Below, in pieces: positions 1 through 64,000 of a stretch of DNA of 64,000 bases. Position numbers and translations under genes: made by a program. Within the stretch, counting starts at the first letter, position 1. Each line of letters begins with the position of its first letter. This DNA is from Paragemmobacter ruber (lineage in GTDB: Bacteria; Pseudomonadota; Alphaproteobacteria; Rhodobacterales; Rhodobacteraceae): assembly GCF_009908315.1 (NCBI RefSeq), contig NZ_JAAATW010000001.1, positions 372,001 through 436,000 of the forward strand. Reading direction: 5' to 3'. Under the pieces are notes generated by a model. It made no database searches, was not told the DNA's origin, and worked only from the letters and a program-made list of their open reading frames with translations.

Positions 1-884
<884 letters not shown>

Positions 885-980
885 GTATGCCAGCCTAGCG
901 CCATCGGCGGCAAAGGAAAAGGTTCCGCAAATGTTCCGGGCGAAGTTTTCCACCCCGCTTTGCACCAGCAAAGCCATGCC

Positions 981-1003
981 TGCATATTTCGCAAAATTTG
1001 CAT
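981..1003. promoter_or_regulatory. A/T-rich palindromic element upstream of pyruvate carboxylase
   Basis: In the 241-base divergent gap between uvrD and pyc lies a short A/T-rich island with the palindrome GCAAAATTTGC (991-1001) flanked by two TGCAT direct repeats (981-985 and 999-1003). It stands out from the G+C-rich surroundings and is well placed for a regulator of either gene. No convincing -35/-10 pair was fixed. The operator role is inference only. Confidence 0.3.
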
Positions 1004-1125
1004 GTCATGCCGGTCGCCGCCCTTGCGCTGCATTGCAGCAGCCCTAAGGTGGGTCGATCCGGCTCGGTCCACGCACCCGGCGCCGGGGAAAAGCCCGCCT
1101 GACCTGCCGACATCCGGAGAGACCG

Positions 1126-4100
1126 ATGCCAGAGTTCCGCAAGATCCTCGTCGCCAACCGGGGCGAGATCGCCATCCGCGTGATGCGTGCCGCCAATGAG
1201 ATGGGAAAGAAGACCGTCGCCGTCTTCGCCGAAGAAGACAAGCTCTCCCTCCACCGCTTCAAGGCGGATGAGGCCTACCGCATCGGCGAAGGGCTCTCGC
1301 CCGTGGGGGCCTATCTCTCGATCCCGGAAATCATCCGCGTGGCCAAGATGTCGGGCGCGGATGCGGTGCATCCGGGCTATGGTCTTCTGTCCGAGAACCC
1401 CGATTTCGTCGAGGCCTGCGATCAGGCCGGCATCACCTTCATCGGCCCGCGCGCCGAAACCATGCGCGCCCTGGGCGACAAGGCCTCTGCCCGCCGCGTG
1501 GCGATCGAGGCGGGCGTCCCCGTCATCCCCGCGACCGAGGTGCTGGGCGATGACATGGCGCTGATCAAGAAACAGGCGGCCGAGATCGGCTATCCGCTGA
1601 TGCTCAAGGCATCCTGGGGCGGCGGCGGGCGCGGGATGCGCCCGATCCTGTCGGAAGACGAGCTTGAGGCCAAGGTCCGCGAAGGCCGCCGCGAGGCCGA
1701 GGCCGCCTTCGGCAATGGCGAAGGCTATCTGGAAAAGATGATCCAGCGCGCCCGCCATGTGGAGGTGCAGATCCTTGGCGACAAGCAGGGCAATGTCTGG
1801 CACCTGTGGGAACGGGATTGCACCGTCCAGCGCCGCAACCAGAAGGTGGTCGAGCGCGCCCCCGCCCCCTACCTGACGCAGGCCCAGCGCGAAGAGGTCT
1901 GCGAAATGGCCCGTCGCATCACCGCGCATGTGGAGTATGAATGTGCGGGCACCGTCGAATTCCTGATGGATATGGATGACGGCAAGTTCTACTTCATCGA
2001 AGTGAACCCCCGCGTGCAGGTCGAACATACCGTGACCGAAGAGGTCACGGGGATCGACATCGTGCAGGCCCAGATCCTGATCGAGGAAGGCAAGTCACTG
2101 GCCGAGGCGACGGGTGTCCCCGCGCAGGCGGATGTCAAACTCAACGGCCACGCCCTTCAATGCCGCGTGACGACCGAAGACCCGCTCAACAACTTCATCC
2201 CCGATTACGGGCGGCTCACCGCCTATCGCTCGGCCACCGGCAACGGCATCCGGCTGGATGGCGGCACGGCTTACGCGGGCGGCGTGATCACCCGCTATTA
2301 CGATTCGCTGCTCGTGAAGGTCACGGCCCATGCCCAGACGCCGGAAAAGGCCATCGCGCGGATGGACCGCGCGCTGCGCGAGTTTCGCATCCGGGGGGTG
2401 GCGACGAACATCGAGTTTGTCATCAACCTCCTGAAACACCCCACCTTCCTGAACGACACCTACACCACCAAGTTCATCGACACGACGACCGAGCTTTTCA
2501 ACTTCCGAAAGCGGCGCGACCGGGCGACCAAGATCCTGACCTATATCGCCGACATCACGGTGAACGGGCATCCCGAAACGGCAGGCCGCCCCAAACCCCC
2601 GGCCGAGGCAAAGATGCCAAAGCCGCCCAAGCTGCTGACCGAAACCCCCGCCACCGGCACCCGCAACCTCTTGGAACAAAAGGGCCCGCAGGCCGTAGCC
2701 GATTGGATGCGCGCGCAGAAGAAGGTGCTCATCACCGACACCACCATGCGCGACGGCCACCAGTCGCTGCTGGCCACCCGGATGCGCTCCATCGACATGG
2801 TCCGCGTGGCCCCGGCCTATGCCGCGAACCTGCCGCAGCTCTTCTCGGTCGAATGTTGGGGCGGCGCCACCTTCGACGTGGCCTACCGCTTCCTGCAGGA
2901 ATGTCCGTGGCAGCGCCTGCGCGACCTGCGCGCCGCCATGCCGAATGTGATGACGCAGATGCTCCTGCGCGCCTCCAACGGCGTGGGCTATACCAACTAT
3001 CCCGACAATGTGGTGCGCGCCTTCGTCCTGCAGGCGGCAGAGACCGGGGTGGACGTGTTCCGCGTGTTCGACAGCCTCAACTGGGTGGAGAACATGCGCG
3101 TCGCGATGGATGCGGTGATCGAGGCGAACAAGGTCTGCGAAGGCACCATCTGCTACACGGGCGACCTGCTCGATCCCGCCCGCTCCAAATATGACCTGAA
3201 ATACTACGTTGACCGCGCCCGCGAACTGAAGGCCGCCGGCGCCCATGTGCTGGGCCTCAAGGACATGGCGGGGCTTCTGAAACCGGCCTCCGCCCGCATC
3301 CTCGTTAAGGCGCTGAAACAGGAGGTTGGCCTGCCCGTCCATTTCCACACCCATGACACGTCCGGCGCGGCGGCGGCCACGATCCTTGCCGCCTGCGATG
3401 CGGGCGTCGATGCCGTGGATGCTGCGATGGATGCCTTCTCCGGCGGCACCTCGCAGCCCTGCCTCGGGTCGATCGTCGAGGCGCTGCGCCACACCGAACG
3501 CGACACCGGGCTCGACATCAAGGCGATCCGCGAGATTTCTAATTACTGGGAACATGTCCGCGTCCAGTACACGGCCTTCGAATCCGGCCTCCCCGCCCCG
3601 GCGTCCGAGGTCTATCTCCACGAAATGCCCGGCGGACAGTTCACCAACCTCAAGGCGCAGGCACGTTCCCTCGGGCTCGAAGAGCGCTGGCCCGAGGTCG
3701 CGCAGGCCTATGCCGATGCCAACCAGATGTTCGGCGACATCGTGAAGGTCACCCCCTCGTCCAAGGTGGTGGGCGACATGGCGCTGATGATGGTGGCCCA
3801 GGGCCTGACCCGCGCGCAGGTGGAAGACCCCGGCATCGACGTGGCCTTCCCGGAATCGGTCATCGACATGCTGCGCGGCAATATCGGCCAGCCCCATGGC
3901 GGCTGGCCCGAAGGCATCCTCAAAAAGGTTCTCAAGGGCGAGGCGCCGCTCACCGACCGCCCCGGCAAGACCCTGCCCCCCGTCGATCTGGAAGAGACGC
4001 GGGCCAAGCTCTCCGCCGAACTGGGCGGCAAGTCGGTCGATGACGAGGATCTGAACGGCTACCTCATGTATCCCAAGGTTTTCCTTGATTACATGGGCCG

Positions 4101-4569
4101 CCACCGGCTCTACGGCCCCGTCCGCACCCTGCCCACCAAGACCTTCTTCTACGGCATGGAACCGGGCGAAGAGATCACGGCCGAGATCGACCCCGGCAAG
4201 CAGTTGGAGATCCGCCTGCAAGCCGTGGGTGAGACGACCGAGGATGGCGAGGTCCGCGTCTTCTTCGAACTGAACGGCCAGCCGCGCGTGATCCGCGTGC
4301 CGAACCGCGCCGTGAAAGCCAAGACGGCGGCGCGGCCCAAGGCGCAGGAGGGCAACCCCGCCCATGTCGGCGCGCCGATGCCCGGCTCCATCGCCTCGAT
4401 CGCGGTCACCGTTGGCGCGAAAGTCCGCGCGGGTGATCTCTTGCTGACGATCGAAGCGATGAAGATGGAAACCGGGCTACACGCCGATCGCGAAGCGGTG
4501 GTCAAGGCGCTGCATGTCAGCGCGGGCAGCCAGATCGAGGCGAAGGATCTGCTCATCGAACTGGAATGA
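1126..4569 (+). CDS. pyc: pyruvate carboxylase
   Basis: Biotin enzyme making oxaloacetate from pyruvate, bicarbonate and ATP, the anaplerotic entry to the TCA cycle. The 1147 residues match the usual single-chain alpha4 form. Biotin carboxylase occupies about 1-450 with the glycine-rich ATP loop GGGGRGM near 165. The carboxyltransferase domain begins near 534 (ITDTTMRDGHQSL) and includes the metal-site motif HFHTHDTSG. The biotin carrier domain ends the protein, with the biotinylated lysine in EAMKMET near residue 1113. ATG is preceded by CGGAGAGACC, a good ribosome site. It stands alone, divergent from uvrD, and ends beside two GTAGGATGGGC palindromes. Every key motif is intact. Confidence 0.97.
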   Translation: MPEFRKILVANRGEIAIRVMRAANEMGKKTVAVFAEEDKLSLHRFKADEAYRIGEGLSPVGAYLSIPEIIRVAKMSGADAVHPGYGLLSENPDFVEACDQAGITFIGPRAETMRALGDKASARRVAIEAGVPVIPATEVLGDDMALIKKQAAEIGYPLMLKASWGGGGRGMRPILSEDELEAKVREGRREAEAAFGNGEGYLEKMIQRARHVEVQILGDKQGNVWHLWERDCTVQRRNQKVVERAPAPYLTQAQREEVCEMARRITAHVEYECAGTVEFLMDMDDGKFYFIEVNPRVQVEHTVTEEVTGIDIVQAQILIEEGKSLAEATGVPAQADVKLNGHALQCRVTTEDPLNNFIPDYGRLTAYRSATGNGIRLDGGTAYAGGVITRYYDSLLVKVTAHAQTPEKAIARMDRALREFRIRGVATNIEFVINLLKHPTFLNDTYTTKFIDTTTELFNFRKRRDRATKILTYIADITVNGHPETAGRPKPPAEAKMPKPPKLLTETPATGTRNLLEQKGPQAVADWMRAQKKVLITDTTMRDGHQSLLATRMRSIDMVRVAPAYAANLPQLFSVECWGGATFDVAYRFLQECPWQRLRDLRAAMPNVMTQMLLRASNGVGYTNYPDNVVRAFVLQAAETGVDVFRVFDSLNWVENMRVAMDAVIEANKVCEGTICYTGDLLDPARSKYDLKYYVDRARELKAAGAHVLGLKDMAGLLKPASARILVKALKQEVGLPVHFHTHDTSGAAAATILAACDAGVDAVDAAMDAFSGGTSQPCLGSIVEALRHTERDTGLDIKAIREISNYWEHVRVQYTAFESGLPAPASEVYLHEMPGGQFTNLKAQARSLGLEERWPEVAQAYADANQMFGDIVKVTPSSKVVGDMALMMVAQGLTRAQVEDPGIDVAFPESVIDMLRGNIGQPHGGWPEGILKKVLKGEAPLTDRPGKTLPPVDLEETRAKLSAELGGKSVDDEDLNGYLMYPKVFLDYMGRHRLYGPVRTLPTKTFFYGMEPGEEITAEIDPGKQLEIRLQAVGETTEDGEVRVFFELNGQPRVIRVPNRAVKAKTAARPKAQEGNPAHVGAPMPGSIASIAVTVGAKVRAGDLLLTIEAMKMETGLHADREAVVKALHVSAGSQIEAKDLLIELE

Positions 4570-4573
4570 CCGC

Positions 4574-4600
4574 GTAGGATGGGCCACCGGCCCATCCTAC
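4574..4600. repeat. GTAGGATGGGC palindrome, copy 1
   Basis: Perfect inverted repeat with arms GTAGGATGGGCC / GGCCCATCCTAC and a three-base loop, five bases after the pyc stop. It belongs to a four-copy family in this window. There is no T-run on either side, so it is not a typical intrinsic terminator. It resembles REP-like dispersed palindromes (inference). Confidence 0.85.
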
Positions 4601-4640
4601 CCCCAGCCACGTGCGGGGCGCAGCGGCCCGCACCAATCGC

Positions 4641-4667
4641 GTAGGATGGGCCAATGGCCCATCCTAC
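4641..4667. repeat. GTAGGATGGGC palindrome, copy 2
   Basis: Same 12-base arms as copy 1 with loop AAT instead of ACC, 67 bases downstream, so the convergent pyc / DUF1579 gap carries a tandem pair. Loop divergence with conserved arms suggests selection on, or recent spread of, the stem. Confidence 0.85.
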
Positions 4668-4676
4668 CGCCCGGCC

Positions 4677-5156
4677 TCAGGCGCGGCGAAACTCCATGAT
4701 CCAGTTCACTTCCCAGCTTTGCCCGCCATCGGCGGAAAAGGCCTGCTGCCAGCGCGGTCCGTCCGCCATCTGCCGCCATTCGAATTCCACCACGATCGGG
4801 CGCCCCTGAAAGTGATCCTCCGCCCGGAACCGTCCCACCCCGTCGACAAAGCGCCCCTTCACCGGCACGTCCAGCATATGGGGGTTGCGCCCATCCACCC
4901 ACCAGATCGCCCACAGACCTGTAGCCGGATCAAAGGTCCGCAGGGCAAGCGCACGGTAATCGCCCGCGGGCAGATGCAGCAGGTTGTCTTCCACATTGCC
5001 CAAGCCCCCCAGCACGCGCTGCATCCGGCTTGTCCCGGCAAAGCTCTCCCAGTCCTGCGCCCCCGCCAGCCGCGTGACCAGACGGCGATGCCGCACGATC
5101 CAGTCCCCCTCCTCGAAATCGAAATCCCCGCGCCCGTCCATGCCCGCCTCCGCCAT
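4677..5156 (-). CDS. DUF1579-like protein (calycin-like fold suspected)
   Basis: About 159 residues with no signal peptide or membrane segment. The pattern DFDFEEGDWIVRHRRLV, followed by alternating short strands (GNVEDN, RALALRTFDP, GLWAIWWVDG, GRFRAEDHFQGRPIVVEFEW) and a closing SADGGQSWEVNWIMEF, resembles DUF1579-type beta-barrel proteins whose biochemical role is not established. I chose the ATG at 5156 because upstream codons give an unlikely cysteine-rich leader; the ATG at 5141 (MDGRGDFDFEEGDW) is an alternative. It is convergent with pyc across the palindrome pair. No operon partner is visible. Confidence 0.72.
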   Translation of the reverse strand: MAEAGMDGRGDFDFEEGDWIVRHRRLVTRLAGAQDWESFAGTSRMQRVLGGLGNVEDNLLHLPAGDYRALALRTFDPATGLWAIWWVDGRNPHMLDVPVKGRFVDGVGRFRAEDHFQGRPIVVEFEWRQMADGPRWQQAFSADGGQSWEVNWIMEFRRA

Positions 5157-5325
5157 AGCACGCCATCGACAGCATGGCAGAAATTCTGGAACATTACCAG
5201 AACATGCGGCGCTGCCTTGCCACCGGCCTGACAAAACGGGGCTCGGACGGAAATTCTCGGCCCATGCGCAGATTACCCCTTGCAGCCTCCGGCAATGCGC
5301 AATAAATCCGCCACGTCCAACCGGC

Positions 5326-5400
5326 GCGGGCGTAGCTCAGGGGTAGAGCATAACCTTGCCAAGGTTAGGGTCGTGAGTTCGAATCTCATCGCCCGCTCCA
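5326..5400 (+). tRNA. tRNA-Gly (anticodon GCC), copy 1
   Basis: A 75-base tRNA with acceptor arm GCGGGCG / CGCCCGC, D arm with GCTCAGGGGTAGAGC, anticodon arm TAACC-TTGCCAA-GGTTA (GCC, glycine), T arm GTGAG-TTCGAAT-CTCAT, discriminator T and an encoded CCA. All stems pair. A strong hairpin terminator follows within 16 bases. Confidence 0.97.
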
Positions 5401-5415
5401 GTCGGACCCTACGGA

Positions 5416-5440
5416 AAAGGCCGCCCCCCGGGCGGCCTTT
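5416..5440 (+). terminator. intrinsic terminator after tRNA-Gly copy 1
   Basis: Perfect 10-base stem AAAGGCCGCC / GGCGGCCTTT with a five-base loop, ending in TTT, 16 bases after the CCA. It separates the two tRNA genes, suggesting the second has its own promoter or relies on read-through. Confidence 0.75.
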
Positions 5441-5508
5441 CGCATATCCGGCGGGCCTTTTTCCCCTTGCACGCAGCCCGACCCCGGACTATCACCCGCC
5501 CACGGAGT

Positions 5509-5583
5509 GCGGGCGTAGCTCAGGGGTAGAGCATAACCTTGCCAAGGTTAGGGTCGTGAGTTCGAATCTCATCGCCCGCTCCA
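5509..5583 (+). tRNA. tRNA-Gly (anticodon GCC), copy 2
   Basis: Identical base for base to copy 1 over 75 bases including the encoded CCA; flanks differ, so only the tRNA itself is duplicated. The intervening 108 bases hold the terminator. Probably a dosage duplication for the frequent GGC codon of this G+C-rich genome (inference). Confidence 0.97.
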
Positions 5584-5692
5584 ATTTCCAGAAAAGATCG
5601 TGGCGGCCACAGCGCCCCTGGGGCATGCCGCAAGGCTGCCGCGTGCCGACGAACGGCCCGCCTGCCACCGGCGACACGGCCACCGGTCCGGG

Positions 5693-6679
5693 CTAGTGGC
5701 GCAGCGCCACCCCGCGGCGCGCCTGCCCCGGCACCATCGGCAACAGCGCGGACGGCATCGTCGGGTCCCCCGCCACCACCTGCATCCGCGCCGCCCGCAT
5801 CAGCCGCATCGGCACCGCGCCCAGGATCGGGGCCTGCACCGGCATACCCACGGCAATCTCGGGTGCGGGGATGTCGAGGCTGCGATAGGCCTCCCACATC
5901 GACCCGCGCGCCGCCTGCACCGCCAGTTGCAGCTCCACCGGATCGACATGGCTGCCCCGGTCCAGCACGGCGATGAAATCGCCCGATCCGGCATAGGCCA
6001 GCCGATACTGCGCCGCAGGCAGCGCATCGAGGATCAGCTCCGCCGCCTCGGCCAGGAAATCATAGTAATCCAGCCGCTCCAGATGCCCGAAAGCCCACAG
6101 CGCGTTGCGCAGCCGGAAGCAGATCACCACCGTCCCCGGCAGGCCGGACCAGCCCAGTTCTTCAAGGTGGTTCTCCAGCACAAGGTAATCCACCAGCCCT
6201 TCCTCGGCATTGGGCAGCACCGCATCCTCGAACCCAAAGCCAAAGCCCGGCTTGGCGCGCAGCGACCCGATCTCGTCGCGCAGCGCGGCGGACTGGCTGC
6301 GTTCATGCAGGATGCGCTCCACCATCGACAGGCGCGCACCCAGTTCGACATTCTCCAGCGGCTTGTGCAGGAAATCGTTCGCGCCCGCCTCCAGCGCCTC
6401 CTTCACCCGCGCCCGCTCGGTCACGGACGAGATCATGATGATCGGCGTCATCTGATGCTCCGGCAGCGCCCGCAGCGCCGCGCAAAGCTGCGCTCCCGTC
6501 ATGCCCGGCATCTCCAGATCCAGAAGGAACAGGTCGGCATCGGCCTGCCCCGCCTCGATCGCCCGCAGCGCCACCACCGGATCGTCGAAGGCCGCCACGA
6601 CCTGCAGGTTCAGCGCGGCCAGAAATTCCGCCACGATGGCCAGAAAGATCGGATCATCATCGACGCAGACAACACGCAT
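5693..6679 (-). CDS. response regulator with degenerate GGDEF-like output domain
   Basis: A 328-residue two-component output protein. The receiver domain (about 1-122) has the acidic pocket VDDDP (7-9), the phospho-acceptor Asp54 in LLDLEMPG, the Ser/Thr switch in MISSVTE and Lys106 in FLHKPLEN. Residues about 160-300 have the strand/helix order of a diguanylate cyclase: PGTVVICFRL, then YRLAYAGSGDFIAVL where GGDEF would sit. The signature reads GSGDF (231-235), lacking the catalytic glutamate, so cyclase activity is unlikely; it could bind c-di-GMP or GTP, or act as a protein partner. Start ATG at 6679 has GGGAGG seven bases upstream. No histidine kinase is adjacent. Receiver certain, output assignment moderate. 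Confidence 0.85.
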   Translation of the reverse strand: MRVVCVDDDPIFLAIVAEFLAALNLQVVAAFDDPVVALRAIEAGQADADLFLLDLEMPGMTGAQLCAALRALPEHQMTPIIMISSVTERARVKEALEAGANDFLHKPLENVELGARLSMVERILHERSQSAALRDEIGSLRAKPGFGFGFEDAVLPNAEEGLVDYLVLENHLEELGWSGLPGTVVICFRLRNALWAFGHLERLDYYDFLAEAAELILDALPAAQYRLAYAGSGDFIAVLDRGSHVDPVELQLAVQAARGSMWEAYRSLDIPAPEIAVGMPVQAPILGAVPMRLMRAARMQVVAGDPTMPSALLPMVPGQARRGVALRH

Positions 6680-6996
6680 GAGAGGCCTCCCAGATCCGAT
6701 CATTCAGGGCGTTCCGCAGAACAGCCCCCTCGTGAAAGACAGAAACGGCCCCGCGCGGGCCCATTAAAGGCCCCTTGCGCCCACCCCGACGAAAGACAGC
6801 ACGCAAACAGACCAGCCGCCCATACCGGCCGCACAGCCGCAGGGCGCATGGCCATAGGTCTGTTTAGATTGCGAATGCTTCGCATTCCCATTGACTTTTG
6901 CGAATGGTTCGCACATATCCAAGGCAGGATCCCGAGAGATCGCCGCAAGAACGACAGGACAGTTCCCGCAACACCCCGAACCAAGGCCGCATTCCG
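6680..6996. other. divergent regulatory gap between the response regulator and the metal transporter
   Basis: Non-coding, 317 bases. The right half contains the transporter promoter with two operators (annotated separately). The left half contains G+C-rich stretches and a CCGCGCGGGCCC element near 6750 but no firm promoter for the response regulator. Short open frames crossing it have no ribosome site and unlikely composition. Confidence 0.6.
6870..6919 (+). promoter_or_regulatory. sit/mnt promoter with two metalloregulator-type operators
   Basis: Two copies of a 15-base palindrome TGCGAA-N3-TTCGCA lie at 6870-6884 and 6899-6913, 29 bases centre to centre. Between them is TTGACT (6891-6896) and, 17 bases on, CATATC (6914-6919): a sigma-70 pair whose spacer is filled by the second operator, so bound protein would block polymerase. 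Predicted transcription start near 6926, leaving about 70 bases of leader. In alphaproteobacteria such transporters are commonly controlled by Mur/Fur-family or MntR proteins (established in rhizobial sit operons); which regulator applies here is inference. Confidence 0.7.
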
Positions 6997-7938
6997 ATGA
7001 TCGACCGCCGTTCCCTTCTTGCCAGTCTTGCCCTTGCCCCACTTCTCGGCTCCCGCGCACTGGCCGCGGGCGCAACCCCCGCCATCACCGCCACCACCGG
7101 CATGATCGCCGACATCGCCCGCCGCCTGACCGGGGGCGAGGTGACCGCCCTGATGGGGCCGGGGATGGATCCGCATGGCTACCGCCCCACGCGGTCCGAC
7201 ATCCTCGCCCTGTCGCGGGCCGACATCATCCTCTGGCACGGCCTCAACCTCGAGGCGCAGTTTGCCGACGTGATGGCCGACCTTTCCCGCCAGCGCACCG
7301 TCGTGGCGCTGGCCGACAGCGTGCCGCAGGCTGATCTCCTCGCCGATCCCGCCTATGGCGACCGGCCCGATCCCCATGTCTGGTTCGATCCCCGGCTCTG
7401 GTCCGTCGTGGTGGACCGTGCCGCCACCGTGCTGGCTGAGGCGGGCGTTGCGACCGAGGCCCCCGCACAGGCCCTGCGGGACGAAATCGCCGCGCTCGAC
7501 ACCTATGCCCGGCAGGTGCTGGGCAGCGTGCCGGAATCCGCCCGCATCCTTGTGACCGCGCATGATGCCTTCGCCTATTTCGGGCGCGCCTATGGCTGGC
7601 AGGTGGAAGGGATCCAGGGCATCTCGACCGAATCCGAGGCAGGCCTCGCCCGCATCACCGAACTGGTTGATCTTCTGACCAATCGTCAGATCCCCGCCGT
7701 CTTCGTCGAAAGCTCGGTCTCCGACCGTGCCATCCGCGCGCTAATCGAAGGGGCCGCCGCGCGTGGCCACACGGTCGCTGTGGGGGGGGAGCTTTTCTCC
7801 GATGCCATGGGTCCCGATGACACCTACGAAGGCACCTATATCGGCATGATGGATCACAACGTCACCACCATCGCCCGCGCCCTTGGCGGCACCGCGCCCG
7901 AACGCGGCATGTCAGGGCGGCTGAACGCAGGCACCTGA
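6997..7938 (+). CDS. sitA: metal-ion ABC transporter periplasmic binding protein (SitA/MntA/ZnuA family)
   Basis: Cluster A-I solute-binding protein (313 residues) that captures Mn2+, Zn2+ or Fe2+ in the periplasm. The N-terminus MIDRRSLLASLALAPLLG with cleavage near ALA-AG is a signal peptide; the RRSLL also fits a Tat-type leader. Candidate ligands are His60 (GMDPHGY), His127 (DPHVWFDP), His189 (TAHDAFAYFGRAYG) and an acidic residue near the C-terminus. Histidine rather than glutamate at the third position is TroA/ZnuA-like, so metal choice is not settled. Upstream GTG/ATG codons would remove the signal peptide from the N-terminus, so ATG 6997 was chosen. First gene of a four-gene operon. 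Confidence 0.88.
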   Translation: MIDRRSLLASLALAPLLGSRALAAGATPAITATTGMIADIARRLTGGEVTALMGPGMDPHGYRPTRSDILALSRADIILWHGLNLEAQFADVMADLSRQRTVVALADSVPQADLLADPAYGDRPDPHVWFDPRLWSVVVDRAATVLAEAGVATEAPAQALRDEIAALDTYARQVLGSVPESARILVTAHDAFAYFGRAYGWQVEGIQGISTESEAGLARITELVDLLTNRQIPAVFVESSVSDRAIRALIEGAAARGHTVAVGGELFSDAMGPDDTYEGTYIGMMDHNVTTIARALGGTAPERGMSGRLNAGT

Positions 7939-7939
7939 C

Positions 7940-8698
7940 ATGGTCGATCCCACACCGCTTGCCGTGCCGGAAACCGCCCTCACCCTCAGCGGGCTGACCG
8001 TGGCCTATGCGGGGATGGCGGCTGTCGAAGACGCCAGCGCCCGCTTCCCCGTGGGCACGATGACGGCAATCATCGGCCCGAACGGCGCGGGGAAATCCAC
8101 CTTGCTCAAGGCCGCGCTGGGCCTGATCCCCGCCGTGGCGGGCGAGGTGCGCGCCTTCGGAAAGCCGGTCGCCGCATCGCTGGGCCGTATCGCCTATGTC
8201 CCGCAGCGCGCCGCCGTGGATTGGGATTTCCCCGCCCGCGTGATCGACGTGGTGCGCATGGGCCAATACCGGCAGACAGGCCTTCTGGGCCGCCTCACCC
8301 CGGGCCTCAAGGCGCAGGCGATGGACTGCCTCGCCCGGCTGGGGATGGAAGATTTCGCCCAGCGCCAGATCGGCGCCCTGTCGGGCGGACAGCAGCAGCG
8401 CGTCTTTCTGGCCCGCGCCTTGGCGCAGGGGGGCGATCTGATCATCCTCGACGAACCCTTCACCGGGGTCGATGCCGCGACAGAGGCCGCGATCATCGGC
8501 GTCCTCCATGCCCTGCGCGCCCAAGGCCGCACCATCATCGCCGTGCATCACGACCTGTCCACGGTTCCCGCCTATTTCGACCGCGTGCTGCTGATGAACC
8601 GCCGCGTGATCGCCGAAGGCACGACCGCCACCACCTTCCGCCGCGCCACCGTGGCGCAGGCCTATGGCGACGGCCTGCTCTCCGCGATCCCCGCATGA
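7940..8698 (+). CDS. sitB: metal-ion ABC transporter ATP-binding protein
   Basis: Cytoplasmic ATPase powering the Mn/Zn/Fe importer; 252 residues. Visible are Walker A GPNGAGKST near residue 50, the Q-loop VPQRAAVDWDFP typical of the metal-type family, the signature LSGGQQQR near 148, Walker B LIILDEPF and the switch histidine in IIAVHHD. It starts one base after the binding-protein stop, so the two are translationally linked. The next gene starts 37 bases after its stop. Confidence 0.93.
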   Translation: MVDPTPLAVPETALTLSGLTVAYAGMAAVEDASARFPVGTMTAIIGPNGAGKSTLLKAALGLIPAVAGEVRAFGKPVAASLGRIAYVPQRAAVDWDFPARVIDVVRMGQYRQTGLLGRLTPGLKAQAMDCLARLGMEDFAQRQIGALSGGQQQRVFLARALAQGGDLIILDEPFTGVDAATEAAIIGVLHALRAQGRTIIAVHHDLSTVPAYFDRVLLMNRRVIAEGTTATTFRRATVAQAYGDGLLSAIPA

Positions 8699-8735
8699 GG
8701 GTGCCACCCGCCAGACAGACCGCCAGAAAGCCCTG

Positions 8736-9671
8736 ATGACCGACGCGCTGCTTCAGGCCCTGCTCTTCCAAGCCGGCTACAATGCCGCCCTCGTCAGCCT
8801 TGGCGCGGCGCTTCTGGGCCTTGCCGCCGGGGCCGTGGGCGCCTTCACCACCCTGCGCCGCCGTGCGCTCACCTCCGATGCCATGGCCCATGCCACGCTA
8901 CCGGGCATCGGGATCGCCTTTCTTCTGATGACCGCAGCCGGGGGCGACGGGCGCAGCCTGCCCATCCTCCTTGTCGGGGCGGGCCTCTCTGCCGTGCTCG
9001 GCCTCGTCTTGCTGCAACGCCTGACCGACACCACCCGCCTGACCGAAGACACCGCAACCGGCGCGATCCTCTCCAGTTTCTACGGCGCGGGAGTCGTTCT
9101 GCTGACCGTGATCCAGAACCTCTCCATCGGTCGCCCGGCAGGGCTTGAAGGCTTCCTCCTCGGCTCCACCGCCGGGATGCTGCGGGCGGATGCGCTGCTC
9201 ATCGCGGGCGGCGGGGCGGTGATCCTCGGCCTTCTGGCCCTCTTGCGCCGCCCGCTGGCGATGACGGCCTTCGACCCCGCCCATGCCCGCCTGATGGGCG
9301 TGAACACCCGCGCCGCCGATATGGCGCTTCTCCTCCTGACGCTTGCCTGCGTGCTTCTGGGCCTGCGCGTGGTGGGCCTCATCCTCATCGTGGCGCTGCT
9401 GATCACCCCGGCGCTCACCGCGCGGCTCTGGTCGAACCGGATCGGCGTTGTCGCGCTGCTCGCCGGGGCCATCGGGGCCGTGGCGGGCCATGTCGGGGCG
9501 GCGCTGTCCTTTGCACTCCCCGATCTGCCCACCGGCCCGGCCATCGTGCTGATCACCTTCACGGCCTTCCTCGCCTCTGTCCTTCTGGCCCCCGGGCGCG
9601 GGGTGATCGCCCGCGCGCTTGCCCGGGTGCGGCTGGCCCGGGGATTGCGGAAAGGGGGCGCGCGGGCATGA
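8736..9671 (+). CDS. sitC: metal-ion ABC transporter permease, first subunit
   Basis: ABC-3 family inner-membrane permease, 311 residues with about eight hydrophobic segments. The loop LTSDAMAHATLPGIGIAFLL is the characteristic ABC-3 conserved region (S-AL/M-H--LPG). ATG 8736 was preferred over an earlier in-frame ATG because it begins directly before the first membrane helix. It overlaps the next gene by four bases (ATGA). A second, different permease follows, the arrangement usual in SitABCD/MntABCD systems and unlike single-permease ZnuABC. Confidence 0.9.
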   Translation: MTDALLQALLFQAGYNAALVSLGAALLGLAAGAVGAFTTLRRRALTSDAMAHATLPGIGIAFLLMTAAGGDGRSLPILLVGAGLSAVLGLVLLQRLTDTTRLTEDTATGAILSSFYGAGVVLLTVIQNLSIGRPAGLEGFLLGSTAGMLRADALLIAGGGAVILGLLALLRRPLAMTAFDPAHARLMGVNTRAADMALLLLTLACVLLGLRVVGLILIVALLITPALTARLWSNRIGVVALLAGAIGAVAGHVGAALSFALPDLPTGPAIVLITFTAFLASVLLAPGRGVIARALARVRLARGLRKGGARA

Positions 9672-10594
9672 CCTTCGGCGCCGAATTCGTGGCCCTCACC
9701 CTGCCCCCCATGGTCATCGCCATGCTCGCCGCCATGGCCTGCGCCGCACCGGGGAACTTTCTTCTCCTGCGGCGGCAGGCCATGCTCGGCGATGCGATGT
9801 CGCATGTGGTGCTGCCCGGGATCGTGGCGGCCTTCCTGCTCACCGGCTCTGCCGCGCAGCCGGTGATGCTCATGGGCGCGCTCGCCGCGGCGGCCCTGTC
9901 CGCCGCGCTGATCGAGGTCCTCCGCCGCATCACCGGCGCCGAACCCGGCGCCGCCATGGGCGCCACCTTCACCGCCCTGTTCGCCTCGGGCGTGCTGCTT
10001 CTGGAAAGCTCGGGCGCAGGCGGCATCCATCTCGACGTGGAACACGCGCTCTACGGCAGTCTGGAGGCGCTGATCTGGATCGACGCCACAGGCTGGGCCT
10101 CGCTCACCGATCCGGCGGCGCTCGCCACGCTGCCGCCCGAACTGCCCGCGCTCGCGCTGGCCACGCTTGTCATCCTCACCGCCCTCGCACTGGTCTGGCG
10201 CCCGCTGACAATCGCCACCTTCGACGAAGGCTTCGCCACCAGTATCGGCCTGCCGACCCGCCTGATCTCGGCCGCGCTGACGGGCCTTGCGGCGCTGGCC
10301 GCCGTCGCGGCCTTCTCGGCCGTGGGCTCCATCCTCACCATCGCCATGCTGATCTGCCCCGCCGCCACCGCCCGCCTGCTGACCGACCGCCTGTCGCACC
10401 AGATGGCGCTGTCGCTGCTGATCGCCGCCGCCGCCGCAGGCCTCGGCACCCTGATCGCGGGCTATCTTCCGCCCGCGCTGGGCCTGTCCTTCAGCGTGTC
10501 GGCGGCAGGCAGCGTGGCCACGCTGTCGGGGCTTTTCCTCGGTCTTGCCGCCTGTTTCGGCCCCCGCCGCCACAGCCGCGCTGCCAGCCGCTGA
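9668..10594 (+). CDS. sitD: metal-ion ABC transporter permease, second subunit
   Basis: Second ABC-3 permease, 308 residues, about eight membrane helices, with LGDAMSHVVLPGIVAAFLL matching the conserved loop of its partner. The longer periplasmic stretch HLDVEHALYGSLEALIWI is also typical of SitD/MntD. Translation is coupled to sitC by an ATGA overlap. Last gene of the operon: hisB follows after 69 bases with its own ribosome site. Confidence 0.9.
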   Translation: MTFGAEFVALTLPPMVIAMLAAMACAAPGNFLLLRRQAMLGDAMSHVVLPGIVAAFLLTGSAAQPVMLMGALAAAALSAALIEVLRRITGAEPGAAMGATFTALFASGVLLLESSGAGGIHLDVEHALYGSLEALIWIDATGWASLTDPAALATLPPELPALALATLVILTALALVWRPLTIATFDEGFATSIGLPTRLISAALTGLAALAAVAAFSAVGSILTIAMLICPAATARLLTDRLSHQMALSLLIAAAAAGLGTLIAGYLPPALGLSFSVSAAGSVATLSGLFLGLAACFGPRRHSRAASR

Positions 10595-10663
10595 CAGCCG
10601 CTGACAGCTTTCCAAACCGCGCCCCACCGCCTATAACGCCCGCGCAAGCCGAAGGAACACGCC

Positions 10664-11251
10664 ATGCGCAAGGCCCAGATCCACCGCAAGACCGCCGAAA
10701 CCGATGTCGCGGTCGCCCTCACCCTCGATGGCACGGGACAATATGCCTGCCACACCGGCGTGGGCTTCTTCGACCACATGCTGGATCAACTGTCGCGCCA
10801 TTCGCTGATCGACATGACGGTGCAGGCCAAGGGCGATCTGCACATCGACGATCACCACACGGTGGAAGATTGCGGCATCGCGCTGGGGCAGGCCCTCGCA
10901 CAGGCGCTGGGCGACAAGCGCGGCATCCGCCGCTATGGCCACTTCACGCTGGCGATGGATGACGCGCAGGTGGCCTGCGCGCTCGATCTGTCGGGGCGGC
11001 CCTTCCTCGTGTGGAACATCCCCTTCCCCACCGCCAAGATCGGCACCTTCGACACCGAACTCGTACGGGAATTCTTTCAGGCGCTGGCCACCCATGGCGG
11101 GATCACCCTGCATCTCGATCTGGTCCATGGCGTGAACAGCCACCATATCGCCGAGGCCGCCTTCAAGGCCGTGGCCCGCGCCCTGCGCATGGCGGTGGAG
11201 CCCGATCCCCGCCTCGGCGACGCGCTGCCCTCGACTAAGGGCGCGCTCTGA
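10664..11251 (+). CDS. hisB: imidazoleglycerol-phosphate dehydratase
   Basis: Seventh histidine-pathway step, dehydrating imidazole glycerol phosphate to imidazole acetol phosphate; Mn-dependent, cytoplasmic, 24-mer in the family. The 195 residues are the monofunctional length. Both metal-binding repeats are clear: [11 protein letters not shown] with [14 protein letters not shown] in the first half, and [17 protein letters not shown] with a shortened LATHGG motif in the second. First of five histidine genes in this orientation. A triple hairpin array follows before hisH. Confidence 0.97.
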
Positions 11252-11260
11252 CCCGGCCGC

Positions 11261-11293
11261 GGGCGAAAGATTTCCACTGGAAATCTTTCGCCC
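11261..11293. repeat. hairpin 1 of a three-hairpin array between hisB and hisH
   Basis: Perfect 15-base stem GGGCGAAAGATTTCC / GGAAATCTTTCGCCC around loop ACT, ten bases after the hisB stop. The stem is far stronger than chance and is followed by two similar hairpins. Confidence 0.85.
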
Positions 11294-11299
11294 CGCCCA

Positions 11300-11330
11300 A
11301 GGAGAGAATTTTCACTGAAAATTCTTTCCT
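11300..11330. repeat. hairpin 2 of the array between hisB and hisH
   Basis: 14-base stem AGGAGAGAATTTTC / GAAAATTCTTTCCT with one G-T pair and the same ACT loop as hairpin 1. An A/T-rich core within G+C-rich ends is shared by all three hairpins. Confidence 0.8.
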
Positions 11331-11338
11331 CCCCGCCC

Positions 11339-11364
11339 CGAAAAATTTCCGGGGAAATTTTTCG
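11339..11364. repeat. hairpin 3 of the array between hisB and hisH
   Basis: 12-base stem CGAAAAATTTCC / GGAAATTTTTCG around GG, ending 22 bases before the hisH ATG. Its TTTTTCG arm could act as a weak U-tract. Together the three fill nearly the whole 135-base spacer. Confidence 0.8.
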
Positions 11365-11386
11365 TCCCTCGCCCGAAAGGCCAGCC

Positions 11387-12025
11387 ATGCCTCTGACCGT
11401 CATCGTTGATTATGACAGTGGCAATCTCCACTCCGCTGAAAAGGCGTTCCAGCGCATGGCGGCGGAAACCGATGCTGGCGAGGTGCGCGTCACCACCCGT
11501 CCCGAAGATGTCGCCCGCGCCGACCGGATCGTGCTGCCCGGCGACGGTGCCTTTCCCGCCTGCCGCCGCGCGCTGGGCGATAGGGGCGGCCTGTTCGAGG
11601 CGATCGCCGAAGGTGTGGCGCAGGGCAAACCCTTCCTCGGCATCTGCGTGGGCATGCAGATGCTGGCCAGCGAAGGGCTGGAATACGAACCCACCCCCGG
11701 CTTCGACTGGATCGGCGGCAGCGTGGGCCGGATCACGCCCAGCGATCCCACGCTGAAAGTGCCGCATATGGGCTGGAACGATCTGGTGATCGACCGCGCC
11801 CATCCCGTGCTCGATGGCATCGCCACGGGCGATCACGCCTATTTCGTGCACAGCTACCACTTCCGCGTGGCGGATCCTGCGCATCTTCTGGCACATGTTG
11901 ATTATGGTGGCCCGGTCACCGCCATCGTTGGACGTGACACGATCATCGGCACCCAGTTCCACCCCGAAAAATCGCAGGCCACAGGCCTGCGCCTGATCGC
12001 CAATTTCCTGCGCTGGGCGCCCTGA
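11387..12025 (+). CDS. hisH: imidazole glycerol phosphate synthase, glutamine amidotransferase subunit
   Basis: Class I glutaminase that feeds ammonia to HisF, giving IGP and AICAR. 212 residues, normal length. The N-terminal VIVDYDSGNLHS, the oxyanion strand VLPGDGAFP, nucleophile Cys87 in FLGICVGMQML, and the His/Glu pair in TQFHPEKSQ are all present. Its partner hisF is about 4.7 kb downstream rather than adjacent; the intervening genes are a lipoprotein, a permease, DUF2147, hisA and membrane proteins. Confidence 0.96.
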   Translation: MPLTVIVDYDSGNLHSAEKAFQRMAAETDAGEVRVTTRPEDVARADRIVLPGDGAFPACRRALGDRGGLFEAIAEGVAQGKPFLGICVGMQMLASEGLEYEPTPGFDWIGGSVGRITPSDPTLKVPHMGWNDLVIDRAHPVLDGIATGDHAYFVHSYHFRVADPAHLLAHVDYGGPVTAIVGRDTIIGTQFHPEKSQATGLRLIANFLRWAP

Positions 12026-12107
12026 CCATCCGGGCGCTTGCCAGCGCAGGGCAAAAGGCGCACCCTGCGCGCGTGCGATTTTCCCTGTTCCCCGTAAGGC
12101 CGCCGCC

Positions 12108-12398
12108 ATGCCCGCCCGCATCTTGCCGCTGCTCGCGCTCCTCGCCGCCTGCGCCTCCCCCTCGCCCCCGTTCTTCGGCGCCGCGCGGCACGAGGTCACC
12201 GTCGACGGCCGCCGCTTCACCGTCTTCCATGAAGCCAGCCGCGCGCAGGTGATCCGCCACGGTTATGCCTCCGCATCCGCGCGCGCCGACATCCCGGCGC
12301 TGATGCTGCGCGCCGTGGCGCTGGCCACAGGCTGCACACCCGTCGCGGAAAGTTTTCAGGGCGACAGCGGCGAAAGGCGCGGGCGGATCAGGTGCTGA
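12108..12398 (+). CDS. small putative lipoprotein, function unknown
   Basis: 96 residues. The N-terminus MPARILPLLALLAAC is a lipoprotein signal with lipobox LAAC and acylation at Cys15, so an envelope-anchored protein is expected. The mature part (HEVTVDGRRFTVFHEASRAQVIRHGYAS) looks like a small mixed fold with one further cysteine in TGCTPVAES. An AAGG ribosome site precedes the ATG. The 3' end overlaps the convergent EamA gene by 11 bases. No family recognised. Confidence 0.6.
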   Translation: MPARILPLLALLAACASPSPPFFGAARHEVTVDGRRFTVFHEASRAQVIRHGYASASARADIPALMLRAVALATGCTPVAESFQGDSGERRGRIRC

Positions 12399-13296
12399 TC
12401 CGCCACCCCAGCCGCGCCGCGATCCACCGCCCCGCCCGCCCGTCCAGCGCCGCCAGCCCCAGCGCGATCAACCCCGCCCCGGCCAGATGCCGCGCCTCCA
12501 GCCGTTCGCCCAGAAACACCGCACCAAGGGCAACCGCGCTCACCGGGATCAGAAAGGTGACCAGCGCGACATTCACCGCCCCCGCATCGCGCAGAAGCCG
12601 GAAAAAGATCACATAGGCCAGCGCCGTGGACAGTACCGCCAGCGCGCCCACCGCCGCCCAGACGCCTGCGCCCGACGCGCCCCACGCCCCGCCCCCGCTC
12701 GCCACGGCGGGAAGAAGCAGCATCCCCGCCGCCGTGGCGCATTGACCAAAGGCCACTGCCAGCGGGTCCACCCCCATCGCCCGGAACCGCCGCCCCCAGA
12801 CCGAGGCCAGCGCATAACACCCAGCCGCCCCCAGACAGGCCAGCTTCGCCCAGAGCGCGCCGCCGGTCACGCCGCCCCCCATCATCACCAGCACGCCCAG
12901 AAATCCCGCCACAACCCCGATGATCCGCCCTGCCCCGGGCCGCCGCTCGCCCGCCAGACCTGCCAACGCCAGCACGGTCAAGATCGGCGTCATCGCGTTC
13001 AGGATGGCGGCCAGCCCGCCGCCGATCTGCCCCTGCGCCAGCGCGAACAGGGTGAAGGGGCCTGCATTGTTGAGCAGCCCCATCACCGCAATCGCCCCCC
13101 AGACCGCGCGCCCGCGCGGAAAGGGCCGCCCCGTCACCCACAGCACCAGCGCCAGCACCCCCGCCGCCAGCGCCACCCGCAACCAGACCAGCGGCATCGC
13201 CCCCAGCCCGCCCGCCAGCGCCAGCTCCACAAAGAAGAACGATCCCCCCCAGAGCAGCGACAGAAGCAGCAGCAATCCCCAGTCCCGCCGTCCCAT
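12388..13296 (-). CDS. EamA/DMT-family transporter
   Basis: 302 residues forming ten predicted membrane helices in two five-helix repeats, the layout of drug/metabolite transporters with two EamA domains. The N-terminal WGLLLLLSLLWGGSFFFVELAL is the typical first helix (LLWG-NF type), and PVSAVALGAVFLGERLEARHLAGAGLI is the conserved helix 9/10 region. Substrate cannot be told; relatives export amino acids, nucleobases or other small metabolites. Transcribed against the histidine genes and overlapping the lipoprotein gene tail to tail. Confidence 0.9.
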   Translation of the reverse strand: MGRRDWGLLLLLSLLWGGSFFFVELALAGGLGAMPLVWLRVALAAGVLALVLWVTGRPFPRGRAVWGAIAVMGLLNNAGPFTLFALAQGQIGGGLAAILNAMTPILTVLALAGLAGERRPGAGRIIGVVAGFLGVLVMMGGGVTGGALWAKLACLGAAGCYALASVWGRRFRAMGVDPLAVAFGQCATAAGMLLLPAVASGGGAWGASGAGVWAAVGALAVLSTALAYVIFFRLLRDAGAVNVALVTFLIPVSAVALGAVFLGERLEARHLAGAGLIALGLAALDGRAGRWIAARLGWRIST

Positions 13297-13386
13297 CCCG
13301 CGCTCCCCATGGCAAAGGGGCGCAAGGTTGCCCCCGCGCCCCTCCTATCCTGTCCGGCCGCCAAAAGGCGACCCGATCCATGCGCC

Positions 13387-13782
13387 TTACTGCACGCGGC
13401 GCCACGTGCCGCCGTCGCGGCAGATGCCCAGCACGCAGCCCTTGACGCTCAGCCCGTCGCCCTGCAGCACCATGTAGGAGTTATAGGTCTTGTCCCGATC
13501 CGGCGACCAGACCTTGCCATCCTCGTAATTCCCGTCGCCCGTGGCCATCATGTCCCAGACGATCTGCTTGCCCACATTGGGGCTTTCGATCTGGGCGCCC
13601 GTGCCGTCGAAGGCGCGGATCAGCGTGCCACAGAAGGCAGGCCCGCAGGGCTTCACCTCGATATGGCCGAAATTGCCGTTGTCATCCGGCTTGGTCTGCC
13701 AGATCCCCTCCACCGGGTCTGCCGCAAAGGCCGCGCCCGCAAAGGCCACGCTCGCCAGCACCGTTGCAATCATCCGTTTCAT
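13387..13782 (-). CDS. DUF2147 secreted protein
   Basis: 131 residues with a clear signal peptide (MKRMIATVLASVAFAGAAFA, cleavage before ADPVEG). The mature part begins GIWQTKPDDNGNFGHIEVKPCGPAFCGTL and ends VKGCVLGICRDGGTWRRV, the pattern of DUF2147 proteins, small periplasmic beta-barrel-like proteins of unknown function. Two cysteine pairs could form disulfides. Start chosen at the signal peptide; the frame stays open far upstream, but that stretch is repeat-rich non-coding DNA. Divergent from hisA. Confidence 0.85.
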   Translation of the reverse strand: MKRMIATVLASVAFAGAAFAADPVEGIWQTKPDDNGNFGHIEVKPCGPAFCGTLIRAFDGTGAQIESPNVGKQIVWDMMATGDGNYEDGKVWSPDRDKTYNSYMVLQGDGLSVKGCVLGICRDGGTWRRVQ

Positions 13783-13932
13783 GGGGCCGATCCTCCCTGA
13801 TATCCCCGTCCTCAGGCTCATCTTCTCCAGACCCGCCCGCCGATCAAGACTGACGTTGGGTCGCGTCCCCCTTGCCCCGCCCGCCGCCCCATGCCAAAGC
13901 GCGGGCGACCCACAGGACAGAAGGGCCGCGCC

Positions 13933-14652
13933 ATGATCCTCTACCCCGCGATCGACCTGAAAGATGGCCAATGCGTGCGCCTCCTGCGGGGCGAGATGTC
14001 GGCCGCCACCGTCTTTGGCGATGACCCCGCGGCGCAGGCCGCCAAGTTTCAGGCGGCCGGCTGCGAATGGCTGCATCTGGTGGATCTGAACGGCGCCTTC
14101 GCAGGCACGCCGGTCAATGCCGCGGCCGTCGAGGCGATCCTCGCCCGCATCACCGTGCCCGCCCAGTTGGGCGGCGGGATCCGCGACATGGCCACCATCG
14201 CGATGTGGCTGGAAAAGGGGCTGGCCCGCGTCATCCTCGGCACCGTGGCAGTGGAAAACCCCGCTCTGGTGCGCGAGGCCGCCCGCGCCTTCCCGGGCCA
14301 CGTGGCCGTGGGGATCGACGCCCGCAAGGGGCGCGTCGCCACCAAGGGCTGGGCGGAAGAGACGGATGTGATGGCCACCGACCTCGCCCGCAGCTTCGAA
14401 GATGCAGGGGTCGCCGCGATTATCTACACCGATATCGACCGCGACGGCGCGATGGGCGGCCCGAACATCGACGCGACCGAGGCGCTGGCCCGCGCCGTCA
14501 CCATCCCCGTCATCGCCAGCGGGGGCGTCAGCCGAATGGAAGACCTGATCTCCCTGCGCGACACAGGCGTGATCGCGGGCGCGATCTCGGGCCGCGCGCT
14601 CTATGACGGGGCGATCGACCTTGCCGCCGCGCTCCGGGCGCTCAGGGCCTGA
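13933..14652 (+). CDS. hisA: phosphoribosylformimino-AICAR ribotide isomerase
   Basis: Amadori isomerase converting ProFAR to PRFAR, fourth histidine step. 239 residues, a (beta/alpha)8 barrel. General base Asp8 in [14 protein letters not shown], the first phosphate loop QLGGGIRD, the second-half acid Asp in [15 protein letters not shown] and the phosphate loop [11 protein letters not shown] are intact. ATG 13933 was chosen because it puts the first barrel strand at residue 2. Followed by an 824-base repeat-bearing spacer instead of hisF. Confidence 0.97.
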
Positions 14653-14674
14653 CCCCTCCAGCACTGGCCGACCC

Positions 14675-14790
14675 CGCCCTTCATCTTTGCGGAAAATACC
14701 CCGGGGCTGAGCCGCGGCACAGGGCCAAGGGGGCTGGCCCCCTGCACCACATCCACAGCACTGCCCGCACAGACTGCGCAGGGCGCCCAC
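14675..14790 (+). repeat. CTTCATCTTGGC-type intergenic element, copy A
   Basis: Begins CGCCCTTCATCTTTGCGGAA, then ATACCCCGGGG, GCCGCGGCACAGGGCC, the perfect hairpin AGGGGGC-TG-GCCCCCT and a tail CCACAGCACTGCCCGCACAG. Copies B and C share the same order of blocks. One mismatch (TTT for TTG) at the core distinguishes this copy. Confidence 0.8.
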
Positions 14791-15058
14791 ACCACCCTCG
14801 ACCGCGCAACCCTGTCGCACTGCGCCTTCCCTTCTGCCCCCGAACCTGCGCTGGCGGCCGCGCCCCTGCCCGGTCCACCGGGCTGCTCTTCCATCACCGC
14901 CCCCTTCTGCACCCGCGCACCGTTGGCTAGACCCGCCCACCCTGCCCTGCCCCGCCCGAATCGCGGCGCTCAAGGCCCGCGCGGGCGCGCGGCACCTCAC
15001 CCGCCGCCTCAGCGCAAACCCGACTGGCACCACCGCACCCTGCCCACCGAAACCAACC

Positions 15059-15170
15059 GCGCCCTTCATCTTGGCGGAAACTCCCCCGGGGGTGGGCCGC
15101 GGCACAGGGCCAAGGGGGGGCGGGCCCCCTGCACGGCGTCCACAGCGCTGCCCGCACGGACTGTGCAGAG
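15059..15170 (+). repeat. CTTCATCTTGGC-type intergenic element, copy B
   Basis: Same block order as copy A: CCCTTCATCTTGGCGGAAA, CCCCGGGGGTGGGCCGCGG, AAGGGGGGCGGGCCCCCTG and GGCGTCCACAGCGCTGCCCG. Tail and core align with A and C; the spacing is conserved to within a few bases. Confidence 0.8.
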
Positions 15171-15330
15171 CGCACAAACCGCCCCTCACCTCGCGACCTT
15201 GCCGCCCTGCGTGTCGCCCCCTGTGCCGACTTCCCCCAAACTTACGGTGGGGGCGAGCCCCCTGTCCGGCCCGCCGAACTGCGATGAAATCGCTGACGCC
15301 TTCCGCCCCTCGCCCGCCCACACCCACCCC

Positions 15331-15424
15331 ATCCTTCATCTTGGCGGAAAATACCCCGGGGGTGCGCCGCGGCACGCGGCCAAAGGGGGCGGGCCTCCTG
15401 TACGGCGTCCAGAACGCTGCCGCC
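15331..15424 (+). repeat. CTTCATCTTGGC-type intergenic element, copy C
   Basis: Begins ATCCTTCATCTTGGCGGAAA, then ATACCCCGGGGGTGCGCCGC, AAAGGGGGCGGGCCTCCTG and ACGGCGTCCAGAACGCTGCC. The shortest copy, lacking the last part of the tail. It ends about 50 bases before the small membrane protein gene. Confidence 0.8.
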
Positions 15425-15476
15425 CCGATCACAGCAGGCCGATGACAGCCACCCCCGGTTTCGCTACCCTGCCGCC

Positions 15477-15758
15477 ATGCGCCTTGCTTTCATCGTCCTC
15501 GCCGTGCTTCTTCTCCTCTGCCTTCTGCCCCTGATCGTGGCGCTGGGGGCGGGGCTTCTCGCCGGCCCGCTGGGTTGCGACACCATCGCCGCCGCCTTCC
15601 GCAACTGCACGCTCCTCGGCGCCGATGTGTCGGATGCCCTGACCACCGCCGTCGCGCTGCATTGGCTGGGCCTTCTCACCCTGCCCTGCGCCGCGCTGAT
15701 CGTGGCGCTCATGGCCCTTTTGGGCGCGGTGCAACTCCTCCGCCGCCTGCGCCGCTGA
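15477..15758 (+). CDS. small membrane protein, two predicted helices
   Basis: 93 residues. One hydrophobic segment at the N-terminus (about 5-30), a short loop with two cysteines (PLGCDTIAAAFRNCTLLGAD) and a second segment about 58-85, ending in RRLRR; the basic tail would be cytoplasmic. No family recognised. The gene overlaps the convergent membrane-protein gene by 50 bases at their 3' ends, which is unusual and leaves open that one of the two ends earlier or is not real. Confidence 0.5.
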   Translation: MRLAFIVLAVLLLLCLLPLIVALGAGLLAGPLGCDTIAAAFRNCTLLGADVSDALTTAVALHWLGLLTLPCAALIVALMALLGAVQLLRRLRR

Positions 15759-16683
15759 GCCCGCCCTGCCGCACCGCCGCCAGCAAAAGCCACAGCCAAA
15801 GCCCCAAGCCCACCGCCCCTGTCAGCAGCGCCACCGGCACATTCACCGGCACCCCGCCAAGCCTGGCCCAGCCCGGCAACACCAGCCCCACCGTCACCAG
15901 CGGCGCCAGCAGGAACAGCCCGCAGCGCCCCCAGCTAAGGGGCGGCCCGAACAGGGTCGCGCTCTCCCTTCGCCCCAACCGGCCCATCGCCCAGACCGTG
16001 ATCCCCACCATCGCCGGCCAGATCAGCCGCACGGGATCGGGCGCCAGCGCCGTGCCCAAGGCCCACAGCGCAACCACCGCCCCCGGGGCCAGCCACAGCC
16101 ACCACCGCCCGCGCCATGCCCCCTGCGCAGGACCAAATCCCGGCATGTCCAGCCGCGACAACACCCCCAGCGCCAGCACCACGCCCAGCCCCGCCAGCCC
16201 CAAATAGGCCAGCATCCCCCGCAGCCCCGCCGTCTCTTTCCCCTCCAGCGGCCAGTACAGGCCCCAGACCGCCCCGAACAGGCCAAGCCCCGCCATCCCC
16301 ACCACCTGCCGCCCGATCCCGCCGCGCGCCAGCGCCATCCCCCCGCCCAGCACGACCAGCCCGCTGATCAGCGCGTGCCAGGCAAGCGGCGTCCAGACAA
16401 GCTGCGCGGGAAAGGCGTCATACATCGTGCCGACAAACGCCCCCTCCACCGCAAAGCCCAACAGCGCGCCACCCAGATAGGCCGCCCGCCACCCGCGCAG
16501 CCCCGACCAGATCACCGCCGACAGCGCCGCCCCGGCCGCCACCCCATAGGCCACCCAAGTGAACACCAGATCGCGCAGGCCAAGATCCGGCGCGGGCGTC
16601 GTCCAGAACAGGTTCTCCCCCGCCCAAACCGCGATCCAGCCCAGCGCCAGCACCGCCAGCAGATAGACCCCGGCCTCCCGCAT
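15709..16683 (-). CDS. polytopic membrane protein of unknown family
   Basis: About 324 residues, mostly hydrophobic, with roughly nine or ten predicted helices and many tryptophans and glycines (GWIAVWAGENLFWTTP, WVAYGVAAGAALSAVIW, WLAPGAVVALWALG). The last 18 residues are glycine-rich and non-hydrophobic. ATG 16683 (MREAGVYLLAVL) starts at the first helix; ATG 16701 is also possible. It lies between hisA and hisF, against their direction. I do not recognise a family and no catalytic motif is visible. Confidence 0.7.
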   Translation of the reverse strand: MREAGVYLLAVLALGWIAVWAGENLFWTTPAPDLGLRDLVFTWVAYGVAAGAALSAVIWSGLRGWRAAYLGGALLGFAVEGAFVGTMYDAFPAQLVWTPLAWHALISGLVVLGGGMALARGGIGRQVVGMAGLGLFGAVWGLYWPLEGKETAGLRGMLAYLGLAGLGVVLALGVLSRLDMPGFGPAQGAWRGRWWLWLAPGAVVALWALGTALAPDPVRLIWPAMVGITVWAMGRLGRRESATLFGPPLSWGRCGLFLLAPLVTVGLVLPGWARLGGVPVNVPVALLTGAVGLGLWLWLLLAAVRQGGLSGAGGGGVAPRPKGP

Positions 16684-16770
16684 CGCGCGCGCCCCCTGCA
16701 TCCACCCTGCAACCCACTGGCCCTTTCTGCCCCGCAAGGGTAGAAGGCCGCAATCCTTCCGGTGACGCCC

Positions 16771-17532
16771 ATGCTCAAGACCCGCATCATCCCCTGCCTC
16801 GACGTGGCCGATGGCCGCGTGGTCAAAGGCGTGAACTTCGTGGACCTCCGCGATGCGGGCGATCCGGTCGAAGCCGCGCGCGCCTATGATGCCGCGGGCG
16901 CGGATGAACTGTGCTTTCTCGACATCCACGCCACCCACGAAAACCGCGGCACGATGTTCGACCTCGTCACCCGCACGGCCGAGCAATGCTTCATGCCGCT
17001 CACCGTGGGCGGCGGGGTCCGCACGCCCGAAGACGTGCGCGCCCTCCTCCTCGCCGGGGCCGACAAGGTCAGCTTCAACTCCGCCGCCGTGGCCGATCCC
17101 GATGTCGTGGCACGCAGCGCCGACCGGTTCGGATCGCAATGCATCGTCGTGGCCATCGATGCCAAGACCGTAAGCCCCGGCAAATGGGAGATTTTCACCC
17201 ATGGCGGGCGCAAACCCACGGGCATTGACGCGGTGGATTTCGCCCGCACCGTGGCCGCCAGGGGCGCAGGTGAAATCCTCCTCACCAGCATGGATCGCGA
17301 CGGCACCCGCGCGGGCTTCAACCTGCCCCTCACCCGCGCCATCGTCGATGCCGTGGGCATCCCGGTCATCGCCTCAGGCGGGGTCGGCACGCTCGATCAC
17401 CTCGTCGAAGGCGTCACCATCGGCGGTGCCTCCGCCGTGCTGGCCGCCTCCATCTTCCACTTCGGCGATTACACTATCGCTCAGGCCAAGGCCCACATGG
17501 CCGCCGCCGGCATCCCCATGAGGCTTGCATGA
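16771..17532 (+). CDS. hisF: imidazole glycerol phosphate synthase, cyclase subunit
   Basis: Barrel enzyme that uses HisH-derived ammonia to close the imidazole ring of PRFAR. 253 residues. The catalytic Asp11 in [15 protein letters not shown], the phosphate loop [12 protein letters not shown], the second catalytic Asp in [13 protein letters not shown] and the [10 protein letters not shown] loop are all present. ATG 16771 gives the standard [11 protein letters not shown] start; a GTG nine bases earlier is less likely. It overlaps hisE by four bases (ATGA), so the last two histidine genes are coupled. Confidence 0.97.
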
Positions 17533-17840
17533 CCGCGCTCGACCGCCTCGCCGCAACCATCGCCGCCCGCAAGGGGGCTGATCCCGATACCTCCTGGACG
17601 GCCAAGCTTCTGTCCAAAGGCCCCGAAAAATGCGCCGAAAAATTCGGCGAAGAGGCGGTGGAAGCCATCATCGAAGCGGTAAAGGGCGACCGTGACCGAC
17701 TGACGGCCGAGGCGGCCGATGTCCTCTACCACCTTCTCGTCATGCTGGCTGCGCGCGACGTGACGCTGGCCGATGTGCTGGCAGAGCTTGAACGGCGCGA
17801 AGGCACCTCCGGCCTTGCCGAAAAGGCCGCACGGGGCTGA
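17529..17840 (+). CDS. hisE: phosphoribosyl-ATP pyrophosphohydrolase
   Basis: Second histidine step, hydrolysing PR-ATP to PR-AMP. 103 residues, the stand-alone HisE size, all-alpha MazG-like fold. Acidic metal-site motifs [13 protein letters not shown] and [13 protein letters not shown] are intact. No HisI domain is fused and hisI is not in the window. Translationally coupled to hisF. Confidence 0.95.
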
Positions 17841-17841
17841 T

Positions 17842-17862
17842 CCCGGCCCGCGATGGGCCGGG
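17842..17862. terminator. hairpin between convergent hisE and the RTX gene
   Basis: Stem CCCGGCCC / GGGCCGGG with five-base loop, which can be extended by GGGCT / AGCCC outside. It lies in the 35-base gap between two convergent stops. There is no T-run, so termination is a guess from position and stem strength. Confidence 0.4.
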
Positions 17863-17875
17863 CCAGCCCTGCCCG

Positions 17876-18928
17876 TCACAGCAGGAAATCCGCCCGGTCC
17901 AGCTGCGATACCTGCACGCCTTCCAGCGTCAGGCTCGCCCCGGCAGACAGCGTCAGCACCACATCGTCGCCCACCTGCCGCGCCCCGCGCAGGATCGCGT
18001 CCAGAGCGCGGCCGCCGAACCCGTCCAATTCGATCCGGTCCACCCCATCGGTGAAATCGGTGATGACGTCGCGCCCGTCATTGCGCCGGAACTCGAACAG
18101 GTCCGCGCCCTCGCCGCCGGTCAGGCTATCATTGCCCCGCCCGCCCACCAGCGTATCGTCGCCTGCCCCGCCATCCAGCCGGTCATTGCCCCGATCACCG
18201 TCGATGTCGTCGCGCCCGTCCTCGCCCCAGATCTGGTCATTGCCGGTGCCGCCGTCCATGTCGTCATTCCCGGCCCCGGCCCGCATCACATCATCGCCGC
18301 CGCGACCATCCATGTCGTCATTGCCCGCGGTGCCGGTCAGCTGATCGGGGCGGTTCGTCCCGTCGATATCCCGCCCACGCACCGGGCCCCCGGGTGGCGT
18401 CACCGGCGGTGTAACCGGCCCCGACCCGATCCCCCGGAAATCCGCCAGATCCAGATCCGCCAGGCCGAAATCCCGCAGCGTGACCTGCGCCCCTGCGCCC
18501 AGATCCAGCACCACATCCCCGCCCACCTGCCGCGCCCCGGCGATCAGCGCCTCGATCCCCGCCCGACCCAGACCGTCGATCTCGATCCGGTCCTGCCCAT
18601 CGGTGAAATCCGTGATCACATCCCGCCCGCTGCCGCGATAGAACTCGAACAGATCGGCCCCCTCGCCCCCGGTCAGCAGATCATCGCCCGCCCCGCCGTT
18701 CAGGATGTCATTGCCCGTCCCGCCCAGCAGGCTGTCATTGCCCGCCTGACCATCCATGTCATCGGCGCCATCGCCCCCGTCCAGCAGATCGTTGCCCGCC
18801 CCGCCATCCAGATCGTCATTCCCGCCCAGACCGAAGATGCGGTCATCCCCGGTGGCGCCGTCGATCTCGTCGTTGAAGGCGGTGCCATTCCTTGTCTGCG
18901 CAAGGGCCGCGGTCGTCAGTCGTGCCAT
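17876..18928 (-). CDS. two-module RTX (haemolysin-type calcium-binding repeat) protein
   Basis: 350 residues, very acidic. Two similar halves, each a run of GGxGNDxLxGGxGxD nonapeptides followed by GEGADLFEF-x-GRDVITDFTDGxDRIEIDG, the pattern closing serralysin-type parallel beta-rolls, then a hydrophobic strand block. Calcium folding and type I (C-terminal signal) secretion are expected for the family. No enzymatic domain precedes the repeats; the N-terminus MARLTTAALAQTRNGTAFNDEIDG enters the repeats at once. Start ATG has GGAGGAG just upstream. No TolC/HlyB/HlyD genes are nearby. A proline linker (PVTPPVTPPGGP) joins the halves. Confidence 0.87.
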   Translation of the reverse strand: MARLTTAALAQTRNGTAFNDEIDGATGDDRIFGLGGNDDLDGGAGNDLLDGGDGADDMDGQAGNDSLLGGTGNDILNGGAGDDLLTGGEGADLFEFYRGSGRDVITDFTDGQDRIEIDGLGRAGIEALIAGARQVGGDVVLDLGAGAQVTLRDFGLADLDLADFRGIGSGPVTPPVTPPGGPVRGRDIDGTNRPDQLTGTAGNDDMDGRGGDDVMRAGAGNDDMDGGTGNDQIWGEDGRDDIDGDRGNDRLDGGAGDDTLVGGRGNDSLTGGEGADLFEFRRNDGRDVITDFTDGVDRIELDGFGGRALDAILRGARQVGDDVVLTLSAGASLTLEGVQVSQLDRADFLL

Positions 18929-19263
18929 GTCTCCTCCAGAATGCCGAAAGATGGGTTTCGTTCCGTCCCGTGGGCGCCAACCCGACCAAAGGGCCAAGGC
19001 ACAGCGCCCGCCGTCCCGCAGCGCTGCCAGTTCCGAAGGTGAAAGGGGGTTCGCCGTCCCGCACGGGATCCAGCTTCACGGGGCCCCGCCTCTCGGGGCG
19101 CCGCACCGCCACGGCAAGGGCCCCTGCGGGCCCGTTCACACCAAGTCACTCGCTACACGCCTACCCGCTCAGATCGAAATCGCCTGCCCCGTCCACAAGG
19201 GCAGCGGGAACGGCACGGAGGCCCGCTCACAAGAACGTGATCGCCCTGCTGCCCAGACCACCG
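18929..19263. other. 335-base gap upstream of the RTX gene
   Basis: No gene supported. It contains a GGGCCC-CTGC-GGGCCC hairpin near 19120 and presumably the RTX promoter on the minus strand, but no convincing -35/-10 pair was found. Confidence 0.5.
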
Positions 19264-19704
19264 TCACATCCCAAGGCGCGGCATCTCGATCGCCGGGCAG
19301 CGGTCCATCACCACCTCCACCCCTGCCGCCTGCGCCCGCGCCGCCGCCGCCGCATCCACCACGCCCAACTGCATCCACACCGTCTTCACGCCCGGCAGAT
19401 GCGCCAGCGCCTCATCCACCACCGCGCCCGCCTCCTCGGAGCGGCGAAAGATATCCACCATATCCACCTCGCCCCCGATCTCGGCCCCCAAGGCTTCCAG
19501 CGACGCCCGCACCACCTCGCCCAGCGCCTCCTGCCCCGCCTGCCCCGGATTGACCGGGATCACGCGAAACCCCTTTGCCTTCAGAAAGGCCGCCACGCGA
19601 TGGCTGGGCCGGTCCGGCTTGGGCGACCAGCCCACCACCGCGATGGTGCGGGTCCGCGCAAGGATGCGGCGGATGTCGTCATCGGAAAGGTCAGGTGCGG
19701 CCAT
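19264..19704 (-). CDS. CoA-binding (Rossmann-like) protein, YccU family
   Basis: 146 residues. IAVVGWSPKPDRPSHRVAAFL is the conserved nucleotide-binding loop of CoA-binding domain proteins (compare VVGLS--P-R-S), followed by GFRVIPVNPGQAGQEALGE, VDMVDIFRRSEEAGAVVDEAL and TVWMQLGVVDAAAAARAQAAGVEVVMDRCPAIE, all family landmarks. The role is unknown; the fold matches the CoA-binding domain of succinyl-CoA synthetase. Free-standing, same strand as rlmB but separated from it by a terminator. Confidence 0.9.
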   Translation of the reverse strand: MAAPDLSDDDIRRILARTRTIAVVGWSPKPDRPSHRVAAFLKAKGFRVIPVNPGQAGQEALGEVVRASLEALGAEIGGEVDMVDIFRRSEEAGAVVDEALAHLPGVKTVWMQLGVVDAAAAARAQAAGVEVVMDRCPAIEMPRLGM

Positions 19705-19728
19705 GGCTCAACCCCAAGGAAAAAGGCC

Positions 19729-19766
19729 CAAAGAAAAAGGCGCCCGGGCCTCTGCGGCCGGGCGCC
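19729..19766 (-). terminator. intrinsic terminator downstream of rlmB
   Basis: On the minus strand the stem GGCGCCCGGCC / GGCCCGGGCGCC (one bulge) with a five-base loop is followed by TTTTTCTTT, a clear U-tract. It lies about 130 bases after the rlmB stop and protects the CoA-binding gene from read-through. Confidence 0.8.
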
Positions 19767-19896
19767 AGTCGCGGAACGAGGGACAGTGAATGAGAGGCGG
19801 GTGTTCCGTACCCGCTTCCTGTTCTGTGACTTAGAAGCCGCAGTCGCGGATTTAAGACCCGATCCCGTATTCGTGAACAGGCCCGCATCTTGAACC

Positions 19897-20697
19897 TCAC
19901 GCCGACCCGGGCCGCTGCGACGCCGCATAAAGCCCCACCGCCGCCGCATTCGACACGTTCAACGACCCGAACGCCCCGGCAAAGGGGATGCGCGCGATCA
20001 CATCGCAAGTATCGCGCGTCTTGTCGCGCAGACCCGGCCCCTCGGCCCCCAGCACAAGGCCCACGGGCCGCGTGCCGACCGATGCAATCGCCTCGGCCAG
20101 GGGGACGGTCCCATCACCATCCAGCCCGATCAGCACAAAGCCCATCTCCTTCAACTCCACCATCGCATCGGCAAGATTCGTCACCCGCAGATAGGGTTGC
20201 CGCTCCAGGGCCCCGCTCGCCGTCTTGGCCAGCGCCCCCGTCTCGGGCGCCGAATGATGCCGCGGCGCGATCACCGCCCGCGCGCCGAACACCTCGGCCG
20301 ACCGCAGCACCGCCCCCACATTATGCGGATCCGTCACCCGGTCCAGCAGCACCACCAAGGGCGCCCCCGCCCCCGAAATCGCCACATCCGCCAGCTTGCC
20401 CCAGTTCAAGGGCCGCGCCTCCAGCGCCGCGCCCTGATGCACCGATCCCTCGTCGATGGGCACGTCGAACTTGCGCGGGTCCACCACCTCAGGCTCCATC
20501 CCGCTCGCAGTGATCGCCTCTTCCAACCGATCAAAGGCGTTCTTCGTCACCACCAGCCGCAGCTTTTCCCGCGCGGGATTCACCAGCGCATCGCGAACCG
20601 CATGGATGCCGAACAGCCAGACCGTCTCCTTCGCCTCGGCTCGCTTCGCGCGTTCCTTGTCGATCACCCAAGTCGGCTTCTTCGCACCCGTCTTCAT
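19897..20697 (-). CDS. rlmB: 23S rRNA (guanosine-2'-O-)-methyltransferase RlmB (TrmH/SpoU family)
   Basis: 266-residue SPOUT methyltransferase. Residues about 25-100 form the substrate-binding domain (VWLFGIHAVRDALVNPARE). The SPOUT knot carries motif 1 DRVTDPHNVGAVLRSAEVFGA with the catalytic Asn/Arg, motif 2 LVLGAEGPGLR and motif 3 IPFAGAFGSLNVSNAAAVGLY. The last has GAFGSLNVS where most relatives have M-GxVxSLNVS. ATG 20697 gives MKTGAKKPTWVIDKERAKRAE; a long upstream frame is a shadow of the DDAH-like gene. Related TrmH-family members modify other sites, so the exact target is inferred. Confidence 0.92.
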   Translation of the reverse strand: MKTGAKKPTWVIDKERAKRAEAKETVWLFGIHAVRDALVNPAREKLRLVVTKNAFDRLEEAITASGMEPEVVDPRKFDVPIDEGSVHQGAALEARPLNWGKLADVAISGAGAPLVVLLDRVTDPHNVGAVLRSAEVFGARAVIAPRHHSAPETGALAKTASGALERQPYLRVTNLADAMVELKEMGFVLIGLDGDGTVPLAEAIASVGTRPVGLVLGAEGPGLRDKTRDTCDVIARIPFAGAFGSLNVSNAAAVGLYAASQRPGSA

Positions 20698-20834
20698 CGG
20701 CCCGCATCCTCTGTCCTGCGCCCTCCATCCATGTCCCCCGAACCGCCCCGGATGCAAGCCAGAATTCCCCGCTTTCCTCTCCCGCTTTCCGTCTTGACGC
20801 CCCTGCCCCCCTCGGCTATCCCCCGCCTCGCGTC

Positions 20835-20918
20835 GGGCGACGAGCTGCAAGGTGCGGCAGCGGACTGTAACTCCGCCGGGGAGACCCATGCCTGGTTCGA
20901 TTCCAGGGTCGCCCACCA
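20835..20918 (+). tRNA. tRNA-Tyr (anticodon GTA)
   Basis: 84-base class II tRNA: acceptor GGGCGAC / GTCGCCC, D arm, anticodon arm GCGGA-CTGTAAC-TCCGC (GTA), a long variable arm around GGGGAGACCC, T arm CCTGG-TTCGATT-CCAGG, discriminator A and encoded CCA. The long variable arm plus GTA fits tyrosine. It sits 28 bases upstream of the DDAH-like start and may share its transcript. Confidence 0.96.
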
Positions 20919-20946
20919 TCCCTTCCTCTGCTAAAGGGTGGTGATC

Positions 20947-21741
20947 ATGACAAAAGACGCCTCCTTCCGCTTCACCCATGCCATCACCCGCCGCCCCGCC
21001 GCGTCGATCATCGACGGGCTCCGCGCCGTGGATACAGGCAGCCCAGACCTCGCCACGATGCAGGCCCATCACGCGGCCTATGTCGAAACCCTCCGCGCCA
21101 CCGGCGCGACGGTGATCGAACTCCCCCCGCTCGACGCCTTCCCCGACTCGGTCTTTGTCGAGGATACGGCCCTCTGCCTGCCGCAGGGCGCCATCATCAT
21201 GCGCCCCGGCGCCCCCACCCGTCTGGGCGAGGCGGCCGAGATGGAACCCCATCTCCGCGCGCTCTACACAAGGGTGGAACGGATCGAAGGCCCCGGCACC
21301 ATCGAAGGCGGCGACATCCTCGTGACCGGACACGAAATCCTCGTGGGCCGCTCCGCACGCACCGATGCCGCTGGCATCGTCGAACTCGGCGCCATCGTCA
21401 CCGCCTGGGGCCACACCTTGCGCGAGGTGCACACCCCCCCGGGCGTGCTGCACTTCAAGACCGACTGCTCGCTTCTGGACGGGGGCACGATCCTGTCCAC
21501 CGAACGCCTCTCCGCCTCGGGCTGTTTCGACGGCTACAGCGTGATCCACACCGCCCCGGGCGAAGAGGCCGCCGCCAACACCATCCGCTTCAACGATGTG
21601 GTCCTGATGCCCGCAGGCTTCCCCGGCACGCGGGCGCGGATCGAGGCGGCAGGCTTCACCGTGGTGGAGATCGGCAATTCCGAATGTGCCAAACTTGACG
21701 GCGGCATGTCCTGCCTGTCCTTGCGCTTCACCCCGTCCTGA
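20947..21741 (+). CDS. dimethylargininase-like hydrolase (DDAH / guanidino-group-modifying family)
   Basis: 264 residues. Members hydrolyse methylated arginine to citrulline plus methylamine or act on other guanidines through a cysteine. Visible are FPDSVFVEDTALCL, Glu120 in GTIEGGDILVTG, His169 in VLHFKTDCSLLDGG and Cys256 in KLDGGMSCLSLRF, the family catalytic residues. ATG 20947 is preceded by AAAGGGTGG. Length is DDAH-like rather than the longer arginine deiminase. Directly downstream of tRNA-Tyr, and a glycosyltransferase-like gene follows after 11 bases. Substrate is inferred. Confidence 0.88.
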   Translation: MTKDASFRFTHAITRRPAASIIDGLRAVDTGSPDLATMQAHHAAYVETLRATGATVIELPPLDAFPDSVFVEDTALCLPQGAIIMRPGAPTRLGEAAEMEPHLRALYTRVERIEGPGTIEGGDILVTGHEILVGRSARTDAAGIVELGAIVTAWGHTLREVHTPPGVLHFKTDCSLLDGGTILSTERLSASGCFDGYSVIHTAPGEEAAANTIRFNDVVLMPAGFPGTRARIEAAGFTVVEIGNSECAKLDGGMSCLSLRFTPS

Positions 21742-21752
21742 TCCCGCGCCGG

Positions 21753-22745
21753 GTGTCACCAGTGACCGTGTTCAACATCCTCTGCATCGGTCAGGCCGGG
21801 CGGCTGCAGTATGAGGCCGTCCTCCTCGCCGCTTCGCTGCGCGCCCGGTCGCCGGGCTTTCCCGGCCGCCTCCTGATCGCGACGCCCCGCCCCGGGCCCC
21901 TCTGGGGCGCGGAAAACCCCCAGATCACCGATCCCGCCACGCTCGACCTCCTCGCCGATCTGGGGGCCGAGATCATCCCCTTCGACAGCCGCGCCTTCGG
22001 CGCGCGCTACCCCCATGGCAACAAGATCGAGGCGCTGGCCCATATCCCCGACGCGCCCTTCCTGTTTCTCGACACCGACACGATCATCACCGGCGACATC
22101 GCCACCCTCGCACCCGATTTCACCCGTCCCACCGCGTCGATGAAACGCGAAGGCACATGGCCGCAGATCGAACTTTACGGGCCGGGCTACACCGAGATCT
22201 GGCGCAGCCTCTACCACCGCTTTGGACTGGATTTCGAAACCTCGCTCGATCGCAGTCAGCCCGATGACTACTGGCAGCGCTACCTCTACTTCAACGCAGG
22301 CTGGTTCCTGCATGACAGCCCCCGCCGCTTCGGCGCGCTGTTTCTGAAATACGCGACCGAGATCGCCGCTGATCCCGGCCCGGCGCTGGTGTGCCAATCC
22401 CTCGACCCTTGGCTCGATCAGGTGGCACTGCCCCTCGTGATCCATGCGCTGGGCGGCGGTCGCCCCGGCCCCGATCTTGCCGGCCTTGACGGCGCGCTCA
22501 CCTGCCACTGGCGCATCCTGCCGCTGTTCTTCGCCCGCGAAAGCGACCACGCGGTTGCCGTGATGGAACAGATCGCCGCCGACCCGCGCGTCGAACGCGT
22601 GCTGCGTGCCTATGCGCCGTTCAGAAAGATGCTCTACAAAGGGCAAGGCCGCGAGGTGCGCGCCCTCTTCGACCGGGCCGATCTGCCCCGCAAGGAACAG
22701 GCCATCCGCAACGCGATCAAACGCGCGGGCCTCTGGACCCGGTAG
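21753..22745 (+). CDS. glycosyltransferase-like protein, unknown specificity
   Basis: About 330 residues with no signal peptide. The N-terminal part (NILCIGQAGRLQYEAVLLAASLRAR) resembles the first strand of nucleotide-diphospho-sugar transferases; FLFLDTDTIITGDI supplies a DxD-type metal motif near residue 108, and GNKIEAL precedes it as in GT-A enzymes. LYFNAGWFL and a C-terminal DPWLDQVALPLVI also fit. There are in-frame GTG codons at 21753, 21762 and 21768 and no ATG near; the true start is uncertain. Its TAG stop lies inside a GTAGGATGGGC palindrome. Confidence 0.6.
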   Translation: MSPVTVFNILCIGQAGRLQYEAVLLAASLRARSPGFPGRLLIATPRPGPLWGAENPQITDPATLDLLADLGAEIIPFDSRAFGARYPHGNKIEALAHIPDAPFLFLDTDTIITGDIATLAPDFTRPTASMKREGTWPQIELYGPGYTEIWRSLYHRFGLDFETSLDRSQPDDYWQRYLYFNAGWFLHDSPRRFGALFLKYATEIAADPGPALVCQSLDPWLDQVALPLVIHALGGGRPGPDLAGLDGALTCHWRILPLFFARESDHAVAVMEQIAADPRVERVLRAYAPFRKMLYKGQGREVRALFDRADLPRKEQAIRNAIKRAGLWTR

Positions 22746-22769
22746 GATGGGCGATATCGCCCATCCTAC
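22742..22769. repeat. GTAGGATGGGC palindrome, copy 3
   Basis: Perfect 28-base palindrome with arms GTAGGATGGGCGAT / ATCGCCCATCCTAC and no loop. It sits between convergent genes, and the stop codon TAG of the upstream gene is the TAG of the repeat, so the element either inserted at the stop or supplies it. Confidence 0.85.
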
Positions 22770-22772
22770 GCA

Positions 22773-23372
22773 TCACATCTCCATCCCCACCACCGGGATC
22801 AGCGACAGCACCAGCAAACCCGCCATCGTCCAGTTGAACACCCGCAGCCGCCCCGGCCCTTCCAGCCAGCGCCGCAACGCCTGCCCCGCCGCCGCCCAGA
22901 CCGACACGCTGGGCAGGTTCACCAGCGCAAACACCCCCGCCACCGCCGCATAGGCCCCGACCGAAGGCTCCGGCACATAGGCCGCCACCGCCCCCAGCGC
23001 CATGGCCCAGGCCTTGGGGTTCACCCATTGGAACGCCGCTGCCTGCAGAAAGGTCATCGGCCGCCCGCCCGCGCGCCCCTCTCCGGGGGCCGTCGCATGG
23101 GCGATCTTCCACGCCAGCCACAGCATGTAACCCACCGCCGCCACCTTCAGCGCGGTCAGCGCCAGCGGATGCGCCAGGAACACCCCCGCCACCCCCAGCC
23201 CGACCAGAAACACCATCACCGAATGTCCGACGGAAATGCCCAGCATATGCGGCAGCGTCCGCCGCAGCCCGAAATTCACACCCGATGCCAGCAGCATCAT
23301 GTTGTTCGGCCCCGGCGTGACCGATGTGACAAAGGCAAAGCCCAGCAGGGCAAGGAAGAGATCATGTGTCAT
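22773..23372 (-). CDS. LysE-family amino-acid exporter
   Basis: 199-residue membrane protein with about six helices. The N-terminal LFLALLGFAFVTSVTPGPNNMMLLASG is the LysE/RhtB hallmark (TPGPNN), followed by GLRRTLPHMLGISVGHS and FQWVNPKAWAMALGA. Exports amino acids or related metabolites; the specific substrate is unknown. Start MTHDLF chosen because it immediately precedes helix 1. Divergent, 73 bases apart, from an Lrp/AsnC regulator, the classical LysE/regulator pairing. Confidence 0.92.
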   Translation of the reverse strand: MTHDLFLALLGFAFVTSVTPGPNNMMLLASGVNFGLRRTLPHMLGISVGHSVMVFLVGLGVAGVFLAHPLALTALKVAAVGYMLWLAWKIAHATAPGEGRAGGRPMTFLQAAAFQWVNPKAWAMALGAVAAYVPEPSVGAYAAVAGVFALVNLPSVSVWAAAGQALRRWLEGPGRLRVFNWTMAGLLVLSLIPVVGMEM

Positions 23373-23426
23373 GGCGCAATCCTTGGCACATCCACGACGC
23401 GCAGGGATTGCAAACACAGCAAACCA

Positions 23427-23441
23427 TGCGCATATTTCGCA
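23427..23441. promoter_or_regulatory. candidate Lrp-type operator
   Basis: The 15-base imperfect palindrome TGCGCATATTTCGCA lies five bases before the regulator's ATG in the divergent gap. Its size and A/T-rich centre fit Lrp/AsnC sites and its place fits autoregulation. No Shine-Dalgarno precedes the regulator, so binding here would also mask initiation. Confidence 0.35.
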
Positions 23442-23445
23442 ACAA

Positions 23446-23898
23446 ATGGCGAAGATTGACGATATCAACGCGCGCATATTGCGCGAATTGCGCCGCGACG
23501 GACGGATCAGCAACCTGATCCTCGCCGAACGTGTCGGCCTGTCGCCCTCTGCCTGCCTCCGCCGCGTGCAAGAGATGGAACGCGCAGGCGTCATCAAGGG
23601 CTACCGCGCCGTGCTCGATCCCGTCCAGCTTGGCATCGGCTTCACCGCCTATGTCACCGTGGGCCTGAACACCCATACCAAGGCCAGCCAAGAGGCCTTC
23701 GAACGCGCCGTCGCCCGCGCGCCGCAGGTCACCGAATGTCACAACATCACCGGCACGGTGGAATATCTCCTGCGGGTCGAATGCGCCGACCTTGCCGCCT
23801 ACAAGCACTGGCATACCGATGTGCTGGGCACGCTGCCGCAGGTGCAATCCATCACCACCTTCGTCGTGATGGGCAGCCCGAAGGATGACCGCGCCTGA
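23446..23898 (+). CDS. Lrp/AsnC-family transcriptional regulator
   Basis: 150 residues. Helix-turn-helix about 1-60 (DINARILRELRRDGRISNLILAERVGLSPSACLRRVQEMERAGVI, in parts), then the RAM ligand domain with YVTVGLNTHTKASQEAFERAVARAPQVTECHNITGTVEYLLRVE. Lrp-type proteins sense amino acids and control the adjacent exporter. ATG 23446 puts the HTH at the usual distance; an upstream in-frame ATG would overlap the exporter gene. Divergent from lysE. Confidence 0.93.
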   Translation: MAKIDDINARILRELRRDGRISNLILAERVGLSPSACLRRVQEMERAGVIKGYRAVLDPVQLGIGFTAYVTVGLNTHTKASQEAFERAVARAPQVTECHNITGTVEYLLRVECADLAAYKHWHTDVLGTLPQVQSITTFVVMGSPKDDRA

Positions 23899-24233
23899 GC
23901 GTAAGGTTTTCTTCATCAGGGCGGCGCACCCTGCTCTCACACCTTGGCCCGGATCCCCGAATACCGACCTTATCCCCCCCGCCCTCGGCCGGCGCTTGGG
24001 CGCCGTCCCAAGCCCGGCTCGGGCGGTGGGGTCGGGCGGTGAGGTCGGGCGGGGGCATCACCGAACCGCACCCATCAGGGCGCATCACTTCCGGGGGTTC
24101 AGGCCCATCCCTGCATCACCGCACAGAAATCACCCAAAAGGCGCAACAGTCTGCCGGATTTTGTATGAACACTCTGCTGCACAGGCGTCTGCACCATGGT
24201 CAGCATCCGGGACACCACCTCAACCCATTGAAA
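23899..24233. other. 335-base spacer without a supported gene
   Basis: It holds short imperfect direct repeats of GGTCGGGCGG near 24028-24055 and an A/T-richer stretch near 24130-24180, but no ribosome site with a plausible frame and no clear terminator. Nothing further seen. Confidence 0.5.
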
Positions 24234-24647
24234 TCAATGGGCGAACACGCCTTCCATCGTCGGAAACCCCTTCACCTCGATCGCATTGCCCGACGGATCG
24301 CGCAGGAACATCGTCCACTGCTCCCCCGGCTCGCCCACGAACCGCACCTGTGGCTCCAGCACGAAATCCACGCCCGCCGCCCGCACCCGCGCGGCCAGCC
24401 GCTGCCAGTCCGCCAAGGGCAGGACCAACCCGAAATGCGGCATGGGCACCATCTTGTCGCCCACCCGCCCGGTGGGCGCATTGGGCATGGGTTCGCCCAG
24501 ATGCAGGCTCAGCTGATGGCCGAAAAAGTCGAAATCCACCCATGTGGGCGCCGACCTGCCCTCGGCGCAGCCCAGCACCCCGCCATAGAAGGCCCGCGCC
24601 GCCGCCAGATCGGTGACGTGAATCGCCAGATGGAACGGTGTCAGCAT
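24234..24647 (-). CDS. VOC-superfamily (glyoxalase/dioxygenase-fold) protein
   Basis: 137 residues with paired beta-alpha-beta-beta-beta modules. FHLAIHVTDLAAARAFYGGVLGC is the canonical first strand with the metal-ligand His, HFGLVLPLADWQRL starts the second half (second ligand His), and TMFLRDPSGNAIEVKGF carries the terminal Glu ligand. Three ligands are visible, so a metal enzyme is likely but the substrate is unknown. Start ATG 24647 follows GGGGGGAAG. Divergent from metY. Confidence 0.85.
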   Translation of the reverse strand: MLTPFHLAIHVTDLAAARAFYGGVLGCAEGRSAPTWVDFDFFGHQLSLHLGEPMPNAPTGRVGDKMVPMPHFGLVLPLADWQRLAARVRAAGVDFVLEPQVRFVGEPGEQWTMFLRDPSGNAIEVKGFPTMEGVFAH

Positions 24648-24769
24648 CGTCTTCCCCCCACTTGCCGCACCTCGCCAGACTATCTTTCCCCACACGCCCC
24701 GCAAGACGCTATCGCCCATCTCCCAAACCTTTGCAAAAGCGAAGAAATCCCCCTTTGCACGCAGCCCCC

Positions 24770-24798
24770 TTCACAGGCCCGGCGCCATCCCCTAGGCT
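24770..24798 (+). promoter_or_regulatory. candidate sigma-70 promoter of metY
   Basis: TTCACA (24770-24775), 17-base spacer, TAGGCT (24793-24798). The -35 has one mismatch to TTGACA and the -10 keeps the key T-A and final T. The predicted start near 24805 leaves a leader of about 27 bases, too short for a SAM riboswitch. Confidence 0.45.
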
Positions 24799-24831
24799 TT
24801 CTGCACCGCAATTCCTTGGGAGGGGAACCCG

Positions 24832-26124
24832 ATGTCCGACGACCGCACGCTTGCCTTCGAGACGCTCCAGATCCATGCAGGCACCGCCCCCGATCCCGCC
24901 ACCGGCGCGCGGCAGGTGCCCATCTACCAGACCACCGCCTATGTCTTCCGCGACGCCGACCACGCTGCGAAACTCTTCAACCTGCAGGAGGTGGGCTATA
25001 TCTATTCGCGCCTGACCAACCCCACCGTCTCGGCACTGGCGAACCGCGTCTGCGCGCTGGAAGGCGGGGCGGGGGCGATCTGCTGCTCGTCGGGCCATGC
25101 TGCCCAGATCATGGCGCTTTTCCCGCTTATGGGACCGGGGCGCAACATCATCGCCTCCACCCGGCTCTATGGCGGCACGATGACCCAGTTCAGCCAGACG
25201 ATCAAACGCTTCGGCTGGTCCACGAAGTTCGTCGATTTCGACGATCTCGCCGCGATCGAGGCCGCGGTGGATGACGACACCCGCGCCATCTTCTGTGAAT
25301 CCATCGCCAATCCGGGGGGTTACATCACCGACCTTGATGCCGTGGCGGGCGTCGCCGACAAGGTCGGTCTGCCCCTGATCGTGGATAACACCTCGGCCAG
25401 CCCCTATCTCTGCCGCCCCATCGAACATGGCGCGACGCTGGTCGTGCATTCCGCCACCAAATACCTTACCGGCAACGGCACCGTCACGGGGGGCATCGTG
25501 GTGGATTCGGGCAAGTTCGACTGGTCCAAGTCGGGCAAGTTCCCCTCGCTCTCGGAACCCGAACCCGCCTATCACGGGCTGGCCTTCCACCCGGCCCTCG
25601 GCCCGATGGCCTTTACCTTCCACTCCATCGCGGTGGGCCTGCGCGACCTCGGCATGACGATGAACCCGCAGGGCGCGCATTACACGCTGATGGGCATCGA
25701 AACCCTGTCGCTGCGCATGGACCGGCATGTGGAAAACGCCCGCAAGGTGGCCGAATGGCTGGAGAAAGACCCCCGCATCGACTATGTCACCTATGCCGGT
25801 CTGCCCTCCTCGCCCTATCACCACCGCATGGCGCGCATCTGCCCCAAAGGCGCGGGCGCGCTGTTCACCTTCGCGGTCAAGGGCGGCTATGACGCCTGCG
25901 TGAAGCTGATCGACAGCGTCAAGCTCTTCTCGCATGTGGCGAACCTGGGCGATACGCGCTCGCTCATCATCCACTCGGCCTCCACCACCCACCGGCAACT
26001 GACCGAGGAACAGCAGATCAAGGCCGGTGCCGCGCCCAATGTCGTGCGCGTCTCCATCGGGACCGAGAACGCCGATGACATCATCGCCGATCTCGATCAG
26101 GCGCTGGCAAAAGCGACCGCCTGA
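24832..26124 (+). CDS. metY: O-acetylhomoserine sulfhydrylase (aminocarboxypropyltransferase)
   Basis: PLP enzyme forming homocysteine (or methionine) from O-acetylhomoserine and sulfide (or methanethiol). 430 residues, the MetY length. FETLQIHAGTAPDPATGARQVPIYQTTAYVF is the typical start of this Cys/Met-metabolism subgroup; YSRLTNPTVSALANRVCALEGGAGAICCSSGHAAQ gives the tyrosine and phosphate-contact region; the PLP lysine is in VVHSATKYLTGNG near residue 209. Strong GGGAGGGG ribosome site. A terminator hairpin follows. Confidence 0.95.
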   Translation: MSDDRTLAFETLQIHAGTAPDPATGARQVPIYQTTAYVFRDADHAAKLFNLQEVGYIYSRLTNPTVSALANRVCALEGGAGAICCSSGHAAQIMALFPLMGPGRNIIASTRLYGGTMTQFSQTIKRFGWSTKFVDFDDLAAIEAAVDDDTRAIFCESIANPGGYITDLDAVAGVADKVGLPLIVDNTSASPYLCRPIEHGATLVVHSATKYLTGNGTVTGGIVVDSGKFDWSKSGKFPSLSEPEPAYHGLAFHPALGPMAFTFHSIAVGLRDLGMTMNPQGAHYTLMGIETLSLRMDRHVENARKVAEWLEKDPRIDYVTYAGLPSSPYHHRMARICPKGAGALFTFAVKGGYDACVKLIDSVKLFSHVANLGDTRSLIIHSASTTHRQLTEEQQIKAGAAPNVVRVSIGTENADDIIADLDQALAKATA

Positions 26125-26135
26125 CCGAAAAGGAA

Positions 26136-26161
26136 AAGGGGCGCGGCCCTCCGCGCCCCTT
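26136..26161. terminator. terminator between metY and the SIMPL gene
   Basis: Stem AGGGGCGCGG / CCGCGCCCCT with loop CCCT, A-rich on the left (AAAAGGAAAA) and TTCTG on the right, so it may work in both directions for these convergent genes. Confidence 0.65.
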
Positions 26162-26192
26162 CTGCCCCTGAAATCGCAGGGAAAAGGCAAGC

Positions 26193-26891
26193 TTACTGCG
26201 CGATCTCCCATGTGATGGTGACCTGCGCCGTCACCCCGACCTCGCCGCCCGCCACCGGCACCGGGGCATCGGCCATCGCGGCCTCCATCCGGTACATGGG
26301 CATGGGCGGCGCATAGCCGCCGCTCTCGCTGATCGACACGATCCGCCCCAGCCCGACCCCCGCCGCACCGGTCAACAGCTCTGCCCGCGCCCGCGCCTCG
26401 GCAACCGCCGCCTTGCGTGCCTCGTCCATGGCAGGGTCCGGCTCGGCCAGCCCAAAGCTCACCCCGTTCAGCGTATTCGCCCCGTCTGCGATCGCGGCAT
26501 CGAGGATGGGTCCCAGCTTGGCCATGTCGCGCACGCGGATCGACAGGGTGTTGGTCGCCACATAGCCCTGGATTTCGGGCATGGAACTGCCATCGCTGTT
26601 CGACCAGTTAGGGTTCAGGTTCAGGGTCGAGGTCTGGATGTCGCGATCCTCCACCCCCGCCGCCTTCACCCGCTCCAGCACCGCGGCCAGCGATGCGGAA
26701 TTAGCCGCCATCGCCTCGGCCGCCGTCGCGCCCTGCGTGGTCACCCCAAGGCTGACCGTGGCAAGGTCCGGCGCCGCCGTCACCACGCCTTCGCCGGTCA
26801 CGGTGATCGTGGCGGGGCTCACATGCTGATCGGCCATGACCGGGCTGGCCAGAACGGCGCCGGAAAGAAGAAGGGCGGAAAGGGTGCGCAT
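26193..26891 (-). CDS. SIMPL-domain (DUF541) periplasmic protein
   Basis: 232 residues with signal peptide MRTLSALLLSGAVLASPVMA. The mature region TITVTGEGVVTAAPDLATVSLGVTTQGATAAEAMAANS is the SIMPL/DUF541 signature (G-G-v---Pd-a-i-lgv), with NPNWSNSDG and ARKAAVAEARARAELLTGAAGVGLGRIVSISE following. Family members are periplasmic or outer-membrane-associated and linked to stress or kinase signalling in some organisms, biochemical role unclear. The start at 26891 places the signal peptide first. Confidence 0.9.
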   Translation of the reverse strand: MRTLSALLLSGAVLASPVMADQHVSPATITVTGEGVVTAAPDLATVSLGVTTQGATAAEAMAANSASLAAVLERVKAAGVEDRDIQTSTLNLNPNWSNSDGSSMPEIQGYVATNTLSIRVRDMAKLGPILDAAIADGANTLNGVSFGLAEPDPAMDEARKAAVAEARARAELLTGAAGVGLGRIVSISESGGYAPPMPMYRMEAAMADAPVPVAGGEVGVTAQVTITWEIAQ

Positions 26892-27057
26892 GGGGATGCT
26901 CCTGTTATGCGATGGCCCCTTTTCCACCCGCCGCCCCCCCTGCCGCAAGTCAGATAAACGTGCAGTCTCCTTCCCTTCGGCAAAAAGCTGCTGTAGACCA
27001 GTGCGCAGCCGCCGCCTTGCATTCCCGCTGTCCCGGAAGCTGTGCTAGACCCGCCCC

Positions 27058-30000
27058 ATGAAGCCGAACTTTGCCCTCAACTTCACCGATGACAGCATCA
27101 CGCTGCTGCACCGCACCAAACGGGGCTGGGCAGAGGTCGGAAGCACCCCCTTCGATACCGATGACCTGCCCGCCGCACTGGCCGATTTGCGCAGCAAGGC
27201 CGAAGGGTTGGCCCCCGGCGGGATCACGACCAAGCTGGTCATCCCGAATTCGCAGATCAAGTATCTGACGCTGGCCGCCCCCGGCCCCGATGCCGCGGCC
27301 CGCAAGGCACAGATCGCCGTCGCGCTGGAAGGCCAGACGCCCTATGACGTGGCCGATCTCGTCTGGGATCACAGCGGCACGGGCGACAGCGTCACCGTGG
27401 CCGTTCTGGCACGCGAAACGCTTGACGAGGCGGAAGGTTTCGCCGTTTCGAACGGGTTCAATCCGTTGGCCTTCGTGGCCATCCCGCCCGATGGCGCGTT
27501 CGGGGCAGAGCCGTTCTTCGGGCAGACGAGTTTTGCAGAAACCGTGCTGAAGCCGGGCCAGAAGGTGGAGCGCGAGGCCGACCCGATCCGTCTGTCGGAT
27601 GCCGCAGCCACCGCCTCTGCCGCGCCCTCGTCAGAGACGCCCGACACGACATCTGCCGCCACCTCCGACGCACCCTCTGCGCCGGAAACCGCCCCGGACC
27701 CCGCCCCCGCGCCACCGGCCGCGCCGGAAGCACCGCTTGACGTGCGGGCCGCGGCCGATCCCGCGCCTGACGCCGAACCCTCGGCGCTTCCCGGCGGCGT
27801 CGATGATCTGCCGGAACCCGCCCCCGTCGAAGTGCCGCCCCCCGGCCCCGAGGCCGCCGTTCCGCAGACCGAACCCGAACCGGCACCCGTCACCACACCC
27901 GTTTCGGCACCCGTCGCGCCCCCCACCGCCCCATCGCTTTCCGCCGACAGGGCCACCGATCCGACCGTGGACCCGGCGGCCATCGCCGCCACGCTGAGCG
28001 CGGGCGATCCGCCCGCCATGCCCTCCGTGCTCGCTGCCGCGATCCCTGACCCGGACGAGGCGCCGATGGCCGTGGATGTGGGCGACGATCTGCCCGGCGC
28101 GGGCGATGCGCCGCGCCGCATCGTCGATCCGGGCGTCGAGGATGATCTTCCGCCGATGCCGTCTGCTGCGGCGCTTGGCGCCTATGCCGGGCGTCCGCAG
28201 GGCGCACGGGCCGGAGCGAACGACCTGCCGCCCCGTCCGGCACCCATCGTGGCCGAAGCTGACCGCAGCCTCGCCCGCGGCGGCAAGGCGCCTGCCGAAC
28301 GTCCGGCCGGGGCGCGCCCCGCACCCAAGTTCAGCTACGAGACACCCGGTGAAAAGCCGCCCTCCGCCGCCAGCAAGGCGCTGCGCGGGGTGACGGCGAT
28401 GGTCACCGCGCCGTCGATCCCCGGCGGCCGTGGCAAGGCGAAGGTCACGGCGGGCATCGCCGCAGCCGCCACCGCCGCAGGCGCGGCGGCAGGGTCCGCC
28501 GCCACTGGCGCCGCGCAGGCCACAGCGCAGGCCGCCGCACAGGCCACATCGCCCGCCACCAAGCGGTCCAGCGGCCTCGGCACCCGCCCCATGCCCGTGC
28601 GCGGCAAGCCCCGCCACCTCGGCCTGATCCTGACCGGCATCCTGCTGATCATGCTCGCCCTCGCGGCGGGCCTGTCGTCCTATTATGTAAGCTGGAACTC
28701 TGACACTGAGGCGCAGCCCACACAGGCGGCCTCTGACGCCATCACCGCCCCCGACGGGATCACCGCATCCGACGTCGCCCCGGAAGACGAGATGCTGGCC
28801 GATCTGCAGGACCCGGCAGATTTCGCGCAGCCCGCGCCGGACGCCGGGGCGCCAGCGCCCGACGATACCGCCGCCGCCCCCCCGGCAGAGGCACCGGTCG
28901 CAGAGGCTGCACCACCGCCAGACGCCACCGCATCCGAACCCGCCACAGCCGCTGCACCGGAACCCGCACCCGCGACCGTCGTCGCGGGTGATCCCGCCCG
29001 TGCCGCCGCGCCTTCGGCAGATGCGCAGGACGAGATTTTCCTGTCCGCCGCCGACACGCCCCCCGCGCCGGTGGACGCGGCGGCCCTCGCCGCCCCGACA
29101 GCCGCGCCGGACACGCCGCCCGCCGCGCCGCAACCGCCCCCGCCCTTCGGCACCGTCTATCAGTTCGATGCGGACGGTCGCATCCTGCCCACGCCCGAAG
29201 GCATCGCCACGCCCGATGGCGTGATGCTGTTTGCAGGCAGCCCGGCCCTCGTGCCGCCCAGCCGCCCCGAAAGCGTGACCGAGGCCGCCCGCGCCGCCGC
29301 CGCAGCCGCCGCACCGGCAGCCGCTGCCGCACCGGCGGGCGATCCTGCCACCGCCACAGACACCGCCGCCACCACCACGGCCGAGCCTGAATTCATCATC
29401 CCCTCCGATCCTGCCCTCGCCGATGCGCGGCCCCTGCCGCGCCCGGCCGGACTGGCCCCTGCACCCGCGACCGAGGCCGTGGTGGACGATGGCGCCGCGC
29501 TGGCCCCGGCCGCCGACCCGCGCCTCGCGGGCCTGCGCCCGGCCGCACGGCCACAAAGCATCGTCGCTGCCGCTGCCGCAGCAGGCACAACCCCCGCCGC
29601 GAACCCCAATGGCAGCCTCGCGCTGGTCGCCCCCGAAGGCACCGTCACGCCCATCGGCCTTGCCATCTCGCGCCGCCCCGCCGAACGCCCGCGCGATTTG
29701 AGCCGCGCCGTGGAAGAGGCTGTCGCCGCCGCGATCCGCCTCCCCGACCCGGAACCGGCCCCGCCCGCCGCAGAAGAAGTCACCCCGGAAACCGAAGAAG
29801 AGCCCGAAATCGCCGAAACGGCGGCGCCGCGCATCCCGTCGTCGGCGAATGTCGCGACGCAGGCCACCCTGCGCAACGCGATCAACCTGCGCGACATGAA
29901 CCTGATCGGCGTCTACGGCACCTCGTCCAACCGCTATGCGCTGGTGCGCAACCCCAATGGCCGCTACGTGCGGGTCGAGGTTGGGGATCGGCTTGACGGC

Positions 30001-30084
30001 GGGCGTGTGGCGGCCATCACGGCCTCTGAGGTGCGCTACGAAAAGCGGGGCCGGATGGTTGTCCTCGCGCTTCCCAACAGCTGA
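27058..30084 (+). CDS. large single-span protein with GspL/PilM-like N-terminus and GspC/PilP-like C-terminus
   Basis: 1008 residues. Residues 1-180 show alternating strands and helices (FALNFTDDSITLLHR, TKLVIPNSQIKYLTL, AVALEGQTPYDVADLVWD) like the first actin-like half of GspL/PilM. A long Ala/Pro/Asp/Glu-rich disordered linker follows, one membrane helix at about 520-543 (LILTGILLIMLALAAGLSSYY), a second disordered region, and a C-terminal domain (about 930-1008, NLIGVYGTSSNRYALVRNPN..VRVEVGDRLDGGRVAAI) like GspC-HR/PilP. No other type II secretion or pilus gene is nearby. The low-complexity part can attract false IF-2-like annotations. Gene reality is strong; role unknown. Confidence 0.75.
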   Translation: MKPNFALNFTDDSITLLHRTKRGWAEVGSTPFDTDDLPAALADLRSKAEGLAPGGITTKLVIPNSQIKYLTLAAPGPDAAARKAQIAVALEGQTPYDVADLVWDHSGTGDSVTVAVLARETLDEAEGFAVSNGFNPLAFVAIPPDGAFGAEPFFGQTSFAETVLKPGQKVEREADPIRLSDAAATASAAPSSETPDTTSAATSDAPSAPETAPDPAPAPPAAPEAPLDVRAAADPAPDAEPSALPGGVDDLPEPAPVEVPPPGPEAAVPQTEPEPAPVTTPVSAPVAPPTAPSLSADRATDPTVDPAAIAATLSAGDPPAMPSVLAAAIPDPDEAPMAVDVGDDLPGAGDAPRRIVDPGVEDDLPPMPSAAALGAYAGRPQGARAGANDLPPRPAPIVAEADRSLARGGKAPAERPAGARPAPKFSYETPGEKPPSAASKALRGVTAMVTAPSIPGGRGKAKVTAGIAAAATAAGAAAGSAATGAAQATAQAAAQATSPATKRSSGLGTRPMPVRGKPRHLGLILTGILLIMLALAAGLSSYYVSWNSDTEAQPTQAASDAITAPDGITASDVAPEDEMLADLQDPADFAQPAPDAGAPAPDDTAAAPPAEAPVAEAAPPPDATASEPATAAAPEPAPATVVAGDPARAAAPSADAQDEIFLSAADTPPAPVDAAALAAPTAAPDTPPAAPQPPPPFGTVYQFDADGRILPTPEGIATPDGVMLFAGSPALVPPSRPESVTEAARAAAAAAAPAAAAAPAGDPATATDTAATTTAEPEFIIPSDPALADARPLPRPAGLAPAPATEAVVDDGAALAPAADPRLAGLRPAARPQSIVAAAAAAGTTPAANPNGSLALVAPEGTVTPIGLAISRRPAERPRDLSRAVEEAVAAAIRLPDPEPAPPAAEEVTPETEEEPEIAETAAPRIPSSANVATQATLRNAINLRDMNLIGVYGTSSNRYALVRNPNGRYVRVEVGDRLDGGRVAAITASEVRYEKRGRMVVLALPNS

Positions 30085-30148
30085 TCGGTTGATCCGAAGC
30101 GGCCGCGCGCCCCATCACATGGCCTGAGCGGGCGGCAGAAGGGACGGC

Positions 30149-32125
30149 ATGGAAGGGCTTCTGCTTCAGGGCAGCATCTATCTTGGCGCGGCGGTCCTTG
30201 TGGTGCCGCTGGCCATGCGGCTGGGCCTTGGTTCGGTCTTGGGCTACCTCGCGGCCGGGATCCTCGTCGGCCCTGTGTTCGGTCTGGCAGGGGCGGATAC
30301 GGCGGATCTTCAGCATTTCGCGGAATTCGGCGTTGTCCTGATGCTGTTCCTGATCGGGCTGGAGCTGGAGCCGCGCACGCTTTGGGACATGCGCCACCGG
30401 CTGGTGGGGCTGGGCGGCGCGCAGGTGGTGCTGACCGCTGCCGCCATCGCGTGCCTATGCCTTTCGCTGGGCTTTGTCTGGCAGGTTGCGCTGACCCTTG
30501 GGCTGGTGTTGTCGCTGTCCTCCACCGCGATCGTCCTGCAGACGTTGAACGAGAAAAACCTGATGCGCACCGCAGGGGGGCGGGCGTCGTTTTCCGTCCT
30601 GCTGACGCAGGATCTTGCCGTCATCCCGATGCTGGCCTTCCTGCCGCTGCTCACCCTGCCCGGCCTTGCGGCCCCCACGGCGGCCACCTTCGGCATCACC
30701 AACGGCGCCGCAACAGGGGGCGATCACGCCACAGAGGGGGTGGCAGAGCCGCTCTTGACGCTGGTTGATCAGCTTCCGGGCTATGCCACCACGCTGCTGA
30801 CGCTGGCCATCGTGGGCGGGATCGTTCTGGCGGGGCATTTCCTGTCGCGCCCGGTGTTCCGCTTTGTCCACGCCGCCCGCTTGCCCGAGATGTCCACCTT
30901 CATCTCGCTCCTGATCGTGCTGGGCATCGCCTTCCTGATGATGCTGGTCGGCCTGTCGCCCGCGCTTGGCACCTTCCTCGCGGGCGTCGTGCTGGCCAAT
31001 TCCGAATTCCGCCACCAGATCGAGGCCGAGATCAAACCCTTCAAGGGGCTTCTCCTGGGCCTGTTCTTCATGACGGTGGGCATCGGGATCGACACCCGCG
31101 TGCTGTTCAGCCAGCCGGTGACGATCCTCTCCCTCACCCTTACACTGATCGCGGTGAAGGCGGCGATCCTCTATCTCATCGCCATTCCCTTCGGGTTGCG
31201 CGGGCATGATCGCTGGCTGTTCACCCTCGGTCTTGCGCAAGCGGGCGAATTCGGCTTCGTCCTGGTCAGCTTTGCCCGCCAGCAGGGCATCCTGTCGCTG
31301 AACGAAGGTCAGGTCGCGCTTCTGGTGGTCAGCCTGTCGATGCTGCTGACGCCTGCGCTGTTCATCGCCTATGAACGACTAGCCCGCCGCCTGCGCAGCC
31401 GCACCCCGGAACGCGCCCCCGACCTGATCGACGAGAAGGGCCGCGTGATCATCGCAGGGATCGGGCGCTTCGGGCAGGTGGTCAACCGTCTGGTCCGCAT
31501 GTCGGGGCTGTCGACGGTGGTTCTGGATTCCGACATGGCCACGATCGAGACGATGCGCCGCTTCGGGGTGAAGGGGTTCTTCGGCGATCCGGCCAATCCC
31601 GCGCTGCTCGACAGCGCCGGTCTGGACGAGGCGGCGATCCTCGTCGTGGCCGTGGATGACCGCGAAAATGCCAACCGCATCGTCCGCTATGCCCGCCGCC
31701 GCAGGCCCGACATCCACATCGTGGCCCGCGCCCGCGACCGGGTGCATGTCTACGAACTCTATCAGGCCGGGGCCGATGACATCGTCCGCGAAACCTTTGA
31801 CAGTTCGATCCGTGCCGGGCGCTACGTTTTGGAAAACATGGGTTTTTCGGAGTATGAGGCAGCCAAGCTGTCGCAGACCTATTACAAGGTGGACCGCGCC
31901 GCGATGCGGGATCTGGCCGGGCTCTGGGTGCCGGGCCAGCCGGTGCATCTGAACGATGCCTATGTGGAACGGGCCAAGCAGCTGGACCGCGATCTGGAAT
32001 CCGCGCTGACGGATGAACTGCACGAAACCCGCCCGATGGCGGGCGAAGACGTGCCTGCCCCTTTCGTCGATGTGGCCGAAGAAGACGCCCTCGCCGATCC
32101 GCAGCCGCGCGGCGAGACGGCCTAG
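30149..32125 (+). CDS. CPA2-family cation:proton antiporter with RCK/TrkA-N domain (KefB/KefC-like)
   Basis: 658 residues. About twelve membrane helices over residues 1-405, including [12 protein letters not shown] and [18 protein letters not shown], the CPA2 landmarks. From about residue 431 a Rossmann RCK domain follows ([22 protein letters not shown], then [28 protein letters not shown]), which binds NAD(H) or nucleotides and gates the channel-like transporter in Kef systems. The C-terminus is acidic. K+ efflux coupled to H+ is the likely role. No KefF/KefG ancillary gene is present. Its TAG stop shares bases with the cobT stop. Confidence 0.93.
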
Positions 32126-33138
32126 CCGCCCGACACACCCGCCTCGGCAAAGGTCGCCATGTCGGAATGGCAGGCCAGCGCCCCCTTCACCACACCCAGC
32201 GCCAGCGCCGCACCCGACCCCTCGCCCAACCGCAGGCCAAGGTTCAGCAGCGGTTCCTTGCCCAAGGCCGCCAGCAGCCGCCCATGCCCGCTTTCCGCGC
32301 TGACATGGCCCGCGATGCAATGGTCCAGCGCCCCGGGTACCGCACGTTCCAGCACAGCCGCCGCAGCCGTGCAGATGAAGCCGTCCAGCACCACCGGAAT
32401 CCGCTCTGCCCGCGCGCGGGCGATGGCCCCGGCCATCGCGGCCAGTTCCCGCCCGCCAAGGCAGCGCAACACCTCAAGCGGATCGTCCAGCACTGCGGCA
32501 TGCCGCGCCAGACCGCGCGCCACCGCGCTGGCCTTGCGCGCCAGCCCCGCCTCATCCACCCCGGTGCCACGCCCCACCCAGCCCGCCGGATCGCCCCCGA
32601 ACAGGGCCGCCGCCAGCGCGGCGGCGGGCGTGGTATTGCCGATCCCCATCTCGCCCGTCACGAAAACATCCGCCGCAGGATCCACAGCCGCCCAACCGGT
32701 GGCCAGCGCGGCCACCACCTCGGCCTCGGTCATCGCGGGGGCCTTGGTGAAATCCTGTGTGGGCTGGTCAAGTTCGATCGCATGCACCGCCATGTCGGCC
32801 CCGAAGGTGCGGCTCAGCTGATTGATCGCGGCCCCGCCCGCCCGGAAATTCGCCACCATCTGCACCGTCACCTCTGCCGGAAAGGCGGAAACGCCTTGCG
32901 CCACGACACCGTGATTGCCCGCAAAGATCACCACCTGCGGTCGGTCACAGTGGGGGCGGTCGGTGCCCTGCCAGCCTGCGAACCAGATCGCCAGATCCTC
33001 CAGCCGCCCCAGCGCGCCGGGCGGTTTGGTCAACTGCCCGTTGCGGTCTGCCGCTGCGGCCTGTGCCGCCGCATCGGGCCCCGGAAGATCGGCAAGCAGG
33101 GCGCGGAAATCGGCAAGGCTGGCGAAGGGAGAAGTCAT
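32122..33138 (-). CDS. cobT: nicotinate-nucleotide--dimethylbenzimidazole phosphoribosyltransferase
   Basis: Makes alpha-ribazole phosphate for the lower ligand of cobalamin. 338 residues, usual length. [21 protein letters not shown] is the N-terminal substrate-site segment, [37 protein letters not shown] and the C-terminal [13 protein letters not shown] with the catalytic glutamate are all present. Divergent, 80 bases, from cobS; together they do the nucleotide-loop assembly steps. It meets the antiporter gene tail to tail with overlapping stops (CTAG). The gap is too short for a cobalamin riboswitch. Confidence 0.95.
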
Positions 33139-33218
33139 GCGAAGCTCTTTCTTGAAGGTGGCCCGCCAACTGGCTACCCAAGGTCGCAGGCGAAGACCAG
33201 CCGGGAAAGGACACAGCA

Positions 33219-33980
33219 ATGACCAACCGCGACCCCGCCCTGCTGGTCCGCGACGACCTGATCGCCGCCTTCGGCCTCTTGTCGCGCCTGCCCTTGCCCA
33301 CAAGCGCCGTGGCCCCTGATCCGCGCGCGGCCTGGGCCTGGCCTCTGGTCGGGGCGGTCACCGGGGCGTTGGCCGCGCTGGCGGCCAGCGTGGCGCTGGC
33401 GCTGTCGCTGCCCGCAGGGGTGGCGGCGGGGGTGGGGCTGATGACAGGGGCGCTGCTGACGGGCGGCCTGCATGAGGACGGGCTGGCCGACACGGCGGAT
33501 GGCCTGTTCGGCGCAAGCACGCGCGAGCGGCGGCTGGCGATCATGAAGGACAGCCGCATCGGCAGTTACGGGACGCTGGCGCTTTTGCTGATCACCCTGA
33601 TGCGCTGGTCGGCGGTCACCGCGCTGGTGATGATCGAACAGCACTGGGCGGGCCTGATCGCCGCAGGCGCGCTGTCCCGCGCGCCCATGGCCGTGCTGAT
33701 CGCGGCCCTGCCCAATGCGCGCGGCACCGGCCTTTCGCATCTGACGGGCATCCCGCCGCGCGGCGCGGTGATGGCCGCGCTGGCAATCGGAGCGGTGGTG
33801 GCCTTCCTCTGCACGGGCCTGACGGTCCTGCCCATGGCACTGGCGGCGGCGGCGACCACGGGGCTGATCGCGCGGGCCGCGCAACGGCGGATCGGCGGGC
33901 AGACCGGCGATATCCTCGGCGCGGCACAGCAACTGGCCGAGGTGGCGGCCCTGTCCTTCGCGGCGGCGCATCTGGGCTAA
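33219..33980 (+). CDS. cobS: cobalamin synthase (adenosylcobinamide-GDP ribazoletransferase)
   Basis: Integral membrane enzyme joining adenosylcobinamide-GDP and alpha-ribazole(-phosphate), the last assembly step of B12. 253 residues. [11 protein letters not shown] is the typical N-terminal motif, and [18 protein letters not shown] contains the acidic Mg-binding motif (E/D-DGLADT-DG), followed by [13 protein letters not shown]. About six to seven helices. Intrinsic terminator directly downstream. Confidence 0.95.
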
Positions 33981-34011
33981 GCGCGCCCTGCCCCGCCACA
34001 GGACCATGCGA

Positions 34012-34047
34012 AAAGGCCGCAGGGCTGCGCCCTGCGGCCTTTGCTTT
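34012..34047 (+). terminator. intrinsic terminator of cobS (bidirectional with carD)
   Basis: 14-base perfect stem AAAGGCCGCAGGGC / GCCCTGCGGCCTTT, loop TGC, followed by GCTTT. The A-run before the stem lets it serve the convergent carD as well. Confidence 0.85.
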
Positions 34048-34062
34048 ACGGTCAGAACGGGC

Positions 34063-34572
34063 TCAGGCCGCGCGGCTGAGCAGCACGTCATCCACCTTCT
34101 TCTGCGCCCCGGCCTCATCCACGCCGGAAACAGCGGCGACTTCGCGGGTCAGACGCTCCAGCGCGGCTTCGTACAACTGACGCTCGGAATAGCTCTGCTC
34201 GCGCTGGTCATCGGTGCGGTAGAGATCGCGCACAACCTCGGCGATCGACAGCAGATCGCCCGAGTTGATCTTCTGTTCATATTCCTGCGCCCGGCGCGAC
34301 CACATGGCCCGCTTCACCCGGGCCTTGCCCTTCAGCGTATCCAGCGCCTTGGTCACGATATCGGGCGACGACAGTTGCCGCATGCCGATTTCGGTCGCCT
34401 TGTGCGTGGGAACACGCAGGGTCATCTTGTCCTTTTCGAAGGAGATCACGAACAGCTCCAGATGGAGCCCCGCGATTTCCTGCTCTTCGATCGAGATGAT
34501 CTTTCCCACGCCATGCGCGGGGTAGACGACGAATTCGTTGGGGCGGAATTCGGGCTTCTTGGTCTTGGTCAT
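34063..34572 (-). CDS. carD: CarD/CdnL-family RNA polymerase-binding regulator
   Basis: 169 residues. The N-terminal Tudor-like RNAP-interacting domain reads FVVYPAHGVGKIISIEEQEIAG--LELFVISFEKDKMTLRVP; the helical C-terminal DNA-contact domain contains KARVKRAMWSRRAQEYEQKINSGDLLSIAEVVRDLYR with the conserved tryptophan that wedges into the melted promoter in the family. Such proteins stabilise open complexes at rRNA and housekeeping promoters. An own promoter lies upstream. This type is common in alphaproteobacteria and not restricted to actinobacteria. Confidence 0.93.
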   Translation of the reverse strand: MTKTKKPEFRPNEFVVYPAHGVGKIISIEEQEIAGLHLELFVISFEKDKMTLRVPTHKATEIGMRQLSSPDIVTKALDTLKGKARVKRAMWSRRAQEYEQKINSGDLLSIAEVVRDLYRTDDQREQSYSERQLYEAALERLTREVAAVSGVDEAGAQKKVDDVLLSRAA

Positions 34573-34877
34573 TCAGTCGCATCCTCGATGGGACTGCCTG
34601 CCTCATGCGACAAGTCAACCGCCCGGGTCCTGCATGGCCCCGGTCCAACCGGCTGTTTTGTCACAGAAAGACCCCGCTCAGGCGAGCAGCGCTGAGCCAG
34701 GCATCAGGCTTCCGTGGTGTATGTAACAGATTCTATACCACAGAATCGCCCTGATTCCAACTGTGGCAAAGGTCCAAGCATCGGCCAACCGCCCGATTCT
34801 TCGGAAAGTATTCAGCGGTATTCCGAATCGTCCATGCAGACATGCCAGAACGGAATGGCCGCCCTGCCCGATCGGGA
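34573..34877. other. 305-base gap between carD and fdxA
   Basis: Contains the carD promoter (listed separately) and, nearer fdxA, an interrupted inverted repeat with arms CGGAA / TTCCG and outer CGATT / AATCG at about 34794-34830, which may end the fdxA transcript. Less G+C-rich than its neighbours. No coding frame supported. Confidence 0.55.
34732..34760 (-). promoter_or_regulatory. sigma-70 promoter of carD
   Basis: Reading the minus strand: TTGGAA (34760-34755), 17-base spacer, TATAGA (34737-34732). The start is predicted near 34725, giving a leader of about 150 bases before carD. It is one of the best -10 hexamers in the window. Confidence 0.6.
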
Positions 34878-35216
34878 TCAGTTCCCTTCGCCCGCCGCTT
34901 CCGAGAAATACTTCTCCAGCTTGCCGGTTTCACCGTCCCGGGCCTCTGCCTCGGGCAGCGGGTCCTTGCGGACGGTGATGACGGGCCACATCTCGGAATA
35001 CTTCCGGTTGAAGGCCACCCATTCCTCCATGTCCGGCTCGGTATCGGGCCGGATCGCATCGGCGGGACATTCCGGTTCGCAAACCCCGCAGTCGATGCAC
35101 TCATCGGGGTGGATGACCAGCATGTTCTCGCCCTCGTAGAAGCAGTCCACGGGGCAGACTTCCACGCAATCGGTGTATTTGCAGGCGATGCAGTTGTCGG
35201 TCACCACATAGGTCAT
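34878..35216 (-). CDS. fdxA: 7Fe ferredoxin FdxA
   Basis: 112-residue electron carrier. Cysteines 9, 12, 17, 21, 25, 40, 43, 46 and 50 form the [3Fe-4S]+[4Fe-4S] pattern of Azotobacter-type ferredoxins: the first cluster motif is C-x2-C-x4-C-x3-C with Cys25 nearby, and the second is [14 protein letters not shown]-terminal extension of about 55 residues ([17 protein letters not shown]) is family-typical. Preceded by CAGGAGA; 47 bases behind the S4 gene, so likely the last gene of a helicase - S4 - ferredoxin transcript. Confidence 0.95.
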
Positions 35217-35263
35217 CGCGGTCTCCTGAATTCACGGCAGTCTGACTAGTGGGCTTTTCCGGA

Positions 35264-35599
35264 TCATTCAAGCGGGTCCGGATCGCCAGCGCCCCCATCC
35301 AGATCGACATAGAGCATCTGCGCCTCAGGGGCAGGGCCACGGCGCAGGCCAAGTGCCGTGATCCGCACCAGACGGATGCGGTTTCCCTGCGGGAAGGTCA
35401 GCACATCCCCCGCCGCCACCCCGGCGCCGGGCTTGCGCGTGGGCTGGCCGTTGATGCGCAGATGGCCGCTTTCCGCAACCGCCGCGGCCAGAGAGCGCGT
35501 CTTGAAAAAGCGCGCCTGCCAAAGCCATTTGTCCAGCCGCAGCGTTTCCCGCTCCGGCCCCGTGCGGGCCCCAGGCTTCTGCGCGCCGGGGCCTGCCAA
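35264..35599 (-). CDS. S4-domain RNA-binding protein, Hsp15/HslR-like
   Basis: 111 residues. LRLDKWLWQARFFKTRSLAAAVAESGHLRINGQPTRKPGAGVAAGDVL is the S4 fold of Hsp15-like proteins; family members recycle 50S subunits carrying stalled nascent chains. The only in-frame initiation codon before the domain is a TTG two bases after the helicase stop (TGATTTG), so translation is probably coupled to the helicase. The C-terminus after the fold is short. Ribosomal association inferred from family. Confidence 0.88.
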   Translation of the reverse strand: MAGPGAQKPGARTGPERETLRLDKWLWQARFFKTRSLAAAVAESGHLRINGQPTRKPGAGVAAGDVLTFPQGNRIRLVRITALGLRRGPAPEAQMLYVDLDGGAGDPDPLE

Positions 35600-35600
35600 A

Positions 35601-38459
35601 TCAGGACTTGGTCTTCAGCGCGGCCAGCACCGCAAAGGGATTGTCGGGGTCGATGGGCTTTTCCGCGCGCGGGGGGCGCGCCTCGAAGGCCTTGCCACCG
35701 CCCGGCTTGCCGCCATCGCGGTAATCGGGCTTGCCGCCCTTGCCCTTGTGTCCACCCTTGTTCCCGCCATCGCGGCGTTCGCCCTGCGGACGGTCACCCC
35801 GGTTGCGATCCCCCTGCGGACGCTCTCCCTGCGGACGGTCGCCCCCTTCGGCGCGTTTCGGACGGTCGCCGCGATTGGGACGGTCGCCCCCGCGTTCGGG
35901 CCGCTGGAAGCGCGGCTTGGGCGCCCAGCTGAAGGTGTAGAACACCTCCATCTCGACCGGCGCGGCGGCGGCCTCATCCCCGGCCACGGGCTCAGGCGGC
36001 GGCGGCGGGGCGAGGACGGATTCGCCCTCAGGGATCGGCGCGGTGGAAACCGGGGCCTCGGCTGCGGGCGCGGGTTCGGCGGCCTTGACCTTGGCCCTTT
36101 CGCCCTTTTCGCCCTTGTAGCCCAGACCCGCCATCAGATCGGCGAACTGCTCCAGCGTCATGCCCGTGATCGACAGCATGTCGGGCGTCGCCTCGAACCC
36201 CGCGCGGCTGTCCTTGGCGCGCAGGAGGTCGGCCAGGCGTTCCAGCATATCGATGCGGATCGCCCGGCTGCCCGCCGGGTGATAGCCCGACAGGGTGTAG
36301 TGCTGTTTCGGCACCTCGGCGATGTTCGGGATCGTCACCAGACCGGGGGGCGGGCTTTCGGGAAACTCGTCCAGCCCGTTCCAGAGCGACCAGAGCACCA
36401 GCCGCAGCCGCGTGGGCGCGGGTTTCAGAAGCGCGGGCAGGAACACCGTGAACTGGCCGAAGCGGACGCCATGCTTGCGCAGCGCGCCACGGGCATCCTG
36501 ATCGAGTTGCTTGACCTCATCGCCCACCGATTCGCGGGGCAGCACGCCCAGCCCTTCGACCAGACGGAAGGCAAAACCCCGGGCGAGGCCTGTCAGCGCC
36601 TCGTCCCGGCTCATTGCGGCCAGCGGTTCGAACAGCGCCGCCACCTTGCGGTCGATGAAATGCTGCAGGCGGCGCTTCACCTTTTCGGCGACGTCGGGAC
36701 CGGCTTCTTCATCGACAAAGCCTTCGACCGACGGGCGCAGCGCCTCGGCCCCTTTGACCAGTTTGCCGACGGCGGTGGTCCCCCACATGAGGCCACCCTG
36801 TTCGGTATAGTCCAATTCGGTATCGGGCGCGTTGTAGAACCGGTCCGCCCGCAGGTGGAACTCGGGCCGCAGCGCCTGCACCGCCGCCTGCCGCAGCGTG
36901 CGCGCCTCATCGGGCGTGGCGGAGGCATCCTGCCGGAACCGGAATCCTTCCAGCCGCCCGACGAATTCGCCTTCGACCGTCACTTCGCCCTTGTCATTCA
37001 CCTCGGCCACGAGGGTCTCCTTCTGCTTCAACCGGCGAAGCAGGACACTGGTCCGCCGATCAACAAATCGCTGTGTCAGCCGCGCATGCAGCGCATCCGA
37101 CAGGCGGTCTTCTACAGCGCGCGTCTCGTCGCGCCAATGACTTTCCTCTTCCACCCAGCCAGAGCGTTGCGCCACATAGGTCCAGGTGCGGATATAGGCC
37201 AGCCGCTTCGAGATGGCGTCGATGTCGCCATCCGTCTTGTCGATCCGGGCGATGGCCTTGGCAAGCCAATCCGAAGGCACCCGCCCGCTGCGCAGGAATT
37301 CGAAGATCCGCGCCAGCAGCGTTGCATGTTCCATGCCCGAGGATGACCGGAAATCCGGCACCCGGCAGACATCCCACAACAGGCGCACATCCTGCGGGGA
37401 TCGCAGGTGATCGCGCACCTCGGGCATCTCGGACAGGGTTTTCAGGGCCACCAGATCATCGGCGTCGCGCGCCCGCGTCAGCCAGTCATTGCTGGTTGGC
37501 GCCTCGAGCGACCGGATCAACCGCTCGACCGTGCCGAACTCCAGCGCGGCATTGCGCCAGTGCAGTTTCTTTACCGGGGCGAAGCGGTGGTTTTCGATGG
37601 CCTCCACCATCTCTTCGTCCAAGGGCCGCGCCTCGCCCGTGACACCGAAGGTGCCGTTGTCGGTATGGCGCCCCGCGCGGCCTGCGATCTGCGCCAGTTC
37701 CTGCGGGAACAGATGCCGCATGCGGCGGCCGTCGAATTTGGCGGTGGAAGAAAAGGCCACATGCCGGATGTCGAGGTTCAGCCCCATGCCGATGGCATCG
37801 GTGGCCACCAGATAATCCACGTCGCCGTTCTGGTAGAGCGCCACCTGCGCATTGCGCGTGCGCGGGCTGAGCGCCCCCATCACCACCGCGCAGCCGCCCT
37901 TTTGCCGGCGGATCAGTTCGGCGATGGCATAGACGTTTTCAACCGAGAACCCCACGATGGCGCTGCGCGGCGGCATCCGGCTGATCTTTTTCGAACCCGA
38001 ATAGGTCAGCGTCGACAGCCGGTCGCGTTTGACGAAACTCACCCCCGGCACCAACGCGGCAATCGCGCCGCGCATCGTATCGGACCCGAGGAAGAGCGTC
38101 TCATGCAGCCCCCGCGCGCGCAGGAGCCGGTCGGTGAAGACATGGCCGCGTTCGGGATCGGCGCAAAGCTGGATTTCGTCCACCGCCACGAAATCGGCCC
38201 CGATCTCCAGCGGCATCGCCTCGACGGTGCAGACCCAATAGGCGGTGCGGTCGGGAACGATCCGCTCTTCCCCCGTGACCAGTGCCACGACCGACGGCCC
38301 GCGCTGCGCGACGATGCGATCATAGACCTCGCGCGCCAGAAGGCGCAGGGGCAGGCCGATCACGCCGGTCCGGTGCGCGAGCATCCGTTCGATCGCGTAA
38401 TGCGTCTTGCCGGTGTTCGTCGGTCCGAGAACCGCCGTAACCCGCCCGGTCATGGCCAT
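35601..38459 (-). CDS. Suv3-like (SUPV3L1-type) superfamily 2 RNA helicase with basic RGD-rich tail
   Basis: 952 residues. GPTNTGKTHYA (12-22) is Walker A in the form special to Suv3 helicases; DEIQ (94-97) is motif II; ATDAIGMGLNLDIRHVAFSSTAKFDG and QIAGRAGRH are motifs V/VI. The mid-region matches the Suv3 C-terminal domains. After about residue 750 there is an Ala/Pro linker, then a run of RGDRPxGER-like repeats to about 930 and a short acidic end. Mitochondrial Suv3 unwinds RNA for degradation, so a role in RNA turnover is inferred. Thirteen bases after a TPR gene and coupled to the S4 gene. Confidence 0.9.
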   Translation of the reverse strand: MAMTGRVTAVLGPTNTGKTHYAIERMLAHRTGVIGLPLRLLAREVYDRIVAQRGPSVVALVTGEERIVPDRTAYWVCTVEAMPLEIGADFVAVDEIQLCADPERGHVFTDRLLRARGLHETLFLGSDTMRGAIAALVPGVSFVKRDRLSTLTYSGSKKISRMPPRSAIVGFSVENVYAIAELIRRQKGGCAVVMGALSPRTRNAQVALYQNGDVDYLVATDAIGMGLNLDIRHVAFSSTAKFDGRRMRHLFPQELAQIAGRAGRHTDNGTFGVTGEARPLDEEMVEAIENHRFAPVKKLHWRNAALEFGTVERLIRSLEAPTSNDWLTRARDADDLVALKTLSEMPEVRDHLRSPQDVRLLWDVCRVPDFRSSSGMEHATLLARIFEFLRSGRVPSDWLAKAIARIDKTDGDIDAISKRLAYIRTWTYVAQRSGWVEEESHWRDETRAVEDRLSDALHARLTQRFVDRRTSVLLRRLKQKETLVAEVNDKGEVTVEGEFVGRLEGFRFRQDASATPDEARTLRQAAVQALRPEFHLRADRFYNAPDTELDYTEQGGLMWGTTAVGKLVKGAEALRPSVEGFVDEEAGPDVAEKVKRRLQHFIDRKVAALFEPLAAMSRDEALTGLARGFAFRLVEGLGVLPRESVGDEVKQLDQDARGALRKHGVRFGQFTVFLPALLKPAPTRLRLVLWSLWNGLDEFPESPPPGLVTIPNIAEVPKQHYTLSGYHPAGSRAIRIDMLERLADLLRAKDSRAGFEATPDMLSITGMTLEQFADLMAGLGYKGEKGERAKVKAAEPAPAAEAPVSTAPIPEGESVLAPPPPPEPVAGDEAAAAPVEMEVFYTFSWAPKPRFQRPERGGDRPNRGDRPKRAEGGDRPQGERPQGDRNRGDRPQGERRDGGNKGGHKGKGGKPDYRDGGKPGGGKAFEARPPRAEKPIDPDNPFAVLAALKTKS

Positions 38460-38472
38460 GATGTCGCTGCCC

Positions 38473-39033
38473 TTACAGGTCCTGCCCGGCGGTATCAGCT
38501 TCCAGGCGTTCCACCGACTCGATTACCCCTTGCAGATGGGGATGTATAGCCAGCGCGGCCCTATACGCCTCCAGCGCCTTTTCAGGCTGTTCCAGCTGTT
38601 CGAAGATCATGCCGAGCCCGGACAAGGCCCCGAAATGGCGGGGGTTCAGCGTCAGGGTGCGGGCGATGTCGTTCACGGAAGGCCCGAGTTCGCCTGCCGC
38701 GAAATAGGCGGTGGCCCGCGCGTTCCAGCCTTCGGCGAAATCGGGGGCATGGTCGGTCAGCGCGGTGAAATGGTCGATGGCCGCCGCTGTATCGCCGGCC
38801 TGCATCGCATCCCGCCCGCGCTGCAACAGCAGGTCCATCGCGGGAGAGCCGGACTTGGACCATTCGTTCCAGATTTCGCGTTCGATCCGCGATGCTGCCT
38901 GGGGATCGGCCTCCTTCAATTCTTCGAACAGGCCGTCAAGCGCGGGGGTCTGTGCCGCCGCGGGCGCGGTAGCGCAGAAAAGCAGCACAAGTGCCGCTAC
39001 GACATGATTGTGTAACCTGCGACGCGCTTCCAT
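38473..39033 (-). CDS. periplasmic TPR-repeat protein
   Basis: 186 residues with a signal peptide (VVAALVLLFCATAPAAA, cleavage near AAQ-TPAL). The mature part has about three to four tetratricopeptide repeats: DLLLQRGRDAMQAGDTAAAIDHFTALTDHAPDFAEGWNARATAYFAAGE, then FGALSGLGMIFEQLEQPEKALEAYRAALAIHPHLQG. TPRs mediate protein contacts; no partner is known. It is first in the run leading to the helicase gene. Confidence 0.88.
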   Translation of the reverse strand: MEARRRLHNHVVAALVLLFCATAPAAAQTPALDGLFEELKEADPQAASRIEREIWNEWSKSGSPAMDLLLQRGRDAMQAGDTAAAIDHFTALTDHAPDFAEGWNARATAYFAAGELGPSVNDIARTLTLNPRHFGALSGLGMIFEQLEQPEKALEAYRAALAIHPHLQGVIESVERLEADTAGQDL

Positions 39034-39104
39034 AACGCTAAGGTAAAGCAACCGCGCAGAAAGACCAGCCTGCCGCGGTCACGACCAAGCGATGGAGATG
39101 AAGC

Positions 39105-39392
39105 ATGAGCGAAGTGATCGACGCCGCCGTAACCGCCCTGTCGGCCAAGCTGAACGGCGGGTTCGACGGTGTGGCGAAATTCGTGATCCCCGGGGAAGGC
39201 GCGATCATGATGGATGCCAATGGCGTGCGCGCGGGCGATGAAGAGGCGGATGTGACGCTGACCGCATCGACCGAGACCTTCCGCGCCATTCTGGATGGCG
39301 ACATGAACCCGACCATGGCCTTCATGACCGGCAAGCTGTCGGTGGACGGGTCGATGGGGCTGGCGATGAAGCTGGGTTCCGTCCTGTCGTGA
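39105..39392 (+). CDS. SCP2 sterol-binding-domain protein
   Basis: 95 residues, a minimal SCP2 fold: FDGVAKFVIPGEGAIMMDANGVRAGDEEADVTLTASTETFRAILDGDMNPTMAFMTGKLSVDGSMGLAMKL, in parts the classic D-TL-----f--l--G---p--a---GkL-v-Gd---a--l pattern. Probably binds a hydrophobic ligand in the cytoplasm. It overlaps the following hydrolase by four bases (GTGA), implying linked function, perhaps delivery of a lipid substrate (inference). Confidence 0.93.
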   Translation: MSEVIDAAVTALSAKLNGGFDGVAKFVIPGEGAIMMDANGVRAGDEEADVTLTASTETFRAILDGDMNPTMAFMTGKLSVDGSMGLAMKLGSVLS

Positions 39393-40324
39393 CCGAAGCC
39401 GCGCCGTTCTATGCCGATCTGGCGGATGGGCCGGAGGGTGGGCATGCCCTCTGGGCCGATACGCCCGACCGCCGCCGCATCCGCATCGGTCTTTGGCCGG
39501 GCGGCACGCGGGGAACGGTGCTGCTCTTGCCGGGGCGGACGGAGTATATCGAGAAGTACGGCCGCACCGCGCGCGACTTTCAGGCGCGCGGCTATGCGAT
39601 GCTGGCCATCGACTGGCGGGGTCAGGGTTTGGCGCAGCGCGCGCTGGCCGATCGGCTGGTGGGCCATGTCGATGACTTTGACGAATACCAACGCGACTTT
39701 GACACGCTGATCGCGGTGGCGCAGGCGCAAGGCTTCCCCCGGCCCTATTTCCTGCTGGGCCATTCCATGGGCGGCTGCATCGGTCTGCGCGCGCTGATGC
39801 GCGGGGCGCCGGTGAACGCGGCGGTGTTCTCGGCCCCCATGTGGGGGATCAGCATGGCCGCTTGGATGCGGCCCGTCGCGCATGTGGTGTCGGCCCTTGC
39901 GCGGCCCTTCGGGCAGGCGCATCGCTTCGCGCCCGGCACGAATGACCAGACCTATATCGCCACGGCGACGTTTCAGGGCAATGTCCTGACCACCGATCCC
40001 GAGATGTGGCATTATATGCACCACCAGATCCGCACCCAGCCCGATCTGGCGCTGGGTGGCCCCAGCCTTGGCTGGCTGCGCGCGGCCCTGCGGGAATGTG
40101 GGGCATTGGCGGCCCTGCCCTCGCCCCGCCTGCCCTGCATCACCGCGCTGGGCAGCGCGGAAAAGGTGGTGGATGCCGCGCCGATCCATCTGCGCATGGC
40201 GGCATGGCCCGGCGGGCGGCTGGACCATTACCTTGGGGCCGAACATGAGGTGCCGATGGAGCAGCCCGTCCATCGCAACCGTTTTTTGCAAGAGTCGGTA
40301 CGCCTGTTCGACGCCAACCGCTAG
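39389..40324 (+). CDS. alpha/beta hydrolase, monoacylglycerol lipase/lysophospholipase type
   Basis: 311 residues, GTG start in a GTGA overlap with the SCP2 gene. RGTVLLLPGRTEYIEKYGRTARDFQARGYAMLAIDWRGQG is the hydrolase_4 N-terminal block, the nucleophile is in FLLGHSMGGCIGLRAL (GHSMG), acid and base are near LGSAEKVVDAAP and LDHYLGAEHE. No signal peptide, so a cytoplasmic lipase or esterase is expected. The specific lipid substrate is unknown. Confidence 0.9.
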   Translation: MTEAAPFYADLADGPEGGHALWADTPDRRRIRIGLWPGGTRGTVLLLPGRTEYIEKYGRTARDFQARGYAMLAIDWRGQGLAQRALADRLVGHVDDFDEYQRDFDTLIAVAQAQGFPRPYFLLGHSMGGCIGLRALMRGAPVNAAVFSAPMWGISMAAWMRPVAHVVSALARPFGQAHRFAPGTNDQTYIATATFQGNVLTTDPEMWHYMHHQIRTQPDLALGGPSLGWLRAALRECGALAALPSPRLPCITALGSAEKVVDAAPIHLRMAAWPGGRLDHYLGAEHEVPMEQPVHRNRFLQESVRLFDANR

Positions 40325-40333
40325 GCGCGCGGA

Positions 40334-41056
40334 TCAGATGTTGATCTGGCTGAACCCGTCGCGCAGGGCGCGGCTCCAGGCTTCGGACATCGCGCGGAAC
40401 TGTTCATCCCCCGCCTCGATCCGCCGCGTGTGCGACACGCGGCAGGCGTCCCTTTCGATCACGCAAAGATCCAGCGGCATGCCGACCGACAGGTTCGATC
40501 GCAGGGTGGAATCCATCGACAGAAGCACGGCCTTCTGCGCATCGGCGAGCGAGGTGGACGGCTTCACCACCCGGTCGAGGATGGGCTTGCCGTATTTGTG
40601 TTCGCCGATCTGAAGGAAGGGCGTGTCTTCGGTCGCCTCGATGAAATTGCCCTCGGGGTAGATAAGGAACATGCGCATCGTACCGCCACGCCGCTGTCCG
40701 GCGACGATCAGCGAGGCCGTCACGCCCTGCATGGCCGACATCTTTTCGTCGATATCCTCGCGCACCTTGGCCAGCATGTTGCCCACGATCTCGGCCACCT
40801 TGAGCATGGTGGGGGCCTTCATGATCGACTGGGTTTCGTCGGAATCGGGATCCTCGATCGCCTCGCGCAGGCGGGCGATGGTGGTCTGGGTCACCGACAG
40901 GCTGCCGGCCGTCATCATGGCGATGACGCGTTCGCCGGGTTCCTCGTACAAAAACATCTTGCGATAGGTGGATATGTTGTCGAGCCCCGCATTGGTGCGG
41001 GTGTCTGACAGGAGCACCATGCCTTCGTTCAGCAGAAGGCCCACGCAATAGGTCAT
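40334..41056 (-). CDS. Anbu (bacterial proteasome homologue)
   Basis: 240 residues. MTYCVGLLLNEGMVLLSDTRTNAGLDNISTYRKMF is the Anbu start, with Thr2 exposed after Met removal as in Ntn hydrolases, Asp18 in SDTRT, Lys33 in YRKMF, and GSLSVTQTTIARL, SLIVAGQRRGG and FLQIGEHKYGKPILDR following. Anbu assembles into helical or lock-washer rings rather than closed 20S proteasomes, and its substrate is unknown. It is last in a four-gene cluster with ATP-grasp, alpha-E and transglutaminase-like genes, the recurrent Anbu neighbourhood. Confidence 0.94.
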   Translation of the reverse strand: MTYCVGLLLNEGMVLLSDTRTNAGLDNISTYRKMFLYEEPGERVIAMMTAGSLSVTQTTIARLREAIEDPDSDETQSIMKAPTMLKVAEIVGNMLAKVREDIDEKMSAMQGVTASLIVAGQRRGGTMRMFLIYPEGNFIEATEDTPFLQIGEHKYGKPILDRVVKPSTSLADAQKAVLLSMDSTLRSNLSVGMPLDLCVIERDACRVSHTRRIEAGDEQFRAMSEAWSRALRDGFSQINI

Positions 41057-41083
41057 GCTTTCTTCCCCTTGGCTGCGACGACC

Positions 41084-41893
41084 CTATTGCTGCAAATCCT
41101 GGACCGCAACGGTAACGTCGAGGCTTTCCTGCCCCAGCCCCCGCGCGATCCCCCGGATGGGGGCCGCATCCTGCGCGTTCAGGCCCGAGCCAAGGCGGAT
41201 ATAGCGCGCATCGGGGCAGCAGCGATTGGCCGGATCAAAGCCGACCCAGCCCAGACCCGCGACATGGATTTCCGCCCAGGCATGGGCGGCCTCATGTGCC
41301 GAACCGTCCGCCGTGGCGAAAAGATAGCCCGAAACATAGCGCGCGGGCAGACCGATCGCCCGCGCGCAGGCGATCAGGGCATGGGCATGGTCCTGACAGA
41401 CGCCTTCGCCCAGCGCCAACGCCTCGGCCGCCGTGGTATGGGCGTGGGTGGCGCCCGGGCGGTAGGCAATGGCGTCGGCGACAGCGGCGGCAAGGCCGTG
41501 GGCGGTGGACAGCGCGCCTTCGGGATTGCGGGCGGCATGGGCCAGCGCGGTGAGCGCGGCATCGGCCCGGGTCGGGGGGGTATCGACCAGGTAGACCTCG
41601 GGCGGGAGAAGCTCGCGGTGGCCGCGCAAGAGGCCCGCCAGATCGAAGGTTTCCACCGTGCCGGTGACGCGCACCTCGATCTCGGTCACGGGGCCTTTGA
41701 CCGTCCAGCTTTGGACCACATCGCCCGCCCCGTCGCGGAAGGTTCCGCCGGGGATGCCGTCGGTGACGGTGACGGTCCAGTTGCGCGTCTTCTGCCCGGC
41801 AAAGACCGACGGCGTCAGGCGGTGGCTTTGCATCACGGCGCGAACCGGCTGGTCATAGCGGTAGCGTGTCACATGATCGACCGAAAGCAGCAT
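41084..41893 (-). CDS. transglutaminase-like cysteine peptidase of the Anbu cluster
   Basis: 269 residues. An N-terminal beta-rich domain (VTRYRYDQPVRAVMQSHRLTPSV, NWTVTVTDGIPGGTFRDGAGDVV) precedes the transglutaminase core with Cys166 (LGEGVCQDHAHALIACARAIGLPARYVSGYL), His204 (EAAHAWAEIHVAGLGWVGFDP) and Asp220. All three catalytic residues are present, so it is likely an amidase/peptidase or amide-bond-forming enzyme. It starts within the stop of the alpha-E gene (TGATG) and ends 27 bases before Anbu. Confidence 0.93.
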   Translation of the reverse strand: MLLSVDHVTRYRYDQPVRAVMQSHRLTPSVFAGQKTRNWTVTVTDGIPGGTFRDGAGDVVQSWTVKGPVTEIEVRVTGTVETFDLAGLLRGHRELLPPEVYLVDTPPTRADAALTALAHAARNPEGALSTAHGLAAAVADAIAYRPGATHAHTTAAEALALGEGVCQDHAHALIACARAIGLPARYVSGYLFATADGSAHEAAHAWAEIHVAGLGWVGFDPANRCCPDARYIRLGSGLNAQDAAPIRGIARGLGQESLDVTVAVQDLQQ

Positions 41894-42843
41894 CAGCGCA
41901 TGTCTCCGCTGAGATAGGTTTCATGGATCAGCGATCCGAGACCAGCCATTTCGCGGATGAAGCGCGAAAGGAAATCGTGCAGGCCTTCATCGAAGATGTC
42001 GTCCTCGCGCGTTTCGCGCAGGGCAACCAGCATGGACCGCGCCTGCGCCTGCGCGTCGGTCGTGGTGCCGTAGAGATGGGCCAGGCGGTCAAGATGGGCC
42101 GACAGCCCCTCGACACAGGTGATGAGCGAACGGGGGCATTGCGGGTTGAGGATCAGGAAATGGGCGATCTTGGCGGCCGTCACCTCGCCCCCATAGGCCC
42201 AGTGGAAGGCGCGGTGGGCCGACATCGCGCGCAGGAGGGTGGACCATTGGTAATTGTCCAGCCCCGAGCCCACGAAATCCACGCGCGGCAGAAGGACATA
42301 GTATTTCACATCCATCAGGCGGGCGGTGTTGTCGCCGCGTTCAAGGCTGTAGCCGATGTTGAGGAAATCCCACCCATCGTTGCGCAGGAGCGTGGCCTCG
42401 ATCGCGCCGCGCACCATGGCGGCGTGGCGCATCGTCCATTCCGTCAGGCGTGACAGTTCCAACTCGCTGCGCGGGGTGCGTTCGAGCTGGCGCAGTTCCT
42501 GAAACGCGGTGTTCAGCGCATCCCAGACCTGCGTCGTCAGCGCGGTGCGGACGATGCGGCCGTTTTCCCGCGCCGTGGTGATGCAGGAGGCGACCGAGGA
42601 CGGGTTGTCGCGGTCGAAGAAGAGGAAGCTTTCGATGTTGCGCTGCACGGGATCGCCATATTTGGCAGCGAAGGCATCGGCATTGCCCGAGGCTTGCAGG
42701 AGCGAATCCCATTCGTTGCGATATCCGGCGGCAGAAGGCAGCAGCGCGATGCGCGACCCCACCTCAAGCAGCCGTGCGGCGGTTTCGGCCCGTTCCATGT
42801 AGCGGGCGATCCAGAAGAGGTTGTCGGCGGTCCGGCTCAGCAT
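41893..42843 (-). CDS. alpha-E domain protein of the Anbu cluster
   Basis: 316 residues, all-helical. MLSRTADNLFWIARYMERAETAARLLEVGSRIALLP is the signature start, followed by DRDNPSSVASCITTARENGRIVRTALTTQVWDALN and LLRNDGWDFLNIGYSLERGDNTARLMDVKY. Alpha-E proteins co-occur with the permuted ATP-grasp and are thought to act with it, but their activity is not defined. Seven bases follow the ATP-grasp stop, and the transglutaminase-like start lies in its stop codon. Confidence 0.93.
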   Translation of the reverse strand: MLSRTADNLFWIARYMERAETAARLLEVGSRIALLPSAAGYRNEWDSLLQASGNADAFAAKYGDPVQRNIESFLFFDRDNPSSVASCITTARENGRIVRTALTTQVWDALNTAFQELRQLERTPRSELELSRLTEWTMRHAAMVRGAIEATLLRNDGWDFLNIGYSLERGDNTARLMDVKYYVLLPRVDFVGSGLDNYQWSTLLRAMSAHRAFHWAYGGEVTAAKIAHFLILNPQCPRSLITCVEGLSAHLDRLAHLYGTTTDAQAQARSMLVALRETREDDIFDEGLHDFLSRFIREMAGLGSLIHETYLSGDMR

Positions 42844-42850
42844 GTCACGA

Positions 42851-44263
42851 TCACTCCGCCAGCACCCAGGTGTCTTTCACGCCCCCGCCTTGGGACGAGT
42901 TCACCACCAGCGATCCTTCGGTCAGCGCCACCCGCGTCAGCGCGCCGGGGACAAGTTCGATCCGTTCGCCCACAAGGCAATAGGGCCGCAGGTCCACATG
43001 GCGCGGGGCCACGCCTTCGGCCACGAAGGTGGGGGTAGTGGACAGGGCCAGCGTCGGCTGGGCGATGTAATTGCCCGGATCGGCGGTGATCTTGGCGCGG
43101 AAGGTTTCCACCTGTTCCTTGGTGGCCTTGGGACCCACCAGCATGCCGTATCCGCCCGACCCATGCACCTCTTTCACCACGAGATCGGCAAGGTTATCCA
43201 GCACATAGCCCAGATCATCCTGCCTGCCGCATTGCCAGGTGGGCACGTTCTTCAGGATCGGCTCCTCACCCAGATAAAAGCGGACCATTTCGGGGACGAA
43301 GGTATAGACGGCCTTGTCATCGGCCACGCCCGCGCCGGGGGCAGAGCACAGGCTGACCCCGCCCGAGCGGTAGACATCCATCACGCCCGGCACGCCCAGC
43401 GTGCTATCGGGGCGGAAGCAGAGCGGGTCGATATAGGCGTCGTCGATGCGGCGGTAGATGACATCCACGCGCTTTGGGCCTTCGGTCGTGCGCATCCAGA
43501 CGAATTCGCCCTCGACGAAAAGATCCTGCCCTTCGACCAGTTCGATCCCCATCAGATCGGCCAGGAAGCTGTGTTCGTAATAGGCGCTGTTGAACGGGCC
43601 GGGGGTGAGCAGGACGATGGTCGGGTCCTTGCTGCATTTCGGCGGCGCGACCGAGGCGAGGGTGCGGCGGAGCAGGTCGGGGTAGCGATCCACCGGTTCG
43701 ATGCGGTTGCCGCGGAACAGATCGGGGAACATCCGCATCATGATTTCGCGGTTTTCCAGCATGTAGCTGACGCCGGACGGGGTGCGGCAATTGTCTTCCA
43801 GCACGAAGAATTCGTCCGGCCCGGTGCGGACGATGTCGATGCCCACGATATGGGAGTAGACGCCCTTTGGCGGCTTGATCCCGGCGACGGCCTTTTCATA
43901 GGCCTCGTTCTGATAGACGAGCCGGGCGGGGATGCGGCCCGCGCGGACGATCTCGCCCCGGCCATATACATCGACGAGAAAGGCATTGAGCGCGCGCGCC
44001 CGTTGCTTGATGCCCTTTTCCAGACGGCCCCATTCCGCCCCGGTGAAGACGCGGGGGAACATGTCGAAGGGGATCAGGCGATCGGGATCGCCGCCTTCGC
44101 CATAGACCGCGAAGGTGATGCCGATGCGGCGAAAGAGATCCTCGGCCTCGGCCTGCTTGAGGGTGCGCAGCTGGGCGGGCATGGCGTTCATCCAGTCCTC
44201 CAGCTGCGCATAGGGCGCGCGCACCTTGCCGTTCTGGTACATCTCGTTGAAGTATTGCGTCAC
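42851..44263 (-). CDS. circularly permuted ATP-grasp type 2 protein of the Anbu cluster
   Basis: About 470 residues. YGRGEIVRAGRIPARLVYQNEAYEKAVAG, VYSHIVGIDIVRTGPDEFFVLEDNCRTPSGVSYMLENR and VVKEVHGSGGYGMLVGPKATKEQVE are the hallmark blocks of this predicted peptide-ligase family (acyl-phosphate chemistry, joining an amine to a carboxylate). The start is uncertain: no ATG precedes the conserved region, and GTG at 44263 (after GGGGGG) or 44269, or ATG at 44242, are candidates. First gene of the cluster, divergent from the exonuclease gene. Confidence 0.9.
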   Translation of the reverse strand: MTQYFNEMYQNGKVRAPYAQLEDWMNAMPAQLRTLKQAEAEDLFRRIGITFAVYGEGGDPDRLIPFDMFPRVFTGAEWGRLEKGIKQRARALNAFLVDVYGRGEIVRAGRIPARLVYQNEAYEKAVAGIKPPKGVYSHIVGIDIVRTGPDEFFVLEDNCRTPSGVSYMLENREIMMRMFPDLFRGNRIEPVDRYPDLLRRTLASVAPPKCSKDPTIVLLTPGPFNSAYYEHSFLADLMGIELVEGQDLFVEGEFVWMRTTEGPKRVDVIYRRIDDAYIDPLCFRPDSTLGVPGVMDVYRSGGVSLCSAPGAGVADDKAVYTFVPEMVRFYLGEEPILKNVPTWQCGRQDDLGYVLDNLADLVVKEVHGSGGYGMLVGPKATKEQVETFRAKITADPGNYIAQPTLALSTTPTFVAEGVAPRHVDLRPYCLVGERIELVPGALTRVALTEGSLVVNSSQGGGVKDTWVLAE

Positions 44264-44437
44264 CGTCACGCCCCCCGCAGCCACCACTTGCGTGGAGTAA
44301 ATCAGGGCATCCGGCGCGGGGAAAGCGTTTCGTCCCGCAAAAAAGGGTGCAGCATGAGCAGATGCACAAAATTCAGGCAGGTGTTGCGAGTGGCCCGGCG
44401 CGCTGGACCGGGCTTTTGTGGGCGCTAGGTGCGGGGC

Positions 44438-45493
44438 ATGGCTGAGAATCCCGTCCTGACCTTTACCGATCGCGGCATCTTCTGCCCGGATGGCGGGTTT
44501 TTCATTGATCCGTGGCGACCGGTCGATCACGCGCTGATCACGCATGGCCATTCGGATCACGCGCGCTGGGGGCACCGGCGCTATCTGGCCACGCATCAGG
44601 CGCTGCCGGTGATGCGGCAACGGCTGGGCCAGATCGACGCAGCGGGGATCGCCTATGGCGAGCGGCTTCAGATCGGCGGGGTGACCGTCAGTTTCCACCC
44701 CGCGGGCCATGTGCCGGGATCGGCCCAGATCGCGGTGGAGCGGCGGGGCGAGGTCTGGGTCGTGTCGGGCGATTACAAGGTGGAGCCTGACGGGCTGGCC
44801 GAAGGATTCGTTCCGGTGCGCTGTCATGCCTTCATCAGCGAATGCACCTTCGGCCTGCCGGTCTTTCGCTGGCAACCGCAGGCGCGGGTGATGGAGGATA
44901 TCACCCGGTGGTGGGCGGCCAATGCGGCGGCGGGAAAGATGTCGATCCTCGGCGCCTACAGTTTCGGCAAGGCGCAGCGCCTGATGGCGGGGGTGGAGCG
45001 GATCGGCCCGATCCTGACGCATGGCGCGGTGGAAGAGATGACGGCAACCCTGCGCGCCCAAGGCTATCCCCTGCCCGAGACGGTGCGGGCGGTGGCAGGT
45101 GTGGATGGCAAGACGCATCCCGGCGCGCTGGTCATCGCGCCGCCCGCGGCGCTGGGGTCAGCTTGGGCGCGGCGGTTCGGCCCGGCGGAAGAGGCCTTTG
45201 CCAGCGGCTGGATGGCCGTGCGGGGCATCCGCCGCCGCCGTGCGCTGGGGACGGGCTTCGTGGTTTCCGACCATGCCGATTGGGACGGGCTGAACAGCGC
45301 GATCCGGGCGACGGGCTGCGAGCGGGTGTTCGTGACCCACGGCTATACCGCGCCCTTCCGGCGCTGGCTGGCCGAGAAGGGCTATGATGCGGGGATCGTG
45401 GCCACGGAATATGGGGAAGAGGCCGAAGAGGCCGCCGCCGCGCCGGTGGCCGACCCGGCCGCCCCGGGCGCAGAGGCGGGGGGCGCCCCGTGA
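44438..45493 (+). CDS. DNA-ligase-associated metallo-beta-lactamase-fold exonuclease
   Basis: 351 residues. ALITHGHSDHARWGH is the MBL metal motif HxHxDH, SFHPAGHVPGSAQIAVE and VSGDYKVEPDGLAEGF supply further ligands, then SECTFGLPVFRWQPQARVMEDI and FVVSDHADWDGLN with the beta-CASP-like histidine. This matches the ligase-associated exonuclease group (COG1236-like), active in DNA end processing. ATG 44438 is preferred over a GTG nine bases upstream. It overlaps the ligase gene by four bases (GTGA). Confidence 0.93.
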   Translation: MAENPVLTFTDRGIFCPDGGFFIDPWRPVDHALITHGHSDHARWGHRRYLATHQALPVMRQRLGQIDAAGIAYGERLQIGGVTVSFHPAGHVPGSAQIAVERRGEVWVVSGDYKVEPDGLAEGFVPVRCHAFISECTFGLPVFRWQPQARVMEDITRWWAANAAAGKMSILGAYSFGKAQRLMAGVERIGPILTHGAVEEMTATLRAQGYPLPETVRAVAGVDGKTHPGALVIAPPAALGSAWARRFGPAEEAFASGWMAVRGIRRRRALGTGFVVSDHADWDGLNSAIRATGCERVFVTHGYTAPFRRWLAEKGYDAGIVATEYGEEAEEAAAAPVADPAAPGAEAGGAP

Positions 45494-47112
45494 AAGCCTT
45501 TGCCGCCCTTTTCACTGCGCTGGACGGCACGACCAAGACATCGGCCAAGCTCGCCGCGCTGACGGAGTATTTCCGCACCGCGCCCGAGGCGGACCGGATC
45601 TGGACCATCGCGCTTTTGTCCGGGCGGCGGCCCAAGCGGAGCGTGAGTGCGACGGAGTTGCGCGCATGGGCTGCCGAGGCGGCGGGGCTGCCGCTTTGGC
45701 TGTTCGAGGAAAGCTATGCGATGGTGGGCGATCTGGCCGAGACCATCGCGCTGATCCTGCCCCCGGCCGAGGCGCGGGTGGAGGTGTCGCTGTCCGAGAT
45801 GATCGCCGCGTTGATCGCGCTGACCGGCCAGCCCGAGGCGCAGCGGCGGGCGGCGATCCTGCGCCATTGGGGGCAGCTTGGCGCGACGGAGCGGCTGTTG
45901 TTCAACAAGCTGATCACCGGCGGGTACCGCATGGGGGTGAGCCAGGGCTTGATGACGCGCGCGCTGGCCATGGCCACGGGCGTGGAAGAGGCGGTGCTGG
46001 CGCATCGCCTGATGGGGGACTGGTCGCCGCAGGAGATGCGCTTCGAGATGCTGGTGCGCGCCGATGCGGGCGGGCCGGATTCGCGCCCCTACCCCTTTGC
46101 CCTTGCCGCACCGCTGGAGGAGGGGCCGGACAGCCTTGGCGATCCGGGTGGATGGCGGGCAGAGTGGAAATGGGATGGCATCCGGGGGCAACTGATCCAG
46201 CGGGCGGGGGCTTTTGCCCTGTGGTCGCGCGGGGAGGAATTGATCACCGACCGCTTCCCGGAATTCGCGCCGCTGGCCGATTTCCTGCCGCATGGCACGG
46301 TGCTGGATGGCGAGGTCGTAGCCTGGGATGGGGCTTGGGACGGGACCTCGGACGGGGCGGCGGGGCGCCCCCTGCCTTTTGCCGATCTGCAAAAGCGGAT
46401 CGGGCGCAAAACGGTACCGAGAAAGCTGCTGGCCGAGGCGCCCGCGCTGATGCTGGCCTATGATCTGCTGGAAGAGGCCGGGCAGGATCTACGGGAACAT
46501 CCTTTCGACGCGCGGCGGGCGCGGCTAGAGGCGCTGGTGGCGAGGCTGCCGGAGGGCCTGCCGCTGCGCCTGTCGCCTGCCATCGCCTTTGACGATTGGG
46601 CAAGTCTGGCCGCGACACGCGCGACAGCGCGGGAGCGGCTGGCGGAAGGGGTGATGCTGAAACGCGCAACCTCGCCCTATCATGTGGGGCGAAAGCGCGG
46701 AGATTGGTGGAAGTGGAAGCTGGATCCGTGGACGGTGGACGCGGTGATGATCTATGCGCAGGCGGGCCATGGGCGGCGGGCGAACCTCTACACCGATTTC
46801 ACCTTCGCGGTGCGGGATGGAAATGCGCTGGTCCCCTTTACCAAGGCCTATTCCGGGCTGACCGACGCCGAATTTGCCGAGATCACCCGCTGGGTGCAGA
46901 AGAACACGCTGGAACGGTTCGGCCCCGTGCGGCGGGTGCCGCCGGAACTGGTGTTCGAGATCGGGTTCGAGGGGATACAGGAAAGCCCGCGCCACAAGTC
47001 GGGGATCGCGCTGCGCTTTCCGCGCATGATCCGCTGGCGCCGCGACAAGCCGGTGGACGAGATCGACACGCTGGAGGGTTTGCGCGGCTTGCTGCGCGCC
47101 GCGCAGGCGTAG
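45490..47112 (+). CDS. ATP-dependent DNA ligase (cisplatin-damage-response type)
   Basis: 540 residues, GTG start within the exonuclease stop. A helical N-terminal domain (about 1-200) precedes the adenylation core with Lys227 in EWKWDGIRGQLI, FPEFAPLADFLPHGTVLDGEVVAWD, EGVMLKRATSPYHVGRKRGDWWKWK (motif IV/V) and an OB-fold end. Related operons normally add a Lhr-type helicase and a metallophosphoesterase; here neither follows, and the next gene is PepF. Its TAG stop lies inside a GTAGGATGGGC palindrome. Confidence 0.93.
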   Translation: MKAFAALFTALDGTTKTSAKLAALTEYFRTAPEADRIWTIALLSGRRPKRSVSATELRAWAAEAAGLPLWLFEESYAMVGDLAETIALILPPAEARVEVSLSEMIAALIALTGQPEAQRRAAILRHWGQLGATERLLFNKLITGGYRMGVSQGLMTRALAMATGVEEAVLAHRLMGDWSPQEMRFEMLVRADAGGPDSRPYPFALAAPLEEGPDSLGDPGGWRAEWKWDGIRGQLIQRAGAFALWSRGEELITDRFPEFAPLADFLPHGTVLDGEVVAWDGAWDGTSDGAAGRPLPFADLQKRIGRKTVPRKLLAEAPALMLAYDLLEEAGQDLREHPFDARRARLEALVARLPEGLPLRLSPAIAFDDWASLAATRATARERLAEGVMLKRATSPYHVGRKRGDWWKWKLDPWTVDAVMIYAQAGHGRRANLYTDFTFAVRDGNALVPFTKAYSGLTDAEFAEITRWVQKNTLERFGPVRRVPPELVFEIGFEGIQESPRHKSGIALRFPRMIRWRRDKPVDEIDTLEGLRGLLRAAQA

Positions 47113-47136
47113 GATGGGCAATCCTGCCCATCCTAC
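47109..47136. repeat. GTAGGATGGGC palindrome, copy 4
   Basis: Arms GTAGGATGGGCA / TGCCCATCCTAC with loop ATCC. As in copy 3, the stop codon of the upstream gene (the ligase) is the TAG inside the left arm. Without this element the frame would continue, so the repeat may define the present 3' end. Confidence 0.85.
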
Positions 47137-47225
47137 CCGGGATCGCGCGGAATTGCGGCGGCGCGCCTTGCACCTGTCCCGTCCCGCGCCCTAGATGAAG
47201 GGCAGATCACCGAACGAGGTTCCCC

Positions 47226-49052
47226 ATGACGCTTCCCCTGCCCCGCCCCGTCTTCGACGCCAATGCCAGCGGTGGGGGCCTTGGCAAGCTGCCGGATTGG
47301 GATCTGACCGACCTTTACCCCGCGCCGGATGCGCCGGAATTCGCGCGCGACATGGCGTGGCTCGAAAAGGCCTGCGCCGATTTCGCCACCGCCTATGAGG
47401 GCAAGCTTGCCGGGCTGGATGCGAGCGGCCTTCTGGCCTGCGTGCGGGCCTATGAACAGATCGACGTGGTGGCCGGGCGGATCATGTCTTTCGCGGGCCT
47501 GCGCTATTACCAGAACACGATGGACAGCGAGCGCGCCAAGTTCATGGCCGATGCGCAGGACCGGATCACCACCTTCACCACGCCGCTGGTGTTCTTCTCG
47601 CTGGAGTTCAACCGGCTGGATGAGGGGCATCTGACCGCCCTGCTGGCACAGGACGCCGGGCTTGCGCGCTACAAGCCGGTCTTCGACCGGATGCGCGCGA
47701 TGCGGCCCTATCAGCTGTCGGATGAGTTGGAGAAGTTCCTGCACGACAATTCCGTCGTGGGGGCCAGTGCGTGGAACAAACTGTTCGACGAAACGATGGC
47801 CGGGCTGATGTTCAAGGTGGAGGGCGAGGAGGAGGAGCTGAACCTCGAGGCCACGCTGAACCTGCTGACCGACACCGACCGCGCCAAGCGCGAGGCGGCG
47901 GCGCGGGCGCTGGCGGTGGTGTTCGATCGCAACATCAAGCTGTTCGCGCGCATCCACAACACGCTGGCCAAGGAGAAGGAGGTCGAGGATCGCTGGCGCA
48001 AGATGCCCACGCCGCAGACCGGGCGCCACCTGTCCAACCATGTGGAGCCCGAGGTGGTGGAGGCGCTGCGCAATGCCGTGGTGGCCGCCTATCCGAAGCT
48101 GAGCCACCGCTATTACCGGCTGAAGGCGAAATGGATGGGGCTGGAGAAGCTGCAGGTCTGGGACCGCAACGCCCCCCTGCCCATCGAGACGCCCAAGACC
48201 GTGGATTGGGACAGCGCGACCCGGATGGTGCTGGAGGCCTATGGCGCCTTTGATCCGAAGATGGCCGATCTCGCCAAGCCTTTCTTCGAGAAGGGCTGGA
48301 TCGACGCGGGCGTGAAGCCGGGCAAGGCGCCGGGGGCCTTTGCCCACCCGACGGTCACCACCGTCCACCCCTATGTGATGCTGAACTATCTGGGCAAGCC
48401 GCGCGATGTGATGACGCTGGCGCATGAGCTGGGCCACGGCGTGCATCAGGTTCTGGCGGCGGGACAGGGGGAGCTTCTCTCATCCACGCCCCTGACGCTG
48501 GCCGAAACGGCCAGCGTGTTCGGCGAGATGCTGACCTTCCGCAAGCTGCTGGATGGCGCCAAGACGCAAGGAGAGCGCAAGACGCTGCTGGCGGGCAAGG
48601 TGGAGGACATGATCAACACGGTCGTCCGCCAGATCGCGTTTTACGATTTCGAATGCAAGCTGCACGCCGCCCGGCGCGAGGGCGAATTGACGCCGGATGA
48701 CATCAACGCCCTGTGGATGAGCGTGCAGGCCCAGAGCCTTGGCGATGCGTTCGAGTTCATGGACGGGTATGAAACCTTCTGGGCCTATATCCCGCATTTC
48801 GTCCATTCCCCCTTCTACGTCTATGCCTATGCCTTTGGCGACGGGTTGGTGAACGCGCTTTATGCGGCCTATGCCGATGGGCTGCCGGAGTTTGAGGCGA
48901 AGTATTTCGAGATGCTGAAGGCGGGCGGGTCCAAGCACCACAAGGAGTTGCTGGCGCCGTTCGGCCTGGATGCCAGCGATCCGAAGTTCTGGGACAAGGG
49001 CCTGTCGATGATCGCAGGCTTCATCGACGAGTTGGAGGCGATGGAGGCCTGA
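47226..49052 (+). CDS. pepF: M3-family oligoendopeptidase F
   Basis: 608-residue zinc metallopeptidase that trims oligopeptides in the cytoplasm. The HExxH motif is at residues 400-404 in MTLAHELGHGVHQVL, with the third ligand glutamate in PLTLAETASVFGEMLTF. YHHHP-type substrate-loop region and the helical M3 architecture are consistent. No signal peptide. Single gene between the ligase and an oxidoreductase, with a strong hairpin at its end. Confidence 0.95.
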   Translation: MTLPLPRPVFDANASGGGLGKLPDWDLTDLYPAPDAPEFARDMAWLEKACADFATAYEGKLAGLDASGLLACVRAYEQIDVVAGRIMSFAGLRYYQNTMDSERAKFMADAQDRITTFTTPLVFFSLEFNRLDEGHLTALLAQDAGLARYKPVFDRMRAMRPYQLSDELEKFLHDNSVVGASAWNKLFDETMAGLMFKVEGEEEELNLEATLNLLTDTDRAKREAAARALAVVFDRNIKLFARIHNTLAKEKEVEDRWRKMPTPQTGRHLSNHVEPEVVEALRNAVVAAYPKLSHRYYRLKAKWMGLEKLQVWDRNAPLPIETPKTVDWDSATRMVLEAYGAFDPKMADLAKPFFEKGWIDAGVKPGKAPGAFAHPTVTTVHPYVMLNYLGKPRDVMTLAHELGHGVHQVLAAGQGELLSSTPLTLAETASVFGEMLTFRKLLDGAKTQGERKTLLAGKVEDMINTVVRQIAFYDFECKLHAARREGELTPDDINALWMSVQAQSLGDAFEFMDGYETFWAYIPHFVHSPFYVYAYAFGDGLVNALYAAYADGLPEFEAKYFEMLKAGGSKHHKELLAPFGLDASDPKFWDKGLSMIAGFIDELEAMEA

Positions 49053-49072
49053 TCTTCGCGGCTGAGGGGGGT

Positions 49073-49098
49073 CCGGGGGGCACATGAGTGCCCCCCGG
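49073..49098. terminator. terminator between pepF and the oxidoreductase
   Basis: Perfect 11-base stem CCGGGGGGCAC / GTGCCCCCCGG with loop ATGA in the 52-base gap between convergent stops. There is no U-run, so strength is uncertain. Confidence 0.55.
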
Positions 49099-49104
49099 CC
49101 TGTT

Positions 49105-50088
49105 TCACCAGTGGATCTCGCGCGCCGTGGCGAAGGCCTGGTCAATCATCACCTGCGTGCCGCGGGTGAATTCCAGCGGGCAGGGATAGGCCGCGCCCGT
49201 GCGGAGGGAGCGGCCGAAGTTTTCCACCTGCAGCTTGTAGTGGTTGGCGGCCGGCCAGCGTTCGCTGGTCACGGTCTGGCCCACATGCAATTCGATCCGC
49301 GCCTCGGCAAAGAGGTTGGCGTTGAAGGGGCCGTTCGCCACCTTGAGCAGGCCCTTGTCGCCGTGGAAGGTGACCTCTTGCCGGTTCTGCAGGCGCATCG
49401 ACGTCATCGCGGTATAGGTCGCGCGGCCGAGCGGGCCTTCAAGGATGGCGTCCACCTCGGCCCAGACATCGACGCCGTTCTCGCGGATCAGACGGCAGGA
49501 GAGATCGGTCGCCTCGGCCCCCGTGACGAAGCGGGCGGAGCCGTAGGTGTAGACGCCGATATCGCGGATGCCGCCGCCGCCCGTTTCGGGGCGGTTGCGG
49601 ATGTTCTCGGTCTCGGCATGGTTGTCATAGCTGAAGAAGGCATCGACATGGCGCAGCCGCCCGATGGCCCCGCCCTGCACCAGTTCGCGGGCGCGGATCC
49701 ATTGCGGGTGGTGGACGATCATGTACGCCTCGGCCACCAGAAGGCCCGCGGCATCGCGGGCGGCGATGAGATCGTCGATCTCGGATGCCTGCATGGCGAT
49801 GGGTTTTTCGGTCAGCACATGTTTGCCCGCCGCGATGGCCTTGCGCGTCCATTCCACATGGAGGTGGTTGGGCAGCGGGATATAGACCGCGTCGATCGAC
49901 GGGTCGGCCAGCAGATCGGCATAGGTCATCTGCGGCAGGCCGGGGCAGAAATCCCAGCCGGTCGCCTCACCGGGCCGCGAGGTGCCAAGCGCGGCGAGTT
50001 CGGCGTTCTCGGCCATGTGGATGGCGGGGGCCATATGTTCGCGGGCGAATTTGGCATTGCCAAGGACACCCCAGCGGACAGGTTTCAT
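49105..50088 (-). CDS. Gfo/Idh/MocA-family oxidoreductase
   Basis: 327 residues. An NAD(P)-binding Rossmann start VRWGVLGNAKFAREHMAPAI, with EKPIAMQASEID (the EKP signature, Lys acting in catalysis) near residue 95, then DIGVYTYGSARF in the substrate domain where D-G-H/Y-x3-D is found. Family members oxidise sugars, inositols or related polyols; the substrate here is unknown. Start ATG 50088 follows GGAACCGTG. No neighbouring sugar-transport genes. Confidence 0.9.
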   Translation of the reverse strand: MKPVRWGVLGNAKFAREHMAPAIHMAENAELAALGTSRPGEATGWDFCPGLPQMTYADLLADPSIDAVYIPLPNHLHVEWTRKAIAAGKHVLTEKPIAMQASEIDDLIAARDAAGLLVAEAYMIVHHPQWIRARELVQGGAIGRLRHVDAFFSYDNHAETENIRNRPETGGGGIRDIGVYTYGSARFVTGAEATDLSCRLIRENGVDVWAEVDAILEGPLGRATYTAMTSMRLQNRQEVTFHGDKGLLKVANGPFNANLFAEARIELHVGQTVTSERWPAANHYKLQVENFGRSLRTGAAYPCPLEFTRGTQVMIDQAFATAREIHW

Positions 50089-50182
50089 CACGGTTCCTCC
50101 GATTTTGTGACGCCATCTTCTGCGGGCGCAAGCTAGGCGGGCGGGGCGCCCGGCGCAAGGTGGGGCGGGGCGGGGCGGGCGG

Positions 50183-50950
50183 TCAGCCCACCTTGCGCAG
50201 GAGCGCCACGAGTTGCTGGCGCGCAAGGAAGAAGATGCCGCCAAGATAGGCCACGGTCAGGACCAGAAGCGTGACCCAGGGATAGGTCAGCAGGGCGGCG
50301 ATCAGGGCGGCAAGCCCCACGAGGATATAGCGCGCGTCTTCGGCATAGATCGTCACGCGCTTGAGCGACGGGGTGCGGATGCGGCTGATCATCAGCGCCC
50401 CCATCGCGATCATCCAGAAGGCGATGACGCCGGCGGGGATGCGGACATCGCCGGGAAAGCAGAAGGCGAGGTAGATGGGCGCCAGCACCAGCATGGCACC
50501 CGCCGGAGAGGGCACGCCGATGAAGGAGGTGCGTTCGGCCGGTTCCTCGCCATTGGCGGCCTTGCTGCCCACGTTGAAGCGGGCGAGCCGCAGCATGCAG
50601 CAGATGGCATAGATCAGGACGGCGATCCAGCCGAGGCTGGCCTCGCCCTTCAGCCCCCAGAGATAGAGGACGATGGCCGGGGTGACGCCGAAATTGACGA
50701 AATCGCCAAGGCTGTCGAGTTCCGCGCCGATCGCGCTTTCGGATTTCAGCATCCGGGCGAGGCGGCCATCCAGCGCGTCCAGCGCGGCGGCAAGGCCGAT
50801 CAGGGCGACGGCGGTGGCGATGCGGCCGTCAATCGCGAAGCGGATCGCGGTCAGGCCCGCGCAGAGGCCCACCACCGAGACGAGGTTGGGCAGCAGCTGC
50901 AGGATGTGCAGCTTGCGGCGCGGGCGGGTGGGATCGTCGGGCGCTGTCAT
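50183..50950 (-). CDS. pssA: CDP-diacylglycerol--serine O-phosphatidyltransferase
   Basis: Makes phosphatidylserine from CDP-diacylglycerol and L-serine at the inner membrane. 255 residues, about seven helices. The CDP-alcohol phosphotransferase motif is complete: [26 protein letters not shown], in the spacing D-x2-DG-x2-AR-x8-G-x3-D-x3-D. Starts four bases inside psd (ATGA), so the two phosphatidylethanolamine-pathway genes are coupled. Confidence 0.95.
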
Positions 50951-51639
50951 TCCATGTGGGCCATGCGTTGCGGGCTGTCGAGGCCGAGGGTGGCGATCAC
51001 GGTTTCCCCGGCGATGCAGGTCTGGCCCAGCGCGACCTGCGGCTGCACGCCATCGGGGAGATAGATGTCGAGGCGCGATCCGAAGCGGATCAGGCCGAAG
51101 CGTTCGCCGGTGCGCAGTTCCTGCCCCTTGGCGGCGAAGCACAGGATGCGGCGGGCAACGAGGCCTGCGATCTGGACCACGGCGATGGCGCGGCCATCGG
51201 CCATGTCGATGCGGATCGAATTGCGTTCATTGTCCACCGAGGCCTTGTCGAGCGAGGCGTTCAGGAACTTGCCCGGGCGGTAGGCGATTTCGGTGACGCG
51301 GCCTGCGATGGGGGCGCGGTTCACATGGCAGTTGAAGACCGACATGAAGACCGACACGCGCATCAGCGCATCCGGCCCCATGCCCAGTTCGGGCGGCGGG
51401 ACGGCGCGTTCGATCAGCGAGACCACGCCATCGGCGGGGCTGACCATGAGGCCTGCATTCTGCGGCACGGCGCGTTTGGGATCGCGGAAGAAATAGTAGC
51501 ACCAGACGGTGAGGCCGACGCCGATCCAGCCCAGGGGATCCCAGATCCAGAACAGGATCAGGGTCGCAGCGGCGAAGGCCGCGACGAAGCGGATGCCTTC
51601 GCGGTGCATCGGCTTGATGAAGGTTTCTAGCATGGTCAT
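50947..51639 (-). CDS. psd: phosphatidylserine decarboxylase proenzyme
   Basis: Decarboxylates phosphatidylserine to phosphatidylethanolamine. 230 residues, the short type with an N-terminal membrane anchor ([21 protein letters not shown]). [27 protein letters not shown] (catalytic-region His) and [16 protein letters not shown], in which the GS motif is the self-cleavage site producing the pyruvoyl group, are intact. ATG 51639 gives MTMLETF; ATG 51633 is an alternative. First gene of the psd-pssA unit. Confidence 0.95.
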
Positions 51640-51951
51640 CGGCGGCCTCCGGCTTTGCTGCGGTCTACCCCCATGGGCCGGGCGAGGCAACCGGGGAAGG
51701 GATGACCGGGATATGGGAAGCCGGGCCTTGGGTGCCAAGCCGGGCGGGCAGCGATGGGCGGAAGGGGGGGGCTCCGGGTGCCGAGGCCGGGGGCGTATTG
51801 GGGCGCGGGGGCGTGAAGAGGTCGGGGGCGTGAAGAGGCTGGAGGCGCGCGTTAAGGGTTTGTTCATCAAGCCATGCGCGGGCCGGGCAAACGGGGCGCG
51901 CGCCCGGCCCGGGAGGGGCGGGCGCGCGCGGGGCAAGGGGATGCGGGCAGG
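51640..51951. other. 312-base spacer upstream of psd and downstream of rpoH
   Basis: Non-coding and very G-rich on the plus strand. It contains a near-perfect tandem duplication with a 17-base period, CGGGGGCGTGAAGAGGT, at about 51806-51838, and G+C-rich inverted repeats around 51880-51935 that could terminate rpoH. No promoter resolved. Confidence 0.5.
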
Positions 51952-52848
51952 TCAGGCGGGGATCGCCATGCCCTTGACGCGGGCCAGTTCGCGCATCTTG
52001 GATTGCAGCTTTTCGAAGGCGCGCACCTCGATCTGGCGGATGCGTTCGCGGCTGACGCCGTAGCTTTCCGACAGCTCTTCCAGCGTGACGGGCGTATCGG
52101 CCAGACGGCGCTGCATCAGGATGTCCTTCTCACGTTCGTTCAGCACGGCCATCGCCTGCACCAGAAGCGCGCGGCGGGCGTCCATCTCATCGCGTTCGGC
52201 ATAGGCATCGGCCTGATCGCTGTCTTCATCCTCGAGCCAGTCCTGCCACTGCGTGGCGCCTTCACCATCGCTGCCCACCGTGGCGTTGAGCGAGGCGTCG
52301 GAACCCGACAGGCGGCGGTTCATGTCGATGACCTCTTCTTCGGTCACGGACAGATCCTTGGCGATCTGGGCCACGTTTTCGGGGCGCAGGTCGCCATCTT
52401 CCAGCGCGCCCACCTTGGCCTTGGCCTTGCGCAGGTTGAAGAACAGCTTTTTCTGGGCGCTGGTGGTGCCGAGTTTCACAAGGCTCCACGACCGCAGGAT
52501 GTATTCCTGGATCGAGGCGCGGATCCACCACATGGCATAGGTGGCAAGGCGGAAGCCCTTTTCAGGATCAAACCGCTTGACCGCCTGCATGAGGCCCACG
52601 TTCGCCTCGGAGATCACCTCGGCCTGCGGCAGGCCATAGCCGCGATAGCCCATCGCGATCTTGGCCGCGAGGCGGAGGTGGGAGGTGACGAGCTGGTGCG
52701 CGGCGCCGGCATCCTGATGATCCACCCAGCGCTTGGCCAGCATGTATTCCTGTTCGGGTTCCAGAAGCGGGAACTTGCGAATTTCCTGAAGATAACGGTT
52801 CAGCCCCTGTTCCGGGCTGGGTGCGGGAAGATTTTGGTAGGTGCTCAT
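51952..52848 (-). CDS. rpoH: RNA polymerase heat-shock sigma factor RpoH (sigma-32)
   Basis: 298 residues. Region 2 reads TSHLRLAAKIAMGYRGYGLPQAEVISEANVGLMQAVKRFDPEKGFRLATYAMWWIRASIQEYILRSW in parts, followed by the RpoH box QKKLFFNLRKAK (unique to sigma-32) and region 4 LEELSESYGVSRERIRQIEVRAFEKL. Directs transcription of chaperone and protease genes in stress. Alphaproteobacteria often have two rpoH copies; which this is cannot be told. Not in an operon. Confidence 0.96.
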   Translation of the reverse strand: MSTYQNLPAPSPEQGLNRYLQEIRKFPLLEPEQEYMLAKRWVDHQDAGAAHQLVTSHLRLAAKIAMGYRGYGLPQAEVISEANVGLMQAVKRFDPEKGFRLATYAMWWIRASIQEYILRSWSLVKLGTTSAQKKLFFNLRKAKAKVGALEDGDLRPENVAQIAKDLSVTEEEVIDMNRRLSGSDASLNATVGSDGEGATQWQDWLEDEDSDQADAYAERDEMDARRALLVQAMAVLNEREKDILMQRRLADTPVTLEELSESYGVSRERIRQIEVRAFEKLQSKMRELARVKGMAIPA

Positions 52849-53035
52849 GTCGTGCCCCCTGTCAAATGCGCCCCGGGTCTTGCTTAAGCCCCCGGGAACC
52901 GAAAAACGTAAGGATGGCAGGTTCGCTGTGCAAGACCGCCTTGCCCTTACCCTACCCTAATTTGGGAACGGTTCCGTAAAGGTTAAAGCGGCGTTTCCGT
53001 GCATTCACGCACATGTCAGGCAATGTTTCAGCCCT

Positions 53036-54106
53036 TCAGCGCGCCTGTTCAAGGGTTTCGATCAGTGCTGCCATGTCGGGGGGCAGTGCGCTTTCGAAGC
53101 TGAGTTCACGGCCCGACACGGGGTGGAGAAAGCCCAGGGTCGCGGCGTGGAGCGCCTGACGGGGGAAGCTGTTGCCGGCCTCGGCCGCTGCGGGGCCGAC
53201 GAGTTTGGGGGCCAGTTTGCGGCGGCCGCCATAGGTCTGGTCGCCCAGAAGCGCGTGGCCGGCATGGGCCATGTGGACGCGGATCTGGTGGGTGCGGCCG
53301 GTTTCCAGCCAACATTCCACCAGCGCCGCGGCGGTGCCGTAGCTTTCCAGAACGCGGGCGCGGGTGACGGCGTGGCGCCCTGCCCCATCCCAGACCACGG
53401 CCTGACGCTGGCGGTCGGTCTTGTGGCGGGCAAGGCCGGTGGCGATGCGGACGATGCCGCCGGGTTCGAAGCTGACGCCACGGGTGCCGCGCAGGCGGGG
53501 ATCGGCGGCATCGGGGACGCCGTGGACAAGCGCGATGTAATGGCGGTTGACGCTGTGATCTTCGAACTGGCGGGCAAGGCCGTGATGGGCGCGATCGGAT
53601 TTCGCGACGACGAGGAGGCCGGTGGTATCTTTGTCGATGCGGTGGACGATGCCGGGGCGCTTTTCGCCGCCGATGCCTGAGAGCGTGTCGCCGCAATGAT
53701 GCAGAAGCGCGTTGACGAGCGTGCCCGAGGGCGTGCCCGGCGCGGGATGGACGACCATGCCCGCCGGTTTGTCGATCACGATCAGATCGGCATCCTCATA
53801 GACCACGGTCAGGGGGATGGCTTCGGGCTGGGCGCGGTAATCGTCGGAAGGCGCGAGGCGGAGGAGGTAGGTCTCGCCCTCGGTCACGCGGGTTTTCGGA
53901 TCGGTGACGGGGGTGCCGTCGCGCAGGACATCCCCTTCGGCGATCATCTTCATCAGGCGGGAACGAGACAGCGCGGCTTCCTCTGGCACCTCGCGCGCGA
54001 GGGCCTTATCAAGGCGGTCGGGCGGATTGGCCCCGATGGTGACGGTCAGGGTGGCGGCGAGGGTCGCGTCGCCTTCATCCGGCAATTCTGGCGAAAGGTC
54101 TGGCAT
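53036..54106 (-). CDS. rluD: 23S rRNA pseudouridine synthase RluD
   Basis: 356 residues. An N-terminal S4 domain (DRLDKALAREVPEEAALSRSRLMKMIAEGDVLRDG) precedes the RluA-type catalytic core with IVHRIDKDTTGLLVVAKSD, containing the catalytic aspartate, and the closing LLGDQTYGG. E. coli RluD makes pseudouridines in helix 69; the assignment over RluC rests on the S4 domain and length. The start ATG overlaps the start ATG of the divergent gene (CATG). Confidence 0.93.
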   Translation of the reverse strand: MPDLSPELPDEGDATLAATLTVTIGANPPDRLDKALAREVPEEAALSRSRLMKMIAEGDVLRDGTPVTDPKTRVTEGETYLLRLAPSDDYRAQPEAIPLTVVYEDADLIVIDKPAGMVVHPAPGTPSGTLVNALLHHCGDTLSGIGGEKRPGIVHRIDKDTTGLLVVAKSDRAHHGLARQFEDHSVNRHYIALVHGVPDAADPRLRGTRGVSFEPGGIVRIATGLARHKTDRQRQAVVWDGAGRHAVTRARVLESYGTAAALVECWLETGRTHQIRVHMAHAGHALLGDQTYGGRRKLAPKLVGPAAAEAGNSFPRQALHAATLGFLHPVSGRELSFESALPPDMAALIETLEQAR

Positions 54107-54404
54107 GGACGATACCCCTGAGCATGGTGAGCTTCCGCCCAGCCTGAAGTTCCTGAAATGGCTGGTCATCGTGTTGATGCTGACGATGATCGGGGGGGTC
54201 ATAGCGATTGTCGGGCTGCTTGTCACCCGGATGCCGGACGGCCGCGCGGTGGTGCTGCCGGAGACCCTGACGCTGCCGGAAGGTGTGCGGGCCGAGGCGG
54301 TGACGGTGGGGCGGGATTTCCTGCTGGTGGTGACAGGGGATGGGCGGGTGCTGGTCTATGGGCGGGACGGGACGTTCCGGCAGGAGATCGCGCTGACGGA
54401 GTGA
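54105..54404 (+). CDS. small single-span membrane protein, function unknown
   Basis: 99 residues. A short acidic N-terminus (MDDTPEHGELPPSLKFLKWL), one membrane helix (about 20-45, VIVLMLTMIGGVIAIVGLLV), then a small beta-rich domain VVLPETLTLPEGVRAEAVTVGRDFLLVVTGDGRVLVYG. Conserved next to rluD in related genomes as far as I recall, but no function is known. Its start codon shares bases with the rluD start on the other strand. Confidence 0.75.
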   Translation: MDDTPEHGELPPSLKFLKWLVIVLMLTMIGGVIAIVGLLVTRMPDGRAVVLPETLTLPEGVRAEAVTVGRDFLLVVTGDGRVLVYGRDGTFRQEIALTE

Positions 54405-54725
54405 GGCGGTGTTTTTCCCGACCTGTCGCAGATGGGCCACAGCCTGAAAACGGCGGTCGGGCGGGGTGACGCCGAGGGCGCCTTTCTTGCGAAACTTGCT
54501 GTTTTTGCTGGAATATTTCGGTGCGCGTCGTGCAGCACGCTGTGCCACATCCTGTGCAGCAGGGTGTATGCACGCGACGGGCGGGGGGTTAGGGCGGCGT
54601 TAACCTTTTGCGCGGGCGCGGTGGTGGCGCGCGGGCGGAAAGCGACGCGCGGGCGACGGTACGGGGCGGGACCGGGACAGTCTTGCCGGTCCAGCATGAA
54701 GAAAGGATGAACGGGGGAAACGGGC
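54405..54725. other. 321-base spacer before the amidase gene, with a possible folded RNA
   Basis: No coding frame is convincing. It contains an A/T-richer patch (54484-54518) and, at 54526-54579, inverted repeats that can be drawn as a three-way junction: outer CGTCGTGCA / TGCA-CG-CGACG, inner hairpins GCAC-GCT-GTGC and CCTG-TGCAG-CAGG. Whether it is transcribed is unknown. Confidence 0.45.
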
Positions 54726-56183
54726 ATGATCGGCGATCTGGGCGCGCGGGATGCAACCGCGCTGGCGGAGCTGGTGGCGGCGGGCGAGGTGACGCCTGCG
54801 GAGTTGCTGGACGCGGCGCTGGCGGCGGTGGAGGCGCGCAATCCGGCGATCAACGCGGTGGTGCTGATGCAGGAGGGCGTGGCGCGGCAAGCCATAGCGG
54901 CGGGCCTGCCGCAGGGGCCGTTCCGGGGGGTGCCGTTCCTGTTGAAGGATCTGGGCTGCGAGGCGGTGGATTTCCCGTCGCATAACGGATCGCGGCTGCT
55001 GGCGAACACGCGATACCACCGGGATTCGGCGATCTATGCGCGCATCCGGGCGACGGGGGTGGTGACCTTTGGCCGGACGACCAGCCCGGAGGGCGGGATC
55101 GGGGCGGCGACGGAGGCCGTGGTCTATGGCGGGCCGACGCGGAACCCGTGGGATCCTGGGGTGACGAGCGGTGGGTCGTCTGGCGGGGCCGGGGCGGCGG
55201 TGGCGGCGGGGATCGTGGCCATGGCGCATGGGTCGGATGGCGGCGGATCGGTGCGGATCCCGGCGTCCAGCTGCGGGTTGTTCGGGTTCAAGCCGACGCG
55301 GGCGCGGCTGCCGGATGGGCCCTACGTGGGCGAAGGCTGGGCGGGCATGGCGATCGACGGGTTCCTGACGCGGTCGGTGCGGGATACGGCGGTGATGCTG
55401 GATGCCTGCGCGGGGCCGGATCTGGGGGCGCCCTATGTGGCGCCGCCGCTGGCGCGGAGCCATGCGGATGCGATCAGCCGCCCGCCGCCGCGCCTGCGGG
55501 TGATGATCTGCGACACGACCTTCACCGGCGCGGCCATCCATCCGGAGGTGCGGGCGGCGGTGCTGGCGGCGGGGCGGTTGCTGGAGAGCCTTGGGCATCA
55601 TGTGGAACCCGGGCGGCCGCAGGCGGATGTGGGCATGATGATGCGGGCCTGGACGGATATCGTGGGGGTGGGCACGGCGCTGGGGGTGCGGCGGGCGTTG
55701 AAGGGGCGGGATGCGGCGGGGCTGGTGGAGGGCGTGTCGCGCGGCGCGGTGGCCCATGCGGAAGGGCTGCATCCGACGCGCTATCTGGAGGCGGTGGGGG
55801 AGATCCACGCCTTTGGCCGCCAGATGGCGGCGGTGTTCGGGGAAGAGGGCGGCGGCGGGCCGGATGTGATCCTGTCGGCCTGTCTGGCAGAGCCGCCCGC
55901 GAAGGTGGGCCGGTTCAGCCATGCGACCGAGGATTACGTGGGCTATCGCATCGGGCCGGGCGGCATCTTTGAATATTCCCCCTTCTGCGCGGTGTTCAAT
56001 GCCAGCGGGCAACCGGCGGCGAGCCTGCCCCTGGGTTGGACGGCGGCGGGATTGCCGGTGGGGGTGCATCTGGCGGGGCGGTTCGGGGCGGATGAGATGC
56101 TGATCGCGCTCTGCGCGGAAATTGAGCGCGCGGCGCCCTGGGCCGGGAGGCGGGCACCGATGGCGGGTGGGGCTGCGTCTTAA
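54726..56183 (+). CDS. amidase signature-family enzyme (first of two)
   Basis: 485 residues, Ser-Ser-Lys amidase. Lys74 in [22 protein letters not shown], the glycine/serine stretch [46 protein letters not shown] with both catalytic serines, all intact. Hydrolyses an amide or ester; substrate unknown, and the family also contains GatA, but no GatB/C genes are here. It precedes an ABC transporter of the polyamine type by 71 bases and so may act on its substrate. Confidence 0.92.
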
Positions 56184-56253
56184 CGCTTGCCAAGAGGGGA
56201 TTCGGGCGGTCAGATATGATCAAAAGACAAGAACCAATGGGGAGCGCCGCAGA

Positions 56254-57318
56254 GTGACCGAAGCCGTCACCATCGAGGCCCGGAATGCCGTGAAGGCCTT
56301 CGGTCAGGGCGAGCATGTGGTGCGGGCGCTGGACGATGTGTCGATCCAGATCCGCAAGGGTGAGTTCTTTACGCTGCTGGGGCCGTCGGGATGCGGCAAG
56401 ACCACGCTATTGCGCCTGATCGCGGGGTTCGAGATGCCGACCTCGGGCACGATCCTGCTGGACGGGGCGGATATCACCGATCTGCCGCCCAACAAGCGCC
56501 CGGTGAATACGGTGTTCCAGAGCTACGCGCTGTTTCCGCATCTCACGGTGGCCGAGAATGTGGGGTTCGGCCTGACGATGCAGGGCCGCCCCAAGGCGGA
56601 GGTTTCCAAGCGGGTGGCCGAGATGCTGGCGCTGGTGAAGCTGGAGCCGATGGCGGGGCGGAAGGTTTCGCAACTGTCGGGCGGGCAGCAGCAGCGGGTG
56701 GCGCTGGCGCGGGCCTTGGCGCCGCAGCCCAAAGTGCTGCTTCTGGACGAACCGCTGAGCGCGCTGGATCTGAAGCTGCGCAAGGAGATGCAGGTCGAGT
56801 TGAAGCGGTTGCAGACGGAGACGGGGATCACCTTCATCTTCGTGACCCATGATCAGGAAGAAGCCCTGACCATGAGCGACCGGATCGGGGTGATGAGCGC
56901 GGGCAAGTTGCAGCAGGTGGGCAGCCCGCGCGACATCTATACCCGCCCGGTAAACCGCTTTGTGGCAAGCTTTATCGGCGAGACGAATTTCCTGCCCGCG
57001 ACGGTGGTGCCGGGGGGTGTGCGGCTTTCCACCGGGGATGTGGTGGAGGTGGCGACGACCCGGCCCGGGGCGGTAACGCTGACGGTGCGGCCGGAACAGG
57101 TGCGGATCGTGGCGGCGGGCGAGGCCGGCGCGATTGCGGCGCGGGTGAAGTTTCTGGTCTATTTCGGGACGGATACGCATTGCCATCTGGACCTGTCCGA
57201 CGGGACGGAGGTGGTGGCGCGGGTGCAGAGCCCGGCCAGCGGCGAGGCGGGGATCGTGGAGGGATCGACCGTCGGCATCCGTTTCGCGCCCGGCGCGGCG
57301 CAGGTTCTGGAGGATTAG
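56254..57318 (+). CDS. polyamine-type ABC transporter ATP-binding protein (PotA-like)
   Basis: 354 residues. Walker A GPSGCGKT at 43-50, Q-loop [21 protein letters not shown], signature [15 protein letters not shown] near 141, Walker [17 protein letters not shown] and switch His in VTHDQEEAL. The C-terminal TOBE domain ([11 protein letters not shown]) is typical for spermidine/putrescine and related importers. Start GTG at 56254 has GGGGAGCG upstream; the earlier ATG would overlap the amidase. Four bases before the permease. Confidence 0.92.
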
Positions 57319-57322
57319 GGCG

Positions 57323-58228
57323 ATGGGTGCGGATCGGCTGCAGCGACAATCGGCCCGGAACGGGTGGCTGCTCTCGCTGCCTGCGCTGATCCTTTTGTTC
57401 GTGGCGGCGATGGGGCCGCTGGTCATCATCGTGGTCTATTCCTTCCTGACGCCGGGGGAATACGGGAATGTGGTGTGGGAGTTCAGCCTTGATGGCTGGA
57501 CCGGCATCCTGTTCACGCGCGACATCTTTGACGGGACGCTGGGGCTGGCGGATGCGCATCTGACGATCTTCTGGCGGTCGGTGAAGCTGTCGATCCTGAC
57601 GACGGTTGCGACCTTTGCGCTGGGGTTCCCGACGGCGTGGTTCATCGCGACGCGGCCCGCGCAGCAGCGGGGGCTGTGGCTGTTCCTGATCACCATTCCG
57701 TTCTGGACGAACCTGCTGATCCGCACCTTTGCCATCAACGAGGTGATCCGGGTGGAGGGGGTGCTGAACACGGTGCTGTTGTGGATCGGGGTGATAGATA
57801 CGCCCTTGGCGATCATCTACACCGATACGGCGGTGCTGATCGGGATGGCCTATGTCTATCTGCCGCTGATGGTGCTGCCCCTGTTCGCCGCGATTGACCG
57901 GTTCGACATGCGGCTGCTGGAGGCGGGGTATGATCTTTACGCCAGCCGCTGGCAGGTGCTGCGCCGGGTGATCCTGCCCATCGTGAAGCCGGGGATCATC
58001 GCGGGGTCGATCCTCGTTTTCGTCCCGTCGCTGGGGGCCTATGTCACGCCGCGCGTGCTGGGGGGCGGCAAGAACATGATGATCGGGAATTTCATCGAAT
58101 TGCAGTTTCTGGCGGGGCGCAACTGGCCCCTTGGCGCGGCGCTTTCGGTGACGCTTCTGGTGATCGTGACGGCGGCGCTGCTGGTCTATGTGAAGGCGGC
58201 GAACCGGGGGAGCAATCCGCATGGCTGA
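57323..58228 (+). CDS. polyamine-type ABC transporter permease (PotB-like)
   Basis: 301 residues, six predicted helices. LSLPALILLFVAAMGPLVIIVVYSFLT is helix 1, and the EAA loop EAGYDLYASRWQVLRRVILPIVKPGIIAG contacts the ATPase. It overlaps the next permease by eight bases. The length and order match PotB rather than PotC. Substrate remains undefined. Confidence 0.92.
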   Translation: MGADRLQRQSARNGWLLSLPALILLFVAAMGPLVIIVVYSFLTPGEYGNVVWEFSLDGWTGILFTRDIFDGTLGLADAHLTIFWRSVKLSILTTVATFALGFPTAWFIATRPAQQRGLWLFLITIPFWTNLLIRTFAINEVIRVEGVLNTVLLWIGVIDTPLAIIYTDTAVLIGMAYVYLPLMVLPLFAAIDRFDMRLLEAGYDLYASRWQVLRRVILPIVKPGIIAGSILVFVPSLGAYVTPRVLGGGKNMMIGNFIELQFLAGRNWPLGAALSVTLLVIVTAALLVYVKAANRGSNPHG

Positions 58229-59024
58229 GCGGCGGTTCGAGGTGGCGCGTCTGCCCGGGTTTGCCACGGTGGCGGTGGCGACCTTCGTGATGCTGTATCT
58301 GCCCATCGCGACGCTGGTGACGTTTTCCTTCAACGCGGGCAGCAGCATCGCGGTGTGGGAGGGGTTTTCGCTGCATTGGTATGCGGATGCGTGGAACAAT
58401 CAGGCGGTGAAGGATGCAACCGTGCGGTCCCTCGTGATCGCGGTCTGGGCGGCGATGATTTCCACGACCGTGGCCACGCTGGCCGCGCTGGGAACCACGC
58501 GGCGGGCGGCGTTCAAGGGTGAGACCTTCATCTATGTGGCGATCAACCAGCCCCTGATGGTGCCCGAGATCGTGACGGCGGTGGCGCTGATGATCCTGTT
58601 CGGGATGGTGAAGGTGGCCACGGGCTATCAGGGGTTGGGCTATCTGATCCTTGCCCATTCGGCCTTTTGCATCCCCTTTGCCTATCTGCCGATCCGGGCG
58701 CGGCTGGAGGGGATGGACCTGAGCCTTGAGTCGGCGGCGGCGGATCTTTACGCCTCGCCCTGGCAGACCTTCCGGTTCGTGACGCTTCCCCTGCTGGGGC
58801 CGGGGATATTGGCAGGGGCGATGCTGGCCTTTGTGATCAGCCTCGATGATGTGATCATCACGGAGTTTGTGAAATCGGGCGGGCAGGATACGCTGCCCAC
58901 CTACATGCTGGGGCAGATGCGCCGGACGATGACGCCCGAGGTGAATGCGATTTCCACCGCGCTGCTGGCGCTGACGGTGGTGCTGCTGACGGCCTTTTTC
59001 CTGCTGACGCGGAAGAAGGGCTGA
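58221..59024 (+). CDS. polyamine-type ABC transporter permease (PotC-like)
   Basis: 267 residues, six helices, with the EAA loop ESAAADLYASPWQTFRFVTLPLLGPGILAGAML and an N-terminal cytoplasmic stretch of about 13 residues. PotC-like partner of the preceding permease. A 47-base gap leads to the binding protein. Confidence 0.92.
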   Translation: MAERRFEVARLPGFATVAVATFVMLYLPIATLVTFSFNAGSSIAVWEGFSLHWYADAWNNQAVKDATVRSLVIAVWAAMISTTVATLAALGTTRRAAFKGETFIYVAINQPLMVPEIVTAVALMILFGMVKVATGYQGLGYLILAHSAFCIPFAYLPIRARLEGMDLSLESAAADLYASPWQTFRFVTLPLLGPGILAGAMLAFVISLDDVIITEFVKSGGQDTLPTYMLGQMRRTMTPEVNAISTALLALTVVLLTAFFLLTRKKG

Positions 59025-59071
59025 GGCGCGAGAAGAAAAAAACAAACGACTGCAACATGGGAGCGACTGCG

Positions 59072-60097
59072 ATGAAAAGACTGATCTCTGCGACCGCGCT
59101 GCTGCTGGCCACCTCGGCCATCGCGCAGGCGGAAGGGCAACTGAACCTGTACAACTGGGGCAATTACACGAGCCCCGAGTTGCTGGAGAAGTTCAAGGCC
59201 GAGACGGGCATCACCGTGACGGTGACGGATTATGACAGCAATGACACCGCGCTGGCCAAGGTGGAGGCCGGGGGGCATGGGTTTGATCTGGTGGTGCCGT
59301 CGGCCAACTATGTGCCGATCTGGGTGGAGAAGGGGCTGATCGTGCCGCTGGATCTGTCCAAGCTGCCCAATCACGCCAATATCGCGCCGGAATGGAAGGA
59401 TGTGACGTGGGATCCGGGCCGCGCCCACACCATCCCGTGGCAATGGGGTTCGACCGGGGTGGCCGTGGATACCGCGATCTATCCGGGCGACATCAATACC
59501 AGCGCGGTGTTTCTGGAAGTGCCGGATGAGTTGAAGGGCAAGATCAACGTGGTGCCCGAGATGAACGACATCGTGGCGATGGCCACCATGTATGCGGGCG
59601 GCGAGCCCTGTTCGGAGGACCCGGAGGTTCTGAAGAAGGCGCGCGACCTTCTGGTGGCGGCGAAGCCCAACTGGATCAGCATGGATTACGGCGCGACGGA
59701 GCGGCTGTCGAATGGCGACTGGGCGGCGTCGGTGAACTGGAACGGGTCCACCATGCGGGCGCGTCTGGCGAACAATACCGTGGCCTATGGCTATCCGAAG
59801 GAAGGCTATCCGTTGTTCATGGATTCGGTCGCCCTGCTGGCGGATGCGCAGAATGTGGAGGAGGCGTACAAGTTCCTCGACTTCATCATGGTGCCGGAGA
59901 ATGCGGCGATGATTTCGGCCTTTGCGCGCTATGCGAACGGGATCGCGGGATCGGAGGCCTTCATGCCGGAAGACATGAAGACCGCGCCGGAAGTGGTGAT
60001 CCCGGAAGAGTTCAAGGCGGCGGGCGTGTTCCTGCCTACCTGCACGGGCAAGGCGCAGGAATACATCACCGCGATCTGGACCGAGTTGCAGAAGTGA
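59072..60097 (+). CDS. polyamine-type periplasmic binding protein (PotD/PotF-like)
   Basis: 341 residues with signal peptide MKRLISATALLLATSAIAQA. Mature protein begins GQLNLYNWGNYTSPELLEKFKAETGITVTVTDYDSND, the typical PotD/PotF start, and continues WKDVTWDPGRAHTIPWQWGSTGVAVD and PLFMDSVALLADAQNVEEAYKFLDFIM. ATG 59072 has GGGAG eight bases upstream, better placed than ATG 59057. Substrate (polyamine, acyl-polyamine or another cationic amide) is not determined. Confidence 0.9.
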   Translation: MKRLISATALLLATSAIAQAEGQLNLYNWGNYTSPELLEKFKAETGITVTVTDYDSNDTALAKVEAGGHGFDLVVPSANYVPIWVEKGLIVPLDLSKLPNHANIAPEWKDVTWDPGRAHTIPWQWGSTGVAVDTAIYPGDINTSAVFLEVPDELKGKINVVPEMNDIVAMATMYAGGEPCSEDPEVLKKARDLLVAAKPNWISMDYGATERLSNGDWAASVNWNGSTMRARLANNTVAYGYPKEGYPLFMDSVALLADAQNVEEAYKFLDFIMVPENAAMISAFARYANGIAGSEAFMPEDMKTAPEVVIPEEFKAAGVFLPTCTGKAQEYITAIWTELQK

Positions 60098-60106
60098 TCT
60101 TGCGGA

Positions 60107-60144
60107 GTGCTGCGGGCCGGATGGCCCGCAGCACGCGCCTTTTA
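60107..60144 (+). terminator. terminator of the ABC transporter operon
   Basis: 12-base perfect stem GTGCTGCGGGCC / GGCCCGCAGCAC with loop GGAT, followed by GCGCCTTTTA. Two more hairpins follow before the second amidase. Confidence 0.75.
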
Positions 60145-60149
60145 GGTCA

Positions 60150-60198
60150 CGGGCGCGGGCCATCGCCCGCGCCCGTTCCCGTTGGGGTTCCACCCCAA
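60150..60198. repeat. two further hairpins before the second amidase
   Basis: Stem CGGGCGCGGGC / GCCCGCGCCCG with loop CATC (60150-60175) and stem TTGGGGT / ACCCCAA with loop TCC (60182-60198). With the upstream terminator they form a run of three hairpins. Confidence 0.6.
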
Positions 60199-60227
60199 AC
60201 CCCAGGGGTATTTGGGCCAAGATGAAG
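60197..60227 (-). repeat. CTTCATCTTGGC-type element, inverted copy D (core only)
   Basis: Read on the minus strand: CTTCATCTTGGCCCAAATAC then CCCTGGGG, matching the core of copies A-C near 15 kb. Only the core is kept, without the C-rich tail. Its ATGAAG end supplies the candidate start codon of the amidase gene. Confidence 0.7.
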
Positions 60228-61640
60228 ATGGATGATCTTGTTGCACTGTCGGCCACGGAGCTTTCACGCCTGATCGCGGCGCGGGAGGTGAAGCCGTCGG
60301 AGGTGATGGAGGCCACGCTGGCGCGGGTGGCGGCGGTGAACGGGGCGGTGAATGCCATCGTGTCGATGCCGGACGGGGACGCCCTGATGGATCAGGCGCG
60401 GGCGGCGGATGCGGCGGCGCCTGCCGGGTGGCTGCATGGGATGCCCGTGGCGGTGAAGGATCTGGTGGCGGTGCGGGGGATCCGCACGACCTGGGGATCG
60501 CCGATCTTTGCCGATCACGTGCCGGTGGCGGATGATCTGATTGCGGCGCGGATGCGGGCGGCGGGGGCCATTTTCATCGGCAAGACGAATACGCCAGAAT
60601 GGGGGCATGGGAGCCATTCCTTCAACCCGGTGCATGGGGTGACGCGCAATCCCTATGACCTGACGCGCACGGCGGGGGGATCGTCGGGGGGCGCGGCGGC
60701 GGCGCTGGCGGCCCGGATGGTGGCGGTGGCGGACGGATCGGACATGATGGGGTCGCTTCGCAATCCGGCGGCCTTCTGCAATGTCTATGGGTTTCGGCCG
60801 AGTTACGGGTTGGTGCCTGCCGATGCGGTGGGGGATACCTTCCTTGCCACGATGGCGACGGAAGGCCCCATGGCGCGGACGGTGGAGGATGTGGCGCGGC
60901 TGTTGGAGGTGCAGGCGGGGGTGAACCCGGAAGTGCCTTTCGGGCGGGCGGCAGAGCCTTTCGCGGACCTGATGGCGGTGGAGATGCGGGGCAAGCGCAT
61001 CGGCTGGCTGGGCGATTGGGACGGGGCTTATGGCTGTGAGCCGGGGATATTGGACCTGTGCGACGGGGCCTTGCGGGTGTTCGAGGGGATGGGGGCGGTG
61101 GTGGAGCCGGTCGCCCCGCCCTTCCCCGCCGAAAAGCTGTGGTTTGCCTGGACGACGATCCGGGCGATGCTGAATGCAGGCGACAAGCAGGCGATGGCGG
61201 CGGACCCTGCGAAGCGGGCGCTGATGAAGCCCGAAAGCCTGTGGGAGGTCGAGCAGGGATCGAAGGTGACGGCGGCGGAGTTCCATGCGGCGAGCGTGAT
61301 CCGGTCGCGGTGGTATGCGCGGCTGGCGAAGCTGTTCCGCGAGTTCGACGCGCTGGTGATGCCTTCGGCGCAGGTCTGGCCCTTTCCGGCGGAATGGCGC
61401 TGGCCGGAGCGGATCGGGGATCGGGTGATGGACACCTATCACCGCTGGATGGAGGTGGTCATCCCGGTGAGCCTTGCAGGCGTGCCGTCGCTGAACGTGC
61501 CGGTGGGGTTTGGGGGGCAGGGCCTGCCGATGGGGATGCAGATCTTCGGGCCATACGGGGCGGATGCGGCGGTGCTGGCCATGGGGCAGCAGTATCATCT
61601 GGCAACCGATTGGCCGGGGCGGCGGGGGCCGGTTCTTTAG
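60222..61640 (+). CDS. amidase signature-family enzyme (second of two)
   Basis: 472 residues. Lys79 in GMPVAVKDLVAVRGIRTTWGSPIF, and RTAGGSSGGAAAALAARMVAVADGSDMMGSLRNPAAFCNVYGFRPS with both catalytic serines. Differs clearly from the first amidase, so it is not a recent duplicate. ATG 60222 lies in the repeat core; ATG 60228 is equally possible. Lies 130 bases behind the transporter's binding protein on the same strand, separated by hairpins, so it may be expressed separately. Confidence 0.92.
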   Translation: MKMDDLVALSATELSRLIAAREVKPSEVMEATLARVAAVNGAVNAIVSMPDGDALMDQARAADAAAPAGWLHGMPVAVKDLVAVRGIRTTWGSPIFADHVPVADDLIAARMRAAGAIFIGKTNTPEWGHGSHSFNPVHGVTRNPYDLTRTAGGSSGGAAAALAARMVAVADGSDMMGSLRNPAAFCNVYGFRPSYGLVPADAVGDTFLATMATEGPMARTVEDVARLLEVQAGVNPEVPFGRAAEPFADLMAVEMRGKRIGWLGDWDGAYGCEPGILDLCDGALRVFEGMGAVVEPVAPPFPAEKLWFAWTTIRAMLNAGDKQAMAADPAKRALMKPESLWEVEQGSKVTAAEFHAASVIRSRWYARLAKLFREFDALVMPSAQVWPFPAEWRWPERIGDRVMDTYHRWMEVVIPVSLAGVPSLNVPVGFGGQGLPMGMQIFGPYGADAAVLAMGQQYHLATDWPGRRGPVL

Positions 61641-61646
61641 CCGCCG

Positions 61647-62186
61647 CTAGAGATCGTAGCGGGCGAGTTCGGAATAGACGCTGCCCTGTTTCGTCTGGCA
61701 GCTTTCGTAAAGGCAGAAATGATCCACCACCCATTCGGGGGTGGAAAAGCCGCTGCCCTGCGCGATGGCGCGTTCGAGGCGGAAGGTTTCGTCGGGCGGC
61801 GGGGGCGGGAAGCGGCCCAGCGTGACATGGGGGGTGAAGCGGCGGCTTTCGGTGGCGATCCCGGCGCTGCGGGCGGCGTGGTCGAGCTTGGCTTGCAAGC
61901 GGTTCAGCGGTTCGCAGGGGGCGACACCCGCCCAGGCCGCGCGGGGTTTGGCGCCGCCGAACAGGCCAAGGGATCGGAGCGACAGGGGAAAGGGCGGGAG
62001 GCGGATCTCGGCGAAGCGTTCATGGGCGGCGTGGAGGACGGGTTCGGGCTGTTCACCGAGGAAGACGAGGGTGAGGTGGAAGCTGTCGGGGTCCACCTTG
62101 CGCGGGAGGGGAAGGAGGAAGTGCTGCACGCGGAGGGCGGAGAGCACCTCGGGCGGCAGGGGAAGGGCAAGGAAGGCGCGGATCAT
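61647..62186 (-). CDS. thpR: RNA 2',3'-cyclic phosphodiesterase (2H family)
   Basis: 179 residues. Two H-x-T motifs: FHLTLVFLG with His37 and FTPHVTLGRF near residue 120, symmetric halves typical of ThpR/LigT. Hydrolyses 2',3'-cyclic phosphates; a role in RNA repair or tRNA splicing is known for the family, physiological role in bacteria unclear. Start ATG overlaps the previous gene's stop (ATGA). Last of three coupled genes. Confidence 0.93.
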   Translation of the reverse strand: MIRAFLALPLPPEVLSALRVQHFLLPLPRKVDPDSFHLTLVFLGEQPEPVLHAAHERFAEIRLPPFPLSLRSLGLFGGAKPRAAWAGVAPCEPLNRLQAKLDHAARSAGIATESRRFTPHVTLGRFPPPPPDETFRLERAIAQGSGFSTPEWVVDHFCLYESCQTKQGSVYSELARYDL

Positions 62187-63304
62187 CGGCGGGCCAGATG
62201 GGCGAGGCGTTCGGTGATTTCGGGGCGGACGGGGCCTTCGCGCGGGGGATCGAGCAGGGTTTCGGTCATGTGCGGCTCCGGGGCCGGGCGGGTGCCGCCG
62301 CCCCAGGAGAGGGCGCGCAGGAGGGCGGCGGCGTCTTCGGGCAGGCGGTCGGGGATGTCCTGCCCGGCAAGGGTGGCCCAGAGCGCCGACCAGCAGCGCC
62401 CGACGGACCACGGGTTGTAGCCGCCCCCGCCGAGCAGGAGGAGGCGGGGTGCGAGGGGGCGGATTTCGGTGAGCGCCTCGATATAGGCGCGGTTGGAGAG
62501 GGCGAGGCGGGAGAGGGGATCCTCGAGCAGGCTGTCGGCGCCAGCTTGCAGGACGATGGCCTGTGGCGCGTGGGCGGCGAGGCGGGGCAGGATGAGGCCG
62601 TGCAGGACGGCGCGCGCCTCGGAATCGTTGTAGCCGCGCGGGACGGGGAGGTTGAAGGCATTGCCGCCCGCGTCATCCGTCAGCGCCCCGGTGAAGGGCC
62701 AGCGGTTTTCTTCGTGCACCGAGATCATCAGGAGGTCGGGGTCGCCTGCGAAGGCGGGTTCCACGCCATCGGGGTGGTGGGCGTCGAGATCGACATAGGC
62801 AAGGCGTTGCAGGCCGGCGCGGCGCAGGGCCATCAGGGCAAGGACAGGATCGTTGAGGTAGCAAAAGCCATTGGCGCGATCGGGCAGGCCGTGATGGGTG
62901 CCGCCGCCCGGGACGTGGATCGCGCCGGTGGCATGGGTGGCCAGCAGTTCGGCCGCCAGCATCACAGCGCCTGCGCCGGTGGCGGGGCGGCGGAACATTT
63001 CGGGGAAGACCGGGTTCGATGTGGTGCCGAGGTGGTGGCGGGCGCGGGTTTCGGCGTCCACCTCGCCCGTTTCTTCGGCGCGTTGCAGGGCGGCGAGGTA
63101 GGTGGGGGTGTGATAGGCGGTGAGGGCTGCCGGTTTGGCGCGCGGGCTGGTGCGGTAGCGGGCGGGCGGCAACCAGCCTAATGCGGCGCAAAGGTCCATC
63201 ACCGTGGACACGCGCGGCACGCGCAGCGGATGGGACCGGCCATAGCTGGAGCCGCGATAGATGCCGGAGCCGAAAAAGAGCGGCCCCGGAAGGGCGGATG
63301 TCAC
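62183..63304 (-). CDS. histone-deacetylase-family protein (AcuC/HDAC-like)
   Basis: 373 residues, GTG start in a GTGA overlap with the peroxidase gene. SHPLRVPRVSTVMDLCAALGW, THHGLPDRANGFCYLNDPVLALMALRRAGLQRLAYVDLDAHHPDGVEPAF and the C-terminal QAGADSLLEDPLSRLALSNRAYIEAL follow the HDAC/AcuC/APAH plan with metal-binding Asp/His residues. Two deviations: HHPDGVE for the common HHGDGVQ and LLEDP after GADS. Substrate unknown; bacterial members deacetylate acetyl-CoA synthetase or polyamines. Confidence 0.9.
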   Translation of the reverse strand: MTSALPGPLFFGSGIYRGSSYGRSHPLRVPRVSTVMDLCAALGWLPPARYRTSPRAKPAALTAYHTPTYLAALQRAEETGEVDAETRARHHLGTTSNPVFPEMFRRPATGAGAVMLAAELLATHATGAIHVPGGGTHHGLPDRANGFCYLNDPVLALMALRRAGLQRLAYVDLDAHHPDGVEPAFAGDPDLLMISVHEENRWPFTGALTDDAGGNAFNLPVPRGYNDSEARAVLHGLILPRLAAHAPQAIVLQAGADSLLEDPLSRLALSNRAYIEALTEIRPLAPRLLLLGGGGYNPWSVGRCWSALWATLAGQDIPDRLPEDAAALLRALSWGGGTRPAPEPHMTETLLDPPREGPVRPEITERLAHLARR

Positions 63305-63819
63305 GGCAGCAGCGCCTCGATCTTCTGGACGACGGGGGCGGCGGTGGGGCGCACGGCGCTGCCCCAGGTGGCGACGATGTCGCCGCTGCCGTCGAGCAGC
63401 ACCTTGTTGAAGTTCCAGGTGGGGACGAAACCCGACGTATCGGCCACCCATTTGTAGAAGGGGTGGGCGGCGTCGCCCGTGACGGGGGTGATGTCGGTCA
63501 TCGGGATGGTGAGGTCGAAGTTGACGGCGCAGTATTCCTTGACCTCGGCCGCGCTGCCAAGTTCCTGGCGGAAATCGTCGGACGGGACGGCGAGGACGAC
63601 GAGACCGCGATCGGCATAGCCATCATGGAGCGCCTGCAAATCATCGAACTGCCCGGCAAAGCCGCAGAGCGAGGCGGTGTTCACCACCAGCACGGGGCGG
63701 CCCTTGAAGGCATCGAGGTCGATCGTGCCGCCGTCGATGGAGGGAAAATTGAAGCCCGCCATCGCGGCGACGGGCAGGCAGGAAAGAGCGGCAGAAAAAA
63801 GGAGGGTTGAGTGGCGCAT
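63301..63819 (-). CDS. glutathione peroxidase-family thiol peroxidase, exported
   Basis: 172 residues with a signal peptide (MRHSTLLFSAALSCLPVAAMA). The peroxidatic cysteine is Cys52 in VNTASLCGFAGQFDDLQALHDGYADRGLVVLAVPSDDF, with the Gln and the Trp of WNFNKVLLDG forming the catalytic set. Cysteine type, no selenocysteine. The family NVAS-CG-T-QY motif reads NTAS-CG-A-QF. An exported copy would protect the envelope from peroxides. First of three coupled genes with ATGA/GTGA overlaps. Confidence 0.9.
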   Translation of the reverse strand: MRHSTLLFSAALSCLPVAAMAGFNFPSIDGGTIDLDAFKGRPVLVVNTASLCGFAGQFDDLQALHDGYADRGLVVLAVPSDDFRQELGSAAEVKEYCAVNFDLTIPMTDITPVTGDAAHPFYKWVADTSGFVPTWNFNKVLLDGSGDIVATWGSAVRPTAAPVVQKIEALLP

Positions 63820-63870
63820 CGCAGCCCCTGCAAATCGGTTTCAACGGGAACGTAAGGCAGTCATTTTCGA

Positions 63871-63876
63871 GGTCAA
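63871..63876 (-). promoter_or_regulatory. possible -35 of the peroxidase operon
   Basis: On the minus strand TTGACC (63876-63871) lies about 50 bases before the ATG. About 16 bases downstream, TACGTT is a poor -10. Position is right, the -10 is weak, so this is tentative. Confidence 0.3.
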
Positions 63877-63967
63877 CGCCGCCGGACGGGCATGGGTTGG
63901 AATTTGCCGCTGCGGCGGTGCCGAGGTCATGGGCACCCGTGACCAATATCACAGCAATACCGCCTAA

Positions 63968-63998
63968 ATTCCATAAGATTTCCATCGTCCTATGGAAT
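63968..63998. repeat. inverted repeat at the right edge
   Basis: Arms ATTCCATA / TATGGAAT separated by 15 bases in an A/T-rich stretch at the end of the window. It could be an operator or the edge of a longer element; the window ends two bases later. Confidence 0.4.
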
Positions 63999-64000
63999 GT

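Follow-up and report, generated by a model that had tools for sequence, protein, structure and literature searches.

The closest described system is the Anbu operon of Proteobacteria. Two papers, PMC5666114 and PMC6376114 (like the other papers below, cited for the part of each that was available), credit this four-gene operon to Valas and Bourne 2008 and Iyer et al. 2009. The set is already published, and the cluster itself is not new. According to those parts, Anbu assembles as an open-ring dodecamer or a lock-washer, no peptidase activity was found on standard substrates in several species, no specific complexes or specific partner were detected, and the Anbu substrate is not known. The only activity reported in the available part of PMC6376114 is phosphate release by the ATP-grasp of Y. 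bercovieri.

A nitrogen link has also been reported already, for Pseudomonas and Burkholderia as well as in a sigma-54 survey of 2025. PP_2685-PP_2688 of P. putida KT2440 is like the locus studied here in having a proteasome-like gene, a transglutaminase and two hypothetical neighbours, and in being nitrogen-induced; NtrB/NtrC is the named regulator (PMC7801951). We infer that PP_2687-2688 are Alpha-E and the ATP-grasp. Under nitrogen limitation PP_2686-2688 went up 11- to 37-fold, and the proteasome-like gene PP_2685 went up 1.1- to 4.8-fold. Induction was seen in all strains, the rpoN mutant among them, so strict sigma-54 dependence is doubtful in this species. The Burkholderia cenocepacia locus I35_5080-5083 (PMC5491218) belongs to the NtrC/sigma-54 regulon with its DUF404/407, DUF403 and transglutaminase-like genes, whose expression fell 6- to 9-fold when ntrC was mutated. 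That locus differs in having a second, large transglutaminase-like gene, and the word "proteasome" is absent from the main text of the paper. Marine metagenome counts tie these domains to urea metabolism (PMC3597751), and a sigma-54 survey includes the proteasome-type protease COG3484 (PMC12316311). For the most part, these published data concur with nitrogen control. Among the open-licence literature matches listed, we found no sigma-54-independent version in Rhodobacteraceae. PMC5343134, which surveys the NtrC regulon, contains neither "transglutaminase" nor "proteasome" in its main text. What we argue is new here is a strong sign, at the sequence level, of NtrC control over the Anbu operon in this bacterial group.

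The window is the whole stretch of DNA analysed, 64,000 nucleotides from Paragemmobacter ruber. Its relevant features are these:

44363..44379, minus strand: NtrC-type palindrome TGCCTGAATTTTGTGCA (TGC-N11-GCA), from the upstream alignment and motif score
44296..44305, minus strand: extended -10-like element CTGATTTACT, a predicted promoter 57 nt downstream of the NtrC-type box, from a motif match
42851..44263, minus strand: circularly permuted ATP-grasp, 470 aa, assigned GTG start, from the ORF, Pfam and 3n6x similarity
41893..42843, minus strand: Alpha-E protein (formerly DUF403), 316 aa, from the ORF and Pfam
41084..41893, minus strand: transglutaminase-like protein, 269 aa, from the ORF and Pfam, with C166, H204 and D220 present
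40334..41056, minus strand: Anbu (ancestral beta subunit), a proteasome-type Ntn-hydrolase homologue, 240 aa, from the ORF, Pfam and similarity to solved chains, with T2, D18 and K33 present

ATP-grasp, Alpha-E, transglutaminase-like protein and Anbu follow each other on one strand, which is the order of the four-gene Anbu operon. As far as the available text describes that operon, the locus has the same four genes, the same order and the same candidate Anbu catalytic residues, and its proteins show no visible difference. The upstream region here resembles a sigma-54-independent NtrC promoter. The coordinates and spacings in the initial annotation agree with the ORF calls: a gap of 7 bases from ATP-grasp to Alpha-E, an overlap of 1 base between Alpha-E and the transglutaminase-like gene, and 27 bases from there to Anbu. 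Its naming of the four genes is backed by strong Pfam matches. These are CP_ATPgrasp_2 (1.4e-164; PF14403 matched full length, 1-374 of 374), Alpha-E (2.7e-90), Transglut_core (2.8e-21) with Bact_transglu_N (6.6e-17), and Proteasome (2.8e-8) on Anbu. All four genes were detected by tblastn in 82 of 96 loci, and some of the remaining 14 are truncated at contig ends. The host genome has one Alpha-E match.

The Anbu protein is nearest to Anbu among solved chains. The top three matches are named Anbu (4.6e-78 to 4.7e-73), followed by two named Peptidase (1.7e-57, 6.2e-56) and then a 20S chain at 0.0058. Its Thr nucleophile, Asp17 and Lys32/33 (mature numbering) are T2, D18 and K33. The Cys-His-Asp triad and the Transglut_core match place the third protein in the transglutaminase-like superfamily. 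The catalytic residues had been called intact, and they are present in the window and in nearly all compared loci: T2 in 156/158, D18 in 157/158 and K33 in 157/158, and C166 in 131/137, H204 in 134/137 and D220 in 136/137 (window included; a few loci overlap, and the transglutaminase-like protein is the best-scoring one per locus). The closest solved structure to the ATP-grasp is 3n6x (2.3e-196), a putative glutathionylspermidine synthase-like ATP-grasp, a name that is annotation only. For Alpha-E neither a single-sequence nor a profile search found a convincing solved-structure relative.

The start of the ATP-grasp had to be assigned, because its reading frame has no stop upstream as far as 45118. 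The translation start is likely the GTG at 44263. This codon is favoured because the similarity to 3n6x starts at residue 2 of its product, a G-run ends 7 nt ahead of it and the predicted -10 element ends 33 nt ahead of it.

The alignment of upstream DNA from relatives has a conserved block, a TGC-N11-GCA palindrome whose core is A/T. Of the 46 close relatives, 31 have a box scoring at least 7.8 ahead of their ATP-grasp gene (32/47 with the window; shuffles 3.6%), and 15/46 fall below that threshold. The upstreams of seven other nearby genes served as controls and have the box in 2/253 in total: Alpha-E 0/46, transglutaminase-like 1/47, Anbu 1/53, TPR 0/27, SCP2 0/30, ligase 0/20 and helicase 0/30. 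For pepF it was 9/30. These matches are probably the same box in a shared region, since pepF divergently adjoins the ATP-grasp gene in many loci. An extended -10 match (at least 8 of 10) was found in 20 of the 42 upstreams with a box of at least 7.4, and in 16 of those 20 the box-to-element distance is 56-58 nt. The box is kept across genera at this fixed spacing, and much of the region drifts. A consensus sigma-70 scan of the window region gave 0 matches. It must be noted that similarity rather than taxonomy defined the sets. Among the 46 of the close set are a Sphingomonadaceae MAG (L065), a gammaproteobacterial MAG (L079) and a Thalassospira (L080), and several of the 35 loci in the distant alphaproteobacterial set belong to the same family as the window. 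Left out were tblastn matches that began away from the start of the query, upstream stretches of less than 150-200 nt and loci cut by contig ends. Many compared loci are mutual relatives, so p-values overstate independence. The initial annotation did not mention an upstream nitrogen-control element.

TGC-N11-GCA is the NtrC motif used for other bacteria in PMC10746234, and the conserved upstream site of this form is the mark by which we would assign the operon to the NtrC regulon. The strict palindrome occurs at 8 sites in the host genome against 0 for the reversed control; across 19 genus genomes the figures are 2-9 each against 0-2. One own-genome site lies 37 nt ahead of dusB-ntrB, with ispDF on its other side. 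Another precedes a locus with a presumable amide role, which encodes an AmiC-like binding protein, an AmiR-like ANTAR protein and a transporter. A third is upstream of a dihydropyrimidine-dehydrogenase-like gene, which may have a GltD-like role; its arms are similar in make-up to those of the GC-rich sites, from which it is separated by position only. Those other four sites have GC-rich arms 1, 5, 79 and 149 nt past the stop of the preceding ORF, and they look like hairpins. The one at 79 nt is also about 90 nt ahead of the next ORF. The palindrome pattern alone is not specific, because 4/8 strict sites are hairpin-like and follow stop codons. The other three nitrogen-linked sites of the host genome do not share the -10 spacing of the operon.

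The host's own NtrC has no GAFTGA loop, which makes it an NtrC of the sigma-54-independent R. capsulatus type, so the window promoter is expected to be sigma-54-independent. The available text of PMC10274813 states the loop deletion for Rhodobacterales, and R. capsulatus NtrC acts with sigma-70 (PMC10274813, PMC6925177, PMC8777916). A sigma-54 promoter in the window was considered and rejected, with a best score of only 10.5 of 14.5. In the close set sigma-54 sites are no commoner than background (1/46). They occur in 5/35 of the more distant alphaproteobacteria (null 0.5%) and in 12/41 of the wide phylum set (null 0.7%), where boxes occur in 13/35 (null 3.1%) and 13/41 (null 6.7%), respectively. 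In the wide set a score of at least 13 is reached by 12/41 ATP-grasp upstreams versus 0/143 for inner genes, and 0/60 Anbu upstreams reach 13. The alphaproteobacterial set gives 6/81 versus 0/263. The sigma-54 signal is weak in that whole set, and is clear only against the inner-gene upstreams and in the wider set. Since sites scoring at least 13 precede the ATP-grasp gene only, this argues that the four genes form one transcript. The one-operon layout first proposed for the cluster also agrees with predicted promoter signals ahead of the first gene and almost never ahead of the inner genes. We read the upstream evidence as a strong sequence sign that the operon is under the nitrogen-starvation regulator NtrC in this bacterial group.

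Anbu does not always stay with this operon. Among 299 phylum genomes Anbu is present in 102 and Alpha-E in 156, and they occur together in 101 versus 53 expected. Only one Anbu genome (G255) is without Alpha-E (101/102 have it). Two further genomes, which came up in a search for Anbu relatives, still have Anbu at the ancestral site. These are Rhodobacteraceae bacterium QY30 (L057, complete) and a MAG (L046). Neither has an ATP-grasp or Alpha-E match, and the box is absent ahead of Anbu in both. Family f158 (seven genomes) has Anbu located away from the ATP-grasp and Alpha-E genes, next to what reads as MutS in 6/7. In 6/7 of these genomes a sigma-54-like site ending TTGCT lies 37-48 nt ahead of the ATP-grasp gene, with only 2/6 of the sites reaching a score of 13. 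Five other genomes have the genes apart (L264-L268); a sigma-54 score of 13 is reached in one and a box of at least 7.8 in two. Anbu is also apart in L066, and there a box-like site (score 8.0) lies 29 nt ahead of Anbu itself. In other lineages ATP-grasp and Alpha-E are fused in one gene, which occurs alongside Anbu and at least one additional transglutaminase-like gene. From this pattern of co-occurrence and uncoupling, Anbu would rely on the other genes more than they rely on Anbu, and separate control is possible. The best reading is that the first three genes are the core and Anbu is a separable hydrolase. The earlier claim of one pathway stands in part. It is borne out by the one-operon layout, but Anbu is apart in several lineages and is kept without an Alpha-E or ATP-grasp match in two genomes. 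The uncoupling guides which deletions come first.

We lean, at somewhat better than even confidence, toward a nitrogen-stress system that would make and break an amide bond, either isopeptide or peptide-amine. Read directly from the genomes are gene order and content, the intact residues, the box at a fixed -10 distance and the co-occurrence of Anbu and Alpha-E. On ammonium shortage phosphorylated NtrC, here without the sigma-54-contacting loop, would bind the box and work with the sigma-70 polymerase. The ATP-grasp would use ATP to activate a carboxylate as an acyl phosphate and couple it to an amine. Alpha-E may be its dedicated partner, because both are fused in paralogues. The transglutaminase-like protein would carry out amide transfer or hydrolysis through its Cys-His-Asp triad, and Anbu, as a separable Ntn-hydrolase, would trim the product or clear it away. 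The initial annotation proposed a set that builds and then trims a peptide tag or small amide product, and this idea seems to fit the gene content and the one-sided co-occurrence. Nitrogen control gives a hint of the operon's purpose; it does not pinpoint the chemistry. The nitrogen signal recurs in distant lineages with differing promoter types, which gives a condition for the hunt for the Anbu substrate.

One can go further, tentatively, and imagine a reversible amide-conjugation switch for nitrogen stress. The ATP-grasp, Alpha-E and transglutaminase-like protein would be the induced writer and the separable Anbu the eraser. Strong selection for nitrogen control would then have turned a sigma-54 promoter into an NtrC promoter of the sigma-70 type wherever the sigma-54 loop was lost from NtrC. 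If this speculative scenario were true, the task of Anbu would be to edit small amide conjugates, not to shred proteins.

A rather unlikely reading is that Anbu is a true protease. The other three proteins would tag cell proteins and Anbu would degrade them, and amino acids would be recovered in nitrogen starvation. Anbu keeps the proteasome triad, nitrogen control would go well with protein turnover, and the available part of PMC5666114 reports that proteasome inhibitors bind Anbu and favours protein degradation over peptide synthesis. However, standard substrates gave no peptidase activity in either Anbu paper, and PMC5666114 states that a partner AAA ATPase is absent. The core is kept without Anbu, because 55/156 Alpha-E genomes have no Anbu match. 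The P. putida figures above also show only a small rise for PP_2685 compared with the other three genes.

The palindrome could instead be the site of another regulator, or a functionless shared inheritance ahead of a constitutive operon. We consider this quite improbable. In its favour, expression was unchanged under several other conditions, as cited in PMC5666114, half of the eight strict genome matches are hairpin-like, and many of the loci are mutual relatives. But the box persists across genera at its -10 spacing while the region drifts, the same motif heads dusB-ntrB in the host genome, and sigma-54 sites, boxes or both turn up in distant lineages. Another very unlikely reading is that the genes build a peptide or polymer as a nitrogen store, in a role like that of cyanophycin, for Anbu to mobilise later. 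A predicted ATP-dependent amide former and hydrolases under nitrogen control would suit it, but storage is expected in nitrogen excess and the control seen is for nitrogen shortage.

For the preferred amide-bond system, no substrate gene was found adjoining the cluster, so a metabolite or an ordinary protein of the cell is the probable substrate. The suggestion to compare Anbu neighbourhoods for a conserved small-peptide gene was carried out, and the claim that the cluster holds no substrate gene extends to 103 loci for genes of at least 90 aa and to 156 loci for ORFs of 20-95 aa. Outside the close set (103 loci), no protein family in the flanks within 7 kb recurs in more than 13/103, the commonest being an ABC ATPase. 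Among the 14 largest clusters of short ORFs (within 1.2 kb, 156 loci) there is no cross-lineage family. These clusters are confined to close relatives and were rejected as substrate candidates; they are either SCP2 itself or, judged by their position and composition, out-of-frame shadows of flanking genes. Within the genus, 7 of the 8 loci with long flanks (L030-L037) have the same neighbours. On one side are a Suv3-like helicase, a TPR protein, SCP2 and an alpha/beta hydrolase, and on the other are a gene without a Pfam match, an ATP-dependent DNA ligase and oligopeptidase F.

Anbu is retained at its ancestral site in Rhodobacteraceae bacterium QY30 (L057, a complete genome) and in the MAG L046. 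The coding sequence is intact in both, and the candidate catalytic Thr, Asp and Lys are present. Both genomes were searched for ATP-grasp and Alpha-E with no match to either, and the region upstream of Anbu has no NtrC box, the predicted TGC-N11-GCA palindrome.

There are also superclusters (loci L191, L193-L195, L197, L200, L203, L204 and L206) in which Anbu is accompanied by transglutaminase-like genes and by ATP-grasp and Alpha-E in two versions, one pair separate and the other fused. One transglutaminase-like protein is usually about 1100 aa; its gene was not seen within the stretch of L204 examined.

In some relatives Anbu is separated from the transglutaminase-like gene by an inserted gene, whose protein product is about 210-240 aa long:

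L043:8279-8908, inserted gene
L045:8242-8907, inserted gene
L048:8243-8908, inserted gene
L090:8184-8906, inserted gene

The protein begins M(A/S)L(A/T)YDFDIF and has a hydrophobic C-terminal stretch in these four loci, where the reading is full. A Pfam scan of three copies gave no match. When 19 genomes of the window's genus were compared it was found in three (G016, G009 and G015) and was absent from the window's own.

A divergent gene pair adjoins the window operon:

44429-47112, 354-aa protein and ATP-dependent DNA ligase

The 354-aa protein has no match in a Pfam search; its position makes it a putative ligase-associated exonuclease.

In one relative (L033:12170-12571) the ATP-grasp gene is separated from the Alpha-E gene by an ORF of 130 aa whose C-terminus is hydrophobic.
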